Assembly (NCBI GenBank): GCA_963965975.1
Contig: OZ014411.1
Coordinates: 28,010,249-28,074,248 of the forward strand
Source of the DNA: Xestospongia bergquistia
Taxonomy: Eukaryota; Porifera; Demospongiae; Haplosclerida; Petrosiidae
Direction of reading: 5' to 3'
Length of the DNA stretch: 64,000 nucleotides
Under the pieces are notes generated by a model. The model did not search any database and was not told where the DNA came from. It saw only the letters and a list, made by a program, of their open reading frames with translations. Within the stretch, counting starts at the first letter, position 1. Each line of letters starts with the position of its first letter. Made by a program: the position numbers and the translations under genes. This document shows positions 1 through 64,000 of the stretch, piece after piece.

Positions 1-390
1 CAAAAGGATGCTCAGTCTCATCAGCTATAGCAGTGGTGATATGTATAGTTATAGTAATAGTGCCAGCAGCTATATACCAAGCAAGGAGGTACTCAAATTT
101 TTAAATAATTACCATTTTAACCATAACTAATATATGTAATATCATGTCTTAATTTTTTAAACATATTGTCAATACGAAAATTTGAATACATCTAATAAAC
201 CAATCAAACTTGTTAAACAAATTAATTATTATCTGATAAATTTATGCTATGCTTTGTAATACCAATTGCATGTTTCATATATACCATACAACTAAAAGGA
301 AGTTCGTGGAATGTTCTCTATAAAACACTGATCAGTTATACCAACATTCCTTCCCAGTAGATTTCATTAAAAAAGTTAAGATTTATAAAA

Positions 391-745
391 AAAAACATGT
401 TGTGTTGCCCAAACGATTCCTACTCGCTCACCCACTCAGGCTTCCACTTAGGCTCCAGGATTCCCTGCTATTGCTAGCTGGGACCGCCACCTGGCTTGGT
501 AACCCTCGTCTTCGCGAGGTAATCCTGGCTGGAGCATCGCCCTAACTTAAAACCAGCCGTACGGGATTCCAGCTCTTAGGGAATATCGCATTCAGGAACC
601 GGGAACCACAAATACACCAGCCTCTTCTCGTTTAAAGGGAGACTACCAGCCCTATCCTAGTCGGCCTTTCGGATACTCCGTAGAGTATGCTGGTAACCAT
701 CTCAGAGGTCTGATGTATTGCAGAACGCTGGCCCACAACACAACC
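391..745 (-). ncRNA. Candidate Pol III-type structured ncRNA, copy 1
   Basis: A GC-rich block of about 350 nt in AT-rich DNA, repeated six times in the window. Read on the minus strand it begins about 745, 30 bp after a TATA box (767-775), and ends in nine T residues (complement of 387-395). The first and last bases form a perfect 9-bp helix (736-744 with 399-407). Inside are a 7-bp helix TACCAGC/GCTGGTA enclosing a hairpin with a cUACGg loop, a hairpin with a GCAA loop, and GGCTGG/CCAGCC and CCTCG/CGAGG helices. Body sequence is almost invariant among copies while flanks are diverged. I do not recognise the RNA; 7SK, SRP, RNase P/MRP, U3 and 5S do not fit. Alternative: a non-autonomous element or a gene-converted repeat. 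Confidence 0.6.
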
Positions 746-766
746 TATCCAAGGTTGTTTTCGTTT

Positions 767-809
767 CCTTTTATATGTACTGCAGATTTTGTCTTAATGC
801 TCTTGTGGG
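767..809 (-). promoter_or_regulatory. TATA box and PSE-like block of ncRNA copy 1
   Basis: TATAAAAGG (complement of 767-775) is followed upstream by a ~30-bp block, ending near 809, that is nearly the same in all six copies. Upstream of it the copies diverge. TATA at about -30 and a conserved block at about -47 to -66 is the layout of snRNA-type (type 3) Pol III promoters; calling the block a PSE is inference. Confidence 0.5.
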
Positions 810-1257
810 ACGCAACCCTGTCGGTTATGAATCTCATTAAAGGTAACTGTGGCTATGTTTAATGGCAGTCTGCGATAGCACCGACGAAGTAAAAAGCCTG
901 TTAAAATAACTAAAACCAAATACTTTTAGTTAAAGTTAAATACTTTAAGTCACTCGTAAGCAACTAGAAACCCATAGCTTCACAAGCAACTACATAATAG
1001 TTATTGAATCGTCATACTGAAAATTTGTTTTGTTTTAAGAGTTTTGCATAATTTGGAGGGACACATCTACAATATCCAATATTCACTATCAACAATGGGA
1101 CACAGCTTAATGTAATACAAGTTTCATCTTGGATACAAAAATCAAAAGTCAACAGAAAACTGCCATCCAATAAGAGATGCATATTATTTTATTATGTTGA
1201 TATATCTTTATCAAAATAATTTTATAAATTAATATTAGTGCAAACTACACATGCAAT

Positions 1258-2190
1258 ACAATTTCTTAATGTTATAGTGAAGTAGGTAATTAGTTTGACG
1301 TTATGAAATGGTTTTTATTGACATATAGATCAGGGATGGGGTCAAATACATTGAATAGTATTTAAATACAAATACAAATACTCTCAAAATATGAAATACA
1401 AAATACAAATACAAATACTTCTAACAGGAATGTATTTTAAATACAAATACAAATACTTTGAAAAGTATTTAAATACTTTTCAAATACTTCTTTGTACTAT
1501 CCCAGAACATCCCCATTATTTGATTTTACATATAATTAACTAATCATTACAAATTATTGACTGCATCTAATAAACACAAGTTCTTCAAATGTTTTGTCAC
1601 AGATAGTCAGATAGTGTATATAACTTGTTGGTACTTATAGGTGTCAATTGATCTTACACATAATCTTGCAGAAGAAACAAACAATTTAAAAAGGAGTATT
1701 TGAAGAATTCACGTAGTATTTGAAATACAAATACAAATACTTCCTGTTTCAAAAATTCAAAATACAAATACAAATACAAATACTCCAAAAAAGTATTTAA
1801 ATACAGCTAAATACAAATACTCATGTATTTGACCCCAAGCCTGATATAGATATAAGCAGAGGAATGGTGAGATGATAGATTGATCGATGGGTTGGACAAA
1901 GGAATGGATAGATGAAGGATAACATGGGGTCAGGTCAGCTTGTGTATAAATGGTAACTTGATGAATTAAAAAAAATAATTTACTTTTAGATTATTAGATT
2001 TTAATGATCCAAATCATTGTCATTTGAACTCCACCCACTTTTAATACTACTATTGATATATGTCAACTTCAAAGATTTTGCTACATCAAACAATTAGATA
2101 TATATTGTCTATCAATGATATTATGTACATGTCTCCATATCAGGTAAAGGGATTTACATGTTTTCAGGAGAAAAGATTTAAACATAAATA
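1258..2190 (+). pseudogene. SAMHD1 pseudo-exons (exons 3-5 type), unit 1
   Basis: Three stretches align with exons 3, 4 and 5 of the intact SAMHD1 gene at 44.5 kb: about 1258-1330 continuing after the MITE at 1852, then 1990-2095 (matching the [14 protein letters not shown] exon) and about 2141-2190 (the [17 protein letters not shown] exon). Reading frames are broken and the exon-4 donor GT has become AT. An identical set is in unit 2 (about 11121-11530). This is the first of two partial SAMHD1 copies in the unit. Confidence 0.75.
1323..1851. mobile_element. hAT-like MITE with 8-bp target duplication
   Basis: The element is 1331-1843 (513 bp). Its ends CAGGGATGGGGTCAAATACA and the complement CAGGCTTGGGGTCAAATACA form terminal inverted repeats, and ATATAGAT flanks both sides (1323-1330, 1844-1851). 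Units 2 and 3 hold the empty site with a single ATATAGAT (near 11190 and 20541), which proves insertion and gives the exact borders. An 8-bp target duplication with CAGGG ends is typical of the hAT superfamily. The interior is rich in AAATAC repeats and has no open reading frame, so it is non-autonomous. It lies within a decayed SAMHD1 exon. Confidence 0.92.
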
Positions 2191-2779
2191 TATATAAAAT
2201 GATAATCATGTCAATAGTAGCAGCTCACTTGAAAAGTGAATCGGTTGATTTAATTTATCAGTGGTAATATATAGGTTGAATATAATATAAGATGATATAT
2301 TGACAATAGAAAATGTGTAGCTAATTGACTGAGTAATTAATCAAACAGTAGAATTTTCAGTAATGGTAAACTTACTTGTGATGTCTGTTACAATGGAATT
2401 TATATTGGCATAACATCCATATCATAATACACATGACTTGGGAAGTATATGAACTCTTAATTCTCTTAAAATAACAACAGGACAGTTTTTGCTAATCAAC
2501 TTAACAATATATTGTAATCAATGTCAACAATATTTGTCTAGACTGATTTCTGCTATATAGTGTATTACAAATAAGTAAATAGCCTCAGTTATTGTGTTAT
2601 ATTAGGAATAATTCACTATTGGATTTAACTTATAAATGTAACTGACACAATTAAACAATTATATTATATTTATTATAATTAATTGTCAGTAATAACTATT
2701 GAACTAAAAAGTTACTAGTCCAATGATACTAAATTAATAACTTCTTATGAATTTTGTATCTTTTACTATGGGAGTGGTT

Positions 2780-5725
2780 TAAATCCTACTAAAACTCATG
2801 GGGTAAACGGTAATGGCTACTCTAACAGGATAAGAAAGTGAGGCGCAGTAAATTCTTCTGATGTACGAGACCTTGTTGATCCACCATTACTAGTTTGTTG
2901 AAAGAAACACAATATTTTAGAACCTAATAATAAAAATGATATGTCTCATTTACTTGAAATAAATGGTTTTAATAAGTTTATTGTTAGTGCCTTCAGAGGT
3001 AAATAATAACAGTGTTATTTAAGATCTAGTCGTATTTATTATGCAGAATACAAGATAAGCCTTTTCATATACCAGATATCACTATTACAACATTAATTCA
3101 AATGAGAAGAAGGTAAGTGTCTTTTATTAAAGATTATGGAGATATCATAATGAACCATTAGCTACAGTACATTAGCAGTGTACAAACTAGTATGGTGACT
3201 GATGCCCATGTGATTAAATAATTATACTTTGTAACACCTTCTCATAATAATTATACATATTACAAAATCATCTACACAACAATGGAGATAACATTGGAAA
3301 GTTAAAGGTATTATAATTTAGTGATATAGCACTGACTTGTTGTTCACTGTTTACGATAAAACTCGTGGCTGTTTCATAATGTATGAAGTCTATTTCAATT
3401 GAGATTCTGTTAACATCTATATATGTGATTATTGAAACCAGTCAATGGTTAGTATATTATTGTTATAACAACTGAAATCTATGATTGATATAACTGATTT
3501 AGAACTAAAGGGACTAAAATAAATAACTATGATATTATTCCACAAAGTAAAAACTGTCTATCAACCTCTCTATACATCCATTTAATCATTCATTCATCCA
3601 TCTTAACATACAGATACAGCAGACATCAGTAAAGATGTGGTATCAAGTACATGCTTGTCCATAACAGCAATCAATCAGACAAACAGTAAAACTTATCCAA
3701 ACAGAATTTAAAATTATCAAAAGTAAACTTAGACAATATAGACGTTATGTTAAAGAGAATGATGAGTCAGTTTTGGAGGTGACAAGGATTGCCTGTTCTA
3801 AATGTAATATTTGAAGACATCTGTGATGTATACAAAAACAACAAATAATAAATAATAAATACATTGTTTTTATATCAATCTTAATACTTACCAATTAATG
3901 TCCTTAAATATGTTAACACCATCACTTCAAATAGCTTGTAAATACCCTTATACACCATGACCATATTTTTTACATGTTAACATGGTATCTCTAGTTCTTG
4001 ATACATTATGCTAGTCCCACACAAAATGGACCAAAATTAACCAATCTGTACTCATATGTAGATTGAATAAAATAATTGAATGAAATAAAATGTTGAAAAT
4101 AGTAAAAAAACACTATTTTATTTGTAAACTGCCTACAAGTAATGTTACTAGTCTGAGAAATGAATAAGACTGTAGATGTGTAGCCAACTGTCTCAGTAAT
4201 TTGTTAGATAATATAATTTCATGCATGGTAAACCATATTGGTTGTCACTATGTGATTATCATGAGATCAATATAAAATATACACATGATTTGACTTTGAA
4301 GTCTATGAACTGTCAATTCCATAGTAATTAAATCATAATACACTAGTGCAAAGTATTTTATAAGGATACATACAAAGTAAGTGACTATAAATTAGTTTAA
4401 GATAATCAAGTTAACAGTATAATATATTCAATAGCAACAACATATTGTCTAGACTGATTTATGTTATATTATATAGTGTGTCATTACAATTTACTATATA
4501 TAACACCAGTTGCCTTAATTGTGTGATGAACTTACTGCTCATGATTTAAGTTGTTCTAAAAGTGAAAATCAACTGTTATATATACCACTCAGCATATATT
4601 GCAAAAATTGAAAGGACACTTGGTTCAGCTAAAATTCCTTCAAATTTAGAGCCTTCCAGTCTATCAATAGAGGTGACGGAATAAGACCTGATGGTGTTAC
4701 CATTGCTCCCTGGAAAAGACGGAGAACTATAGTTTGGGATGTAACTTGCACAGATACCTATGCTATTCATTGTTTGTTACTATAAAATAATGTTATTGAT
4801 TGTACTGTTTATTATAATAGAATTTTTAATATTATAGTAAAATAGGTAGTCCTCTCTCTCTCTCTCTCTCCTTATTGGTCTTTTTCATTTCTCATTTATA
4901 AACTGAATCAGTTGATTTAATTAATCATTGATCATATATTGGTTGAATATAATATAATATAATAATATAAGATTAAACATTGATAATAGTAAAGATTACA
5001 CTATTTTATTTGTATACTGGCTGACAGTCATGTTTACTCCATTGTGTAGTAGTCAATTAGACAATTGAATTTTAATAGATGTCAAAGCTGTTTATGATGT
5101 CTGTTACTGTGGAACTTACCATTTGATAACTTTCATACTATTTATGGAAGATCCAGGAAATGCAGGATATTCATGAACTATCATTCCATAGTAATTAGCA
5201 ATCTGAACATTAAATAGCCCATATCCTAAATTTCCCTCACTGTTCATTGTCTGTTACTAGTATCATTGGTAGTAGTGTGTTGTAATAATAGAATTTCTTA
5301 ATATTATAGTGAAGTAGGTAATTAGTTTGATGTTATGAAATGGTATAAGTCTTATCAGTGTATACATATAAGCAGAGAAAAGATGAGGTGATTGATCAAT
5401 GGGTGGATAGTTGGACAAAGGAATGGATAAATGAAGGACAACAAGAGGATAGTATGGGGTCATCTTGTGTATAAATGGTAACTTGATGGATTGAAAAAAT
5501 AATTTATTTTTAGATTATTAGGTTTTAATAATCCAATTCCTTGTCATTTGAACTCCACCCACTTTTAAATTAATATCTACTATTGATATATGTCTACTTC
5601 AAAGATTTTGCTACATCAAACAATTAGATATATATTATCTATCAATGATATTGTGTATATGTCTCCATATCAGATAAAGGGAATTACATTTTTTTCAGGA
5701 GAAAAAATTTGAACATAGCTTATTG
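2780..5725 (+). pseudogene. SAMHD1 pseudogene (exons 1-5 type), unit 1
   Basis: About 2800-3005 matches SAMHD1 exon 1 of the 44.5-kb gene (including the run for LLEINGFNK and the GGTAAA donor) but has frame breaks and an early stop; about 3045-3117 matches exon 2; 5301-5385 exon 3; about 5510-5640 exon 4; about 5665-5725 exon 5. The intron between exons 2 and 3 holds a retroelement fragment. No HD-motif exon follows; instead the sequence runs into a copy of the UGT C-terminal coding end (5745-5815). Confidence 0.78.
4600..4775 (+). pseudogene. Retroelement-associated protein fragment (RPDG/WD motif), unit 1
   Basis: Plus-strand translation gives AKIERTLGSAKIPSNLEPSS, then after a one-base frame change RGDGIRPDGVTIAPW and TIVWDVTCTDTYAIH. 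The pattern EP...GDGxRPDGxxxxPW...xVWDxTCxDT is, to my memory, a conserved region found near reverse transcriptases in many invertebrate retroelements, probably a PD-(D/E)XK-type nuclease. Only this fragment survives and it is frame-shifted. The 64-aa minus-strand reading frame over it is a shadow. Confidence 0.5.
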
Positions 5726-5744
5726 CAAGTACATATAATACAGC

Positions 5745-5815
5745 ATATCATGATCATCTGGTGTTGTTATAAATTGTGTGTGTGCTATTTTTGTAAATGT
5801 TGTAACAGCAATTAA
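5745..5815 (+). pseudogene. UGT C-terminal tail fragment, unit 1
   Basis: This stretch resembles the coding sequence of the membrane anchor and Cys-rich tail of the glycosyltransferase gene at 33.1 kb (its 34605-34675): ATCATCTGGTGTTG, then TTTGTAAATG and TGTAACAGC. It directly follows a SAMHD1 pseudo-exon, giving a chimeric junction that recurs in unit 2 (15085-15155) and at 38.7 kb. Confidence 0.65.
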
Positions 5816-6840
5816 AAGAAGAAAAAGAAATTAGTCTTTATAATAGTAATCTGGTTGTACTTAAGTACATATTTAATTAAAGTAATTATTTAATTTATAA
5901 TTATATAAAATGATAATCACGTCAATAGTAGCAGCTCACTTGAAAAGTGAATTAATTGATTTAATTTATCAATGGTCATATATAAGTTGAATATAATATA
6001 ATATGATGTGTTGATAATAGTAAACATGAAATTGTTTTATTTGTGTATTAATTTACAGTAATGTGTAGCTAATTGACTGAGTAATGAGTCAAACAGTAGA
6101 ATTTTCAGTAATGGTAAACTTATTTGTGAGGTCTGTTACAATGGAATTTATATTGACATAACATCCATACCATAATACACATGACTTGGGAAGTATATGA
6201 ACTCTTAATTCTATTAAAATAACAACAGGACATTTTTTGCTAATCAACTTAACAATATATTGTAATCAATATCTACAATATTTGTCTAGACTGATTTCTG
6301 CTATATAGTGTATTACAAATAAGTAAATAACCTCAGTTATTGTGTTACTATATGATATTTATCAAATAGTTAAAACAACTAATAAATAAGCCTTCCTGTT
6401 AAATGTTCTCAGATTGTTCATTCATTAAATCTATCATTCATTGAGAACACTTTTGTAAGTTATGTAATAGTTATATCATAGATCAGCAAAGTTTGCTGTA
6501 AATACACAAATAATTAATGAGTATATTTAGAATAAAACAAACATATCAATAGCATAATCATGGAAGTTATATATGAAACTTGCCGTGTAGCACAATTTGA
6601 TTAATCAAATGGAAAATTTCTTGTTAACATAAAACATAATTGTGGCATTATTCAGAACATAAAAATGTGACTATAAATGATATATTAGAACTGAATTCTA
6701 TTATTTATATATACTAAGTCATGAGTCTTATAGTTATTAAGTTGAGAAATAGAATAGTGCTTTTAAAAATGTGGTTATACATGATATATTAGACTACATG
6801 CTGTTATCTAAATAAGTCTTCTTACAGTTATTAATAGCTA

Positions 6841-7329
6841 TTAAGCTGACAAAAAGAACTTGATAAAACTTTCACAAGTCTCTTGATAATCAACAACCCC
6901 ATCTCCATTGGTGTCAGCTTTATTGAAAAGTTCATCGATCGTTTCTTGCTTAATGTTCAATGATTTATGAAAATGCAAGAATTCTTCATAAGATATCACT
7001 CCATCGTTATTAATATCCATGATTTTAAAAACCGCATCAGCTAATCCTTTCACGCGTTCTTTAGCATCTGGCAGAGAAACAATTTTTTTGGCTTGTTCTA
7101 CAAACTCCTCTTCAGTAACTCCTTTATCATCAACTAACGAGATAGCTTTAACAATTTGATAGTAATGCTTTTCCTCATCTGGACCTTCATTTCTATAGGC
7201 AGCCAGTTTTTTAGCTACAATAGCTAAATCTGCGTTATCAACAATATCATTTTTGTCTACATCCAAATGGGAAAAACGCCACTTCATCTTCTTGATCCAA
7301 GTAGGACTGTCAGTAAATGAGGTATCCAT
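6841..7329 (-). CDS. EF-hand Ca-binding protein A (photoprotein/SCP-like)
   Basis: Predicted 162-aa soluble intracellular calcium-binding protein, intronless. Loops: EF1 at residues 23-34 (DVDKNDIVDNAD; Asp replaces the usual Gly at loop position 6), a degenerate second hand around 65-77, EF3 at 105-116 (DINNDGVISYEE) and EF4 at 139-150 (DTNGDGVVDYQE). The N-terminal SPTWIKKMKWRFSHLD resembles the aequorin / coelenterazine-binding / sarcoplasmic Ca-binding family, and the order of three working hands with a dead EF2 fits that group, though at 162 aa it is shorter than aequorin (~190). The start MDTS is chosen because upstream sequence has stops in this copy. Luminescence is not implied. One of five paralogues in the window. 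Confidence 0.9.
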   Translation of the reverse strand: MDTSFTDSPTWIKKMKWRFSHLDVDKNDIVDNADLAIVAKKLAAYRNEGPDEEKHYYQIVKAISLVDDKGVTEEEFVEQAKKIVSLPDAKERVKGLADAVFKIMDINNDGVISYEEFLHFHKSLNIKQETIDELFNKADTNGDGVVDYQETCESFIKFFLSA

Positions 7330-7402
7330 CCTAACTAGTGGTAGATTCTCAACACAACGGATTAGATGAAATGAGAAGAGAAATGATAAAGGAGGAAATA
7401 AT

Positions 7403-7418
7403 ACATGCTTTTATTAGC
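7403..7418 (-). promoter_or_regulatory. Possible TATA box of EF-hand gene A
   Basis: On the minus strand ATAAAAGCATG lies about 75-85 bp before the ATG. The surrounding GCTAATAAAAGCATG block is kept in copies B and E and, with small changes, in C, although nearby bases vary, so it may be the core promoter. Support is positional only. Confidence 0.35.
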
Positions 7419-7960
7419 GTGCAAATATATAAAAATTAAATTCATACATTAGGATGATGGGTGTGTTCTCTATTGTTATTATTTAAATTAATTTTGTCTG
7501 CTTTCGTTTTCTTTAAGTTTATTACATCACTTAACATTAGGTAAACATGTACACTGTGAACATAACTGATTATTGCTGATTTCTGGGTTTGTTATAACAA
7601 TTATATGAAGACTATGAGAGATTAATTAATCTTTATGTTGACATTATTGTATATAAACATAGTAATAATCTGGTTATAATTAAGTACATATTTGAAATTA
7701 ATTTAATTTATCAGTATATTAAAGGATAATCATGTCAATAGTTAGTTAAATATCTGTAGTTAATTCATTTGTACTTGGATTATTTAATTTTATTTGATTT
7801 AGATTTAGTTATTTTTTATATAAAATAAACAATATAAGTTGTACATGTAAAATAAATATTAAAAGCAATTATTCTTGCTAATTACATACATCCACAACTA
7901 GTGTGTTTGTAATTACAGTATATGGAGTATGATATTGCCATGTTTAATTTTTAAAGAACA

Positions 7961-8000
<40 letters not shown>

Positions 8001-8006
<6 letters not shown>

Positions 8007-8142
8007 CCGATGATCACATAACGCGTGAACCTCGGAGTAACAGCAACAAAGCGAGAGCTCTGTTCTTTTGTCCTTCAATTCTGGTCTAACTCGCTCTGTC
8101 TAAATGATATCGAGCACTCTTCAACAGACCTAGATACTCTAG
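8001..8142. mobile_element. PLE end remnant, unit 1
   Basis: A ~140-bp insert in a long (TA)n tract. Its left part (8001-8080, plus strand) is the 3' end sequence of the Penelope-like element at 22.9-29.2 kb, including a degenerate hammerhead ribozyme at 8001-8050; its right part (about 8085-8140) equals the 5' end of that element seen at 29150-29205. The left part is inverted relative to its orientation in the longer element. All coding sequence is absent. Likely a deleted or terminal (pseudo-LTR) relic. Confidence 0.7.
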
Positions 8143-8401
8143 TATATATATATATAATATACATTTATTTATTCTTTATTAATAATAGTAAATATATTCT
8201 GTAAATTAAAAGTCATTAAACTTTCATTATAGCATATCGTTCAGTGTTTCTAATATTTTAATGTACTCTTGTCACTATTTAACATAACTATTATATTTAG
8301 TCTGACACACCCCCTTATTTCCAATCTTGTTGGTCATTGTTTTAATTAATGTACTATAACAGTTCACTGTACTTGCCACTACAAAGTATCTCTCATTGAA
8401 A

Positions 8402-8465
8402 ACGTTTCTCTTTACCACAGTACTAGTTCTAATTACTACCTTTAGTGGAGTTTACTGTACATCTA
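8402..8465 (+). pseudogene. Signal-peptide exon copy with lost start, unit 1
   Basis: A 64-nt block exactly homologous to exon 1 of the secreted gene at 41806, followed by the same GTAAGT donor. The reading frame FLFTTVLVLITTFSGVYCTS is open and still signal-peptide-like, but the ATG is ACG. No matching downstream exons are visible. ACG can act as a weak start, but unit 3 has ACA here, so loss of function is more likely. Confidence 0.6.
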
Positions 8466-8778
8466 GTAAGTATAAATGAGTTATATATTATAGAATATCA
8501 ATTAACAATAGAGGACAAAAATTTGAACAGATCGTTATAATATTATTTTATGACTCATCATCATATGATGTAAATTAGAGTAAACTAAGAGAGATTAATT
8601 AGTTTTTAAATTGACATTATTATATATGAACATAATAGTAATCTAGTTATTATTAAGTACATTTAATTTATCATTATATAAAAGGATAATCATGTCAATT
8701 GTACCAATTTACTTTAAAGTGAGTCAATTGATTTAATTAATTAGTGGTAATATATAGGTTGAATATAATATAAGATGA

Positions 8779-9365
8779 CAACGCCCCCTGCCCTCCCCCT
8801 CCCTTTCCTACCCCTATGTCTCCATTAACATAAGTGGTTTAGTTGTTCTTTGGTCATAGTACTTTGTAGGTAATTTTTTTAGTCAGTGTAAGGCTGCATT
8901 CCGCTGTAGCAGAAGTCATTGGTATGGTTAGATACAGTCTAATTAGGTTAACACAATAACCACTTCAGTTAAGCAGTTATTGTGTACATATATATAGTTT
9001 TGAGTGCAAATCAGGGGGGCTTAGCCCCCCTTTGACTTAAAATTGGGGGCTGGGCTTCAGCTCCCCCTGCCCTCCCCCCCCCTTTCCTACCCTTATGTCT
9101 CCATTAACATAAGTGTAGTTACCAATACCTTGACGAACATCATTATGCCATTGTCCTACATTTTGTCCTTAACTTTTAACAGAGCGGCTGCTGGATCTAC
9201 GCGATACAACAATACTCGCTCTTCCAATTTAGCTATCTTGTATGCTTGCAAACAAGAGGCTTATAAAGAGCGTATAAAGAGCGTAGGAGCGTGTTCCGAG
9301 CATGCGCATTAGAAATTCATTTTATGTTAAAAAGTAGTAGTGGGGACGTAAAGGGTTAAATTTAG
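8779..9365. repeat. GC-rich insertion with G/C-run hairpins, unit 1
   Basis: Sequence departs from the paralogous unit at about 8778 (compare 29930). A ~55-bp C-rich block ending in CATTAACATAAGTG occurs twice (8780-8833, 9061-9114). Palindromes include GGGGGGCTTAGCCCCCC (9014-9030) and GGGGGCT/AGCTCCCC (9045-9067). A 26-bp piece near 8832-8858 recurs inverted at about 36079-36105, so this is dispersed repetitive DNA. Borders and class are unclear; no transposase is seen. The 89-aa frame at 9043 has no recognisable features. Confidence 0.5.
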
Positions 9366-9877
9366 TCTATAACATAATGATAATATTGTCACGAAAAGTT
9401 TTGTCCTAGGACAAAACAATTCAACCATTCTTTTGAAATTTTTGGTTCTTTGTTGTAAATTTTTGTCCTACCAGACCAAAATGGCTAATTTCAATTGTTC
9501 TAACCTTAGAAGAATGCAGTAGACTGACAAACAATACTTGTATAATATCCAGGAAAGTATCAAAGAAAGCTGGTGACTGCAGTAACGTGTTACTTTTGAA
9601 AGAAGAGCTAAGAAGAAGGACAGAGGCAGAGAGAGAGATGACTTTGATCTATTAGATAAAGTTTACCTGTATATTGTGGAAAAAACATTTAGAAGAATAC
9701 ACTGGTACTAGAAATAGACAAATAAGGACAAAGACAATGTTATCTTAGCTGGAGCATTACCACTCACTTCAAACTATTAGACACTTTTTATATCCATCAA
9801 CCTATTTTTATAGTTCTTTTTGTTAGTGGTGAATTATAGCAGAGCCTATAGAAAATCTACTTGACTCTAGTATTGTT
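9366..9877. other. No confident gene; possible old exon pieces, unit 1
   Basis: I see no gene with support here. Short stretches look codon-like: about 9842-9905 in one frame, and 9885-9962 (into unit 2) in another, reading LSLISYSSGDMYSYSNSASS and ending at a possible GTACTC donor. They could be remains of an exon, but no partner exons or family match were found. Confidence 0.25.
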
Positions 9878-10265
9878 CAAAAGGATGCTCAGTCTCATCA
9901 GCTATAGCAGTGGTGATATGTATAGTTATAGTAATAGTGCCAGCAGCTATATACCAAGCAAGGAGGTACTCAAATTTTTAAATAATTACCATTTTAACCA
10001 TAACTAATATATGTAATATCATGTCTTAATTTTTTAAACATATTGTCAATACGAAAATTTGAATACATCTAATAAACCAATCAAACTTGTTAAACAATTT
10101 AATTATTATCTGATAAATTTATGCTATGCTTTGTAATACCAATTGCATGTTTCATATATACCATACAACTAAAAGGAAGTTCGTGGAATGTTCTCTATAA
10201 AACACTGATCAGTTATACCAACATTCCTTCCCAGTAGATTTCATTAAAAAAGTTAAGATTTATAA

Positions 10266-10609
10266 AAAAAACATGTTGTGTTGCCCAAACGATTCCTACT
10301 CGCTCACCCACTCAGGCTTCCACTTAGGCTCCAGGATTCCCTGCTATTGCTAGCTGGGACCGCCACCTGGCTTGGTAACCCTCGTCTTCGCGAGGTAATC
10401 CTGGCTGGAGCATCGCCCTAACTTAAAACCAGCCGTACGGGATTCCAGCTCTTAGGGAATATCGCATTCAGGAACCGGGAACCACAAATACAGGTTTAAA
10501 GGGAGACTACCAGCCCTATCCTAGTCGGCCTTTCGGATACTCCGTAGAGTATGCTGGTAACCATCTCAGAGGTCTGATGTATTGCAGAACGCTGGCCCAC
10601 AACACAACC
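10266..10609 (-). ncRNA. Candidate structured ncRNA, copy 2 (12-nt deletion)
   Basis: Same element as copy 1. TATA box complement at 10631-10639, predicted start at 10609, terminal helix 10600-10608 with 10275-10283, T-run from the A-run 10264-10271. A 12-nt internal deletion near 10493 removes most of the block between the AACCACAAATACA and GTTTAAAGGG stretches. It is the only copy with an indel in the body, so it may be a weakened copy. Confidence 0.55.
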
Positions 10610-10630
10610 TATCCAAGGTCGTTTTCGTTT

Positions 10631-10673
10631 CCTTTTATATGTACTGCAGATTTTGTCTTAATGCTCTTGTGGG
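10631..10673 (-). promoter_or_regulatory. TATA box and PSE-like block of ncRNA copy 2
   Basis: TATAAAAGG on the minus strand (10631-10639) plus the conserved upstream block to about 10673, as in copy 1. Confidence 0.45.
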
Positions 10674-11120
10674 ACGCAACCCTGTCGGTTATGAATCTCA
10701 TTAAAGGTAACTGTGGCTATGTTTAATGGCAGTCTGCGATAGCACCGACGAAGTAAAAAGCCTGTTAAAATAACTAAAACCAAATACTTTTAGTTAAAGT
10801 TAAATACTTTAAGTCACTCGTAAGCAACTAGAAACCTATGGCTTCACAAGCAACTACATAATAGTTATTGAATCGTCATACTGAAAATTTGTTTTGTTTT
10901 AAGAGTTTTGCAAATTTGGAGGGACACATCTACAATATCCAATATTCACTATCAACAATGGGACACAGCTTAATGTAATACAAGTTTCATCTTGGATACA
11001 AAAATCAAAAGTCAACAGAAAACTGCCATCCAATAAGAGATGCATATTATTTTATTATGTTGATATATCTTTATCAAAATAATTTTATAAATTAATATTA
11101 GTGCAAACTACACATGCAAT

Positions 11121-11530
11121 ACAATTTCTTAATGTTATAGTGAAGTAGGTAATTAGTTTGACGTTATGAAATGGTTTTTATTGACATATAGATATAAGCA
11201 GAGGAATGGTGAGATGATAGATTGATCGATGGGTTGGACAAAGGAATGGATAGATGAAGGATAACATGGGGTCAGGTCAGCTTGTGTATAAATGGTAACT
11301 TGATGAATTAAAAAAAATAATTTACTTTTAGATTATTAGATTTTAATGATCCAAATCAGTGTCATTTGAACTCCACCCACTTTTAATACTACTATTGATA
11401 TATGTCAACTTCAAAGATTTTGCTACATCAAACAATTAGATATATATTGTCTATCAATGATATTATGTACATGTCTCCATATAAGGTAAAGGGAATTACA
11501 TGTTTTCAGGAGAAAAGATTTAAACATAAA
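11121..11530 (+). pseudogene. SAMHD1 pseudo-exons (exons 3-5 type), unit 2
   Basis: Counterpart of 1258-2190 without the MITE, so the ancestral uninterrupted exon-3-like sequence can be read at 11121-11230. Frames are broken as in unit 1. Confidence 0.75.
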
Positions 11531-12121
11531 TATATATAAAAGGATAATCATGTCAATAGTAGCAGCTCACTTGAAAAGTGAATCGGTTGATTTAATTTAT
11601 CAGTGGTAATATATAGGTTGAATATAATATAAGATGATATATTGACAATAGAAAATGTGTAGCTAATTGACTGAGTAATTAATCAAACAGTAGAATTTTC
11701 AGTAATGGTAAACTTACTTGTGATGTCTGTTACAATGGAATTTATATTGGCATAACATCCATATCATAATACACATGACTTGGGAAGTATATGAACTCTT
11801 AATTCTCTTAAAATAACAACAGGACAGTTTTTGCTAATCAACTTAACAATATATTGTAATCAATGTCAACAATATTTGTCTAGACTGATTTCTGCTATAT
11901 AGTGTATTACAAATAAGTAAATAGCCTCAGTTATTGTGTTATATTAGGAATAATTCACTATTGGATTTAACTTATAAATTTAACTGACACAATTAAACAA
12001 TTATATTATATTTATTATAATTAATTGTCAGTAATAACTATTGAACTAAAAAGTTACTAGTCCAATGATACTAAATTAATAGCTTCTTATGAATTTCATA
12101 TCTTTTACTATGGGAGTGGTT

Positions 12122-15067
12122 TAAATCCTACTAAAACTCATGGGGTAAACGGTAATGGCTACTCTAACAGGATAAGAAAGTGAGGCGCAGTAAATTCTTC
12201 TGATGTACGAGACCTTGTTGATCCACCATTACTAGTTTGTTGAAAGAAACACAATATTTTAGAACCTAATAATAAAAATGATATGTCTCATTTACTTGAA
12301 ATAAATGGTTTTAATAAGTTTATTGTTAGTGCCTTCAGAGGTAAATAATAACAGTGTTATTTAAGATCTAGTCGTATTTATTATGCAGAATACAAGATAA
12401 GCCTTTTCATATACCAGATATCACTATTACAACATTAATTCAAATGAGAAGAAGGTAAGTGTCTTTTATTAAAGGTTATGGAGATATCATAATGAACCAT
12501 TAGCTACAGTACATTAGCAGTGTACAAACTAGTATGGTGACTGATGCCCATGTGATTAAATAATTATACTTTGTAACACCTTCTCATAATAATTATACAT
12601 ATTACAAAATCATCTACACAACAATGGAGATAACATTGGAAAGTTAAAGGTATTATAATTTAGTGATATAGCACTGACTTGTTGTTCACTGTTTACGATA
12701 AAACTCGTGGCTGTTTCATAATGTATGAAGTCTATTTCAATTGAGATTCTGTTAACATCTATATATGTGATTATTGAAACCAGTCAATGGTTAGTATATT
12801 ATTGTTATAACAACTGAAATCTATGATTGATATAACTGATTTAGAACTAAAGGGACTAAAATAAATAACTATGATATTATTCCACAAAGTAAAAACTGTC
12901 TATCAACCTCTCTATACATCCATTTAATCATTCATTCATCCATCTTAACATACAGATACAGCAGACATCAGTAAAGATGTGGTATCAAGTACATGCTTGT
13001 CCATAACAGCAATCAATCAGACAAACAGTAAAACTTATCCAAACAGAATTTAAAATTATCAAAAGTAAACTTAGACAATATAGACGTTATGTTAAAGAGA
13101 ATGATGAGTCAGTTTTGGAGGTGACAAGGATTGCCTGTTCTAAATGTAATATTTGAAGACATCTGTGATGTATACAAAAACAACAAATAATAAATAATAA
13201 ATACATTGTTTTTATATCAATCTTAATACTTACCAATTAATGTCCTTAAATATGTTAACACCATCACTTCAAATAGCTTGTAAATACCCTTATACACCAT
13301 GACCATATTTTTTACATGTTAACATGGTATCTCTAGTTCTTGATACATTATGCTAGTCCCACACAAAATGGACCAAAATTAACCAATCTGTACTCATATG
13401 TAGATTGAATAAAATAATTGAATGAAATAAAATGTTGAAAATAGTAAAAAAACACTATTTTATTTGTAAACTGCCTACAAGTAATGTTACTAGTCTGAGA
13501 AATGAATAAGACTGTAGATGTGTAGCCAACTGTCTCAGTAATTTGTTAGATAATATAATTTCATGCATGGTAAACCATATTGGTTGTCACTATGTGATTA
13601 TCATGAGATCAATATAAAATATACACATGATTTGACTTTGAAGTCTATGAACTGTCAATTCCATAGTAATTAAATCATAATACACTAGTGCAAAGTATTT
13701 TATAAGGATACATACAAAGTAAGTGACTATAAATTAGTTTAAGATAATCAAGTTAACAGTATAATATATTCAATAGCAACAACATATTGTCTAGACTGAT
13801 TTATGTTATATTATATAGTGTGTCATTACAATTTACTATATATAACACCAGTTGCCTTAATTGTGTGATGAACTTACTGCTCATGATTTAAGTTGTTCTA
13901 AAAGTGAAAATCAACTGTTATATATACCACTCAGCATATATTGCAAAAATTGAAAGGACACTTGGTTCAGCTAAAATTCCTTCAAATTTAGAGCCTTCCA
14001 GTCTATCAATAGAGGTGACGGAATAAGACCTGATGGTGTTACCATTGCTCCCTGGAAAAGACGGAGAACTATAGTTTGGGATGTAACTTGCACAGATACC
14101 TATGCTATTCATTGTTTGTTACTATAAAATAATGTTATTGATTGTACTGTTTATTATAATAGAATTTTTAATATTATAGTAAAATAGGTAGTCCTCTCTC
14201 TCTCTCTCTCCTTATTGGTCTTTTTCATTTCTCATTTATAAACTGAATCAGTTGATTTAATTAATCATTGATCATATATTGGTTGAATATAATATAATAT
14301 AATAATATAAGATTAAACATTGATAATAGTAAAGATTACACTATTTTATTTGTATACTGGCTGACAGTCATGTTTACTCCATTGTGTAGTAGTCAATTAG
14401 ACAATTGAATTTTAATAGATGTCAAAGCTGTTTATGATGTCTGTTACTGTGGAACTTACCATTTGATAACTTTCATACTATTTATGGAAGATCCAGGAAA
14501 TGCAGGATATTCATGAACTATCATTCCATAGTAATTAGCAATCTGAACATTAAATAGCCCATATCCTAAATTTCCCTCACTGTTCATTGTCTGTTACTAG
14601 TATCATTGGTAGTAGTGTGTTGTAATAATAGAATTTCTTAATATTATAGTGAAGTAGGTAATTAGTTTGATGTTATGAAATGGTATAAGTCTTATCAGTG
14701 TATACATATAAGCAGAGAAAAGATGAGGTGATTGATCAATGGGTGGATAGTTGGACAAAGGAATGGATAAATGAAGGACAACAAGAGGATAGTATGGGGT
14801 CATCTTGTGTATAAATGGTAACTTGATGGATTGAAAAAATAATTTATTTTTAGATTATTAGGTTTTAATAATCCAATTCCTTGTCATTTGAACTCCACCC
14901 ACTTTTAAATTAATATCTACTATTGATATATGTCTACTTCAAAGATTTTGCTACATCAAACAATTAGATATATATTATCTATCAATGATATTGTGTATAT
15001 GTGTCCATATCAGATAAAGGGAATTACATTTTTTTCAGGAGAAAAAATTTGAACATAGCTTATTGCA
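12122..15067 (+). pseudogene. SAMHD1 pseudogene (exons 1-5 type), unit 2
   Basis: Same content as 2780-5725 of unit 1 at an offset of 9342: exon-1-like near 12142-12347, exon-2-like near 12387-12459, exons 3-5-like near 14643-15067. No intact frame. Confidence 0.78.
13942..14117 (+). pseudogene. Retroelement-associated protein fragment, unit 2
   Basis: Identical counterpart of 4600-4775, with the same frame break before RGDGIRPDG. A shorter third copy of its 3' end lies at about 37737-37778. Confidence 0.5.
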
Positions 15068-15084
15068 AGTACATATAATACAGC

Positions 15085-15155
15085 ATATCATGATCATCTG
15101 GTGTTGTTATAAATTGTGTGTGTGCTATTTTTGTAAATGTTGTAACAGCAATTAA
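15085..15155 (+). pseudogene. UGT C-terminal tail fragment, unit 2
   Basis: Counterpart of 5745-5815; the same SAMHD1-to-UGT chimeric junction. Confidence 0.65.
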
Positions 15156-16180
15156 AAGAAGAAAAAGAAATTAGTCTTTATAATAGTAATCTGGTTGTAC
15201 TTAAGTACATATTTAATTAAAGTAATTATTTAATTTATAATTATATAAAATGATAATCACGTCAATAGTAGCAGCTCACTTGAAAAGTGAATTAATTGAT
15301 TTAATTTATCAATGGTCATATATAAGTTGAATATAATATAATATGATGTGTTGATAATAGTAAACATGAAATTGTTTTATTTGTGTATTAATTTACAGTA
15401 ATGTGTAGCTAATTGACTGAGTAATGAGTCAAACAGTAGAATTTTCAGTAATGGTAAACTTATTTGTGAGGTCTGTTACAATGGAATTTATATTGACATA
15501 ACATCCATACCATAATACACATGACTTGGGAAGTATATGAACTCTTAATTCTATTAAAATAACAACAGGACATTTTTTGCTAATCAACTTAACAATATAT
15601 TGTAATCAATATCTACAATATTTGTCTAGACTGATTTCTGCTATATAGTGTATTACAAATAAGTAAATAACCTCAGTTATTGTGTTACTATATGATATGT
15701 ATCAAATAGTTAAAACAACTAATAAATAAGCCTTCCTGTTAAATGTTCTCAGATTGTTCATTCATTAAATCTATCATTCATTGAGAACACTTTTGTAAGT
15801 TATGTAATAGTTATATCATAGATCAGCAAAGTTTGCTGTAAATACACAAATAATTAATGAGTATATTTAGAATAAAACAAACATATCAATAGCATAATCA
15901 TGGAAGTTATATATGAAACTTGCCGTGTAGCACAATTTGATTAATCAAATGGAAAATTTCTTGTTAACATAAAACATAATTGTGGCATTATTCAGAACAT
16001 AAAAATGTGACTATAAATGATATATTAGAACTGAATTCTATTATTTATATATACTAAGTCATGAGTCTTATAGTTATTAAGTTGAGAAATAGAATAGTGC
16101 TTTTAAAAATGTGGTTATACATGATATATTAGACTACATGCTGTTATCTAAATAAGTCTTCTTACAGTTATTAATAGCTA

Positions 16181-16669
16181 TTAAGCTGACAAAAAGAACT
16201 TGATAAAACTTTCACAAGTCTCTTGATAATCAACAACCCCATCTCCATTGGTGTCAGCTTTATTGAAAAGTTCATCGATCGTTTCTTGCTTAATGTTCAA
16301 TGATTTATGAAAATGCAAGAATTCTTCATAAGATATCACTCCATCGTTATTAATATCCATGATTTTAAAAACCGCATCAGCTAATCCTTTCACGCGTTCT
16401 TTAGCATCTGGCAGAGAAACAATTTTTTTGGCTTGTTCTACAAACTCCTCTTCAGTAACTCCTTTATCATCAACTAACGAGATAGCTTTAACAATTTGAT
16501 AGTAATGCTTTTCCTCATCTGGACCTTCATTTCTATAGGCAGCCAGTTTTTTAGCTACAATAGCTAAATCTGCGTTATCAACAATATCATTTTTGTCTAC
16601 ATCCAAATGGGAAAAACGCCACTTCATCTTCTTGATCCAAGTAGGACTGTCAGTAAATGAGGTATCCAT
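16181..16669 (-). CDS. EF-hand Ca-binding protein B (identical to A)
   Basis: 162-aa protein identical to copy A, including the Asp at position 6 of the EF1 loop. Promoter-like ATAAAAG and 5' leader are the same. It is either a very recent tandem duplicate or an assembly duplicate. Same family call: three canonical hands (residues 23-34, 105-116, 139-150) and one degenerate. Confidence 0.9.
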   Translation of the reverse strand: MDTSFTDSPTWIKKMKWRFSHLDVDKNDIVDNADLAIVAKKLAAYRNEGPDEEKHYYQIVKAISLVDDKGVTEEEFVEQAKKIVSLPDAKERVKGLADAVFKIMDINNDGVISYEEFLHFHKSLNIKQETIDELFNKADTNGDGVVDYQETCESFIKFFLSA

Positions 16670-17300
16670 CCTAACTAGTGGTAGATTCTCAACACAACGG
16701 ATTAGATGAAATGAGAAGAGAAATGATAAAGGAGGAAATAATACATGCTTTTATTAGCGTGCAAATATATAAAAATTAAATTCATACATTAGGATGATGG
16801 GTGTGTTCTCTATTGTTATTATTTAAATTAATTTTGTCTGCTTTCGTTTTCTTTAAGTTTATTACATCACTTAACATTAGGTAAACATGTACACTGTGAA
16901 CATAACTGATTATTGCTGATTTCTGGGTTTGTTATAACAATTATATGAAGACTATGAGAGATTAATTAATCTTTATGTTGACATTATTGTATATAAACAT
17001 AGTAATAATCTGGTTATAATTAAGTACATATTTGAAATTAATTTAATTTATCAGTATATTAAAGGATAATCATGTCAATAGTTAGTTAAATATCTGTAGT
17101 TAATTCATTTGTACTTGGATTATTTAATTTTATTTGATTTAGATTTAGTTATTTTTTATATAAAATAAACAATATAAGTTGTACATGTAAAATAAATATT
17201 AAAAGCAATTATTCTTGCTAATTACATACATCCACAACTAGTGTGTTTGTAATTACAGTATATGGAGTATGATATTGCCATGTTTAATTTTTAAAGAACA

Positions 17301-17337
<37 letters not shown>

Positions 17338-17344
<7 letters not shown>

Positions 17345-17481
17345 CCGATGATCACATAACGCGTGAACCTCGGAGTAACAGCAACAAAGCGAGAGCTCTG
17401 TTCTTTTGTCCTTCAATTCTGGTCTAACTCGCTCTGTCTAAATGATATCGAGCACTCTTCAACAGACCTAGATACTCTAGT
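17338..17481. mobile_element. PLE end remnant, unit 2
   Basis: Counterpart of 8001-8142, with a degenerate hammerhead at 17338-17390 and the element's 5' end at about 17423-17481. The flanking (TA)n is slightly shorter than in unit 1. Confidence 0.7.
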
Positions 17482-17739
17482 ATATATATATATAATATAC
17501 ATTTATTTATTCTTTATTAATAATAGTAAATATATTCTGTAAATTAAAAGTCATTAAACTTTCATTATAGCATATCGTTCAGTGTTTCTAATATTTTAAT
17601 GTACTCTTGTCACTATTTAGCATAACTATTATATTTAGTCTGACACACCCCCTTATTTCCAATCTTGTTGGTCATTGTTTTAATTAATGTACTATAACAG
17701 TTCACTGTACTTGCCACTACAAAGTATCTCTCATTGAAA

Positions 17740-17803
17740 ACGTTTCTCTTTACCACAGTACTAGTTCTAATTACTACCTTTAGTGGAGTTTACTGTACAT
17801 CTA
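17740..17803 (+). pseudogene. Signal-peptide exon copy with lost start, unit 2
   Basis: Same 64-nt block and GTAAGT donor as at 8402-8465, with ACG in place of ATG. Confidence 0.6.
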
Positions 17804-18116
17804 GTAAGTATAAATGAGTTATATATTATAGAATATCAATTAACAATAGAGGACAAAAATTTGAACAGATCGTTATAATATTATTTTATGACTCATCATC
17901 ATATGATGTAAATTAGAGTAAACTAAGAGAGATTAATTAGTTTTTAAATTGACATTATTATATATGAACATAATAGTAATCTAGTTATTATTAAGTACAT
18001 TTAATTTATCATTATATAAAAGGATAATCATGTCAATTGTACCAATTTACTTTAAAGTGAGTCAATTGATTTAATTAATTAGTGGTAATATATAGGTTGA
18101 ATATAATATAAGATGA

Positions 18117-18703
18117 CAACGCCCCCTGCCCTCCCCCTCCCTTTCCTACCCCTATGTCTCCATTAACATAAGTGGTTTAGTTGTTCTTTGGTCATAGTAC
18201 TTTGTAGGTAATTTTTTTAGTCAGTGTAAGGCTGCATTCCGCTGTAGCAGAAGTCATTGGTATGGTTAGATACAGTCTAATTAGGTTAACACAATAACCA
18301 CTTCAGTTAAGCAGTTATTGTGTACATATATATAGTTTTGAGTGCAAATCAGGGGGGCTTAGCCCCCCTTTGACTTAAAATTGGGGGCTGGGCTTCAGCT
18401 CCCCCTGCCCTCCCCCCCCCTTTCCTACCCTTATGTCTCCATTAACATAAGTGTAGTTACCAATACCTTGACGAACATCATTATGCCATTGTCCTACATT
18501 TTGTCCTTAACTTTTAACAGAGCGGCTGCTGGATCTACGCGATACAACAATACTCGCTCTTCCAATTTAGCTATCTTGTATGCTTGCAAACAAGAGGCTT
18601 ATAAAGAGCGTATAAAGAGCGTAGGAGCGTGTTCCGAGCATGCGCATTAGAAATTCATTTTATGTTAAAAAGTAGTAGTGGGGACGTAAAGGGTTAAATT
18701 TAG
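18117..18703. repeat. GC-rich insertion with G/C-run hairpins, unit 2
   Basis: Counterpart of 8779-9365, including the duplicated C-rich block and the G6C/GC6 palindrome. No gene seen from here to the end of the unit at 19215. Confidence 0.5.
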
Positions 18704-19604
18704 TCTATAACATAATGATAATATTGTCACGAAAAGTTTTGTCCTAGGACAAAACAATTCAACCATTCTTTTGAAATTTTTGGTTCTTTGTTGTAAATTT
18801 TTGTCCTACCAGACCAAAATGGCTAATTTCAATTGTTCTAACCTTAGAAGAATGCAGTAGACTGACAAACAATACTTGTATAATATCCAGGAAAGTATCA
18901 AAGAAAGCTGGTGACTGCAGTAACGTGTTACTTTTGAAAGAAGAGCTAAGAAGAAGGACAGAGGCAGAGAGAGAGATGACTTTGATCTATTAGATAAAGT
19001 TTACCTGTATATTGTGGAAAAAACATTTAGAAGAATACACTGGTACTAGAAATAGACAAATAAGGACAAAGACAATGTTATCTTAGCTGGAGCATTACCA
19101 CTCACTTCAAACTATTAGACACTTTTTATATCCATCAACCTATTTTTATAGTTCTTTTTGTTAGTGGTGAATTATAGCAGAGCCTATAGAAAATCTACTT
19201 GACTCTAGTATTGTTCAAAAGGATGCTCAGTCTCATCAGCTATAGCAGTGGTGATATGTATAGTTATAGTAATAGTGCCAGCAGCTATATACCAAGCAAG
19301 GAGGTACTCAAATTTTTAAATAATTACCATTTTAACCATAACTAATATATGTAATATCATGTCTTAATTTTTTAAACATATTGTCAATACGAAAATTTGA
19401 ATACATCTAATAAACCAATCAAACTTGTTAAACAATTTAATTATTATCTGATAAATTTATGCTATGCTTTGTAATACCAATTGCATGTTTCATATATACC
19501 ATACAACTAAAAGGAAGTTCGTGGAATGTTCTCTATAAAACACTGATCAGTTATACCAACATTCCTTCCCAGTAGATTTCATTAAAAAAGTTAAGATTTA
19601 TAAA

Positions 19605-19960
19605 AAAAAACATGTTGTGTTGCCCAAACGATTCCTACTCGCTCACCCACTCAGGCTTCCACTTAGGCTCCAGGATTCCCTGCTATTGCTAGCTGGGACC
19701 GCCACCTGGCTTGGTAACCCTCGTCTTCGCGAGGTAATCCTGGCTGGAGCATCGCCCTAACTTAAAACCAGCCGTACGGGATTCCAGCTCTTAGGGAATA
19801 TCGCATTCAGGAACCGGGAACCACAAATACACCAGCCTCTTCTCGTTTAAAGGGAGACTACCAGCCCTATCCTAGTCGGCCTTTCGGATACTCCGTAGAG
19901 TATGCTGGTAACCATCTCAGAGGTCTGATGTATTGCAGAACGCTGGCCCACAACACAACC
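19605..19960 (-). ncRNA. Candidate structured ncRNA, copy 3
   Basis: Full-length copy; body identical to copy 1 by eye. TATA complement 19982-19990, predicted start 19960, terminal helix 19951-19959 with 19614-19622, T-run from 19602-19610. It has the full internal segment that copy 2 lacks. Confidence 0.6.
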
Positions 19961-19981
19961 TATCCAAGGTCGTTTTCGTTT

Positions 19982-20024
19982 CCTTTTATATGTACTGCAG
20001 ATTTTGTCTTAATGCTCTTGTGGG
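19982..20024 (-). promoter_or_regulatory. TATA box and PSE-like block of ncRNA copy 3
   Basis: TATAAAAGG (minus strand, 19982-19990) and the conserved block up to about 20024, spaced as in the other copies. Confidence 0.45.
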
Positions 20025-20462
20025 ACGCAACCCTGTCGGTTATGAATCTCATTAAAGGTAACTGTGGCTATGTTTAATGGCAGTCTGCGATAGCACCGAC
20101 GAAGTAAAAAGCCTGTTAAAATAACTAAAACCAAATACTTTTAGTTAAAGTTAAATACTTTAAGTCACTCGTAAGCAACTAGAAACCTATGGCTTCACAA
20201 GCAACTACATAATAGTTATTGAATCGTCATACTGAAAATTTGTTTTGTTTTAAGAGTTTTGCAAATTTGGAGGGACACATCTACAATATCCAATATTCAC
20301 TATCAACAATGGGACACAGCTTAATGTAATACAAGTTTCATCTTGGATACAAAAATCAAAAGTCAACAGAAAACTGCCATCCAATAAGAGATGCATATTA
20401 TTTTATTATGTTGATATATCTTTATCAAAATAATTTTATAAATTAATATTAGTGCAAACTAC

Positions 20463-20885
20463 ACATGCAATACAATTTCTTAATGTTATAGTGAAGTAGG
20501 TAATTAGTTTGACGTTATGAAATGGTTTTTATTGACATATAGATATAAGCAGAGGAATGGTGAGATGATAGATTGATCGATGGGTTGGACAAAGGAATGG
20601 ATAGATAAAAAGATAGCATGGGGTCAGGTCATCTTGTGTATAAATGGTAACTTGATGAATTAAAAAAAATAATTTACTTTTAGATTATTAGATTTTAATG
20701 ATCCAAATCATTGTCATTTGAACTCCACCCACTTTTAATACTACTATTGATATATGTCAACTTCAAAGATTTTGCTACATCAAACAATTAGATATATATT
20801 GTCTATCAATGATATTATGTACATGTCTCCATATCAGGTAAAGGGAATTACATGTTTTCAGGAGAAAAGATTTAAACATAAATAT
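20463..20885 (+). pseudogene. SAMHD1 pseudo-exons (exons 3-5 type), unit 3
   Basis: Exon-3-like 20463-20560, exon-4-like about 20685-20790 and exon-5-like about 20835-20885, decayed as in units 1 and 2. This unit has one such set rather than two. Confidence 0.7.
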
Positions 20886-21777
20886 ATATAAAAGGATAAT
20901 CATGTCAATAGTAGCAGCTCACTTGAAAAGTGAATTGGTTGATTTAATTTATCAGTAGTAATATATTGGTTGAATATAATATAATATGATATATTGACAA
21001 TAGGAAATGTGTAGCTAATTGACCGAGTAATTAATCAAACAGTAGAATTTTCAGGAATGGTAAACTTACTTGTGATGTCTGTTACAATGGAATTTATGTT
21101 GACATAACATCCATACCATAATACACATGACTTGGGAAGTATATGATCTCTTAATTCTCTTAAAATAACAACAGGACAGTTTTTGCTAATCAACTTAACA
21201 AATATATTGTAATCAATGTCAACAATATTTTGTCTAGACTGATTTCTGTTATATAGTGTATTACAAATAAGTAAATAGCCTCAGTTATTGTGTCACTATA
21301 TGACATGTATCTAACTAAGCCTTCCTGTTAATTTTTTCAGATTGTTCATTCATTAAATCTATCATTCATTCAGAATACTCTTGTTCATTATGTAATAGTT
21401 ATGTCATAGATCGGCAAAGTTTGCTGTAATTACACAAATAATTAACGAGTATATTTACAATAAAATAAACACACAATAGCATACTCATTGAAGCCATATA
21501 TGAAATTTGCTGTGTAGCACAATTTGATTAATCAATGGAAAATTTCTTTTTAAAACAAAGACATAATTTTGGCATTATTCAGAACATATTTTTAAAAAAA
21601 TGTGATTATAAATGATATTTTAGAACTGAATTCTATTTTGGATATATACTAAGTCATTAGTCTTAATAGTTATTAAGTTGAAAAATAGAATAGTGCTTTT
21701 AAAAATGTGATTATACATGATATATTAGAACTACATACTGTTATCTAAGTAAGTCTTCTTACAGTTATTAATAGTTA

Positions 21778-22266
21778 TTAAGCTGACAAAAAGAACTTGA
21801 TAAAACTTTCACAAGTCTCTTGATAATCAACAACTCCATCTCCATTGGTGTCAGCTTTATTGAAAAGTTCAGCGATCGTTTCTTGCTTAATGTTCAATGA
21901 TTTATGAAACTGCAAGAATTCTTCATAAGATATCACTCCATCGTTATTAATATCCATGATTTTAAAAACTGCATCAGCTAATCCTTTCACACGTTCTTTA
22001 GCATCTGGCAGAGAAACAATTTTTTTGGCTTGTTCTACAAACTCCTCTTCAGTAACTCCTTTATCATCAACTAACGAGACAGCTTTAACAATTTGATAGT
22101 AATGCTTTTCCTTATCTGGACCTTCGTTTCTATAGGCAGCTAGTTTTTTAGCTACAATAGCTAAATCTGCGTTATCAACAATACCATTTTTGTCTGCATC
22201 CAAATGGGAAAAACGCAATTTCATTTTCTTGATCCAAGTAGGACTGTCAGTAAATGAGGTATCCAT
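21778..22266 (-). CDS. EF-hand Ca-binding protein C
   Basis: 162-aa paralogue starting at MDTS. The frame stays open upstream to 22395, but that extension reads as leader sequence and is interrupted in copies A and B, so I use the conserved Met. EF1 is DADKNGIVDNAD with the standard Gly; EF3 DINNDGVISYEE and EF4 DTNGDGVVDYQE are unchanged. Differs from A at about ten residues spread over the protein. The coding frame is preserved despite substitutions, which supports a working gene. Confidence 0.88.
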   Translation of the reverse strand: MDTSFTDSPTWIKKMKLRFSHLDADKNGIVDNADLAIVAKKLAAYRNEGPDKEKHYYQIVKAVSLVDDKGVTEEEFVEQAKKIVSLPDAKERVKGLADAVFKIMDINNDGVISYEEFLQFHKSLNIKQETIAELFNKADTNGDGVVDYQETCESFIKFFLSA

Positions 22267-22961
22267 CTTGACTAGTGTATGTAGATCCTCAATACAGCAG
22301 AGTAGATGAAATGAGAAGAGAAATGATGAAGAAGGAAATAACACATGCTTTATAAGCGTGGATATATTGGATATATATAAATTAAATTCATACATTAGGA
22401 TGATGGGTGTGTTCTCGATTATTATTATTTAAATTTGTCTGCTTTTCATTTTTTTTTGAGTTTATTGCATCACTTAACATAATTAGGTAAACATTTACAG
22501 TGTGAATATAACTGATTATTGCTGATTTCTGGGTTGATTATAACAATTATATGAAGATTAAAAGACTGAAGAAATTAGTTAATCCTTATGTTGACATTAT
22601 TATGTAGTAGTAATCTGGTTATAATTAAGTACATATTTTAAATTAATTATTTTAATTTATCAGTATATTAAAGGATAATCATGTTAATAGTTAATTAAAT
22701 ACCTATATTTAATTCATTTGTGCTGGTATTATTTAATTTCATTTGATTTATATTGAGTCAAATATTAAAAGCAATTATTCTTGCTAATTGCATACAACCA
22801 TAACTAGTGTGTCTGTAATTACAGTATATGCAACATGATATTGTCATGTTTATATATATTATATACATTAATATTATATATACATATATATACATATTAT
22901 ATATATATATATATATATAGAACAGAATTAAAGGACAAAAGAACAGAGCTCTCGCTGTGTT

Positions 22962-23004
22962 GCTGTTACTCTGAGTTTCACGCGTTATGCGATCGTCAGA
23001 CAGC
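22962..23004 (-). ncRNA. Hammerhead ribozyme in PLE 3' end
   Basis: Read on the minus strand: stem I GCUGU/ACAGC (5 bp), core CUGACGA, stem II CGC-AUAAC-GCG bounded by a U.U pair, then GAAA, stem III ACU-CAG-AGU, and cleavage triplet GUA, with predicted cleavage between 22967 and 22966. All invariant hammerhead positions (C3 U4 G5 A6 N7 G8 A9, G12 A13 A14, A15.1-U16.1, H17) are met; the weak point is the U.U at 10.1-11.1, where G-C is usual. Hammerheads are an established feature of Penelope-like elements, which supports the call. Whether it is active is untested. Confidence 0.78.
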
Positions 23005-23052
23005 TGGATACTACTCTGTTTACAGGCTGGTTATATAGCATCGAGGTGTTAG

Positions 23053-24263
23053 CTATGTCCTATCCCTAGAGAAATGTGCTATAGAGTACTTGTTTTTGTG
23101 TCGGCATTTTGAGACGAGTTCGGATCTTTTATTCAGGGTGGTGGTTTTGTCGGCGTTGATGATAGAGAGCTTTTCCGTTAGGCAAAGGTTGCACTGCTTT
23201 GTTGTGTTTGAGTAGGCTTGTGCCCTTTGGTTTATTGACCAGGTAATTTTGAATTCCTCACCTTCTTTCTTCAATTGCCAAACATACTTCGATAGTTCTG
23301 TGCTATTTCCGTATTTCTCGTGCCTAATTGATTGCATGTGGTTGGAATATCTCTGCTTGAAGGCGTGTTCGGTTAGGCCTATGTACACCTTTTTCTCATT
23401 TCTTCTCATGTTTTCGACTTCTGCGTTGTAGACGATGTTATTGGACTGGCATTCGCCGTTTAATAGGCATAGGTCTTTTTTTCTTTTTCGGCAGTTGCAG
23501 GGTTTCTGCGTGGGCGTGCTGGTGTCTTTTGAGACCTCATTATTGTGTGCTTTGATGATGTTGGCTAGGTTTGGCATGCAGCTGTAGCTGACCTTAACAG
23601 TGTTTTTGTTGAATATTTTGTGTAGCCTTGAGTTTTCCGGGAAATGCTTGGCGATCAGCTTTAGGAATTTTTGGCCTACGTTCGTTGATACGTTTTTGCT
23701 GAATGGTGGGTTGAACCATATGATGTTGCGCTGTCGGTTACGTTTGCTCTTTTTTGGTTGCTCGTCGCTGTAATGTAGGCTTTCCGAGTAGCCGCAGGAT
23801 TTGAGTGCATCTGCATAGAGGGGGGCAGCTTGGTTGAAGATTTCTTTGTCATGCGAGATGTCGGAGATGCGTCTGCTGATCGAATCTGGCAGGTTCTTGA
23901 TGATGTTAAGTGGGTGGTTGGACTGCTTTTGGATGTAGACTGGTTTGTCATTCGGCTTTCTATAAGGGTAGTACTTACCATTGTTCAAGTTTAGGGTGAT
24001 GTCAAGAAAATTTACAACTTTTAGGTTGGCTTGGATGGTGATTCTAAGGCCAGTCTCTTTGAAGATCTTAGTTATATCCTTTTTGATTTTGTCTGCTTTA
24101 CTGCCTGAGGTGTTTTTAAAAGCTGCAAGCCCATCGTCTCTGTACAAGCCTATCTTGCTTATATCATACTTGTTTGCAAGGGTGTTGAGTACGTAGATGC
24201 CAACCAGCTCACAAACTTCCGCTCCGTCGTAGCTTCCCATCGTCACGTCGAACAGGCTGTTTC
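23053..24263 (-). pseudogene. PLE RT C-terminal part, Zn motif and GIY-YIG endonuclease
   Basis: About 400 residues of open frame from REGNSLFDVTMGSYDG onward. It contains the RT catalytic-box equivalent (IGLYRDDGLAAF), the FLDITLNL region, a Cys motif (CNCRKRKKDLCLLNGEC) and a GIY-YIG nuclease start (IVYNAEV...KKVYIGLTEHAF), ending HFSRDRT then stop. This order, RT then Cys motif then GIY-YIG, is typical of Penelope elements. The first ~35 residues of the longest open frame are the tail of the inserted retrotransposon, including an Ile run coded by its (ATA)n end. Confidence 0.88.
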
Positions 24264-24422
24264 CCTCTCGTTTTTTTATTATTATTATTATTATTATTAT
24301 CATTTTACAGAACAATAATAGAATTATAAAAGTGAGACGAATGGTAAGTGATAGAAATAAGAGGGGCATTGAACTGAGGGCCTATTAGTAAGTCCTACTA
24401 ATAGCCTAAGTGATGAAGTTGA

Positions 24423-26582
24423 TTAAAGTGATTTAGTGAATTGTGAGGGAAGGGAACAAAGAGAACATTTGCTGCATGGGCAAACAAAATGGAATGAGCA
24501 TGGGTTGGAGGGGTCAAAGTTGTTGGTAAAATAGACCCAAAAGAATTTTGTTAGCTGTTTCTTGATAGTGTTAATAGATAAGTCTAGATCAATTGAGGGA
24601 AGGGCATTCCACAGTCTTGGAATTTGATTAAAGAAAAAATGGCGAGAGTGATTAGTAGAGGAAATGGAATGAATCATTTTATGGGAACTAGCAGATCTAG
24701 TGTCAGAAGAGCTAAAAGAAATAAGACTATGAATATCAATACAACAATGAGAAGACTGGAGACAACTAACCATAAAGATTATGTCATTTAGTTCCATGGA
24801 TAGCATGAGAGGCAGTATGTGAAGAGAAGTGAGGCGAGACTTGTAGTCGGAGAGAAAGTCATTTGGGATAAATTTAGAAGCACGCCTTTGAATATTCTCA
24901 ATTTTGATAATGTCCTTTATCAGATGGGGACGCCAGATTTGAGAGCCATAGAGAATCTGTGGTCTAATAAGAGAGATGTAAAGAGTCCTTTTGGTAGAGA
25001 TAGAGCTGATATGATGGAATGAATGGCGGATGAGGCCAAGGGTCTTATATGCTTTGGCAGAAATATAGTCATAGTGATTACTCCAGGATAGATCCCTGGA
25101 CATTATAACACCTAGATCACGGTGACATACCATGTCAGAAATTGAATCACCATTCAGATAATAGGTAGAAGAGGAAGAAGATGGAGAGCGAGAGAAGTGT
25201 AGAGCAGCACATTTAGTGGAGTTAAAGGACAAATTCCATGCCGCACGCCACTCTGAGATGGAGTCAAGGTCTCTCTGAAGAAGCAAGGAGTCATTTGGGC
25301 AACTGATAGGTCTGTAACATTTTGTGTCATCAGCAAACATAAGAATAATTGAAGAGGAGACAGTAGACGGCAAGTCATTGATGTAAATGATGAATAGGAT
25401 GGGGCCTAAGATGCTGCCCTGAGGAACTCCAGAGATAACAGGAAGTTTGTCAGAAAGGCTGTTGTTGATAGAGACACACTGAGAGCGAGACCACAGGTAT
25501 GATTGGAAAAGTTCCCAGAGGCTACCTGTAATGCCGATGGACCAGAATTTAAATAAAAGCTCATTGTGAGGAACTGTATCAAAAGCCTTTCGTAGGTCAA
25601 GATAGATACAGTCCGTTTTGGATCTCTGGTCAAAGGAATTGAAAGTCGTACACAGGAATAGAAGTAACTGATGAATAGTGGAGTGGTGCTGGAGAAAACC
25701 AAACTGAGAGTCAGAAATACAGGAGGAAACATGATCGATAATATTGTTATAGATTAGTCTCTCCAGGACTTTAGAGATGGAGCACAAAAGAGAGATAGGT
25801 CTATAGTTATGTACTAGAGATTTGTCTCCTGATTTAAAAATAGGGATGATACAGTGTAGACACCATTCAGCAGGGATAGAGTGAAGACGAACACAGAGAG
25901 AGAAGAGGTGATGAATAGGACGACATAGTGAAATAGCACAGTACTTAAGAACATTAGGGCCGATACCATCAATACCCATAGCTTTGTTAGGGTCGAGGGC
26001 AGCAAGTACTTCATATACATCACTCTCTGAGAAAGTAATCTCACTAATAGAGACACCATTTACTGGAAAATCTTGCAGGGAGGGTAAAGAGTAGTTGCGT
26101 CTGGTAAAAACAGAGTGAAAGTATTGATTAAATAAATTGGCCTTTTCCATGTCAGAACTTGCTTCTGAAGAGTCTGAACGAATGGTAGCTGGCAGGGAGT
26201 TATGTGTGGTTAGACAATGCATGTAGTTGAAGATTTTGTAGTTTTTATTTGCAGCAAATGTAGAGACAAGGTGAGATTCATAGTTTAATTTTGCCTCAGC
26301 TATATTAGCTTGAAGGAGAGATTCAGATGAGGCTAGATTAGATAAATTTTGAGGAGAAGGAGTTGATCTAGCTTTCTTACGAAGTGAGTGAACTTTATTC
26401 AAATGATTTTGGATGCTTGCAGTAAACCACTTGGGGCGTTGATGTGCCCGGAGTTTGACCTTAGAAACAAACAAACTCATAGCAGTTAAAAGCGATTGTT
26501 TGAGAGACATCCAACAGGTTTCAACATCATTGAGTTGAAAAATAAAATCAAAATTGTAATCAAGAAGATAAGAAGGAAAGAC
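24423..26582 (-). pseudogene. CR1/L2-like ORF2, reverse transcriptase part
   Basis: Continues ORF2 in another frame after a one-base change near 26570-26585 (endonuclease frame ends ...DWDGLSFLSS; RT frame resumes YLLDYNFDFIFQLNDVE). Visible RT blocks: [49 protein letters not shown] and catalytic FADDTKC. The C-terminus ends FHFVCPCSKCSLC, a Cys motif seen in CR1-like ORF2 proteins. The Met at 26615 belongs to the shifted frame upstream and is not a real start. About 720 residues. Confidence 0.88.
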
Positions 26583-27318
26583 CATCCCAATCAGCTTTGG
26601 AATAGTCATATACATATCGGGGAGATATCAGGTTAGGGTTGGGTCTTGATTTGGCAATAGAAAATGATACTATAAAATGATCAGATTGAATACTTAGTCC
26701 TTGGTGAGGATGAATAGTGAGATTGTTGATATAATTATCGCAGTTGGTCAAAACTATGTCAAGAATATTCCCTTTGATATGTGTAGGGGCTGACACCAGT
26801 TGCTCCAGATTGAGATCAAATGCAAGATCGCAAATCATGGTAGATATGGAGGAGGAGCTAGACAGTGTATCCCAGTCTATGTCTGGGCAATTGAAATCTC
26901 CTGTAATAATAATGTGATAATTTGCAGAAGAGAGAGTAGACAGATAAGATAATAAGTTCTGGAAGTAGACTTGACTAGAGTTGGGTGAGGAGTAAACAAC
27001 ACAGAGGATGAAAGGTAGAGGAAGGATATTTTTGATTTCAACAGTAATGACTTCTAAGTTTGAGGGAGAGGAAAGAAGAATACATTGCATACTGTGATGT
27101 ACAGCCAGAAGAACCCCACCACCCCTGGTATTCCTGTCTTTACGATAAAGAATAAAGTTGTTGGGCAGAATTTCGTTGTCATATATATAACTAGACAGCC
27201 AGGTTTCAGTGATGGCATAGATATCAAAAGGGGATGAGTAGACAAATGATTGGAATTGAAGAAGTTTGTTTACTAGACTACGTGAATTCCAGAGACAAAT
27301 TTTGAGATTGTCAGTAAG
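26560..27318 (-). pseudogene. CR1/L2-like ORF2, APE endonuclease part
   Basis: Begins directly after the ORF1 stop and in the same frame: LTDNLKICLWNSRSLVNKLL, with no ATG before the domain. APE-type signatures: AITETWL, RGGGVLLAV, GDFNCPDIDW and SDHFIVSF. It ends with a stop at 26560 caused by the frame change described for the RT part. The open frames beginning with Met at 27090 and 27245 are partial or shifted views of this domain. Confidence 0.87.
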
Positions 27319-28470
27319 TCAATCCTTGGAGGTACTAACCCTGGTGGAACTTTGATCAGGAACTGAAGTTGGGGAAGGCGTTAGATCGTCTAATACTGGA
27401 GCATGTTCTTCTCTGACTGAGGAGGTCCTTTGGTTAGGGGCATCATCACCAAGCTGAGGATAGCGTTGAAACATGAAATCGATAACTTGACCATGCAACT
27501 TCTTATTGATGAAAATGCAAGAGCCTCGAATTTTTACCTCGCTTTTGCTGTGCCCTGTCTGTATTAATGACCAGCGTTCCTTCAGGAGGAGAGCTTCTTG
27601 TGCTCTATCAGTAGGTGACAGATCTGGCTTAATAATGAAAGATTTGTCCAGTCTGTTTCTTTTAGAAAGGACCTTTGAGACGTCTGCAGCTCTGTTGAAT
27701 TTTACCTGGAGTGGACGGGGACGTTTGAGTTTCTCTTGGTATCTTCCAAGCCGGAGAGAGTCTCTAATTGAGTATTCGTTAAAGGAACTGTCTAGTTTGG
27801 ATATGATGGAGGTGACACTTTTAAGATCAGCCATAGCCCTGTTGAATTTGGAAGTGCCTTTTGGGCATTCCTTTATTCCATATATTACAATGTTGAGATT
27901 TCTGTCTATATCAGCAGGCTTAATCGACTTGTTGGCTGAGGTAGAATTGGTTGGAATCTGCGGGACTTGCAAAGTGGGAGGCTGAGTAGACTTGGAAATA
28001 TTAGAAATGAGTTTAACTGAGATTTCAGAAAGAGAATCATTAATGCGCTGAATTTCTGACTGAACAGGAGGAGAGACATCACAGTTAATGGACAACTCAA
28101 GGGAAGAAAGTTGGCTCTGAAGAACAGAGACTTCAGTCCTAATTTCTTCAATCTGAGAGAAAACAGATTTTATACAAAATGGGCAGACATAAGGATAAGT
28201 TGGAGCCAGAGAAGAAGTAATGCCAACACATTTGCTGTGAGACCATTGAGAACAAGCCTCACACTCAACCATGTGACCAGAGTCTTCTGATAAGGAACAG
28301 ACACAATGAACAGATGAGGATGGATTTGAAGGCTTGAAATTCTTATTCTTATTAGCTAGTTTATCCTTATTAGCTAGTTTATCCTTCACTCTCTGTTTAT
28401 TTGAAACAGTTCGACGTAGTTGATCATCAGAAACAACACCATCAGAAGACAAGCCCTTGTGATCTGCCAT
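27319..28470 (-). CDS. CR1/L2-like ORF1 protein with PHD finger
   Basis: Intact 383-aa frame. Residues about 55-100 form a PHD-type Zn finger (CVCSLSEDSGHMVECEACSQ, WSH, C...C), followed by a coiled-coil-like region about 105-165 and a basic, RNA-binding-like segment (NLNIVIYGIKECPKG, then LGRY...RPRPLQVKF) of the kind found in CR1/L2 ORF1. ORF1 proteins bind the element's RNA. The stop is TGA followed by CTT and then by ORF2 in the same frame. Confidence 0.85.
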   Translation of the reverse strand: MADHKGLSSDGVVSDDQLRRTVSNKQRVKDKLANKDKLANKNKNFKPSNPSSSVHCVCSLSEDSGHMVECEACSQWSHSKCVGITSSLAPTYPYVCPFCIKSVFSQIEEIRTEVSVLQSQLSSLELSINCDVSPPVQSEIQRINDSLSEISVKLISNISKSTQPPTLQVPQIPTNSTSANKSIKPADIDRNLNIVIYGIKECPKGTSKFNRAMADLKSVTSIISKLDSSFNEYSIRDSLRLGRYQEKLKRPRPLQVKFNRAADVSKVLSKRNRLDKSFIIKPDLSPTDRAQEALLLKERWSLIQTGHSKSEVKIRGSCIFINKKLHGQVIDFMFQRYPQLGDDAPNQRTSSVREEHAPVLDDLTPSPTSVPDQSSTRVSTSKD

Positions 28471-28496
28471 TTTTTCAATTATTGTTTAACTAATTC

Positions 28497-29163
28497 AATT
28501 TATCCATGGTTTGTCTTTGTCGAAAAGTAGGAATTTCCTAGAGTGGAAGATGATTTCGGTGTTTTGCTGTGAGATTGTGGTGTGCTGTTTTGTGAAATCG
28601 AGGGCTGCTTAAAGCAGGTCTTCCGAGATTGAGGGGTAGAATTCGACGATGTCAAAGCAGGCGAAAGTGTGCTTGCTTTTATCGCCCAGGTCTCTGAACC
28701 ACTCAATCACAGAGGCCGAGTTTTTCCACTGGTTGACAGCTGTTTTTAATCTGACGTTGCTGATGATGTTGTCGAGGATTTTCTTGCTAACGATGCCCAT
28801 TTCAGTTTTTGCAGGGTTTATCAGTCGACATGGAAGGGTGCTTTCGAAATTTTCCTTGTGATCTTTGAGTGTTATGAAGGCTTCTTTTTTGGCCATGATC
28901 TCCATTCGGTCTTCTATCTTCAGATTTTCAGCAATGGTCTTGGCTTCGGTGTTGATATCGTCGTACAGGTGTTCGTTCGCGGGTTTGTAGTGCTTGGTGA
29001 TGTTTTCTCTGAGCAGTTTGTCATATTGGTCTTTTCCAGCAGGTAGAGATTCCTAGTTTTGTCGACGGGGATGAGCATTTCCTTGGAGTTCTTTATCTTT
29101 TTTATATCATTGCTAAGGGTGGCTTGGAACTGGTCGTGTACTTTTCTAACCCGCTCTGTCTAA
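28497..29163 (-). pseudogene. PLE RT N-terminal part, broken
   Basis: Reads VHDQFQATLSNDIKKIKNSK, then after a one-base frame change near 29035 DQYDKLLRENITKHYKPANE and on through AFITLKDHKENF, PCRLINPAKTEMG and FACFDIVEFYPSISEDLL. These are the N-terminal and palm RT motifs of Penelope elements. A TAA (28608-28610) interrupts the frame right after SEDLL, with recognisable PLE residues continuing to KPWI at the retrotransposon junction. An in-frame TAG lies just before TERVRK near 29163, so the normal N-terminus is missing. Confidence 0.85.
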
Positions 29164-29201
29164 ACGACATCGAGCACTCTTCAACAGACTTAGATACTTC
29201 A

Positions 29202-29205
<4 letters not shown>

Positions 29206-29248
<43 letters not shown>

Positions 29249-29510
29249 ATATAATGTACATTTATTTATTCTTTAATACTAAAAGTAAATATATTGTTTA
29301 AATTAAAAGTCATTAAACTTTCATATAACATATTGTTCAGTATTACTAATTCAATGTAGTCTTGTCACTATGTAACATAACTATCATATTTAGTCGGCCA
29401 CAACCCCTTATTTCTAATCTTGTTGGTCGTTGTTATAATTAATCTACTACAAACTTATCAGGGCTGATCAGTTCACTGTACTTGCAACTACAAAATATCT
29501 CTCATTGAAA
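29206..29510. other. TA repeat and resumed unit 3 sequence, no gene
   Basis: (TA)n at about 29202-29238 and then unit-3 sequence homologous to 8143-8401 of unit 1, which shows that the PLE and the short relics of units 1 and 2 occupy the same place. Confidence 0.7.
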
Positions 29511-29574
29511 ACATTTCTCTTTACCACAGTACTAGTTCTAATTACTACCTTTAGTGGAGTTTATTGTACATCTA
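29511..29574 (+). pseudogene. Signal-peptide exon copy with lost start, unit 3
   Basis: Same 64-nt block and GTAAGT donor as the exon at 41806, but ACA instead of ATG. Frame otherwise open. Confidence 0.6.
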
Positions 29575-29604
29575 GTAAGTATAAATGAGTTATATATTAT
29601 AGAA

Positions 29605-31380
29605 TATCAATTAACAATAGTGGACAAAAATTTGAACAGATCAGTTTAATATTTTTTATGACTCATCATCATATGATGTAACTGTATATTTTGTATTTGT
29701 TCCTTTTGTAACTGTTGCTACAACAATTAGAGGAAACTAAGAGAGATTAATTAGTTTTTAAATTGACATTATTATATATGAATGTAATAGTAATCTAATT
29801 ATTATTAAGTACATTTAATTTATCATTATATAAAAGGATAATCATGTCAATTGTACCAATTTACTTTAAAGTGAGTCAATTGATTTAATTTAATTCGTGG
29901 TTATATATAGGTTGAATATAATATAAGATGATATGTTTATAATAATCATCACATTATTTTATTTGTATAGAATTTGATAGTCATGAGTAGTTACTAGACT
30001 GAGTAATTAATTAAACAAAATAATATTGATAGATCATAATTCTGTGTAAGATGGTCATTACTTAGTAACTTACTTAGAATTATCTCCTGTTTCATTCCAT
30101 AGTAACTATGGATTGTATATGAGATAACCTCTGTACCCTATTATGTATGATCTTTTAGAAGTCAATTAGAAGTACAGGAACTCTTAATTCCATAGTAATT
30201 AGAAAATGTTATGTCTGTATATATATTATATAATATACAGACATAACAGGATACTATTATTACAACTGTTTTAGACGGATACAAATAACCTAAGTAACTA
30301 TGAATTAGTTAAACCAATCAATTTAACAATATAGTATTGTGTAGATTGATTTCTGTTATATAGTAAATCATTAAAATTAAGTACATAATCCCAGTATTGT
30401 ATCCAAAACGACAATATGACATATATTGTATAATTAAAACAATTAATAAACTAAGTCTTTCTTTTAATTATTCTCAAATTTTAATAATATTATAATATTG
30501 TAATATTATATATTATAATAATAATATATAATATTGTAGAATATCAATCAACAATAGAGGACAAAAATTTGAACAGATCGTTATAATATTATTTTATGAC
30601 TCATCATCATATGATGTAACTGTATATATATTTTGTATCGGTTTTTTCTGTATATCTATTGTTACAACAATTAGAGTAAACTAAGGGAGATTAATTAGTT
30701 TTTAAATTGACATTATTATATATGAACATAATAGTAATCTAGTTATTATTGAGTACATTTAATTTATCATTATATAAAAGGATAATCATGTCAATTGTAC
30801 CAATTAGTGGTAATATATAGGTTGAATATAAGATGATATGTTTATAATAATCATCACATTATTTTATTTGTATGGAATTTGATAGTCATGAGTAGTTACT
30901 AGACTGAGTAATTAATTAAACAAAATAATATTGATAGATCATAATTCTGTGTAAGATGGTCATTACTTAGTAACTTACTTAGAATTATCTCATGTTACAT
31001 ATCATAGTAACTATGGATTGTATATGAGATAACCTCTGTACCCTATTATATATGATCTTTTAGAAGTCAATTAAAAGTACAGGAACTCTTAATTCCATAG
31101 TAATTAGAAAATGTTATGTCTGTATATATAATATACAGACATAACATGATATTATTATTACAATTGTTTTAGACGGATACAAATAACCTAAGTAACTATG
31201 AATTAGTTAAACCAATCAATTTAACAATATAGTATTGTGTAGACTGATTTCTGTTATATAGTAAATCATTAAAATTAAGTACATAATCCCAGTATTGTAT
31301 CCAAACGACAATATGACATATATTGTATAATTAAAACAATTAATAAACTAAGTCTTTCTTTTAATTATTCTCGAATTTTT
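29605..31380. repeat. Tandem duplication of about 0.9 kb
   Basis: About 29605-30480 repeats at about 30541-31380 (starting at the CAACAATAG-GGACAAAAATTTG motif) with scattered differences and small indels. No reading frame of note. Each copy contains a perfect AT-rich palindrome: GTTATGTCTGTATAT and its inverse at about 30208-30250 and at about 31114-31147. The function is unknown. Confidence 0.75.
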
Positions 31381-31739
31381 GACATATGCATGAAATCTAT
31401 CATTCATTCAGAACACTCTTGTCCATTTTGTTATAGTGATATCATGGATAGGAATGCATGGTGGGTTAAGTGCAAATACAAATATTTAATAAGTATATTT
31501 ACAATAAACCACACCTATTGATGGTTGTATAGATGAAGCCATGTATCAAACTTGCTGTGGAGTAGAATTTGACTGGTCAAAGACTTGCTTTGTAATTTTA
31601 AGACATTATGTTGCATTATTCAAAGCACTTATTGACTTAAATAATACAAAAATATCAACTTTTAAAAATTTAACTGCACAATTAGAGCTATATATATGGT
31701 GTTAACTATAACTAAGTCATGAGTTTTCTTTTATAGTTA

Positions 31740-32228
31740 TTAACCAGAGAAATAGAATTTGATAAAACTTTCATAAGTTTCTTGATAATCAATGACCCCA
31801 TCTCCATTGGTGTCAGCTGCTTTGAAAAGCATATCAATTGCTTCTTGTTTAATGTTTAATGATTTATGAAACTGCAAAAATTCTTCGTAAGATATAACTC
31901 CATCTTTGTTAGCATCCATGATGTTAAAAACTGAATCAATCAATACTTTTACACGTTCTTTAGAATCTGGTTGAGAAACAAATTTTTTTGCACGTTGGAT
32001 AAACTCCTCTTCAGTAACATCTTTTTCGTCAACTAACGAAGTAGATTGAATTACTTTAAAGTAGTGCTTTTCCTCATCTGGACCTTCGTTTCTATAGGCA
32101 GCTAGATTTTTAGCTACAATAGCTAAGTCTTCATTATTAACAACGCCACTTTTGTCTACGTCCAAAAGAGCAAAACGCCATTTCATTTTCTTGATCCAGG
32201 TAGGACTGTCAGTAAACGAGGTATCCAT
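31740..32228 (-). CDS. EF-hand Ca-binding protein D (most diverged)
   Basis: 162 aa. EF1 DVDKSGVVNNED (Asn at loop position 9), EF3 DANKDGVISYEE, EF4 DTNGDGVIDYQE; all keep the bidentate acid or Asp at position 12. The EF2 region LVDEKDVTEEEF is degenerate. About 35-40 differences from A, mostly outside the loops, so this is the oldest paralogue here and is evidently kept under constraint. The conserved ATAAAAG promoter block of A, B and E is not seen upstream. Confidence 0.9.
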   Translation of the reverse strand: MDTSFTDSPTWIKKMKWRFALLDVDKSGVVNNEDLAIVAKNLAAYRNEGPDEEKHYFKVIQSTSLVDEKDVTEEEFIQRAKKFVSQPDSKERVKVLIDSVFNIMDANKDGVISYEEFLQFHKSLNIKQEAIDMLFKAADTNGDGVIDYQETYESFIKFYFSG

Positions 32229-33087
32229 CTTGACTGGTGTATGTAGACCCTCAACACAACAGACTAAATGAAAAGCAAAGAGATAAAAAGTTAACAGATG
32301 TCTTTATTCGTATTATCGAAATGTAAGTGTTTAAATTATATATACCACGACGTAATACGATTAGATTATAATAGTGTTGTTGATGCAATTATGCTTACTA
32401 ATATATACGTATTAAAAATTCCAGACAGTATGTAGCACTTAAATCACATGGGTTTGGTCTAACTTGGACTAAATGATAAGAAAGAGTAATTCTACAATGA
32501 ACAATAGCTATCATCATATTAACATGTAATCACAATGATGTCCTGAAATTATAGTCAAATATATTTAAGACTTCATAACAGTATATAAATATTTAGTATT
32601 ATGTGTCATGGACTCTAACTGGATATTATGTATAATTTAATGTAATTAACGTTTTAATGTAGTTGTTAGTGATGTTTATTGTAGTATATTGTTACCACTA
32701 GTGTAATATAATACTTGTATTTTCATTGTTAAAATTTTATTTCTACAGGAAATCATTGACATGTCAGATTAAAACATGTTAATAGTTACAACATCATGAA
32801 CTTATTTACTTCTACAATATGGTTTACATTGGATATATTTACATAATATTTCATGTTTATTATAAAGTATTCCTGAATGTAGAGTACTAGCTCTCTATGT
32901 CCAATACAAGTTACAGACAATGTATATTTATAATAATGATCTGTCTAGCCATATCCTTGATATTCCAATTCATAGTAAAATGGATATAAGTATTTTTAAA
33001 GATTATAAGTCGTTATGATAGCAGCTTAGCCATATATGGAAGTGAATCCTGTGATAACTTAAGTTTAAAATCAACTTCCTTTTCAAA
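32229..33087. other. Intergenic, nothing recognised
   Basis: AT-rich spacer between the divergent EF-hand gene D and the UGT gene. It should contain both promoters, but I see no motif strong enough to name. Confidence 0.5.
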
Positions 33088-34686
33088 ATGTCAGTCTTCC
33101 TTCTATTTTGTCTTATTGGATTGACTTTAATTGATGAATCCCTTAATCTAAATAACAGTCGAAATCCACTTTCTCATTGTGATGAAGGCAAACACTCGAT
33201 GTTATCAGTTTTAATTCTTCATTCCTTATATCCAGGTCATTTCTTTCCTCTGGTAGCATTGGGAGCTGAACTTATAAGCAGAGGTCATCAAGTGACTTTA
33301 TTGGGACCAACTATTGAAGGATATGAACATCTTCCCAAGTTGGCTAATTCACACGGAATGAAAGTTATATCAGCAGACTTTATACCTGGCTGGGTATATG
33401 AACAAGTAGTTGAAACGGGTAAGCATGAAGGTAGTGGTGATTTAACAACTATCTTGTACAATATAACACAAACATTATTCAATGCAAGTGAAGACAATGA
33501 AATGTATCTATTGAAAATGAAGAAAGAGATTGATAAGTTGAATAGCAGTAATTATGATTATATAATATCTGATATAGCTACTGCGTATGTTGGATATTAC
33601 ATACAAAGTGCTTGGAGTAATGACAATATAATGCTTGTTATGCCAACAGTACCAATTCAACCTACATATTCAATACCATGGCCTTTTCCATGTCTATTTA
33701 GTCCAATATCTGATAATATGTCATTTTATGATCGATTTCTGACCACTGTTCTCTACAGTCCTATAGAGAAACTAACATTTGTTATAATTGATTTTCTTTT
33801 AAGGATTAATAAAGAGCGGAGTATTTTTGATGCCAGTATAAAATTTTTTGAACAACCACTTTTAATAAACTCAGTAATTGGATTTGATTGGCCAAAAACT
33901 ATTCTTCCTCTTCAACATTATGTTGGTCCTATGTTTCTCTCAACATCACCTCCTCTAGACTCCACTCTTGTTCAATGGTTATCAAAGAATTCTCCAGATT
34001 CTCAAGTTATTTACATTAGTATGGGTACAACTGGTGAGGTCACTGATGAAATGGCAAAAGCATTCATTGAACTTTCAACGAACTACACCATTGTATGGTC
34101 ATTACGTCAATCTAATCAAGACATTCTTAATGGACTAACTATTAACAAAGATCGCGTGTACATCTCATCATGGGTATCACAGATCACAATGTTACAACAT
34201 CACTCAGTGGTCCTAGCAATATTACATTGTGGTATCAATGGTGTCATGGAGGCCCTGTACCATTCTGTACCTGTTATATGCTTTCCAAGTGTATTTGAGC
34301 AGTTTGATGTTGCCTACAGACTTGACTCTCAAGGTTTAGGAATATGGTTCATCCCAAGTAAAGTGAAAACATATGATATTGTGGACTCAGTTCACAAAAT
34401 TAGAACAGGCGGCTACAATGAACAAGTTAGAAAAGTGAGTCATTTATTAAGAGCTGGTGGAGGAGCTAAGAAAGGTGCTGATCTGGTAGAGCTATATGCT
34501 GATATAGGACATGATCATGGTATCCCTTCATTTATTCGCTATAAATGGAACTTTATACAGTATTATAATATTGATGTATGGTTAGTGATAGTAAGCAGTG
34601 TCATCATAATTATCTGGTGTTGCAGTAAAATTTGTAAATGCTGTCGAAGTTGTTGCTGTGGTCATCAAAAGATTAAGCAAGATTAA
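33088..34686 (+). CDS. UDP-glycosyltransferase (UGT family GT1)
   Basis: Single-exon 532-aa membrane enzyme; expected to transfer a sugar from a UDP-sugar to small lipophilic acceptors in the ER lumen. A hydrophobic N-terminus (residues 1-15) fits a signal peptide. The acceptor-side GHFFPLVALGAEL motif puts the likely catalytic His at residue 51. The UDP-sugar-binding signature is seen as ISSWVSQITMLQHHSV, then LHCGINGVMEALYHSVPVIC and EQFD. A membrane anchor (about 495-515) precedes a very Cys-rich cytosolic tail (CCSKICKCCRSCCC). Length is normal for the family (~520-530). Substrate cannot be told. Copies of its C-terminal end occur as fragments at 5745, 15085 and 38715. Confidence 0.93.
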   Translation: MSVFLLFCLIGLTLIDESLNLNNSRNPLSHCDEGKHSMLSVLILHSLYPGHFFPLVALGAELISRGHQVTLLGPTIEGYEHLPKLANSHGMKVISADFIPGWVYEQVVETGKHEGSGDLTTILYNITQTLFNASEDNEMYLLKMKKEIDKLNSSNYDYIISDIATAYVGYYIQSAWSNDNIMLVMPTVPIQPTYSIPWPFPCLFSPISDNMSFYDRFLTTVLYSPIEKLTFVIIDFLLRINKERSIFDASIKFFEQPLLINSVIGFDWPKTILPLQHYVGPMFLSTSPPLDSTLVQWLSKNSPDSQVIYISMGTTGEVTDEMAKAFIELSTNYTIVWSLRQSNQDILNGLTINKDRVYISSWVSQITMLQHHSVVLAILHCGINGVMEALYHSVPVICFPSVFEQFDVAYRLDSQGLGIWFIPSKVKTYDIVDSVHKIRTGGYNEQVRKVSHLLRAGGGAKKGADLVELYADIGHDHGIPSFIRYKWNFIQYYNIDVWLVIVSSVIIIIWCCSKICKCCRSCCCGHQKIKQD

Positions 34687-35061
34687 ATACCTGTACTTAA
34701 TTCATTTTTATAATTATTATTTTGATACATTTAAATTAGATTGTGTTCCTTTTTAACTAAAATTAATAATATCAATTTGTTACAGAACTATCAAAAGTAT
34801 TACACAATTATTAGTTACATCCATAACTAGTGTGTGTACAGTATATACAATATGACATGTTTGTGTTTATAATGTACATATATGTTTATATATATATATA
34901 AAGATAATTTTTTCTTTCTTTACTAATATCAGTAAGTATATTGTTATAAAAAGAAAATTAAATGTCAGTTGCACTTTGCGTATCTTTTCAGTACTCATTG
35001 ATTTCTTGTCATATTTAGTCAGTTCACTGTACTTGCAACTATGAACTATCTCTCATTGAAA

Positions 35062-35121
35062 ATGTTTCTCTTCACCACATTACTTGTAAATACTACTTCC
35101 TATGGAATTTTATGTACTTTA
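35062..35121 (+). pseudogene. Signal-peptide exon copy with ATG, near UGT
   Basis: Homologous to exon 1 at 41806 and keeps the ATG (MFLFTTLLVNTTSYGILC), but small deletions change the phase and the donor is GTAACT rather than GTAAGT. No later exons are found before the ncRNA at 35.7 kb, so it is probably dead. 35122-35600 otherwise holds no gene that I can support. Confidence 0.5.
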
Positions 35122-35610
35122 GTAACTATGAATGAATTATATAACATTAAGTTCTCTGTTAACATAGAACATGATGTGGTACATATTCAGATAAATATTA
35201 TGTGTCTTATTTGTCTGATTTAAGATCAATCATTAAAAGAATTATGTTATTCAAACATTATTTGACTAAATCATAAGAAAAAGAACTCTAATTGGGTATG
35301 TGTATTATTTGAACCTTTTGTTTCTGTAATTTGTTTAAAAATGGAATAATGTTTAAAAAAGTGTGGGATCACTGGTATCTTAGTTGTAGGAGTAACAACT
35401 ACATATCAACAACATTACTATAGTGATATTTATTATAATATATTTGTCACTACTGTAATAAACTATTTTAGATGATTCTTATTTTTAAGTCAATATAAAA
35501 TTAAATACGATAAAATTATTATAATCAGTAGTGTGTGTTTCCAGTTCACCGATGTCAGTAATCATATTCATAGTTGGCTTTAATGAGATTCATGAGCGTA
35601 CACAGTTGCG

Positions 35611-35654
35611 CCCCACAAGAGCATTAAGACAAAATCTGCAGTACATATAAAAGG
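35611..35654 (+). promoter_or_regulatory. PSE-like block and TATA box of ncRNA copy 4
   Basis: CCCACAAGAGCAT (from about 35611) through AAAATCTGCAG is conserved in all copies; TATAAAAGG is at 35646-35654, 30 bp before the predicted start at 35676. Between TATA and start, the ~20 bp vary at several sites between copies, whereas TATA and the RNA body hardly vary. That pattern fits a promoter plus transcript better than a plain repeat. A further conserved TAATGAGATTCAT lies at 35581. Confidence 0.5.
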
Positions 35655-35675
35655 AAACGAAAACCACCTTGGATA

Positions 35676-36030
35676 GGTTGTGTTGTGGGCCAGCGTTCTG
35701 CAATGCATCAGACCTCTGAGATGGTTACCAGCATACTCTACGGAGTATCCGAAAGGCCGACTAGGATAGGGCTGGTAGTCTCCCTTTAAACGAGATGAGG
35801 CTGGTGTATTTGTGGTTCCCGGTTCCTGAATGCGATATTCCCTAAGAGCTGGAATCCCGTACGGCTGGTTTTAAGTTAGGGCGATGCTCCAGCCAGGATT
35901 ACCTCGCGAAGACGAGGGTTACCAAGCCAGGTGGCGGTCCCAGCTAGCAATAGCAGGGAATCCTGGAGCCTAAGTGGAAGCCTGAGTGGGTGAGCGAGTA
36001 GGAATCGTTTGGGCAACACAACATGTTTTT
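35676..36030 (+). ncRNA. Candidate structured ncRNA, copy 4 (plus strand)
   Basis: The only plus-strand copy. Terminal helix GTTGTGTTG (35677-35685) with CAACACAAC (36014-36022), then ATG and a run of ten T (36026-36035), a typical Pol III stop. Internal helices: TACCAGC with GCTGGTA around the ATACTC-TACG-GAGTAT hairpin; GGCTGG with CCAGCC; CCTCG-CGAAGA-CGAGG; and CCC-A-GCTA-GCAA-TAGC-A-GGG. Compared with copy 1 I see two substitutions in the body. It lies upstream of SAMHD1-like sequence, as do copies 5 and 6. The function is unknown. Confidence 0.62.
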
Positions 36031-36065
36031 TTTTTATAAATCTTAAATTTTTTAATGAAATCTAC

Positions 36066-36365
36066 CTACATAACATGTTACTATGACCAAAGAACAACTA
36101 AACCATGTCATGCTGTTACATACACATAAGGACTATACTGATAACATAAACTTATTAGAAATAGCTAAAGACTTTGTTTCCTTTAACGACAGACGAATTA
36201 ATTTTTTGGTCATTTTTGATTCTTTAATAATATAATACAACTAATTATAAGGTCACCCCCCCCCCCCCCCCCAACTCAAAGTTCATTCCTACCCCCCCTT
36301 GTCATACATTGGGCAACACAACATGTTTTTTTAAATAAATTTTGATTTATTTAAAACTACCTGTT
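36066..36365. repeat. Inserted repeat ending in a second ncRNA 3' end
   Basis: Relative to the flank of copy 1, about 290 bp are inserted between two CTACCT motifs. The insert begins with a piece shared (inverted) with the GC-rich insertion at 8.8 kb, contains a run of 17 or so C at about 36256-36272, and ends with TTGGGCAACACAACATG plus a T-run (36309-36332), a duplicate of only the last ~20 nt and 3' flank of the ncRNA. Confidence 0.55.
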
Positions 36366-36900
36366 AGTAGAACTGGCCCTCTGACTGTCATAGAGAACAT
36401 TTCACGATTTTGCTTTAAGATGTATGGTATATACATAATATACAATTGGTATTACAAACTTAAACTGACAAAGAAAATTTTTAAAAATATTGTTAGCATA
36501 AGCGTTTTCATATAATGATTTTTGATTGGTTTGACTGGTTTAATAGATACATTGAAATGCTGATATTGAGAATCTAATAAAAATTAAAGACATGATATTT
36601 AAGATATGTTAGTAAAAAACACCACACATTAATTTGAAATTAATAACGCTGTTTTTTATGTTACTTTTATTTATGAAATAAATACATTTGCATGAATTTG
36701 CTGTTCATTTTTGCTGGTCAGTTTGAAAAATGACAGTAACAAAACATTATACATTCCATCTCTTAATACTATGATATTACAATATCATATACTACAATAA
36801 GAGGCAATGGATATAACCATACATGTTTATTTGTACATGTACATGTATGATATATTAATGATAGATAAAATAGTGTCATATCATTTTGTCTAATCCTGTT
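36366..36900. other. SAMHD1-upstream-like flank
   Basis: This stretch is homologous, in the same relation to the ncRNA, to the DNA between ncRNA copies 5/6 and the SAMHD1 genes (52500-53040 and 59640-60190), and more weakly to 100-390. It is well diverged from them, in contrast with the neighbouring ncRNA body. No gene is seen. Confidence 0.65.
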
Positions 36901-37134
36901 TTGTCTGACATACATCAGAATCTTGAGAATTGACTTTCACTATAAAAGAAAAGTATGATCTATGAGATTATACATTATCTGAACTCTTTAGGGCATACAA
37001 CTACTGGTATTAATTTAAAACTTCATTGAAATCTAGGTCATTTTAATTTTACACAAACTTTATCAATGTTTATATTATATCAGACAAATGACTACAAACC
37101 AACAGATGGACAATAGGAGGATGTAGTCAATTTG

Positions 37135-37605
37135 TGTACAAAATATAACAAGATCATTTTTGGATCATTAGATATTTAATGATCCAAATCTTGTCATTCT
37201 GAACTCCATCCCCTTTTAATATCTATTGCTATTGCATATCAATTTCAAAGACTTTGTTATTAAAGGATTATATACTATATGTAAGGATATTATAACACAT
37301 CTTAGGTAGAGGGTATTACCTTGTTCACATAAGCTAATCATAAAAAATTTGAACATATCTTGTTGTAACTATATGAAATGAAGCAAATTATACAAAAGTA
37401 TATGGAACTATGTCCTTGTATGTTGTCTTATTTGGTTTATGAATTTATTGAAAGTTTACCATTTGTCAAGTAGAACTTACATCATTGCTAATGATGTGAT
37501 TTGTATAAGATATGTCATGATTAGGTCATGCATGAAGCATTCTTTTATTTGTTTGATGGACAATTATGGCTCTTCTTAATAAAAATAGAAGTTGGTAGGT
37601 AAGCT
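37135..37605 (+). pseudogene. SAMHD1 pseudogene (exons 4-6 type, HD exon broken)
   Basis: About 37150-37275 matches the [14 protein letters not shown] exon, about 37305-37370 the [17 protein letters not shown] exon, and about 37420-37605 the exon with the HD motif. The HD exon has stops and lost residues (CHDLGHG is unrecognisable), so it is not catalytic. It follows ncRNA copy 4 in the same direction. Confidence 0.75.
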
Positions 37606-37616
37606 AAACTTAACAT

Positions 37617-37735
37617 AGCTCTCTCTCTCTCTCTCTCTTTTCTCCCACTCTCTCTTTCTGTTTCACTCTCTCGATATCTCTCTCTCTCTCTCTTTCTCTT
37701 TCAGTTTCTCTCCCTCCTTCTCTTTCTCTCTCTCT
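37617..37735. repeat. CT-rich microsatellite
   Basis: Runs of CT with interruptions. A shorter (CT)n also occurs at 37851-37875 and at the matching places in units 1 and 2 (4850-4870, 14193-14210). Directly after, 37737-37778 is a fragment of the RPDG/WD retroelement sequence. Confidence 0.8.
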
Positions 37736-38469
37736 GTTCTTGGGATGTAACTTGCACAGATACCTATGCTATTCATTGTTATAAAATTATGTTATTGATT
37801 GTACTGTTTATTATAATAGAATTTTTAATATTATAGTAAAATAGGTAGTCCTCTCTCTCTCTCTCTCTCCCTCTCCTTATTGGTCTTTTTCATTTTTCAT
37901 TTTTAAACTGAATTAATTGATTTAATCAATCAGTGGTCATATATAGGTTGAATATAATATAATATTAAACATTGATAATAGCAAAGATTACACTATTTTA
38001 TTGTATACTGACTGACAGTCATGTTTACTCATTGCGTAGTAATCAATTAGACAATTGAATTTTAATAGACACCAAACCTGTTTGTTATGTCTGTTACTGT
38101 GGAATTTATCATTAGATAACTTTCATACAATATATGGAAAATCCAGGAAATGCAGGAACTATCAATCCATAGTAATAAGAATTCTAAATATTGTATACAC
38201 TAATAAGACTTATATCATTTATAACATCAAACTAATTACCTACTTCACTATAATATTAAGAAATTCTATTATTACAAAACACTACTATCAATGATACTAG
38301 TAACAGACAATGAACAGTGAGGGAAATTTAGGACATAGGCTATTTAATGTAAGCAGAGAAATGATCGATCAATGGGTAGATATTTGGACAAAGGAATGGA
38401 TAGATGAAGGATAGCAAGAGGATAGCATGGGGTCATCTTGTGTATAAATGGTAACTTAATGGAAAATGA

Positions 38470-38787
38470 ACAGATAATTTATTTTTAGGTTATTAGGTTT
38501 TAATAATTCAATTCCTTGTCATTTGAACTCCACCCACTTTTAATATCTACTATTAATATATGTCTACTTCAAAGATTTTGCTACATCAAACAATTAGATA
38601 TATATTATCTATCAATGATATTATGTACATGTCTCCATATCAGGTAAAGGGAATTACATGTTTTCAGGAGAAAAGATTTAAACATAGTTTATTGCAAGTA
38701 CATATAATACAGTATATCATAATCATCTGGTGTTGTTATAAATTGTGTGTGTGCTACTTTTGTAAATGTTGTAACAGCAATTAAAAA
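38470..38787 (+). pseudogene. Chimeric SAMHD1 (exons 4-5) / UGT tail pseudogene
   Basis: About 38490-38612 and 38640-38700 match SAMHD1 exons 4 and 5; 38715-38785 matches the UGT C-terminal tail (IIIIWCC...C.CC). Part of it reads open as one 74-aa frame, but this joins unrelated domains without splice sites and lacks any catalytic motif. The same junction is present in units 1 and 2. Confidence 0.65.
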
Positions 38788-39036
38788 TAGAAAAAGAAAT
38801 ATTAATTAGTCTTTATGTTGACATTATTATATATGAACATAATAGTAATCTGGTTGTACTTAAGTACATATTTAATTAAAGTAATTATTTAATTTATAAT
38901 TATATAAAATGATAATCATGTCAATAGTAGCAGCTCACTTGAAAAGTGAATTAATTGATTTAATTTATCAGTGGTAATATATAAGTTGAATATAATATAA
39001 GATGATGTGTTGATAATAGTAAACATGAAATTGTTT

Positions 39037-39416
39037 TATTTGTACGGAAGCCGCAGACGGACATTTCAATTCCTTTCTCTTATTTATTCTGCGAATCTTG
39101 GCGTATTTAAAAATTCCAATTAACGATCCAGTTGATGAGTCCAATTTCTCATTCCTAATTCCATTTTTGGCATGTGCGCCACTTCTAGGCTTTTCTTCTT
39201 ACTTAATTAAACGCGGAGCGCGAGTACCACGAGCCGTGTCTTAGAATCGAGCGTCAGCGAGATGTTTCCAGTTAGGTTGGGTCCCTGACTTTGGTTGTAT
39301 ATTGTAGTTCTATTATTTAGAGAAGCCGAGAACGGACATTAAAACTCCGTATAATCCCGTTATATTGAAATTGGAAATAGGAATTGGAATGTCCGCCTGA
39401 GGCTTCCGTATATTTG
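39037..39416. mobile_element. IS3EU-like MITE with 6-bp target duplication
   Basis: Element 39043-39410 (368 bp) with inverted ends TACGGAAGCCGCAGACGGAC and, on the complement, TACGGAAGCCTCAGGCGGAC (about 30 bp, three mismatches seen). TATTTG flanks both sides (39037-39042, 39411-39416). Units 1 and 2 show the empty site with one TATTTG (near 6040 and 15380). TAYGG ends with 6-bp duplications match what I recall of the IS3EU superfamily. No transposase frame, so non-autonomous. Its GC content is higher than its surroundings. Confidence 0.87.
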
Positions 39417-39738
39417 TGTATTAATTTACAGTAATGTGTAGCTAATTGACTGAGTAATTAATCAAACAGTAGAATTTTCATGGATGAGAAACTTATTTGT
39501 GAGGTCTGTTACAATGGAATTTATGTTGACATAACATCCATACCATAATACACAATGACATGGGAATATTACAACTGAATTCTATTATTTATATATACTA
39601 AGTCATATGTCTTTTCTTATAGTTGTTAACTTGAGAAATAGAATAGTCCTTTAAAAAATGTGATTATACATGAGATATTAGACTACATGCTATTATCTAA
39701 ACAAGTCATGAGTCTCTTCTTACAGTTATTAATAGTTA

Positions 39739-40227
39739 TTAAGCTGACAAAAAGAACTTGAAAAAGCTTTCACAACTCTCTTGATAATCAACAACCCCAT
39801 CTCCATTGGTGTCAGCTTTATTGAAAAGTTCATTGATTGCTTCTTGTTTAATGTTTAATGATTTATAAAACTGCAAATATTCTTCATAAGATATCACTCC
39901 ATCATTATTAATATCCATGATCTTAAAGCCTGCATCAGCTAATTCTTGCAAACGTTCTTTGGCATCTGGCAGAGAAACAAATTTTTTGGCTTGTTCCACA
40001 AACTCCTCTTCAGTAACTCCTTCTTTATCAATTAATGAGATAGCTTTAACTATTTGATAGTAGTGCTTTTCCTCATCTGAACCTTCATTTCTGAGGGCAG
40101 CTAGTTTTTTAGCTATAATAGCTAAATCTGCATTATCAACAATACCATTTTTGTCTGCATCCAAATGGGAAAAACGCCATTTCATTTTCTTGATCCAAGT
40201 AGGACTGTCAGTAAATGAGGTATCCAT
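39739..40227 (-). CDS. EF-hand Ca-binding protein E
   Basis: 162 aa from MDTS (the frame extends upstream to 40293 but the conserved Met is preferred). EF1 DADKNGIVDNAD, EF3 DINNDGVISYEE, EF4 DTNGDGVVDYQE intact; EF2 region LIDKEGVTEEEF degenerate. ALRNEGSDEEK replaces AYRNEGPDEEK. A CACGTG box at 40291-40296 and the ATAAAAG block lie about 65-85 bp upstream. Partner genes: the secreted Cys-rich gene lies divergent at 41.8 kb. Confidence 0.9.
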   Translation of the reverse strand: MDTSFTDSPTWIKKMKWRFSHLDADKNGIVDNADLAIIAKKLAALRNEGSDEEKHYYQIVKAISLIDKEGVTEEEFVEQAKKFVSLPDAKERLQELADAGFKIMDINNDGVISYEEYLQFYKSLNIKQEAINELFNKADTNGDGVVDYQESCESFFKFFLSA

Positions 40228-40299
40228 CTTGACTGATGTATGTAAATCCTTAATACAACAGAGTAAATGAAATGAGAAGAAAGGAAATAACACGTGCTT

Positions 40300-41528
40300 T
40301 TATTAGCGTGGAAATATAAGATATATTAAATTCCTGCATTAGGATGATGGGTGTGTTCTCCATTGTGTTCTCCATTATCCTAAATGTCTTATACAGGGCT
40401 GGATATTAAAGTATTGGTCAATAGCTTCAAATTAGGAGGTCATATGTTACTAGTTTACAAAGTATATATTTTATCTAATGTGAGTGTTGGCTAAAAAGAA
40501 TTTATAAAGATAGAGTATTAGCTGTAATCCAGTACATTAACAAAGATATATACAGACACTGTAGATTTCCTAGGAATGCATGGATACATGCACAGGGTTT
40601 GTCTCATACAGATGATGGGCTAGATTTAATCACAAATATGGCTTTGACTCTAATCTTGTCCAATATGGAGTACAAGGTACGATAATAATAGCCATAATTA
40701 TTTCACAGTCTTCATGATTTTACGGGAAATTCACGATTATTATAACTCTTTATAATTTTATCAAATATCTTTAATCCCTTGCAATTCTTGGTTCTCGATT
40801 TCATTGCTAGTCTTTCATTTTCAAAATAATTGGAAATTCATGTTAACCTAGTTAATCACAAAGTGAATCGCAATTTTCCAGTAACATCATTAAATTTATA
40901 CTGCACAATAATCACATAATAATATGTCTACTTTTGTTGTTGTTTGTATTTCATAGTTCAGGATAAAATAAACTAATGTTTGTAGAATAATTTCCTTATA
41001 CCAGCTTCTTATATAATTAGTTTGTTAGTCTTTGATCTTATTTACCTTCAGACTATATAGTACTCCTCTTATACACATCTTTTAATGACTTTAAATTGAT
41101 CTGCTTTTTCACTTTCTTTAAGTTTATTGTATCACTTAACATAGTTAGGTAAACATTTACAGTGTGAATATAACTGATTATTGCTGATTTCTGGGTTGAT
41201 TATATGAAGACTAAAGAGATTATATTAGTTAATCTTTATATTGATATTATTATGTAGTAGTAATCTGGTTATAATTATGTACATATTTTAATCATGTTAA
41301 TAGTTAATTAAATACCTGTACTTAAATAATTTGTCCTGGTATTATTTAATTTAATTTGATTTATATTAAGTTATTTCTTATCTAAAATAAACAATATAAG
41401 TTGTACATTTCAAATAAATATTAAAAGCAATTATTCCTGTTAATTGCATACATCCATAACTAGTGTATTTGTAATTACAGTATATGCAGCATGATATTGT
41501 CATGTTTAATGTACTAAGTACATGTACA

Positions 41529-41576
<48 letters not shown>

Positions 41577-41805
41577 ATGTACATTTATTTATTCTTTAAT
41601 AATAATAGTGAATATATTGTTTAAATTAAAAGTCATTAAACCTTCATTATAGCATATCGTTCAGTATTACTACTTCAATGTATACGTAGTCTTGTCGCTA
41701 TGTAGTCGGCCACACCCCCTTATTTCTAGGTCCTTGTTATACTACAAACGTATCAGGGCTCATCAGTTTACTGTACTTGCAACTACAAAGTATCTCTCAC
41801 CAAAG
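40300..41805. other. Intergenic, TA microsatellite, no gene
   Basis: AT-rich spacer with a (TA)n tract at about 41527-41575, at the place where the PLE or its relics sit in units 1-3; no PLE is present here. Nothing else is recognised. Confidence 0.5.
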
Positions 41806-42760
41806 ATGTTCCTCTTCACCACAATACTTGTTGTAATTGCTACTTCCTATGGAGTTTACTGTACATCTAGTAAGTATAAATGAATTATATAATATTGTGT
41901 TCTCTGTTATATGTCAATAACCTTATAACAAAATGAAAGGTTTTTCAAATCAAAACTGTTTCCTTTACTTGATATGTTCTTATATTGTCTATTGTAGTCA
42001 ATAACAAGACAACTCCATGAAGTATGTATTCATTACAAAGTAATTCTTTCAAACTAAGAATTCTTAAATTATTCACTTAATAAATTTTATTACTTTCCAA
42101 AGTGAAATGTGTTTATTAATTTTCTTTATACATAACAGAATATTCATATATTATAGTTTGTAATAATTGCTAATTTTTCTCATGAATCAATATCCATTAT
42201 TTTAAAATTATTATATTGTATCTATTATATGATTACTATATTATAAACTGTCGTCTTTCATTGTGATAATATTCATTTTATAGGATATCCAGGGCCAAAA
42301 GTACCTGGAATGTTAACACTTAGAGACATTATTGGCTGTAAGTAACAATATGATATATCTAGATATGATAGACATATGTTGTAGTGGAGGTGATGATACA
42401 ACAAAAATTACAAGTTCATTGTGACTATATCACTGACTGTCCTGTGTATTGTAATAGTTCTCCTAATACATGTAGTAAGGATATAATAATAACTTGTCAT
42501 ATGAACTTTGTAATTGTGTTACTATAGATATTATGAAATCTGAGATCTCTTCAACTAATTCACAAATATTAATTGAATTAAATCAAACTAATGAGATCAA
42601 TATAGATTATTGTTTCTATTATTCTACAATATGTCCATATATTTGGTACTGTAGTCAACATAGTATAGAATGTAGTAAGTTATATCTATATATTATTATA
42701 ATGTGTTATATTGATATACTTATAGAAAATAAAGTAGCATCATCTGTGGATAGCAAATGA
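41806..42760 (+). CDS. Small secreted cysteine-rich protein, five exons
   Basis: Exons 41806-41869, 42284-42337, 42385-42474, 42528-42674 and 42726-42760, each with AG/GT borders and all introns in phase 1; the sum is 390 nt (129 aa). Exon 1 encodes a signal peptide (MFLFTTILVVIATSYGVYC). Exon 3 ends in a four-Cys module, HCDYITDCPVYCNSSPNTC, and exon 4 in a similar one, YCFYYSTICPYIWYC...EC. Matching phases and modular exons suggest exon duplication. No known family is recognised. Relics of exon 1 near the other EF-hand genes show that the pair was duplicated together. The joined frame is strong internal evidence, but the last exon is the least sure. Confidence 0.6.
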
Positions 42761-42924
42761 GAGCACAACTTCTGCTCCTCTTCTTCCTCCTTTCCCTGTA
42801 AGTCAATACTCCAGCCATGTCCATTGCATTCATTACTGCAATGAGTGATGCCTACAACGTGAGCAAACACAAATAGACACACAAACATGTACATTATTAT
42901 ATTATTGTGTTTGTTTAATTCTGC

Positions 42925-42950
42925 AGCGATGTATAGGGGGGGGGGGGGGA
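42925..42950. repeat. Poly-G run
   Basis: A run of 13 or so G at about 42937-42949 within the spacer between the secreted gene and the exon at 44029. A nearby stretch (about 42960-43045) reads KYWQEEEKDKKKCKFCKQLC in one frame, but without splice support I do not call a gene. Confidence 0.6.
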
Positions 42951-43180
42951 ATGCCCAAATATTGGCAGGAGGAGGAGAAGGATAAAAAGAAGTGTAAGTT
43001 CTGTAAGCAATTGTGTCATCATTGTTTCATTTCTTCTTCAACACAGATATTGTAGTTCTCACGGCACTTTAATTTGAGGAATTGTCAGTAAGCACGATTA
43101 CAGCTATTTGTCACTGTTACATATGTATTTCCATTTGCATAGACATCTGAGGGGGGGAAGAGGTGGCGGGAAAGGTTTAG

Positions 43181-43241
43181 GCAGACTAACTGTCCTTTCA
43201 CTTTGTGTATAGGCACAAAGACTATAGGGCAGTTAGTCTGC
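43181..43241. other. Imperfect hairpin in the spacer
   Basis: GCAGACTAACTG (43181-43192) pairs with CAGTTAGTCTGC (43230-43241), and within it CTTTGTG (43201-43207) pairs with CACAAAG (43214-43220) around a 6-nt loop. The ~61-nt fold has the size of a small pre-miRNA, but the 8/9-nt internal loop is large. It could equally be a MITE relic. 43250-44020 otherwise holds nothing recognised. Confidence 0.35.
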
Positions 43242-44028
43242 TGCCAACATCCTGCCAATCTGGGAGTGAGTATATATAATATAGCATGTGACGAGTGTGA
43301 TAATGTATATGTTTTTTAGATTCTCCATAGGAAGAAGCCCAAGATCAGCAGACACAAATATAATCACTACAATAAAAAAGTAAACTGAAACATTAATTAT
43401 AAGTCATACAGCAATGTCACTTCCTTTTAATTTAGGTACAAGGACAGACTATGATATACAACTTTAAAGGCAATTACATACAACATAAGGCCATTTTTTA
43501 CATATAATTTATTCACATTTATATAATATAATTTTAGTATAATATACTTATATTTACTTAATGTTAATTGTACATTTTAAAATAATAATAGTAACATTTC
43601 ATGATAATAATAATAATGATATTAGTAAAAATAATGAAAATAGTTTCTTGGTTAATATTTGTGAGTTCAAAAGAGAACAAGAAAAGCAGAATAAGTGAAG
43701 CTGTGTTGCTGCACATTAGCGAGCCACTCCCAAGATTCAACATTAATTAAAGTAATTAATTAATTCTAGGTAAATTTTACACATGGCACCTGCTACGTTT
43801 CGTGTTCATTTCTATTCTTGATGGTTGACAATCGATACATTAAAGAAATTGTCAAGTCTTTGATTGATAGTCCGTGTTTGATTGTATAGTGATCATGTAC
43901 GTACGTGTATTAACATGTCCTATTGTCAGTATACCAGGTACTGTATTATCTTCTGTAGAGAACATCCAAATAGATGTGGTTAGTAGTCTATGTACTGATA
44001 CACTCACATTATAATATTGCTATTATAG

Positions 44029-44172
44029 ATGTTCAATCTCTTCCTCCAATGATCTCTATTCCAAGTACTATTGATAAAATAGAACCAATAATTGATTCTA
44101 ATATTGTAACTATTAAAGAGGTTAGTACAATGACATATGTCTCACCACTAACAATGGAAGAAATAATTCAAT
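44029..44172 (+). pseudogene. Orphan exon related to the secreted gene
   Basis: TATTATAG acceptor, 144 nt open in phase 1 to phase 1, then GTAAGA. The end SPLTMEEIIQ resembles exon 2 of the secreted gene (MLTLRDIIG), with the same splice phase. No next exon is seen before SAMHD1 begins at 44479. It may be a paralogue's remnant or an alternative exon. Confidence 0.35.
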
Positions 44173-44460
44173 GTAAGATAATAACTTAAAGTATTATAAT
44201 AACTCTAATTTATTACGGTCATGAAAAGGATATTGGATATCAATGAATATTAATATATTAGGAGTAACTCACTATTGGATTTAGCTTATAAATATAACTG
44301 ACACAATTAGACAATTATATTATATTTATTAAAGTTAATTTTTCTGTAATAATTGTTGAACTGTTTTAACTTACTAACTAAATGAAAATAGTCTAACAAA
44401 ATTAATAACTTCTTATGAATATTCATAACATTAAAATTTACAGTGGGAGTGGCTCAAATA

Positions 44461-44466
44461 CACGTG
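44461..44466. promoter_or_regulatory. CACGTG box before SAMHD1 gene 1
   Basis: An E-box palindrome 13 bp before the ATG. CACGTG also stands just before the start codons of the other two SAMHD1 genes and of MRPS12. Confidence 0.35.
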
Positions 44467-44478
44467 GGATAAACATTA

Positions 44479-47400
44479 ATGGCTACTAAGAGGAAAAGGA
44501 AGCGAGGCGTAGTAAATCCTCCTGACTTAACAGACCTCCTTGATCTACCAGGAGAAGTTAGTCTAAAGAGACGCAATATTGTAGAACCTGATAATGATGA
44601 TGATGATGTGTCTCGTTTACTTGAAATAAATGGCTTTAATAAGTCCATTGTTAGTGCCTTCAGAGGTAAACAATAACTCTATTGTTTAGGATGTAGTCAA
44701 TTTATTGTACAGAACACAAGATAAAGCTCCATCATATACCAGATATCACTACAACAACATTAATTAAAATGGGAATAAAGTATGCGTCTTTTATATAAGA
44801 TTATTGAGATATCACCTTCTAATGTTGTATTAAATACTAACTCCACCCAAAAATGGTGTCAATGTCTATATATGTTGTCCTATTATATGTGCCTGTAATC
44901 ATAATCTGCCACTGAACTGTAATATGTTGCACACAATTCACTGTCTGTTAATAAGTGTCTTTAATAGTAATGTTTATTATAATTGATTTTCTTAATATTA
45001 TAGTGAAGTAGGTTGTCAGTTTGATGTCATGAAATGGTGTCAGTCATATCAGTTCTTGCCTACAGGCAGAGAAAAGGTGAGGTAATGGATGGAAGGACAA
45101 CAAGAGGATAGCATGGGGTCAGGCCAGTCAGCTATTGTACAAATGGTATCTTAATAGATAAATAAATAGAAAAGAAAATAATGTTTTTGGATCATTAGGT
45201 CTTCAATGATCCAATTCATGGTCATATTGAACTCCACCCACTTTTAATATCTATTATTGATACACGTCAATTTCAAAGACTTCGTTACATCAAACAATTA
45301 GGTAGATACTTTATATTAATGATATTATAATATAACACATCTCTCCTTATCAGGTGGAGGGTATTATGTATTTCCAGGAGCTTCTCATAATAGATTTGAA
45401 CACAGCTTAGGGTAAGTACATGTGATACAATATATTATACAATATATTATACACAGTATTATATGGTAATATGTCCTTGTAGGGTGTCTTATTTAGCTGG
45501 TGAATTTATTGAGAGTTTACAACGTCGTCAAGTAGAGCTTAACATTACTGCCAGTGATGTGTTATGTATTAAGATAGCTGGTCTATGCCATGATTTAGGT
45601 CATGGTCCATTTTCTCATATGTTTGATGGACTGTTTATGTCCTTAGTTAATGAAAATAGAAATTGGAAGGTAAGACTTCGTAGTTTAAACTTAATGCATC
45701 TCTCTCTCTCTCTCCCTCCCTCCCCCTCTCTCTCCCACTCTCCCATTATAGCATGAACAAGCCTCTGTTGATATGTTACAATATTTAATAGATGACAATG
45801 ACTTGTGGTCACAGTTTGAGTCATATCATCTAATACCTACTGATCTCATTTTCATCAAAGAACTTATTGCTGGTCCCTTACAAACTTCTACTTCCTCCCC
45901 AATACAAACCTCCTCTTCACATGATTGGCATTATCAGGGACGTCCAAGAAATAAAAGTTTTCTTTATGAAGTAGGCAGTCTCTGTAATCGATTCTGTTAT
46001 TAGTTTTATATACTAGATTGTTGCTAATAAAAGAAATGGAGTAGATGTTGATAAATGGGACTATTTTGCTAGAGACTGTCATTGTTTGGGAATACCTAAT
46101 AACTTTGACTGGAGACGTTATATGAAATTTGCTAGGGTTATAAAAGTTGATGGTATTTACCAAATATGTTGTAGAGATAAAGTAAGTCTTTATTCTATGA
46201 TATGTTTTAATCATTGGCCTTTTGTAGGAAGTCGGTAATTTATATGAAATGTTTCATACTCGAAACACTTTACATCGAAGAGCTTATCAACACAAAACCT
46301 CTAATGTTGTGGAATTAATGTTAGTACAAACATGATGTATTCTTGATGTTATAATAATAGACCAGCCATATTGATATTCTATAGTGATAGCATGGGATTA
46401 CATAGAGAGTGTTCTTAATTCGTATCATTTTATAGCAAGTTTCATGCAATACCTCTTAATTATAACAATCCCTCCATTATATGGACAGGTTAACTCTAGA
46501 ATTCTATTTATATTAGGAAACAGTTCTATTGAATATTGTCCCCAACATTACATATCTTTGATATATTAGGATTACTGAAGCATTAGTAGCTGCTAATGAA
46601 CACTTTCTTATAAAAGGAAAAGACGGGTATGTCCCTATTTTATTAATGATAATTACACTGATAATTATTGTATAGACATCTTGTCAAAATGTCAGATGCA
46701 ATACATGATATGGTAGCTTACACACAATTAACTGACAGTGTCATACAGCAAATTATGATGTCATCAGACCCACACCTTCAGAAGGTAAGACACTCCTACC
46801 AGTATTACATTATATTACATTATATTACATTATATTATATTATATTATATTATATTATATTATATTATATTATATTATATTATATTACATTATGTTAGGC
46901 TCAACAATTATTAAGACAAATTGAAGAGAGGAAATTATACAAGTGTATAGGTCAAACACAACCTTCTATTGAACTAGAACTTAATGAGGTAAATTAAAAT
47001 GAAACAATTATATATAATTATGGAAAGCTAGAAAGACAGTCAAAACTTTAGACCTGGCTCCGTAGAACAATCTGAACATCAGGTTATATCCATTAAAGCT
47101 TAATATTTAGGGTTTAGGGGTTTGGGGTCAGTATTAAAATATGCTAATCTTGAACTAAAACAAGATCTAGTAGTTTTAGATAATATACATAGAATAGTTA
47201 ATAATCCGCTATGAACTGATGTCTAGTTGAAAGTATGCATTAATTGTAATAATGTATTTTCATAAGTAAGGCCATCTCTTAAGTCAATGTCATACATAAT
47301 GGTCAGTCTTACTTAAATGGAAAACAATACATATTGTGTCTAGTGTTTATCTTTATTATATATACTAGCTATTATATTTATTAATACAGAGTGATATCAA

Positions 47401-48045
47401 AAGACAAATAATAGAATCTATTGAGAACTCTAGTCTAACAGTGGATGATCTACATATAAGGGTATAGTACAGTGTGATCTGTGTAATGTGTTATTATAAG
47501 TATTGCTTTTCAGATTGTTTCATTTGATTATGGAATGAAAGACAAAAATCCTATTGATAAAATGAGATTTTATATTAAAAGTAAACCAAATAAAGCTGTT
47601 AAAGTTAGAAAAGATCAAGTCTCTCAAATGTTGCCACAAACTTTTCATGAAAAGAATATTAGAGTGTATTGTAAGAAACTTGACCAGACAAATCTTGACT
47701 TAGCTCTAAGGTATACATATTGATGTGTAGTGAATATTACGTTATATTTAATTAGATGTTTTGTGACATGGTGCAACAAACAAGATCATCTCATCACACC
47801 TAGAGTAAGTTTTTTTATTTCTCTTTTCATTGTCATATTAATAACATTAGGGAGATCTGTCTCTAAGTTCCCAAGATGAGCTTGATGAATTATCTACAGA
47901 AGAAGGTGATTTTACTCCTTATGGTACTCCATTTGGTACACCAATGAAAGAAGAAGCTGTTCCTCAAGATCATACTAACAATATTTTATCAGTTGAAGTA
48001 AAGAAACGTTTAAGTTTTACAAGTCAAAAGCTAGACACAAAATAA
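44479..48045 (+). CDS. SAMHD1: SAMHD1-like dNTP triphosphohydrolase, gene 1 (SAM + HD)
   Basis: Sixteen exons: 44479-44665, 44713-44779, 45004-45076, 45199-45301, 45354-45411, 45483-45669, 45752-45970, 46017-46181, 46228-46319, 46570-46626, 46676-46784, 46899-46988, 47390-47461, 47514-47710, 47756-47804, 47851-48045. They join in frame to 639 aa (human ~626). SAMHD1 hydrolyses dNTPs to nucleosides and triphosphate, limiting dNTP pools. A basic N-terminus (KRKRKRG) is NLS-like; SAM domain about 50-108 ([10 protein letters not shown]...LIKMGINEVG); HD domain from about 110, with metal residues His160 (NRFEH), His199/Asp200 ([11 protein letters not shown]) and Asp318 (YFARD) all present; QFQRLR and RNPNNF-type regions conserved. 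Short introns, many under 60 bp. The exon-9 donor is GTTAGT. Confidence 0.93.
46799..46892. repeat. ATTAT pentanucleotide repeat in SAMHD1 gene 1 intron 11
   Basis: About 18 tandem units of TATTA type with a few TATTACA variants. The same repeat stands in the same intron of gene 3 (56680-56796) but not of gene 2, so it was present before the genes split or has spread by conversion. Confidence 0.9.
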
Positions 48046-48931
48046 CTGATATTCATAATGAACTAGTACTCTATTGATTTCTCTTATGCATTCCAAAATT
48101 TCAAGATGTTCATCAGTTCAAGTTTGTCAATTGTACACGTTGTTTTTATATTTTCAGATTTATTTTTTGTGATCAGCTGTGATACTTAAATATAACTTGG
48201 GGATATGGTAGATAATAAATTTAAGTCTATCTATAGAATAGATCTAGAATTTGTGAGATGTAGTGTACAGTCACAATAGATGTTATAATGTTCTATTTAA
48301 CTACCACTCTCATTTAAATCAGTTAATTAATACTCTGTTTCATATAATTAATATGACTTTAATTTTGGTAGTTTTTTTGTGACAAAGCAATTAACTATAA
48401 CTAGTACTCTATCTGTTACATACAATAGTTTTGCATTAAGGTAATACATAATTAACAAACTAAGAGTTTTTGTAATTAATTAATCCACATTACTTCTAGT
48501 ATAATGTTATGTACCTATAAAAATTAAACATGCCTACAAAATGATCAAGCAGCAACACACAACACTGACTATTAATTAACAGTGGATGTTTCTATTTTTT
48601 AAAATGCTCTTTGTGGTTTCCTGCTATACTTGATAATGTTTATTCATCTGGCTCTAAGCCAGCATCTTTATGTATAATAAATTGATCTCCACCCCCTAAG
48701 TCCTGAATAATAACTATACACAATGAAGTATTGATCATCTGCCTGACTAATAGACATTCTGTACTATATATAAATTTTCACTATGTATATTGGTAGTTTT
48801 ATTTTGTAGTAATTACTTATTACTAATTTCATATAGCTAAGAAAATGAATGAATATACATAACTAATATGTAAACAATGTTTATTATAATGTCAAATCAT
48901 GTGCTTAATACAAACAACACTGACTACACAA
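48046..48931. other. Intergenic between convergent SAMHD1 genes 1 and 2
   Basis: No gene is seen. From about 48668 the sequence is the start of a duplicated segment that recurs at 54023. Confidence 0.55.
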
Positions 48932-51900
48932 TTATGATGGATTTTCAGCTGTTGATGAGAATTTTTCACTTAAATTTATCCTTGCATCATTACCAGTCTT
49001 GTCTTTGCACGTGTCCTTTTTTTTACTTGGGGTATATGTAGAATATGGAGTGAAATCATCTACAGATAGTTCTTCCAATGTCTTAGACAAAATTACATTA
49101 AGTGGATGAAGAACAACAGATGAATTAGACTTACTTTGGGATTTATTGTATGATCATGATTCTTACACCATATCTTGAAACAACTACAGTAACGTTAGAT
49201 AACATAAGAGACACATGACCTCATATGTACTTTTCAGCTACTTGAATACTATGTTTATCCAATCTTTTACAATATACTCGAACTATCTTCTCATGAAATG
49301 TTTGAGGTAACATTTGTGAGACTTGTTCTTTTCTGATTTTTAATGGTTTATCGGGTTCCCGTTTGGCATAAAAGTACATGTTATCAATGGGATTAGCAAC
49401 TTTCATACCATAATCAAATGATACATCCTGTTTTAAATATAATAGCATTTTAGGTCAAGTTGTTTCATTCATACATCAATGCAAAGATCATCTTCAGTTA
49501 GACCACAGTTCTTAGAGGACAACATTTTTGTTTTGATAGTGTCAACCTGTAGATATCAATAAGAGATATGTATAGAATCATTGTCTAGTTTGTAGGAAAA
49601 GGATGTCCATATATAAGATGTATTATGATACAACAAATAATTCTAGCAAACATTAGTTAGTGAGTTGTTATGTAGATAGGTACAAGTATCAATTTTAATA
49701 TACTAAGTTAGTTAAATTGTTTCAAAATTATGCACAAGTAAGTATTTAACTTACATTAGATTCCAATGAAAGTTGTGTTTGACCAATAAGTTTGTAAAGC
49801 TTTCTTTGTTCAACTTTTCTTAACAAATCTTTTGCCTATTACAATATAAGTCTATGATATTATGTGTTGTTTGGAATATAGTGTTTTCTACCTTGGTAAG
49901 TTTTTTATTTTCTGACATCATAATTTGTTGCAGAACAGTGTCATTTAGTTGAGTAAATGCTACCATATCATAGATTGCATCTGACATTTTGATCTTTTTC
50001 CTTGTAGGAAAAAATGCATGTAATATGAGCCATAACAAGGGACATACCCATCTTTTCCTCTTAGATAAAGGTGTTCATTTGCTTCTACAAGAGCCTCAGT
50101 AATCCTACAAGTATACAGTAACACATGCAACAATATAATTACATGTATACTCTGTACATTTTTTCAACAATTTTGACTGTTTTGTGCTTGTATGCTTTTC
50201 GATGCAAAGTAACTCGAGTATGAAACATTTCATATAAATCCACTACTCCCTATAAATATATGGTATAGCCAATTATATTGGTAAAAATTAATTTCTATAA
50301 AAAGACTTACTTTATCTCTACAACATATTTGGTAAATATTGTCAACTTCTAAAACTCTAGCAAATTTCATATAACGTCTCCAGTCAAAGTTATTGGGTAT
50401 TCCCAAACATTGACAGTCCCTAGCAAAATAGTCCCATTTATCAACATCTACTCCATTTCTTTTATTAGCAACAATCTAGTATATAAAACTAATAACAGAA
50501 TTGATTACAGGGACTGCCTACTTCATAAAGAAAACTTTTATTTCTTGGTCGTCCCTGGTAAGGCCAATTATGAGAAGAGGAGTCTTGTTTTAGAGGAGTA
50601 AAGGGTTGTATGGGACCAGCAATAAGCTCTTTGATGAAAATCAGATCATTTATTGTTAGACTATATATCTCAAACTGTGGCCATAAGTCATTGTCATCTA
50701 TTAAATACTGCAACATATCAACAGAGGCTTGTTCATGCTATAACAGAGAATAACTTAGTAAATTTTGTGAATATGTTACCTTCCAAGTTGAACATTTATT
50801 GATTAAAGGAATGAATTGTCCATCAAACAAGTGAGAGAATGGACCATGACCCAAATCATGACAGAGCCCTGCTATTTTTATACATAAAACGTCCTTATCA
50901 GTTATTCTAAGCTCTTCTTGACGACGTTGTAAGCTTTCAACAAATTCCCCAGCTAAATAACTTACACTATACAATAAAATAAATATGTATATGAATTGAC
51001 CATAACTTCAGTCAATATATAGAAAAGAATATTTGAGAAATTGTATGTATGCACAATTATTGTCCATGCAAGCATTAGTCAAATTCATTGATGTAAAGAA
51101 ACTCTTAACATGCTCTTTGCATTAATTTGGTTTAGTATCAACTAGTGCATATATGCATACATGCATAAATACATTATGTATATAATATATATTATATATA
51201 TATATATATCAATATATGCACTGACTACTTGTCAACCTTGTACAATTTGGGATGCAAGAGATACGTGTACTCAACTAACATCTAATGTATACAGGTGGAT
51301 CGCAAATAAGACTTATATCTGGGCCATCTAAGTGTTCATTTGACTGGCTTTCTCACAATCTGAAACCTGTAATATGCATGACTATAGAAACATTTCTTAT
51401 AAGTCCAGCCTTTCCAAAACCTTATATTGCAATTTTGACCTCTCTGTTATGACAACTAATAGAAACTTCATAGGTAACAACCTCATATAACAATAACAAT
51501 CCATGAACAGCACTTGATGTAAAAATGTTAACAGTCCATGAAAGTTTGGTCTGGCAGAATATGTAATAACCAAGGTTTGTTTTAAGCACTACTTTGACAA
51601 ACAAAGGAATGACCAGTACATGGTACTAGTCAATACCCAACAGTAATAGTCTCACTACATGAAGAAAATTTTGTCATGCAAAGATTTAGCAAAATACACT
51701 TAAAGCTTAAGGCACTGTTTAGTTCAAAATATCACTTCTGACAATGTTATTCCACTGTATAAAATAGGCTAATTGCACACATACTTGGCAAGTTAAAACT
51801 CTGCATCAATAGTATGCCCTTACCCTAAGCTATGTTCAAATCTGTTGTGGGAGGCTCCAGGAAACACATAATAACCTCCACCTAATATAATAGTATATTT

Positions 51901-52345
51901 ATTTTAATCATTATATAATATATACCTAATTGTTTGATATGACGTAGTCGCTGGAATTGACGTGTATCAATGATAGACACTAATAGTGGATGGAGTTCAA
52001 TATGTCCATGAATTGGATCATTAAAAACCTAAGAAAATTAATGTTAATGAAAGAAATATATAGGATTATTATTAATACACACACATATAAATATATCTAT
52101 CTATCTATCTATCTATATATATATATATAGATATATATAATTACTTTTTCAGAAGACTCGTCATCTTCCTGCTTCATTTTCTTAGTACTAGCAGTTTTTG
52201 ATTCATCAGAGTCATCACGACCAGGAGTATCTCGCTCTTTTGTCTTTACAGAAGACTCATCATCCATCTGCTTTATTTTCTTAGTACTAGGAGTTTCTGA
52301 TGCATCGCAGTCATTACGACCAAGAGTGTTTCTCTGTCTTTTCAT
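48932..52345 (-). CDS. SAMHD1-like dNTPase, gene 2 (no SAM domain)
   Basis: Fourteen exons on the minus strand: 52345-52145, 52028-51926, 51881-51824, 50966-50780, 50737-50522, 50475-50311, 50249-50158, 50104-50048, 50000-49892, 49835-49755, 49546-49475, 49427-49231, 49183-49135, 49081-48932; 578 aa, no frame break. Exon 1 (67 codons) replaces the SAM domain with two ~28-residue lysine/acid-rich repeats ([20 protein letters not shown] and [20 protein letters not shown]), perhaps nuclear targeting. The HD core is intact: [24 protein letters not shown]. The C-terminus ([20 protein letters not shown]) differs in length from gene 1. Intron 3 is ~860 bp. SAM-less forms are expected to keep dNTPase activity, since HD is the catalytic part. 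Confidence 0.92.
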
Positions 52346-52372
52346 TTTGACAGACGTTCACAGTTGCGCTAT

Positions 52373-52378
52373 CACGTG
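52373..52378. promoter_or_regulatory. CACGTG box before SAMHD1 gene 2
   Basis: E-box about 28-33 bp upstream of the ATG within GCGCTATCACGTGCACAATT, a block unchanged in gene 3 and unusually GC-rich for the area. Confidence 0.4.
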
Positions 52379-53054
52379 CACAATTAGCGTTCAATTATGA
52401 CCGGAACATGAAGTCAAATATAATTAAATGTCTCGCAAGAATTGGTCATTGTGCTGACTCAGTCTACCCTGTACAAATAAACATGTATATGTTTATTGTA
52501 GTATATGACATTGTAATATCATAGTATTAAGAGAAGAAATCTATAATTTTTTTCTTGTTTCAAACTTGACTAGCAATAAGTGAACAGCAAATACATGTAA
52601 ATGTATTTATTTCATATATAAAAAAGTAACATGAAAAACATTGTTATTAATTTCGCATTAAAGTATGGTGTTTTGTTACAGGCTATATCTAGACACTTAA
52701 AAATATAAATAATGTAATATTAATTGCTCTTAAAATACAATCTATATTAGTGGTATTATGACTTCAATCATAATCATACTAACATATCTTAAATATCATG
52801 TCTTGAATTTTTATTAGATTCTCAATATCAGGATTTCAATGTGTCTATATATTAAACAAGTCAAACCAATTTAAAAATTATTATATGAAAAAAATTATGC
52901 TAATAACATTTTATGAAATTTTCTTTGTCAGTTTTATGTTTGTACTGTAATACTAATTGCATATTTTGTATATACCATACAACTTACGCCATGACAGTCA
53001 GTTTTTTATAAAAACAAACAATTTAGAAAAATACTTTAAATCATTTAAATTTAA

Positions 53055-53410
53055 AAAAAACATGTTGTGTTGCCCAAACGATTCCTACTCGCTCACCCAC
53101 TCAGGCTTCCACTTAGGCTCCAGGATTCCCTGCTATTGCTAGCTGGGACCGCCACCTGGCTTGGTAACCCTCGTCTTCGCGAGGTAATCCTGGCTGGAGC
53201 ATCGCCCTAACTTAAAACCAGCCGTACGGGATTCCAGCTCTTAGGGAATGTCGCATTCAGGAACCGGGAACCACAAATACACCAGCCTCATCTCGTTTAA
53301 AGGGAGACTACCAGCCCTATCCTAGTCGGCCTTTCGGATACTCCGTAGAGTATGCTGGTAACCATCTCAGAGGTCTGATGCATTGCAGAACGCTGGCCCA
53401 CAACACAACC
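53055..53410 (-). ncRNA. Candidate structured ncRNA, copy 5
   Basis: Full-length. TATA complement at 53432-53440 (TATAAAAGA here), predicted start 53410, terminal helix 53401-53409 with 53064-53072, T-run from 53053-53060. Three body differences from copy 1 by eye, two of them shared with copy 4. It lies about 0.7 kb upstream of SAMHD1 gene 2 and points toward it. Flanks on both sides are clearly homologous to, but much more diverged from, those of copies 1-3. Confidence 0.6.
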
Positions 53411-53431
53411 TATCCAAGGTTGTTTTCGTTT

Positions 53432-53474
53432 TCTTTTATATGTACTGCAGATTTTGTCTTCATGCTCTTGTGGG
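53432..53474 (-). promoter_or_regulatory. TATA box and PSE-like block of ncRNA copy 5
   Basis: TATA at 53432-53440 and conserved block to about 53474 on the minus strand, with one change relative to copy 1 (ATGAAGACA for ATTAAGACA). Confidence 0.45.
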
Positions 53475-53479
53475 GCGTA

Positions 53480-54022
53480 CTGTGTTGTGCTATGAATCTC
53501 ATTAACGGAAGCTATGAAGTGATTAGTAGCATCAACGAACTGAAAACACTGTTAAAATGATTAAAACTAAAACTACATCTTATTAAGGGCAAATAATAAA
53601 ACTAGTCCTACTTAAGCAAAATAAAACAAATAATTTTTATCATATTTCAATTTTATAGGCCTTAAAACAATCATTACTTAAACACTCTTCCTCATTATCT
53701 TTTGTTCCTTCTATCTAAATTTATAGCAGCTTCCTTAGTTCCTAGAAAGAGGTGAAGATCCATTTTATCTCTCTTCAGTAAGTGTAAGATCTTCAGGTAT
53801 TTCTAATATTAACATCTCAATTGTACACTGATCTACAATGTCCTGATATTTGGTAGTTTGTTAAAGCCTTTGCTGTTATGATGTCTATATACATTTCAAT
53901 GACCTGAAATCATTTTCTTCATACTGACCATATAGTATAGACATAGTATTCACCTGTAGTCCATTGTATTGAGACATATAATAGATGACATAGACAGTGG
54001 TTGTTTCTATTCCCTGCAGTTT
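53480..54022. other. ncRNA copy 5 upstream flank, no gene
   Basis: Non-coding by inspection. The same sequence is in unit B at 60625-61182. Its first ~100 bp is distantly similar to 830-930 of unit 1. Confidence 0.5.
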
Positions 54023-54302
54023 ATATATTTATGTATAATAAATTGATCTCCACCCCCTAAGTCCTGAATAATAACTATACACAATGAAGTATTGATCACC
54101 TGCCTGACTAATAGACATTCAGTACTATATATAGAGATTTTCACTATGTATATTGGTAGTTTTATTTTTGTAGTAATTACTTATTACTAATTTCATATAG
54201 CTAAGAAAAATGAATGAATATACATAACTAATATGTAAACAATGTTCATTATAATATAAATGTCAAATCATGTGCTTAATACAAGCAAAACTAACTATAC
54301 AA

Positions 54303-54925
54303 TTATGATGGATTTTCAGCTGCTGACGAGAACCTTTTCTTTAAATTTATCTTTGCATCATTACCAGTCTTATCTTTACACATGTCCTTTTTTTTACTTG
54401 GAGTAAAAGAATATGGAGTGAAGTCATCTACAGACAGTTCTTCCAATGTCTTAGACAAAATTACATTAAGTGAATGAAGAACAACAGATGAATTAGACTT
54501 ACTTTGGGATTTACTGTATGATCATGATTCTTGCACCATATCTTGAAACAACTACAATAACATTAGATAACAAAAGAGACACATGACCTCATATATACTT
54601 TTCAGCTACTTGAACACTATGTTTATCCAATCTTTTACAATATATTCTAACTATCTTCTCATGAAATGTTTGAGGTAACATTTGTGAGACTTGTTCTTTT
54701 CTGATTTTTAATGGTTTATTGGGATCTTGTTTGGCATAAAAGTACATATTATCAATGGGATTGTCAACATTCATACCATAATCAAATGATACAACCCTTT
54801 TTCAAAATATATTGGTATTTCAGGTTAATTTATTTCATCCATACATCAATGTGAAGATCATCTACAATTAGACTACAGTCCTTATCGGAGGACAATATAT
54901 TTGTTTCGATAGTGTCAATCTCAAC
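54303..54925 (-). pseudogene. SAMHD1 orphan 3' exon set (last four exons)
   Basis: Matches exons 11-14 of gene 2: 54925-54845 (VEIDTIETNILSSDKDCSLI...), about 54795-54600 ([20 protein letters not shown]...), about 54552-54504 and about 54450-54303 with the same stop position. One extra base after the acceptor of the second exon (AAAAAG then GGTTGTATC, versus ACAG then GATGTATC in gene 2) shifts the frame, so this set cannot be spliced into a gene product without truncation. It lies 410 bp beyond the stop of gene 3. Confidence 0.75.
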
Positions 54926-55334
54926 CTGTAAGTATCAATGAAAGATATGTATACAATCTTTGTCTAATTTATTATTATTACACTCACTGCAAGAAGGAAG
55001 TCAAGCTGTGTTGATTATAAAAAAGGTGCTAACTAGATGACTTTAAAAAAACTGCATGGTTGCTAATTATGCAAGCAATTAAATAGGCTATTATTACCAG
55101 TAAACTGACCAGCAGAGTAAGCATAGGTTACATCTCACAATTCTGGATCACATACATGTAGATCTGTTTTATTCACTAATTTTTATTTCAAATACTCTAT
55201 TTCTAATACAGCCATTTCTAGCTGATCTCAAAAGAACTTTAAAATACAAACACCTTTTTACAGTTAATATCCTTAAACTGATATGCATCATGAAAATATA
55301 ATTAAATCAATCAATAGTCCACTATGAATATCAG

Positions 55335-58300
55335 TTATTTTTTGTCTGACTCTTGGATTTCAAACGTCAACTCCTTAATTACTTTATTATTAACTGGTTC
55401 AAGATTGTTAGACTGATTTTGAGGAACAGATTCTGGTTTTGCTGGCGAAACAAATGGAGTGCCACGAGGGGGAAAAACACCTTCTTCTGTAAATAATTCT
55501 TCAAGTTCTTTTGCAGAAAGTTGATAAAGATCTCCCTAATATTGATATGATAATGACAAGATAAATAAAATACTTACTCTAGATGCTATCAGATGTTCTT
55601 GTTTGCTGCACCATGTCCCATAACATCTAAATTTAATACAATATAACATTAGATATTATACCTTTGTTCTACATACGTTTTAGCTAAATCAATACTTTCT
55701 TTGTCAATTTTTTTACAATACATTCGAATAGTCTTCTCACAAAACATTTGTGGTAACATTTGAGAGACTTGGTCTTTCTTAAACTTCACAGCTTCATTTG
55801 GTTTACTTTTTATATAAAATCTCATTTTATCAATAGGATTCTTGTCTTTCATACCATAATCAAATGAAACAATCTGAAAAGTAATATCTGCAATAATATG
55901 GTACAGATCATCCCATACACATACCTGTATATGTATATTATCAACTGTTAGGCTAGAGTTCTGACCACATTCTACTACTTGTTTCTTAATCTCAGTCTAA
56001 GTGAGTTGAATTGATGTGATTAGAATTATAAGTAAAGAGAGAGTAAAAATATCTAAACAATAATACTGATATCCAATTAGTCTGAACCACATATTTATTT
56101 TGATCTTGATAATAACTCAAGAGGCTTTTGTTCAAGGGTACCCACTATTACAAGAGTGGACATTACAAAAAAATAATCCATTATGCATGTTAAAATCCCA
56201 ATTTTATTGATGTCACACAAGTGATGGATTAGAAATTAGGTAAATAGAAAGCAGAAGCTTTGCAGATACCAATAAGTTTTGATTCAGTTCTTTGTCATAG
56301 ATTTTAAAGTCTATAGACTTCATTGGCTTTGATGTGTCTGAAAAAATGATAATCATATCCATCACATAAAATTGTAGATTAAATTATTGAGAACTGGCAT
56401 GATTACATATATACCTTATGCATGTTCCAAGATAAAATTGGCATCAATGGCATATTTATATAGAATACAAATACATTCAGTTCACAATATAAAATAGTTG
56501 TTAAAAATTATAAAAACTTATTTTCTGAAAGACCAGATATAACATTTCATTGTGTTTCTACTATATAATATAAGTATTTACCTCATCAAGTGTCATCTCT
56601 ACAGTAATGGGTTGTGTTTCACCAATATATTTGTATAAGTTCCTCTCTTCAATTTGTCTTAACAATTGCTGAGCCTAAAATAATATAATATAATATAATA
56701 TAATATAATGTAATATAATGTAATATAATATAATATAATATAATATAATATAATATAATATAATATAATATAATATAATATAATATAATATAATACTGGT
56801 AGGAGTGTCTTACCTTCTGAAGGTGTGGGTCTGATGACATCATAATTTGCTGTATTATACTGTCAGTTAATTGTGTATAAGCTACCATATCCTCTATTGC
56901 ACCTGACATTTTAACAAGATGTCTATACAATAATTATCAGTGTAATTATCATTAATAAATAGGGACATACCCATCCTTTCCATTTATAAGAAAGTGTTCA
57001 TTAGCAGCTTCCAAAGCATCAGTAATCCTAATATACAATGATATGCATAGATGTATACAATGTTAATGGAACAGTCTCCTTTTATAGGGAAATTTAATAT
57101 TAGAGGAACTAATTTAGCCACATACATTTTTTCAACAATAGTGACAGTCTTATGCTTGTAAGCTTTTCTGTGCAAAGTGCTTCGAGTATGAAACATTTCA
57201 TACAAATCAATTACTACCTACATAACATAAATAATTTTAACAAGTATATTTCTTAATAAATGTCTTACTTTGTCTCTACAACATATTTGGTAAATACCAT
57301 CAACTTTAATAACTCTAGCAAATTTCACAAAACGTCTCCAGTCAAAGTTATTGGGTATTCCCAAACAATGACAGTCTCTAGCAAAATAGTCCCATTTATC
57401 AACATCTACTCCATTTCTTTTATTAGCAACAATCTAGTATATAAAACTAATAACAAATTGATTATAAACATTGCCTATACTTCATATAGAAAACTTCTTT
57501 CAATTGGTCGTCCCTGGCAAGGCCAATTATCTGAAGAAAAGTCTTCTGTTAAGGGATTATCAATAAGTTCCTTGATAAAAGTCAGATCAGTTTCTGTTAA
57601 CTTATTTTTCTCAAACTGTGGCCATAAATTATTGTCATCTATTAAATACTGCAACATATCAACAGAAGCTTGTTCATGCTATAACAGAGAAAAACTTAGG
57701 AAATTTTGTTAAGAGTTTACCTTCCAAGTTGAACCTTCATTGATTAAAGGAATGAATTGTCCATCAAACAAGTGAGAGAATGGACCATGACCCAAATCAT
57801 GACAGAGACCTGCTATTTTTATACATAAAACTTCCTCATTAGTAATGGCAAGCTCTTCTTGACGACGTTGTAAGCTTTCAACAAATTCCCCAGCTAAATA
57901 ACTTACACTATACAATAAAATATAATGTATATAAATTGACCATAACTTCAGTCAATATAGAAAAGAATACAAGAGAAATTGTATAAATAAACAATCATTG
58001 TTCATTCAAGAATTAGTCATGTACATTGATGTAAAGAAACTCGTAACATGCTCTTTGCATTTGGTTCAAGATCAAATAGTGTACTGTAAAAATTAATATG
58101 CTATTTTTACAACTAGTTATGGATTACTATGGAATGTAGAATTCATGCAAATTACTCACTATTTAATTTGTCGGTATGTTGTACTTTTATATACCAACAA
58201 ATTATACAATGAGTAATTTATATAAATTCTACATTCCATAGTAATTCACCTATGTAAAGTACAATCTAAATGTTAAAATAACATATTAATTTTTTCAGTG

Positions 58301-59225
58301 TAGCATATACATACATGCATAATACATTATGAATATAATATATATATCAATACATGCATTGACTACTTGTCAACTTTGTACAATTTGGCATACAAGAGAT
58401 AAATGTACTCAGCTAAAATCTAATGTATGCTATACAGGTGCATCACAAGTATGACTGATATCTCTGGCCATCTATAATGCTCAGTGACATGGACTGGCTT
58501 TCTGGCAATCTGAAACCTATAATATGCATGAATATAGAAGCATTTCTTATAAAATGACCACCTTATATTGCAATTGTGACCTCTCTGTTATGACAATTAA
58601 GAGAAACTTCATAGATGACAACAATTTTTATATAACAATAATGATGCAAGAATAGTACTTGATGTAAAAAAGTTAACAGTCCATGTATTTTTGTCTGGCA
58701 GAGTGTGCATAACAAAAATTTGTATTAAACATTCTGAGAATCAAAGTACATGGTACTACCACAATAGCATACAGTAATAGTCTCATTACATGAACAAAAT
58801 TTTAGATTTAGTGAAAGAAATTTAAAGTTTAAAGCACTGTTTAGTTCAAAATATCACTTGTGGCATTATTGCAAAAGTGATTTCGCTGTTTATTAGGCTA
58901 ATTGTACACATACATGGCAACTTAAACTCTGCATCATTAGTAAGTATATCCTTACCCTAAGCTATGTTCAAATCTGTTGTGGGAGGCTCCAGGAAACACA
59001 TAATAACCTCCACCTAATACAGGAGTATATATATATGTTATGAAGTCATTTTATATACCTAATTGTTTGATATGACGTAGTCGCTGGAATTGACGTGTAT
59101 CAATGATAGACACTAATAGTGGATGGAGTTCAATATGTCCATGAATTGGGTCATTAAAAACCTAAGAAAATTAATGTTAATGAAAGATAACTATAGGACT
59201 ATTATTAATACACACATATATAAAT

Positions 59226-59257
<32 letters not shown>

Positions 59258-59467
59258 CTGTCTATCTATCTATATATATATATATATAATTACCTTTTCA
59301 GAAGACTCGTCATCTTCCTGCTTCATTTTCTTAGTACTAGCAGTTTTTGATTCATCACAGTCATCACAACCAGGAGTATTTCGCTCTTTTGTCTTTATTT
59401 TGTTAGTACTAGGAGTTTCTGATGCATCGCAGTCATTACAACCAAGAGTATTTCTCTGTCTTTTCAT
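55335..59467 (-). CDS. SAMHD1-like dNTPase, gene 3 (no SAM domain, mosaic)
   Basis: Fourteen exons: 59467-59294, 59161-59059, 59013-58956, 57907-57721, 57678-57481, 57433-57269, 57217-57126, 57027-56971, 56922-56814, 56674-56582, 55996-55925, 55873-55662, 55626-55578, 55535-55335; 589 aa in frame. An ATG four codons earlier (59479, MSVK) is also possible; gene 2 has ACG there, so I use the shared Met. Exon 1 is like gene 2 but with a shortened repeat. HD motifs [18 protein letters not shown] and DYFARD are intact. Exons 6 and 8 onward resemble gene 1 ([39 protein letters not shown]), whereas exons 1-4 and 7 resemble gene 2, pointing to recombination or conversion between paralogues. Exon 12 is 15 nt longer than in the others. 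Confidence 0.91.
56680..56796. repeat. ATATT pentanucleotide repeat in SAMHD1 gene 3
   Basis: About 22 TAATA-type units between exons 9 and 10, the same intron as in gene 1 (46799-46892), in the complementary orientation expected for a minus-strand gene. Confidence 0.9.
58080..58302. mobile_element. Small MITE in SAMHD1 gene 3 intron 3
   Basis: 58084-58298 (215 bp) with ends CTGTAAAAATTAATATG and, on the complement, CTGAAAAAATTAATATG. A long inner inverted repeat (ATTACTATGGAATGTAGAAT and its inverse) makes most of the element self-complementary. TGTA flanks it (58080-58083, 58299-58302), and the gene 2 intron has no insert (near 51150, TGCA). Superfamily not assigned. Confidence 0.75.
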
Positions 59468-59494
59468 TTTGACAGACATTCACAGTTGCGCTAT

Positions 59495-59500
59495 CACGTG
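59495..59500. promoter_or_regulatory. CACGTG box before SAMHD1 gene 3
   Basis: Same E-box and spacing as in gene 2, 28-33 bp upstream of the shared ATG. Confidence 0.4.
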
Positions 59501-60196
59501 CACAATTAGCGTTCAATTATGACAAGAACACGAAGTCAAATATAATTAAATGTCTCGCAAGAATTGGTCATTGTGCTGACTCAGTCTACCCTGTACATAT
59601 AAAACATGTATATGTTTATATCTATTGCATCTTATTGTAATATATGACATTGTAATGTCATAGTATTAAGAGAAGAAATCTATAATTTTTTTCTTGTTTC
59701 AAACTTGACTAGAAAAAAAATGAACAGCAAATATATGTAAATGTATTTATTTCATAAATAAAAAGTAACATGAGAAACATCGTTATTAATTTCGCATTAA
59801 AGTATGGTGTTTCATTACAGGCTATATCTAGACACTTAAAAATATAAATAATGTAAATATTAATTGCTCTTAAAATACAATCTATATTAGTGGTATTATG
59901 ACTTCAATCATAATCATACTAACATATCTTAAATATCATGTCTTGAATTTTTATTAGATTCTCAATATCAGGATTTCAATGTATCTATATATTAAACAAG
60001 TCAAACCAATTAAAAAATTATTATATGAAAAAAATTATGCTAATAACATTTTATGAAATTTTCTTTGTCAGTTTTATGTTTGTACTGTAATACTTATTGA
60101 ATATTTTGTATATACCATACAACTTACGCCATGACAGTCAGTTTTTTATAAAAACAAACAATTTAGAAAAAATACTTTAAGGCATTTAAATTAAAA

Positions 60197-60553
60197 AAAA
60201 AAACATGTTGTGTTGCCCAAACGATTCCTACTCGCTCACCCACTCAGGCTTCCACTTAGGCTCCAGGATTCCCTGCTATTGCTAGCTGGGACCGCCACCT
60301 GGCTTGGTAACCCTCGTCTTCGCGAGGTAATCCTGGCTGGAGCATCGCCCTAACTTAAAACCAGCCGTACGGGATTCCAGCTCTTAGGGAATATCGCATT
60401 CAGGAACCGGGAACCACAAATACACCAGCCTCTTCTCGTTTAAAGGGAGACTACCAGCCCTATCCTAGTCGGCCTTTCGGATACTCCGTAGAGTATGCTG
60501 GTAACCATCTCAGAGGTCTGATGTATTGCAGAACGCTGGCCCACAACACAACC
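60197..60553 (-). ncRNA. Candidate structured ncRNA, copy 6
   Basis: Full-length, body identical to copy 1 as far as I can read. TATA complement at 60575-60583, predicted start 60553, terminal helix 60544-60552 with 60207-60215, T-run from 60193-60203. About 0.7 kb upstream of SAMHD1 gene 3, same direction. The ~20-bp spacer between TATA and start differs from the other copies at three or more places while the body does not. Confidence 0.6.
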
Positions 60554-60574
60554 TATCCAAGATCGTTTTAGTTT

Positions 60575-60617
60575 CCTTTTATATGTACTGCAGATTTTGT
60601 CTTCATGCTCTTGTGGG
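60575..60617 (-). promoter_or_regulatory. TATA box and PSE-like block of ncRNA copy 6
   Basis: TATAAAAGG (minus strand, 60575-60583) and conserved upstream block to about 60617. Confidence 0.45.
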
Positions 60618-61182
60618 GCGTACTGCGTTGTGCTATGAACTCATTAACGGAAGCTATGAAGTGATTAGTGCATCAACGAACTAAAAACACTGTTAAAATG
60701 ATTAAAACTAAAACTACATCTTATTAAGGGCGAATAATAAAACTAGTCCTACTTAAGCAAAATAAAACAAATAATTTTTATCATATTTCAATTTTATAGG
60801 CCTTAAAAACAATCATTACTTAAACACTCTTCCTCATTATCTTTTGTTCCTTCTATCTAAATTGATAGCAGCTTCCTTAGTTCCTTCCTAGAAAGAGGTG
60901 AAGATCCATTTTATCTCTCTTCAGTAAGTGTAAGATCTTCAGGTATTTCTAATATTAACATCTCAATTGTACACTGATCTACAATGTCCTGATATTTGGT
61001 AGTTTGTTAAAGCCTTTGCTGTTATGATGTCAATATACATTTCAATGACCTGAAATCATTTTCTTCAGATTGACCATATAGTAGTATACATATAGTATTC
61101 ACCTCATCTGTTAGGTAGTCCATTGTAGTGAGACATATAATAGATGACATAGACAATGGTTGTTTCTATTGCCTGCAGTTTA

Positions 61183-63012
61183 CATTTCTATATGAAAAGT
61201 GCATGTACATTTGTACCTTGATAGAAAAACATGAATGGATCTTGTTAAAATGATTGTTGCTGTATTAACAGGAGTAACCTATGATACTGGTGATTGATTG
61301 TACAAAATAAAATTTTGCACATACATTAGTGTTACTGATATAGAACCATCAAGTAATGTTTTCTGTGGAGGATTTAATGAAGAGTAGTGTCTATTCCGAT
61401 ATTTCACTATCCTGCAAGTTTATAAATGGCACTGCCTCCTTTTAATGTAGTTTTCTGAATGTTATACAAATAAACATACATACATTGTTAATATACAGAT
61501 GTATGTGTTAGCTACATACATCTTATCTAATGTTTTATACCTGTACTTGAACAACTGGACACTCAGTTCTATTAAACATAATAATTGATGTCATAATGTT
61601 ATTTGTTACAATATGTTTGACTAATGATGTCGAAGTCTTTGTTATGTGAATACATAAAGGTTGGTATGTTTTGTTATATCAATAGTCTGAAGAGATTCAC
61701 CACAGCTTCCATATACCTAAATATATATTATATTAAACTTAGGGACAAATCTATGACTGATCTTGTCAAATAACAAAATTATAGGTGCATACCCTTCACA
61801 GATGTAGTCTAGAATATTGTCTGAATTATCTAACTCATCAAAAAACTATTAAAACATACTTCTGGATAATTTCAAGACTTTCAATATCAGATTTTATGTA
61901 TGGGTCCTAAAGTAATGAGCAGTAGTTTAAGTGAAGAGAAATAAGAGAAGTGTATAATTTAATTAGTGATGATGGGAGGAGAAATTATAGAAGATGCAAA
62001 AATATAACTGAGGATCCTAAATGACTAGTTTAATATATTGTGAAATATATATATTTAGAGTCTACATTGTAAAGTATAGTACATGCATATATGTGTGTGT
62101 GTGTGTGTGTGGATCATTGTAGCAAATTGATTGATGTAACAAATCTATGGTAATTTTCATTGCATAATCATATTGAGAAATTTAATAAACACTACTCTGT
62201 TCTTAATATGCTAATCATAGGTCATTAGTTGCTAGTCAGTGTTATAAGTTAACAATCATTTTAACAACAGATGTACTGACTTCTTTCATGCATGGTTCAG
62301 AGATTCATGTGATATGATGGTAACTACCTATTAGACACTTTCTCAACTATCTAGGGATACAAACTAGCTTAATTTTTATTCATTATGATGAGGGAAGGAA
62401 CTCTGAGAAGACCAAGTATATGTAGTGTCCCAAGCCATGGACTCCCCTCCAACTATTATTTCAATCATGAAATATATGTAGGACTCTTACATGCTATGAC
62501 TCTAGATCTTTTTTAACTTGTCCAAAGTCAGGGTGGTACATTACAATTGATATTACATTGAGTCCTATAAATATGTTCTACAACTAAACATGTATTCTTG
62601 TTGACATAAATCAAAGTGTAGCATTAGAAAAAAAGAAATGATATAGGAAATAATCTGGGTATCATATTCGACAGACCTCTTGTGTGATCTAAGTCAAGAA
62701 TCTGGTTTATGTGAAGAAAATATTGTGTCATCTCAGCAAGTGCTCAGTGAATGTTGGGAATCAAGTTGTACAACGAATTACTGTTAGGGAAAGGAGCTGA
62801 GGCATTTACACAAATCATACAATACATGGACATGCTCTTCCAAAATTTTCAATGTCTTTATTCAAATAAATCAACACATGAAGACTGGAAATAAAGAGGT
62901 CAAATTATTATCCGTTCTAATAAGATCATAATATTTTCATTTCTGGTAGAAATATTGATTGCTATATGATAATACTGTCACAATTAATACAGATATCATT
63001 AACTTATAAATT
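61183..63012. other. Intergenic, nothing recognised
   Basis: AT-rich sequence beyond the SAMHD1 duplication, with a short (GT)n at about 62093-62112. I found no open frame, conserved repeat or RNA motif that I can support. Confidence 0.5.
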
Positions 63013-63426
63013 CTATTTAATAGGGTGTCCACAGTCATATTTTCCTCTAATGACTCTAACTTTAACTCCTGGTACATCTTTGGGTCCTCCTCCTTGAATA
63101 AGGACAACATCGTGCTCTTTAAGAGTGTGTCCTTCTCCTGGAATATATGCTGTCAATACTTTACCAGTACTCAAACGAACTTTACAACATTTCCGTTGAC
63201 CAGAATTTGGTTTTCTAGGTTTTAAAATCATAGTTTGTAAGACAATGCCTTTAAGTTGTGGTTGACCATTCATTGGGCCTTGTTTTTTGGGCTTTGTCTT
63301 TAATGGACCTTGTCTAATAACTTGTTGAAGAGTTCTTAAGTAGAAACTACTTGTATGAAGATATGACGTTAGAAGAGATGTGTGAGACCATGATCTTTCA
63401 GCAGTCCTCCAACATGTTGACAACAT
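63013..63426 (-). CDS. MRPS12: Mitochondrial ribosomal protein uS12m
   Basis: 137 aa, single exon. Nuclear gene for the decoding-centre protein of the mitochondrial small ribosomal subunit. The first ~40 residues (Ser/Thr/Arg-rich) fit a mitochondrial targeting peptide. The uS12 core follows: [57 protein letters not shown] and [20 protein letters not shown], close to animal MRPS12 including the KYDCGH end. Start at the first Met of the frame; length is normal for the family (~138 in human). Confidence 0.95.
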
Positions 63427-64000
63427 TGTATATGAAATTTAAAATTTATTTAGTTTGGAAAGACGTTTACTTCCTCGTGCTCTTGCCACTAATAATTTTT
63501 GGAGGTGTGGCTACCAAAATAGCTGCAAATTATTGTTTTTGTTCTGACATCTTTTGAAGTCACGTGACAAATATAAAATTGAAAAATTAATTATCCATTT
63601 TCAGAAATGTTTGAAATTGAAAATACAATCAAATTGCAGTATTTAACTGTTTATTAAAATAATATATTGTTTTATACAAATTTTATTAGCCTTTAAAAAA
63701 ACCATGTTGATAACTATAATATATATCAACTTTAATCCTGAAATGTTAAAGTACAAATTAATTAATGTACCTATTTTATCAACAATTAAAGCATTATAAA
63801 ATGAAAGAACAATTCTGAATTACTTTCTAAACTATGGACCATACATGTACCAGTGAACCAGGACAAAATTTAGCAATGGACCCTCTCTATAGGTCTATGA
63901 CATCATACGACATTACTATTAAAATAAAAGATTACTCAGAATAATACATTGGAATATTACTGTATGTAACAATGTACATGTCCCTCTAATTTGTAGCAAA
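63427..64000. other. MRPS12 upstream region, no gene seen
   Basis: GTCACGTGAC (63559-63568), an extended E-box palindrome, lies about 135 bp before the MRPS12 start. The remainder to 64000 is AT-rich without a supported gene. Confidence 0.5.

Follow-up and report, generated by a model that had tools for sequence, protein, structure and literature searches.

The window, by which we mean the whole 64,000-nucleotide stretch of DNA analysed here, contains six copies of a G+C-rich element (53% G+C in the body compared to 31% for the window), all of them present where a previous reading made from the sequence alone (the sequence-only reading) had placed them. The copy starting at 35676 was taken as the reference. 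Its parts, a partial repeat close to it and the bodies of the other five copies are the following:

35579..35593, + strand: DSE-like box TTTAATGAGATTCAT (-97), conserved in the 82-copy alignment and with a similar box upstream of both U6 genes
35611..35643, + strand: PSE-like block CCCCACAAGAGCATTAAGACAAAATCTGCAGTA (-65), delimited by the copy alignment and the U6 comparison
35646..35653, + strand: TATA box TATAAAAG (-30), a TATA being present here in 78 of 82 copies
35676..36022, + strand: putative RNA body of 347 nt with a 9-bp helix joining its ends, from the alignment and the consensus structure
36026..36035, + strand: T-run resembling a Pol III terminator; 81 of 82 copies have four or more T close to the end
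36309..36354, + strand: partial repeat of the body 3' end and T-run, downstream of the reference copy (22 nt exact; 47 columns at 85%)
399..745, - strand: copy body (DSE 827-841, PSE 778-810, TATA 768-775, T-run 387-395)
10275..10609, - strand: copy body with a 12-nt deletion (DSE 10691-10705, PSE 10642-10674, TATA 10632-10639, T-run 10264-10271)
19614..19960, - strand: copy body (DSE 20042-20056, PSE 19993-20025, TATA 19983-19990, T-run 19602-19610)
53064..53410, - strand: copy body (DSE 53492-53506, PSE 53443-53475, TATA 53433-53440, T-run 53053-53060)
60207..60553, - strand: copy body (DSE 60635-60648, with one base missing, PSE 60586-60618, TATA 60576-60583, T-run 60193-60203)

Four of the copies are 99.4-99.7% identical to the reference and the one at 10266, which carries the deletion, 96.3%. 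The six-copy alignment agrees with the description of about three substituted sites (body positions 30, 121 and 161) plus one 12-nt deletion. In all six the word TATAAAAG starts 30 nt upstream of the first body base, the block [CT]CCCACAAGAGCAT.AAGACAAAATCTGCAGTA occupies the position expected for a PSE (-65..-33) and 8 to 11 consecutive T come after the body. The 9-bp helix joining the ends (bases 2-10 with 339-347), the cUACGg loop and the GCAA loop, originally recognised by eye, are found both in the sequence and in a single-sequence fold. The flanks had been described as strongly diverged, and this holds between the three contexts in which the copies lie but not within each of two tandem duplications, where they are 95-99.6% alike. 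The copies at 391, 10266 and 19605 are inside one tandem duplication of ~9.35 kb, the 1.3 kb around them being 98.6-99.6% identical, and those at 53055 and 60197 belong to a second one, about 7.1 kb apart and with 95.2% identity over 1.8 kb.

Similar ORFs are located between the RNA copies (window positions 6841-7329, 16181-16669, 21778-22395, 31740-32228 and 39739-40227). One scanned member of this ORF family is an EF-hand protein, and two of the similar ORFs, in the 9.35-kb duplication, encode identical proteins. The window also includes a retrotransposon-like region at 23053-28470 on the minus strand, where one ORF (24423-26615) encodes a reverse transcriptase and another (27319-28470) a PHD-finger protein.

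The family extends well beyond the window. Searching the 146-Mb genome with a 34-mer core (up to 3 mismatches) gave 295 sites on both strands and 0 sites for the control, which was the same pattern reversed. A whole-body search, in which the best 40 of 409 candidates were scored, gave 42 matches, corresponding to 40 full-length copies at 99-100% identity and two fragments. Such a number of dispersed and nearly identical copies, about 300, is unusual for type-3 genes. Contig C1 had 78 core sites among the matches listed (the first 100 of the 295), and among these listed sites 35 of the 77 distances between C1 neighbours were shorter than 12 kb compared to 2.5 expected at random. From 13.80 to 24.45 Mb, C1 had 0 listed copies for the 29.5 expected under a uniform distribution; this region, element-free among the sites listed, contains 23 of the 26 scored 5S matches. 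Elsewhere on the same contig (C1:7829231-7847089), U2 matches (7829231, 7839369 and 7841731) are intermixed with element copies (7836108 and 7847056), so that snRNA-type genes share a cluster there. Partial fragments were found near several element copies, and in an alignment of 50 bodies the subfamily markers appeared mixed between copies, which suggests exchange between them.

We aligned 82 distinct copies together with their flanks. The main comparison used the 76 whose bodies were at least 95% like the reference, and within them the 2499 pairs with an outer-flank identity below 0.55. In this set mean pairwise identity was 0.986 for the body, 0.92 for the PSE-TATA block and 0.915 for the DSE, compared to 0.44 and 0.73 for the first and second spacers and 0.30 for the outer flanks. 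All 3321 pairs of the 82 copies gave similar figures (body 0.965, PSE-TATA 0.89, DSE 0.88, spacers 0.45 and 0.71, outside 0.35). The TATA was present in 78 of the 82 copies, the T-run in 81, the PSE in its strict form in 70 and the strict DSE in 68. Among 6480 ordered copy pairs, homology ended on the 5' side at the edge of the DSE (-105..-95) in 2247 and at the edge of the PSE (-80..-60) in 2141, and on the 3' side 10-15 nt past the body in 2373. Only L064 and L042_1818 lack a recognisable promoter, and of all 82 bodies theirs are the two most decayed. A good PSE-TATA block was retained by three of the six bodies below 95%, and the overall correlation between body and promoter was weak (Spearman 0.27, p 0.014, n 82).

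The same upstream layout is found at known genes of this genome. Both U6 genes that were scored are preceded by a [GT]T[TC]AATGA.ATTCAT box, a [CT]CCC..AA block and TATAAAAG, as is the element. The spacing of PSE and TATA in U6 is within 1 nt of that in the element: in the two U6 genes the CCC is at -63 and the TATA at -29, and in the element the AATGA.ATTCAT box is at -97 to -95, the [CT]CCC block at -65 and the TATA at -30. Over the 40 bases directly upstream of the TATA, element and U6 match at 21-26 positions, for a mean of 11-12 with random 40-mers of the window, of which 0-7 in 20000 were as good, in a pool that included the element's own six copies. Furthermore, related promoter elements were seen upstream of the U2, RNase P and MRP genes. 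Of 14 reference-gene upstream regions read, 12 entered the motif count; the SRP gene and a weak RNase P hit (L096), where the U6-type layout was not seen by eye, were left aside. TATTCA in either orientation was present between -77 and -101 in all 12, the CCC block, by a simple pattern, in 10, and a TATA-like word also in 10. Genome-wide, the U6-type promoter pattern occurs at 20 sites and its reversed control at 0. These sites include at least two U6 genes and at least two element copies, and one exact promoter (C15:3600620) falls at neither of the two listed U6 genes. Further exact or near U6-type promoter sequences (C8:830547, C13:1515697, C13:1854078, C14:1059482/1060804/1061349 and others) mark candidate loci for 7SK and other type-3 genes.

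As is established, type-3 Pol III promoters have the DSE and the PSE in common with Pol II snRNA promoters and differ from them by the TATA (PMC6004067). In this genome the TATA alone cannot separate the two polymerases, because four of the six U2 genes are preceded by a TATA-like word at -31. With the discriminating value of the TATA weakened in this way, the T-run past the end of the body is therefore the main sign of Pol III. All in all, the Pol III type-3 assignment made in the sequence-only reading is supported by the DSE-like box, the PSE-like block and the TATA common to the element and both scored U6 genes.

For the analysis of RNA structure 50 distinct bodies were aligned. Under covariation-weighted scoring the consensus has a helix between the 5' and 3' ends, a long 5' arm and a 3' arm with the GCAA hairpin. 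The 5' arm pairs columns 18-41 with 122-144 and bears, further in, additional helices and hairpins of the UNCG and GAAA types. This structure pairs 99.1% of 5934 cells, compared to 98.4 (sd 0.1) in shuffles and 34-44% when it is slid along the alignment. Three pairs, accounting for 23 cells, had changed on both sides, within one genome and with a structure derived from the same alignment: columns 3/372 (UA to GC or the reverse) in 18 sequences, 153/349 (GU and CG) in 2 and 157/345 (GC and AU) in 3. Actually, 18 of the 23 double-changed cells represent one subfamily difference. Three double-changed pairs were equalled in 21 of 500 shuffles, and the number of further pair types in 499 of 500. 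In 19 of 48 sequences, base 2 of the body does not pair with its counterpart. Loop changes fit the hairpins: UACG and UUCG are exchanged, and in place of CGAAGA there can be a longer stem that carries UUCG. Run with default settings on this alignment, RNAalifold gave a different fold that lacks the end helix, has a covariation term of +0.41 kcal/mol and contains a covarying pair of its own (187/208, both sides changed in 6 sequences). The folding energy of one copy was modestly better than that of shuffles (z -1.57, 5 of 100 as good). We conclude that the RNA structure is probably under selection, with two alternative consensus folds remaining. The proposal of a functional RNA under selection gains from the compensatory changes and the conserved blocks, within the limits of one genome.

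Rfam 15 had no match to the element at the gathering threshold, and at E values up to 10 it gave nothing credible, only two weak matches to sRNAs, RT-16 (E 5) and Qrr (E 5.8). The known RNA genes of the genome lie elsewhere. There are at least two U6 matches at loci separate from the element and, away from it, at least one match to the Metazoa SRP (226 bits), at least one to RNase MRP, at least three strong and one weaker over the cut-off plus one below it to RNase P, and at least 13 to U2 (12 over the cut-off); at least 26 5S matches are at loci other than those of the element. These counts are lower bounds because only the best candidates were scored. The Metazoa SRP match and the presence of a HEXIM gene characterise the genome as animal-like. 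RNase P RNA is itself multicopy, with three strong matches ~8.6 kb apart (C5:8258235-8275789). Element-related DNA was absent from phage records, viral contigs and bacterial and archaeal genomes, collections not expected to hold animal relatives. None of four sequence words chosen in the body and in its subfamilies occurred in 5.39 million open-access papers, and in topic searches of the literature no animal Pol III RNA was recognised as the element's RNA. Several other classes were discarded: a C/D snoRNA (no C box in the body by a simple pattern), an Sm-class snRNA (no Sm site by a simple pattern), a protein gene (longest stop-free stretch of 37 codons on the plus strand and 65 on the other) and a group I intron (judged by its motifs, and with no Rfam match). 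Words of the H-box type (ANANNA) occur at six body positions and are uninformative about an H/ACA snoRNA, for which there was no Rfam match either.

We think it likely that these copies are a multicopy family of Pol III-like type-3 genes encoding a structured RNA not described so far, which would be an RNP scaffold kept in many copies for dosage. The gene status of the family is well supported as far as sequence patterns go. Transcription by Pol III, initiation at the G next to the end helix and a role as scaffold of an abundant RNP are what we infer from them. The unit would be self-contained within ~460 bp, comprising the distal box, the PSE-like block, the TATA, ~347 transcribed nucleotides and the T-run. 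Pol III would be recruited as at U6, by TBP bound to the TATA and a SNAPc-like factor bound to the PSE, the RNA would start at that G and the polymerase would stop at the T-run. The RNA would then fold closed, with paired ends and hairpins with UNCG and GNRA loops, and serve as scaffold of an abundant RNP, the many copies providing dosage as the 5S genes do. Since the start signal is of the U6 type, the RNA is probably an abundant working one. Inside 44 of the 50 distinct bodies there is one run of 4 T (position 194 for the window copy), and this run speaks somewhat against Pol III, which it could stop early. Four T can partly stop Pol III, the signal being weak, and the absence of an internal T-run is not a strict defining feature of type-3 genes. 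Our confidence in the Pol III gene reading is slightly lower because of this run. We are evenly divided about the further step, that the copies, ~300 of them and under selection in this animal lineage, encode an abundant Pol III RNA of a class not yet described, acting as scaffold of an RNP. The copies would then outnumber those scored (lower bounds) for U6, SRP, RNase P, MRP and 5S genes.

One could also think of a selfish repeat, a mobile or amplifying DNA unit that had captured a U6-type promoter and a structured RNA and spread recently. The 295 sites, which lie on both strands and are near-identical wherever their sequence was read, the partial fragments near several copies and the fairly sharp edges of the unit would fit such a repeat. 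However, U6 has the same box at its edge, and recent spread does not produce spacers as diverged as 0.44 identity next to a conserved body and conserved promoter blocks; the spacers being within the unit, they would be alike in a young repeat. Retroposition would not carry an upstream promoter along, and many of the copies are locally clustered (35 of 77 C1 neighbour distances under 12 kb vs 2.5 expected). Direct repeats were sought in 81 copies between the segments at -150..-92 and 12-100 nt past the body, and no excess was found: a mean of 6.43 for a copy's own flanks and 6.41 for mismatched flanks, with repeats at least 9 long in 3 of the 81 compared to 5.9% in mismatched flanks. The 11-nt repeat flanking the copy L053 is in keeping with chance for 81 copies, as 11 was reached in 0.25% of the 6480 mismatched pairs. 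A simple consensus scan of one body gave no internal A or B box. Of the signs that the sequence-only reading had named as speaking against its own proposal, the hundreds of copies exist (295 sites), but an excess of target duplications was not found and there are compensatory changes, in one genome. We consider the selfish repeat unlikely, and local duplication together with exchange between subfamilies explains the spread and the likeness of the copies better than a mobile unit. The tandem 9.35-kb and 7.1-kb duplications of the window and the mixed subfamily markers, which suggest exchange, could even be taken to mean that these are non-functional segmental repeats kept alike by gene conversion, with no selection on a transcript. 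Gene conversion alone, however, explains neither DSE and PSE-TATA blocks conserved between diverged spacers nor the pair-preserving changes, and to this explanation we give the lowest probability.

A lineage-specific 7SK RNA, the regulator of P-TEFb, amplified to many copies, would agree with the length class, the U6-type promoter and the ends able to pair, and HEXIM is encoded in this genome. Actually, 7SK RNA is unaccounted for here, because HEXIM is encoded and the Rfam 7SK model finds nothing in the genome, in a search whose controls also found nothing. The 7SK 5' hairpin has been described as having a GAUC motif bound by HEXIM (PMC8406779). Against a 7SK identity, the body of the 35676 copy contains no GATC, neither consensus fold has a terminal 3' hairpin, the permissive Rfam scan of the element (E up to 10) gave no 7SK match, there are 295 core sites, and other U6-type promoters exist that could drive 7SK. 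We consider this identity unlikely, and the reading as type-3 Pol III-like genes for an undescribed RNA is the one that we retain.

To our knowledge, animals have few known Pol III RNAs with an external promoter, and most of these are ancient and of low copy number. An RNA of ~347 nt encoded at ~300 sites with a conserved promoter would indicate a strong need for this RNA and an RNP not yet listed. In addition, the alignment provides a footprint-based definition of the DSE, PSE and TATA of this genome, usable to find other snRNA-type genes including 7SK.

Compared with known systems, the element resembles SINEs and 7SL-derived repeats in being present as hundreds of dispersed Pol III-type units, but its promoter is upstream, a simple scan of one body gave no A or B box, target site duplications were not in excess in the stretches tested, and it has no match to the SRP model. 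Telomerase RNA is reportedly transcribed from a Pol III type-3 promoter in Hymenoptera and would thus share the possibility of an external Pol III promoter, but the element has hundreds of copies and no CTAACC-type template in its body, CTAACC being a repeat that may not be the telomeric one of this genome. 7SK is of the same length class and has an external promoter and ends that can pair, whereas the element lacks GATC, has no terminal 3' hairpin in the predicted folds, exists in hundreds of copies and has no Rfam match. RNase P and MRP genes of the same genome are at other loci and their models do not match the element, but they also have external promoters with related elements and a TATA. 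U6 differs in the size of its RNA (~105 nt compared to ~347), in gene number (at least two compared to 295 core sites) and in its Rfam model, which the element does not match, but it has the DSE-like box, the PSE-like block, the TATA and the T-run that are found in the element.
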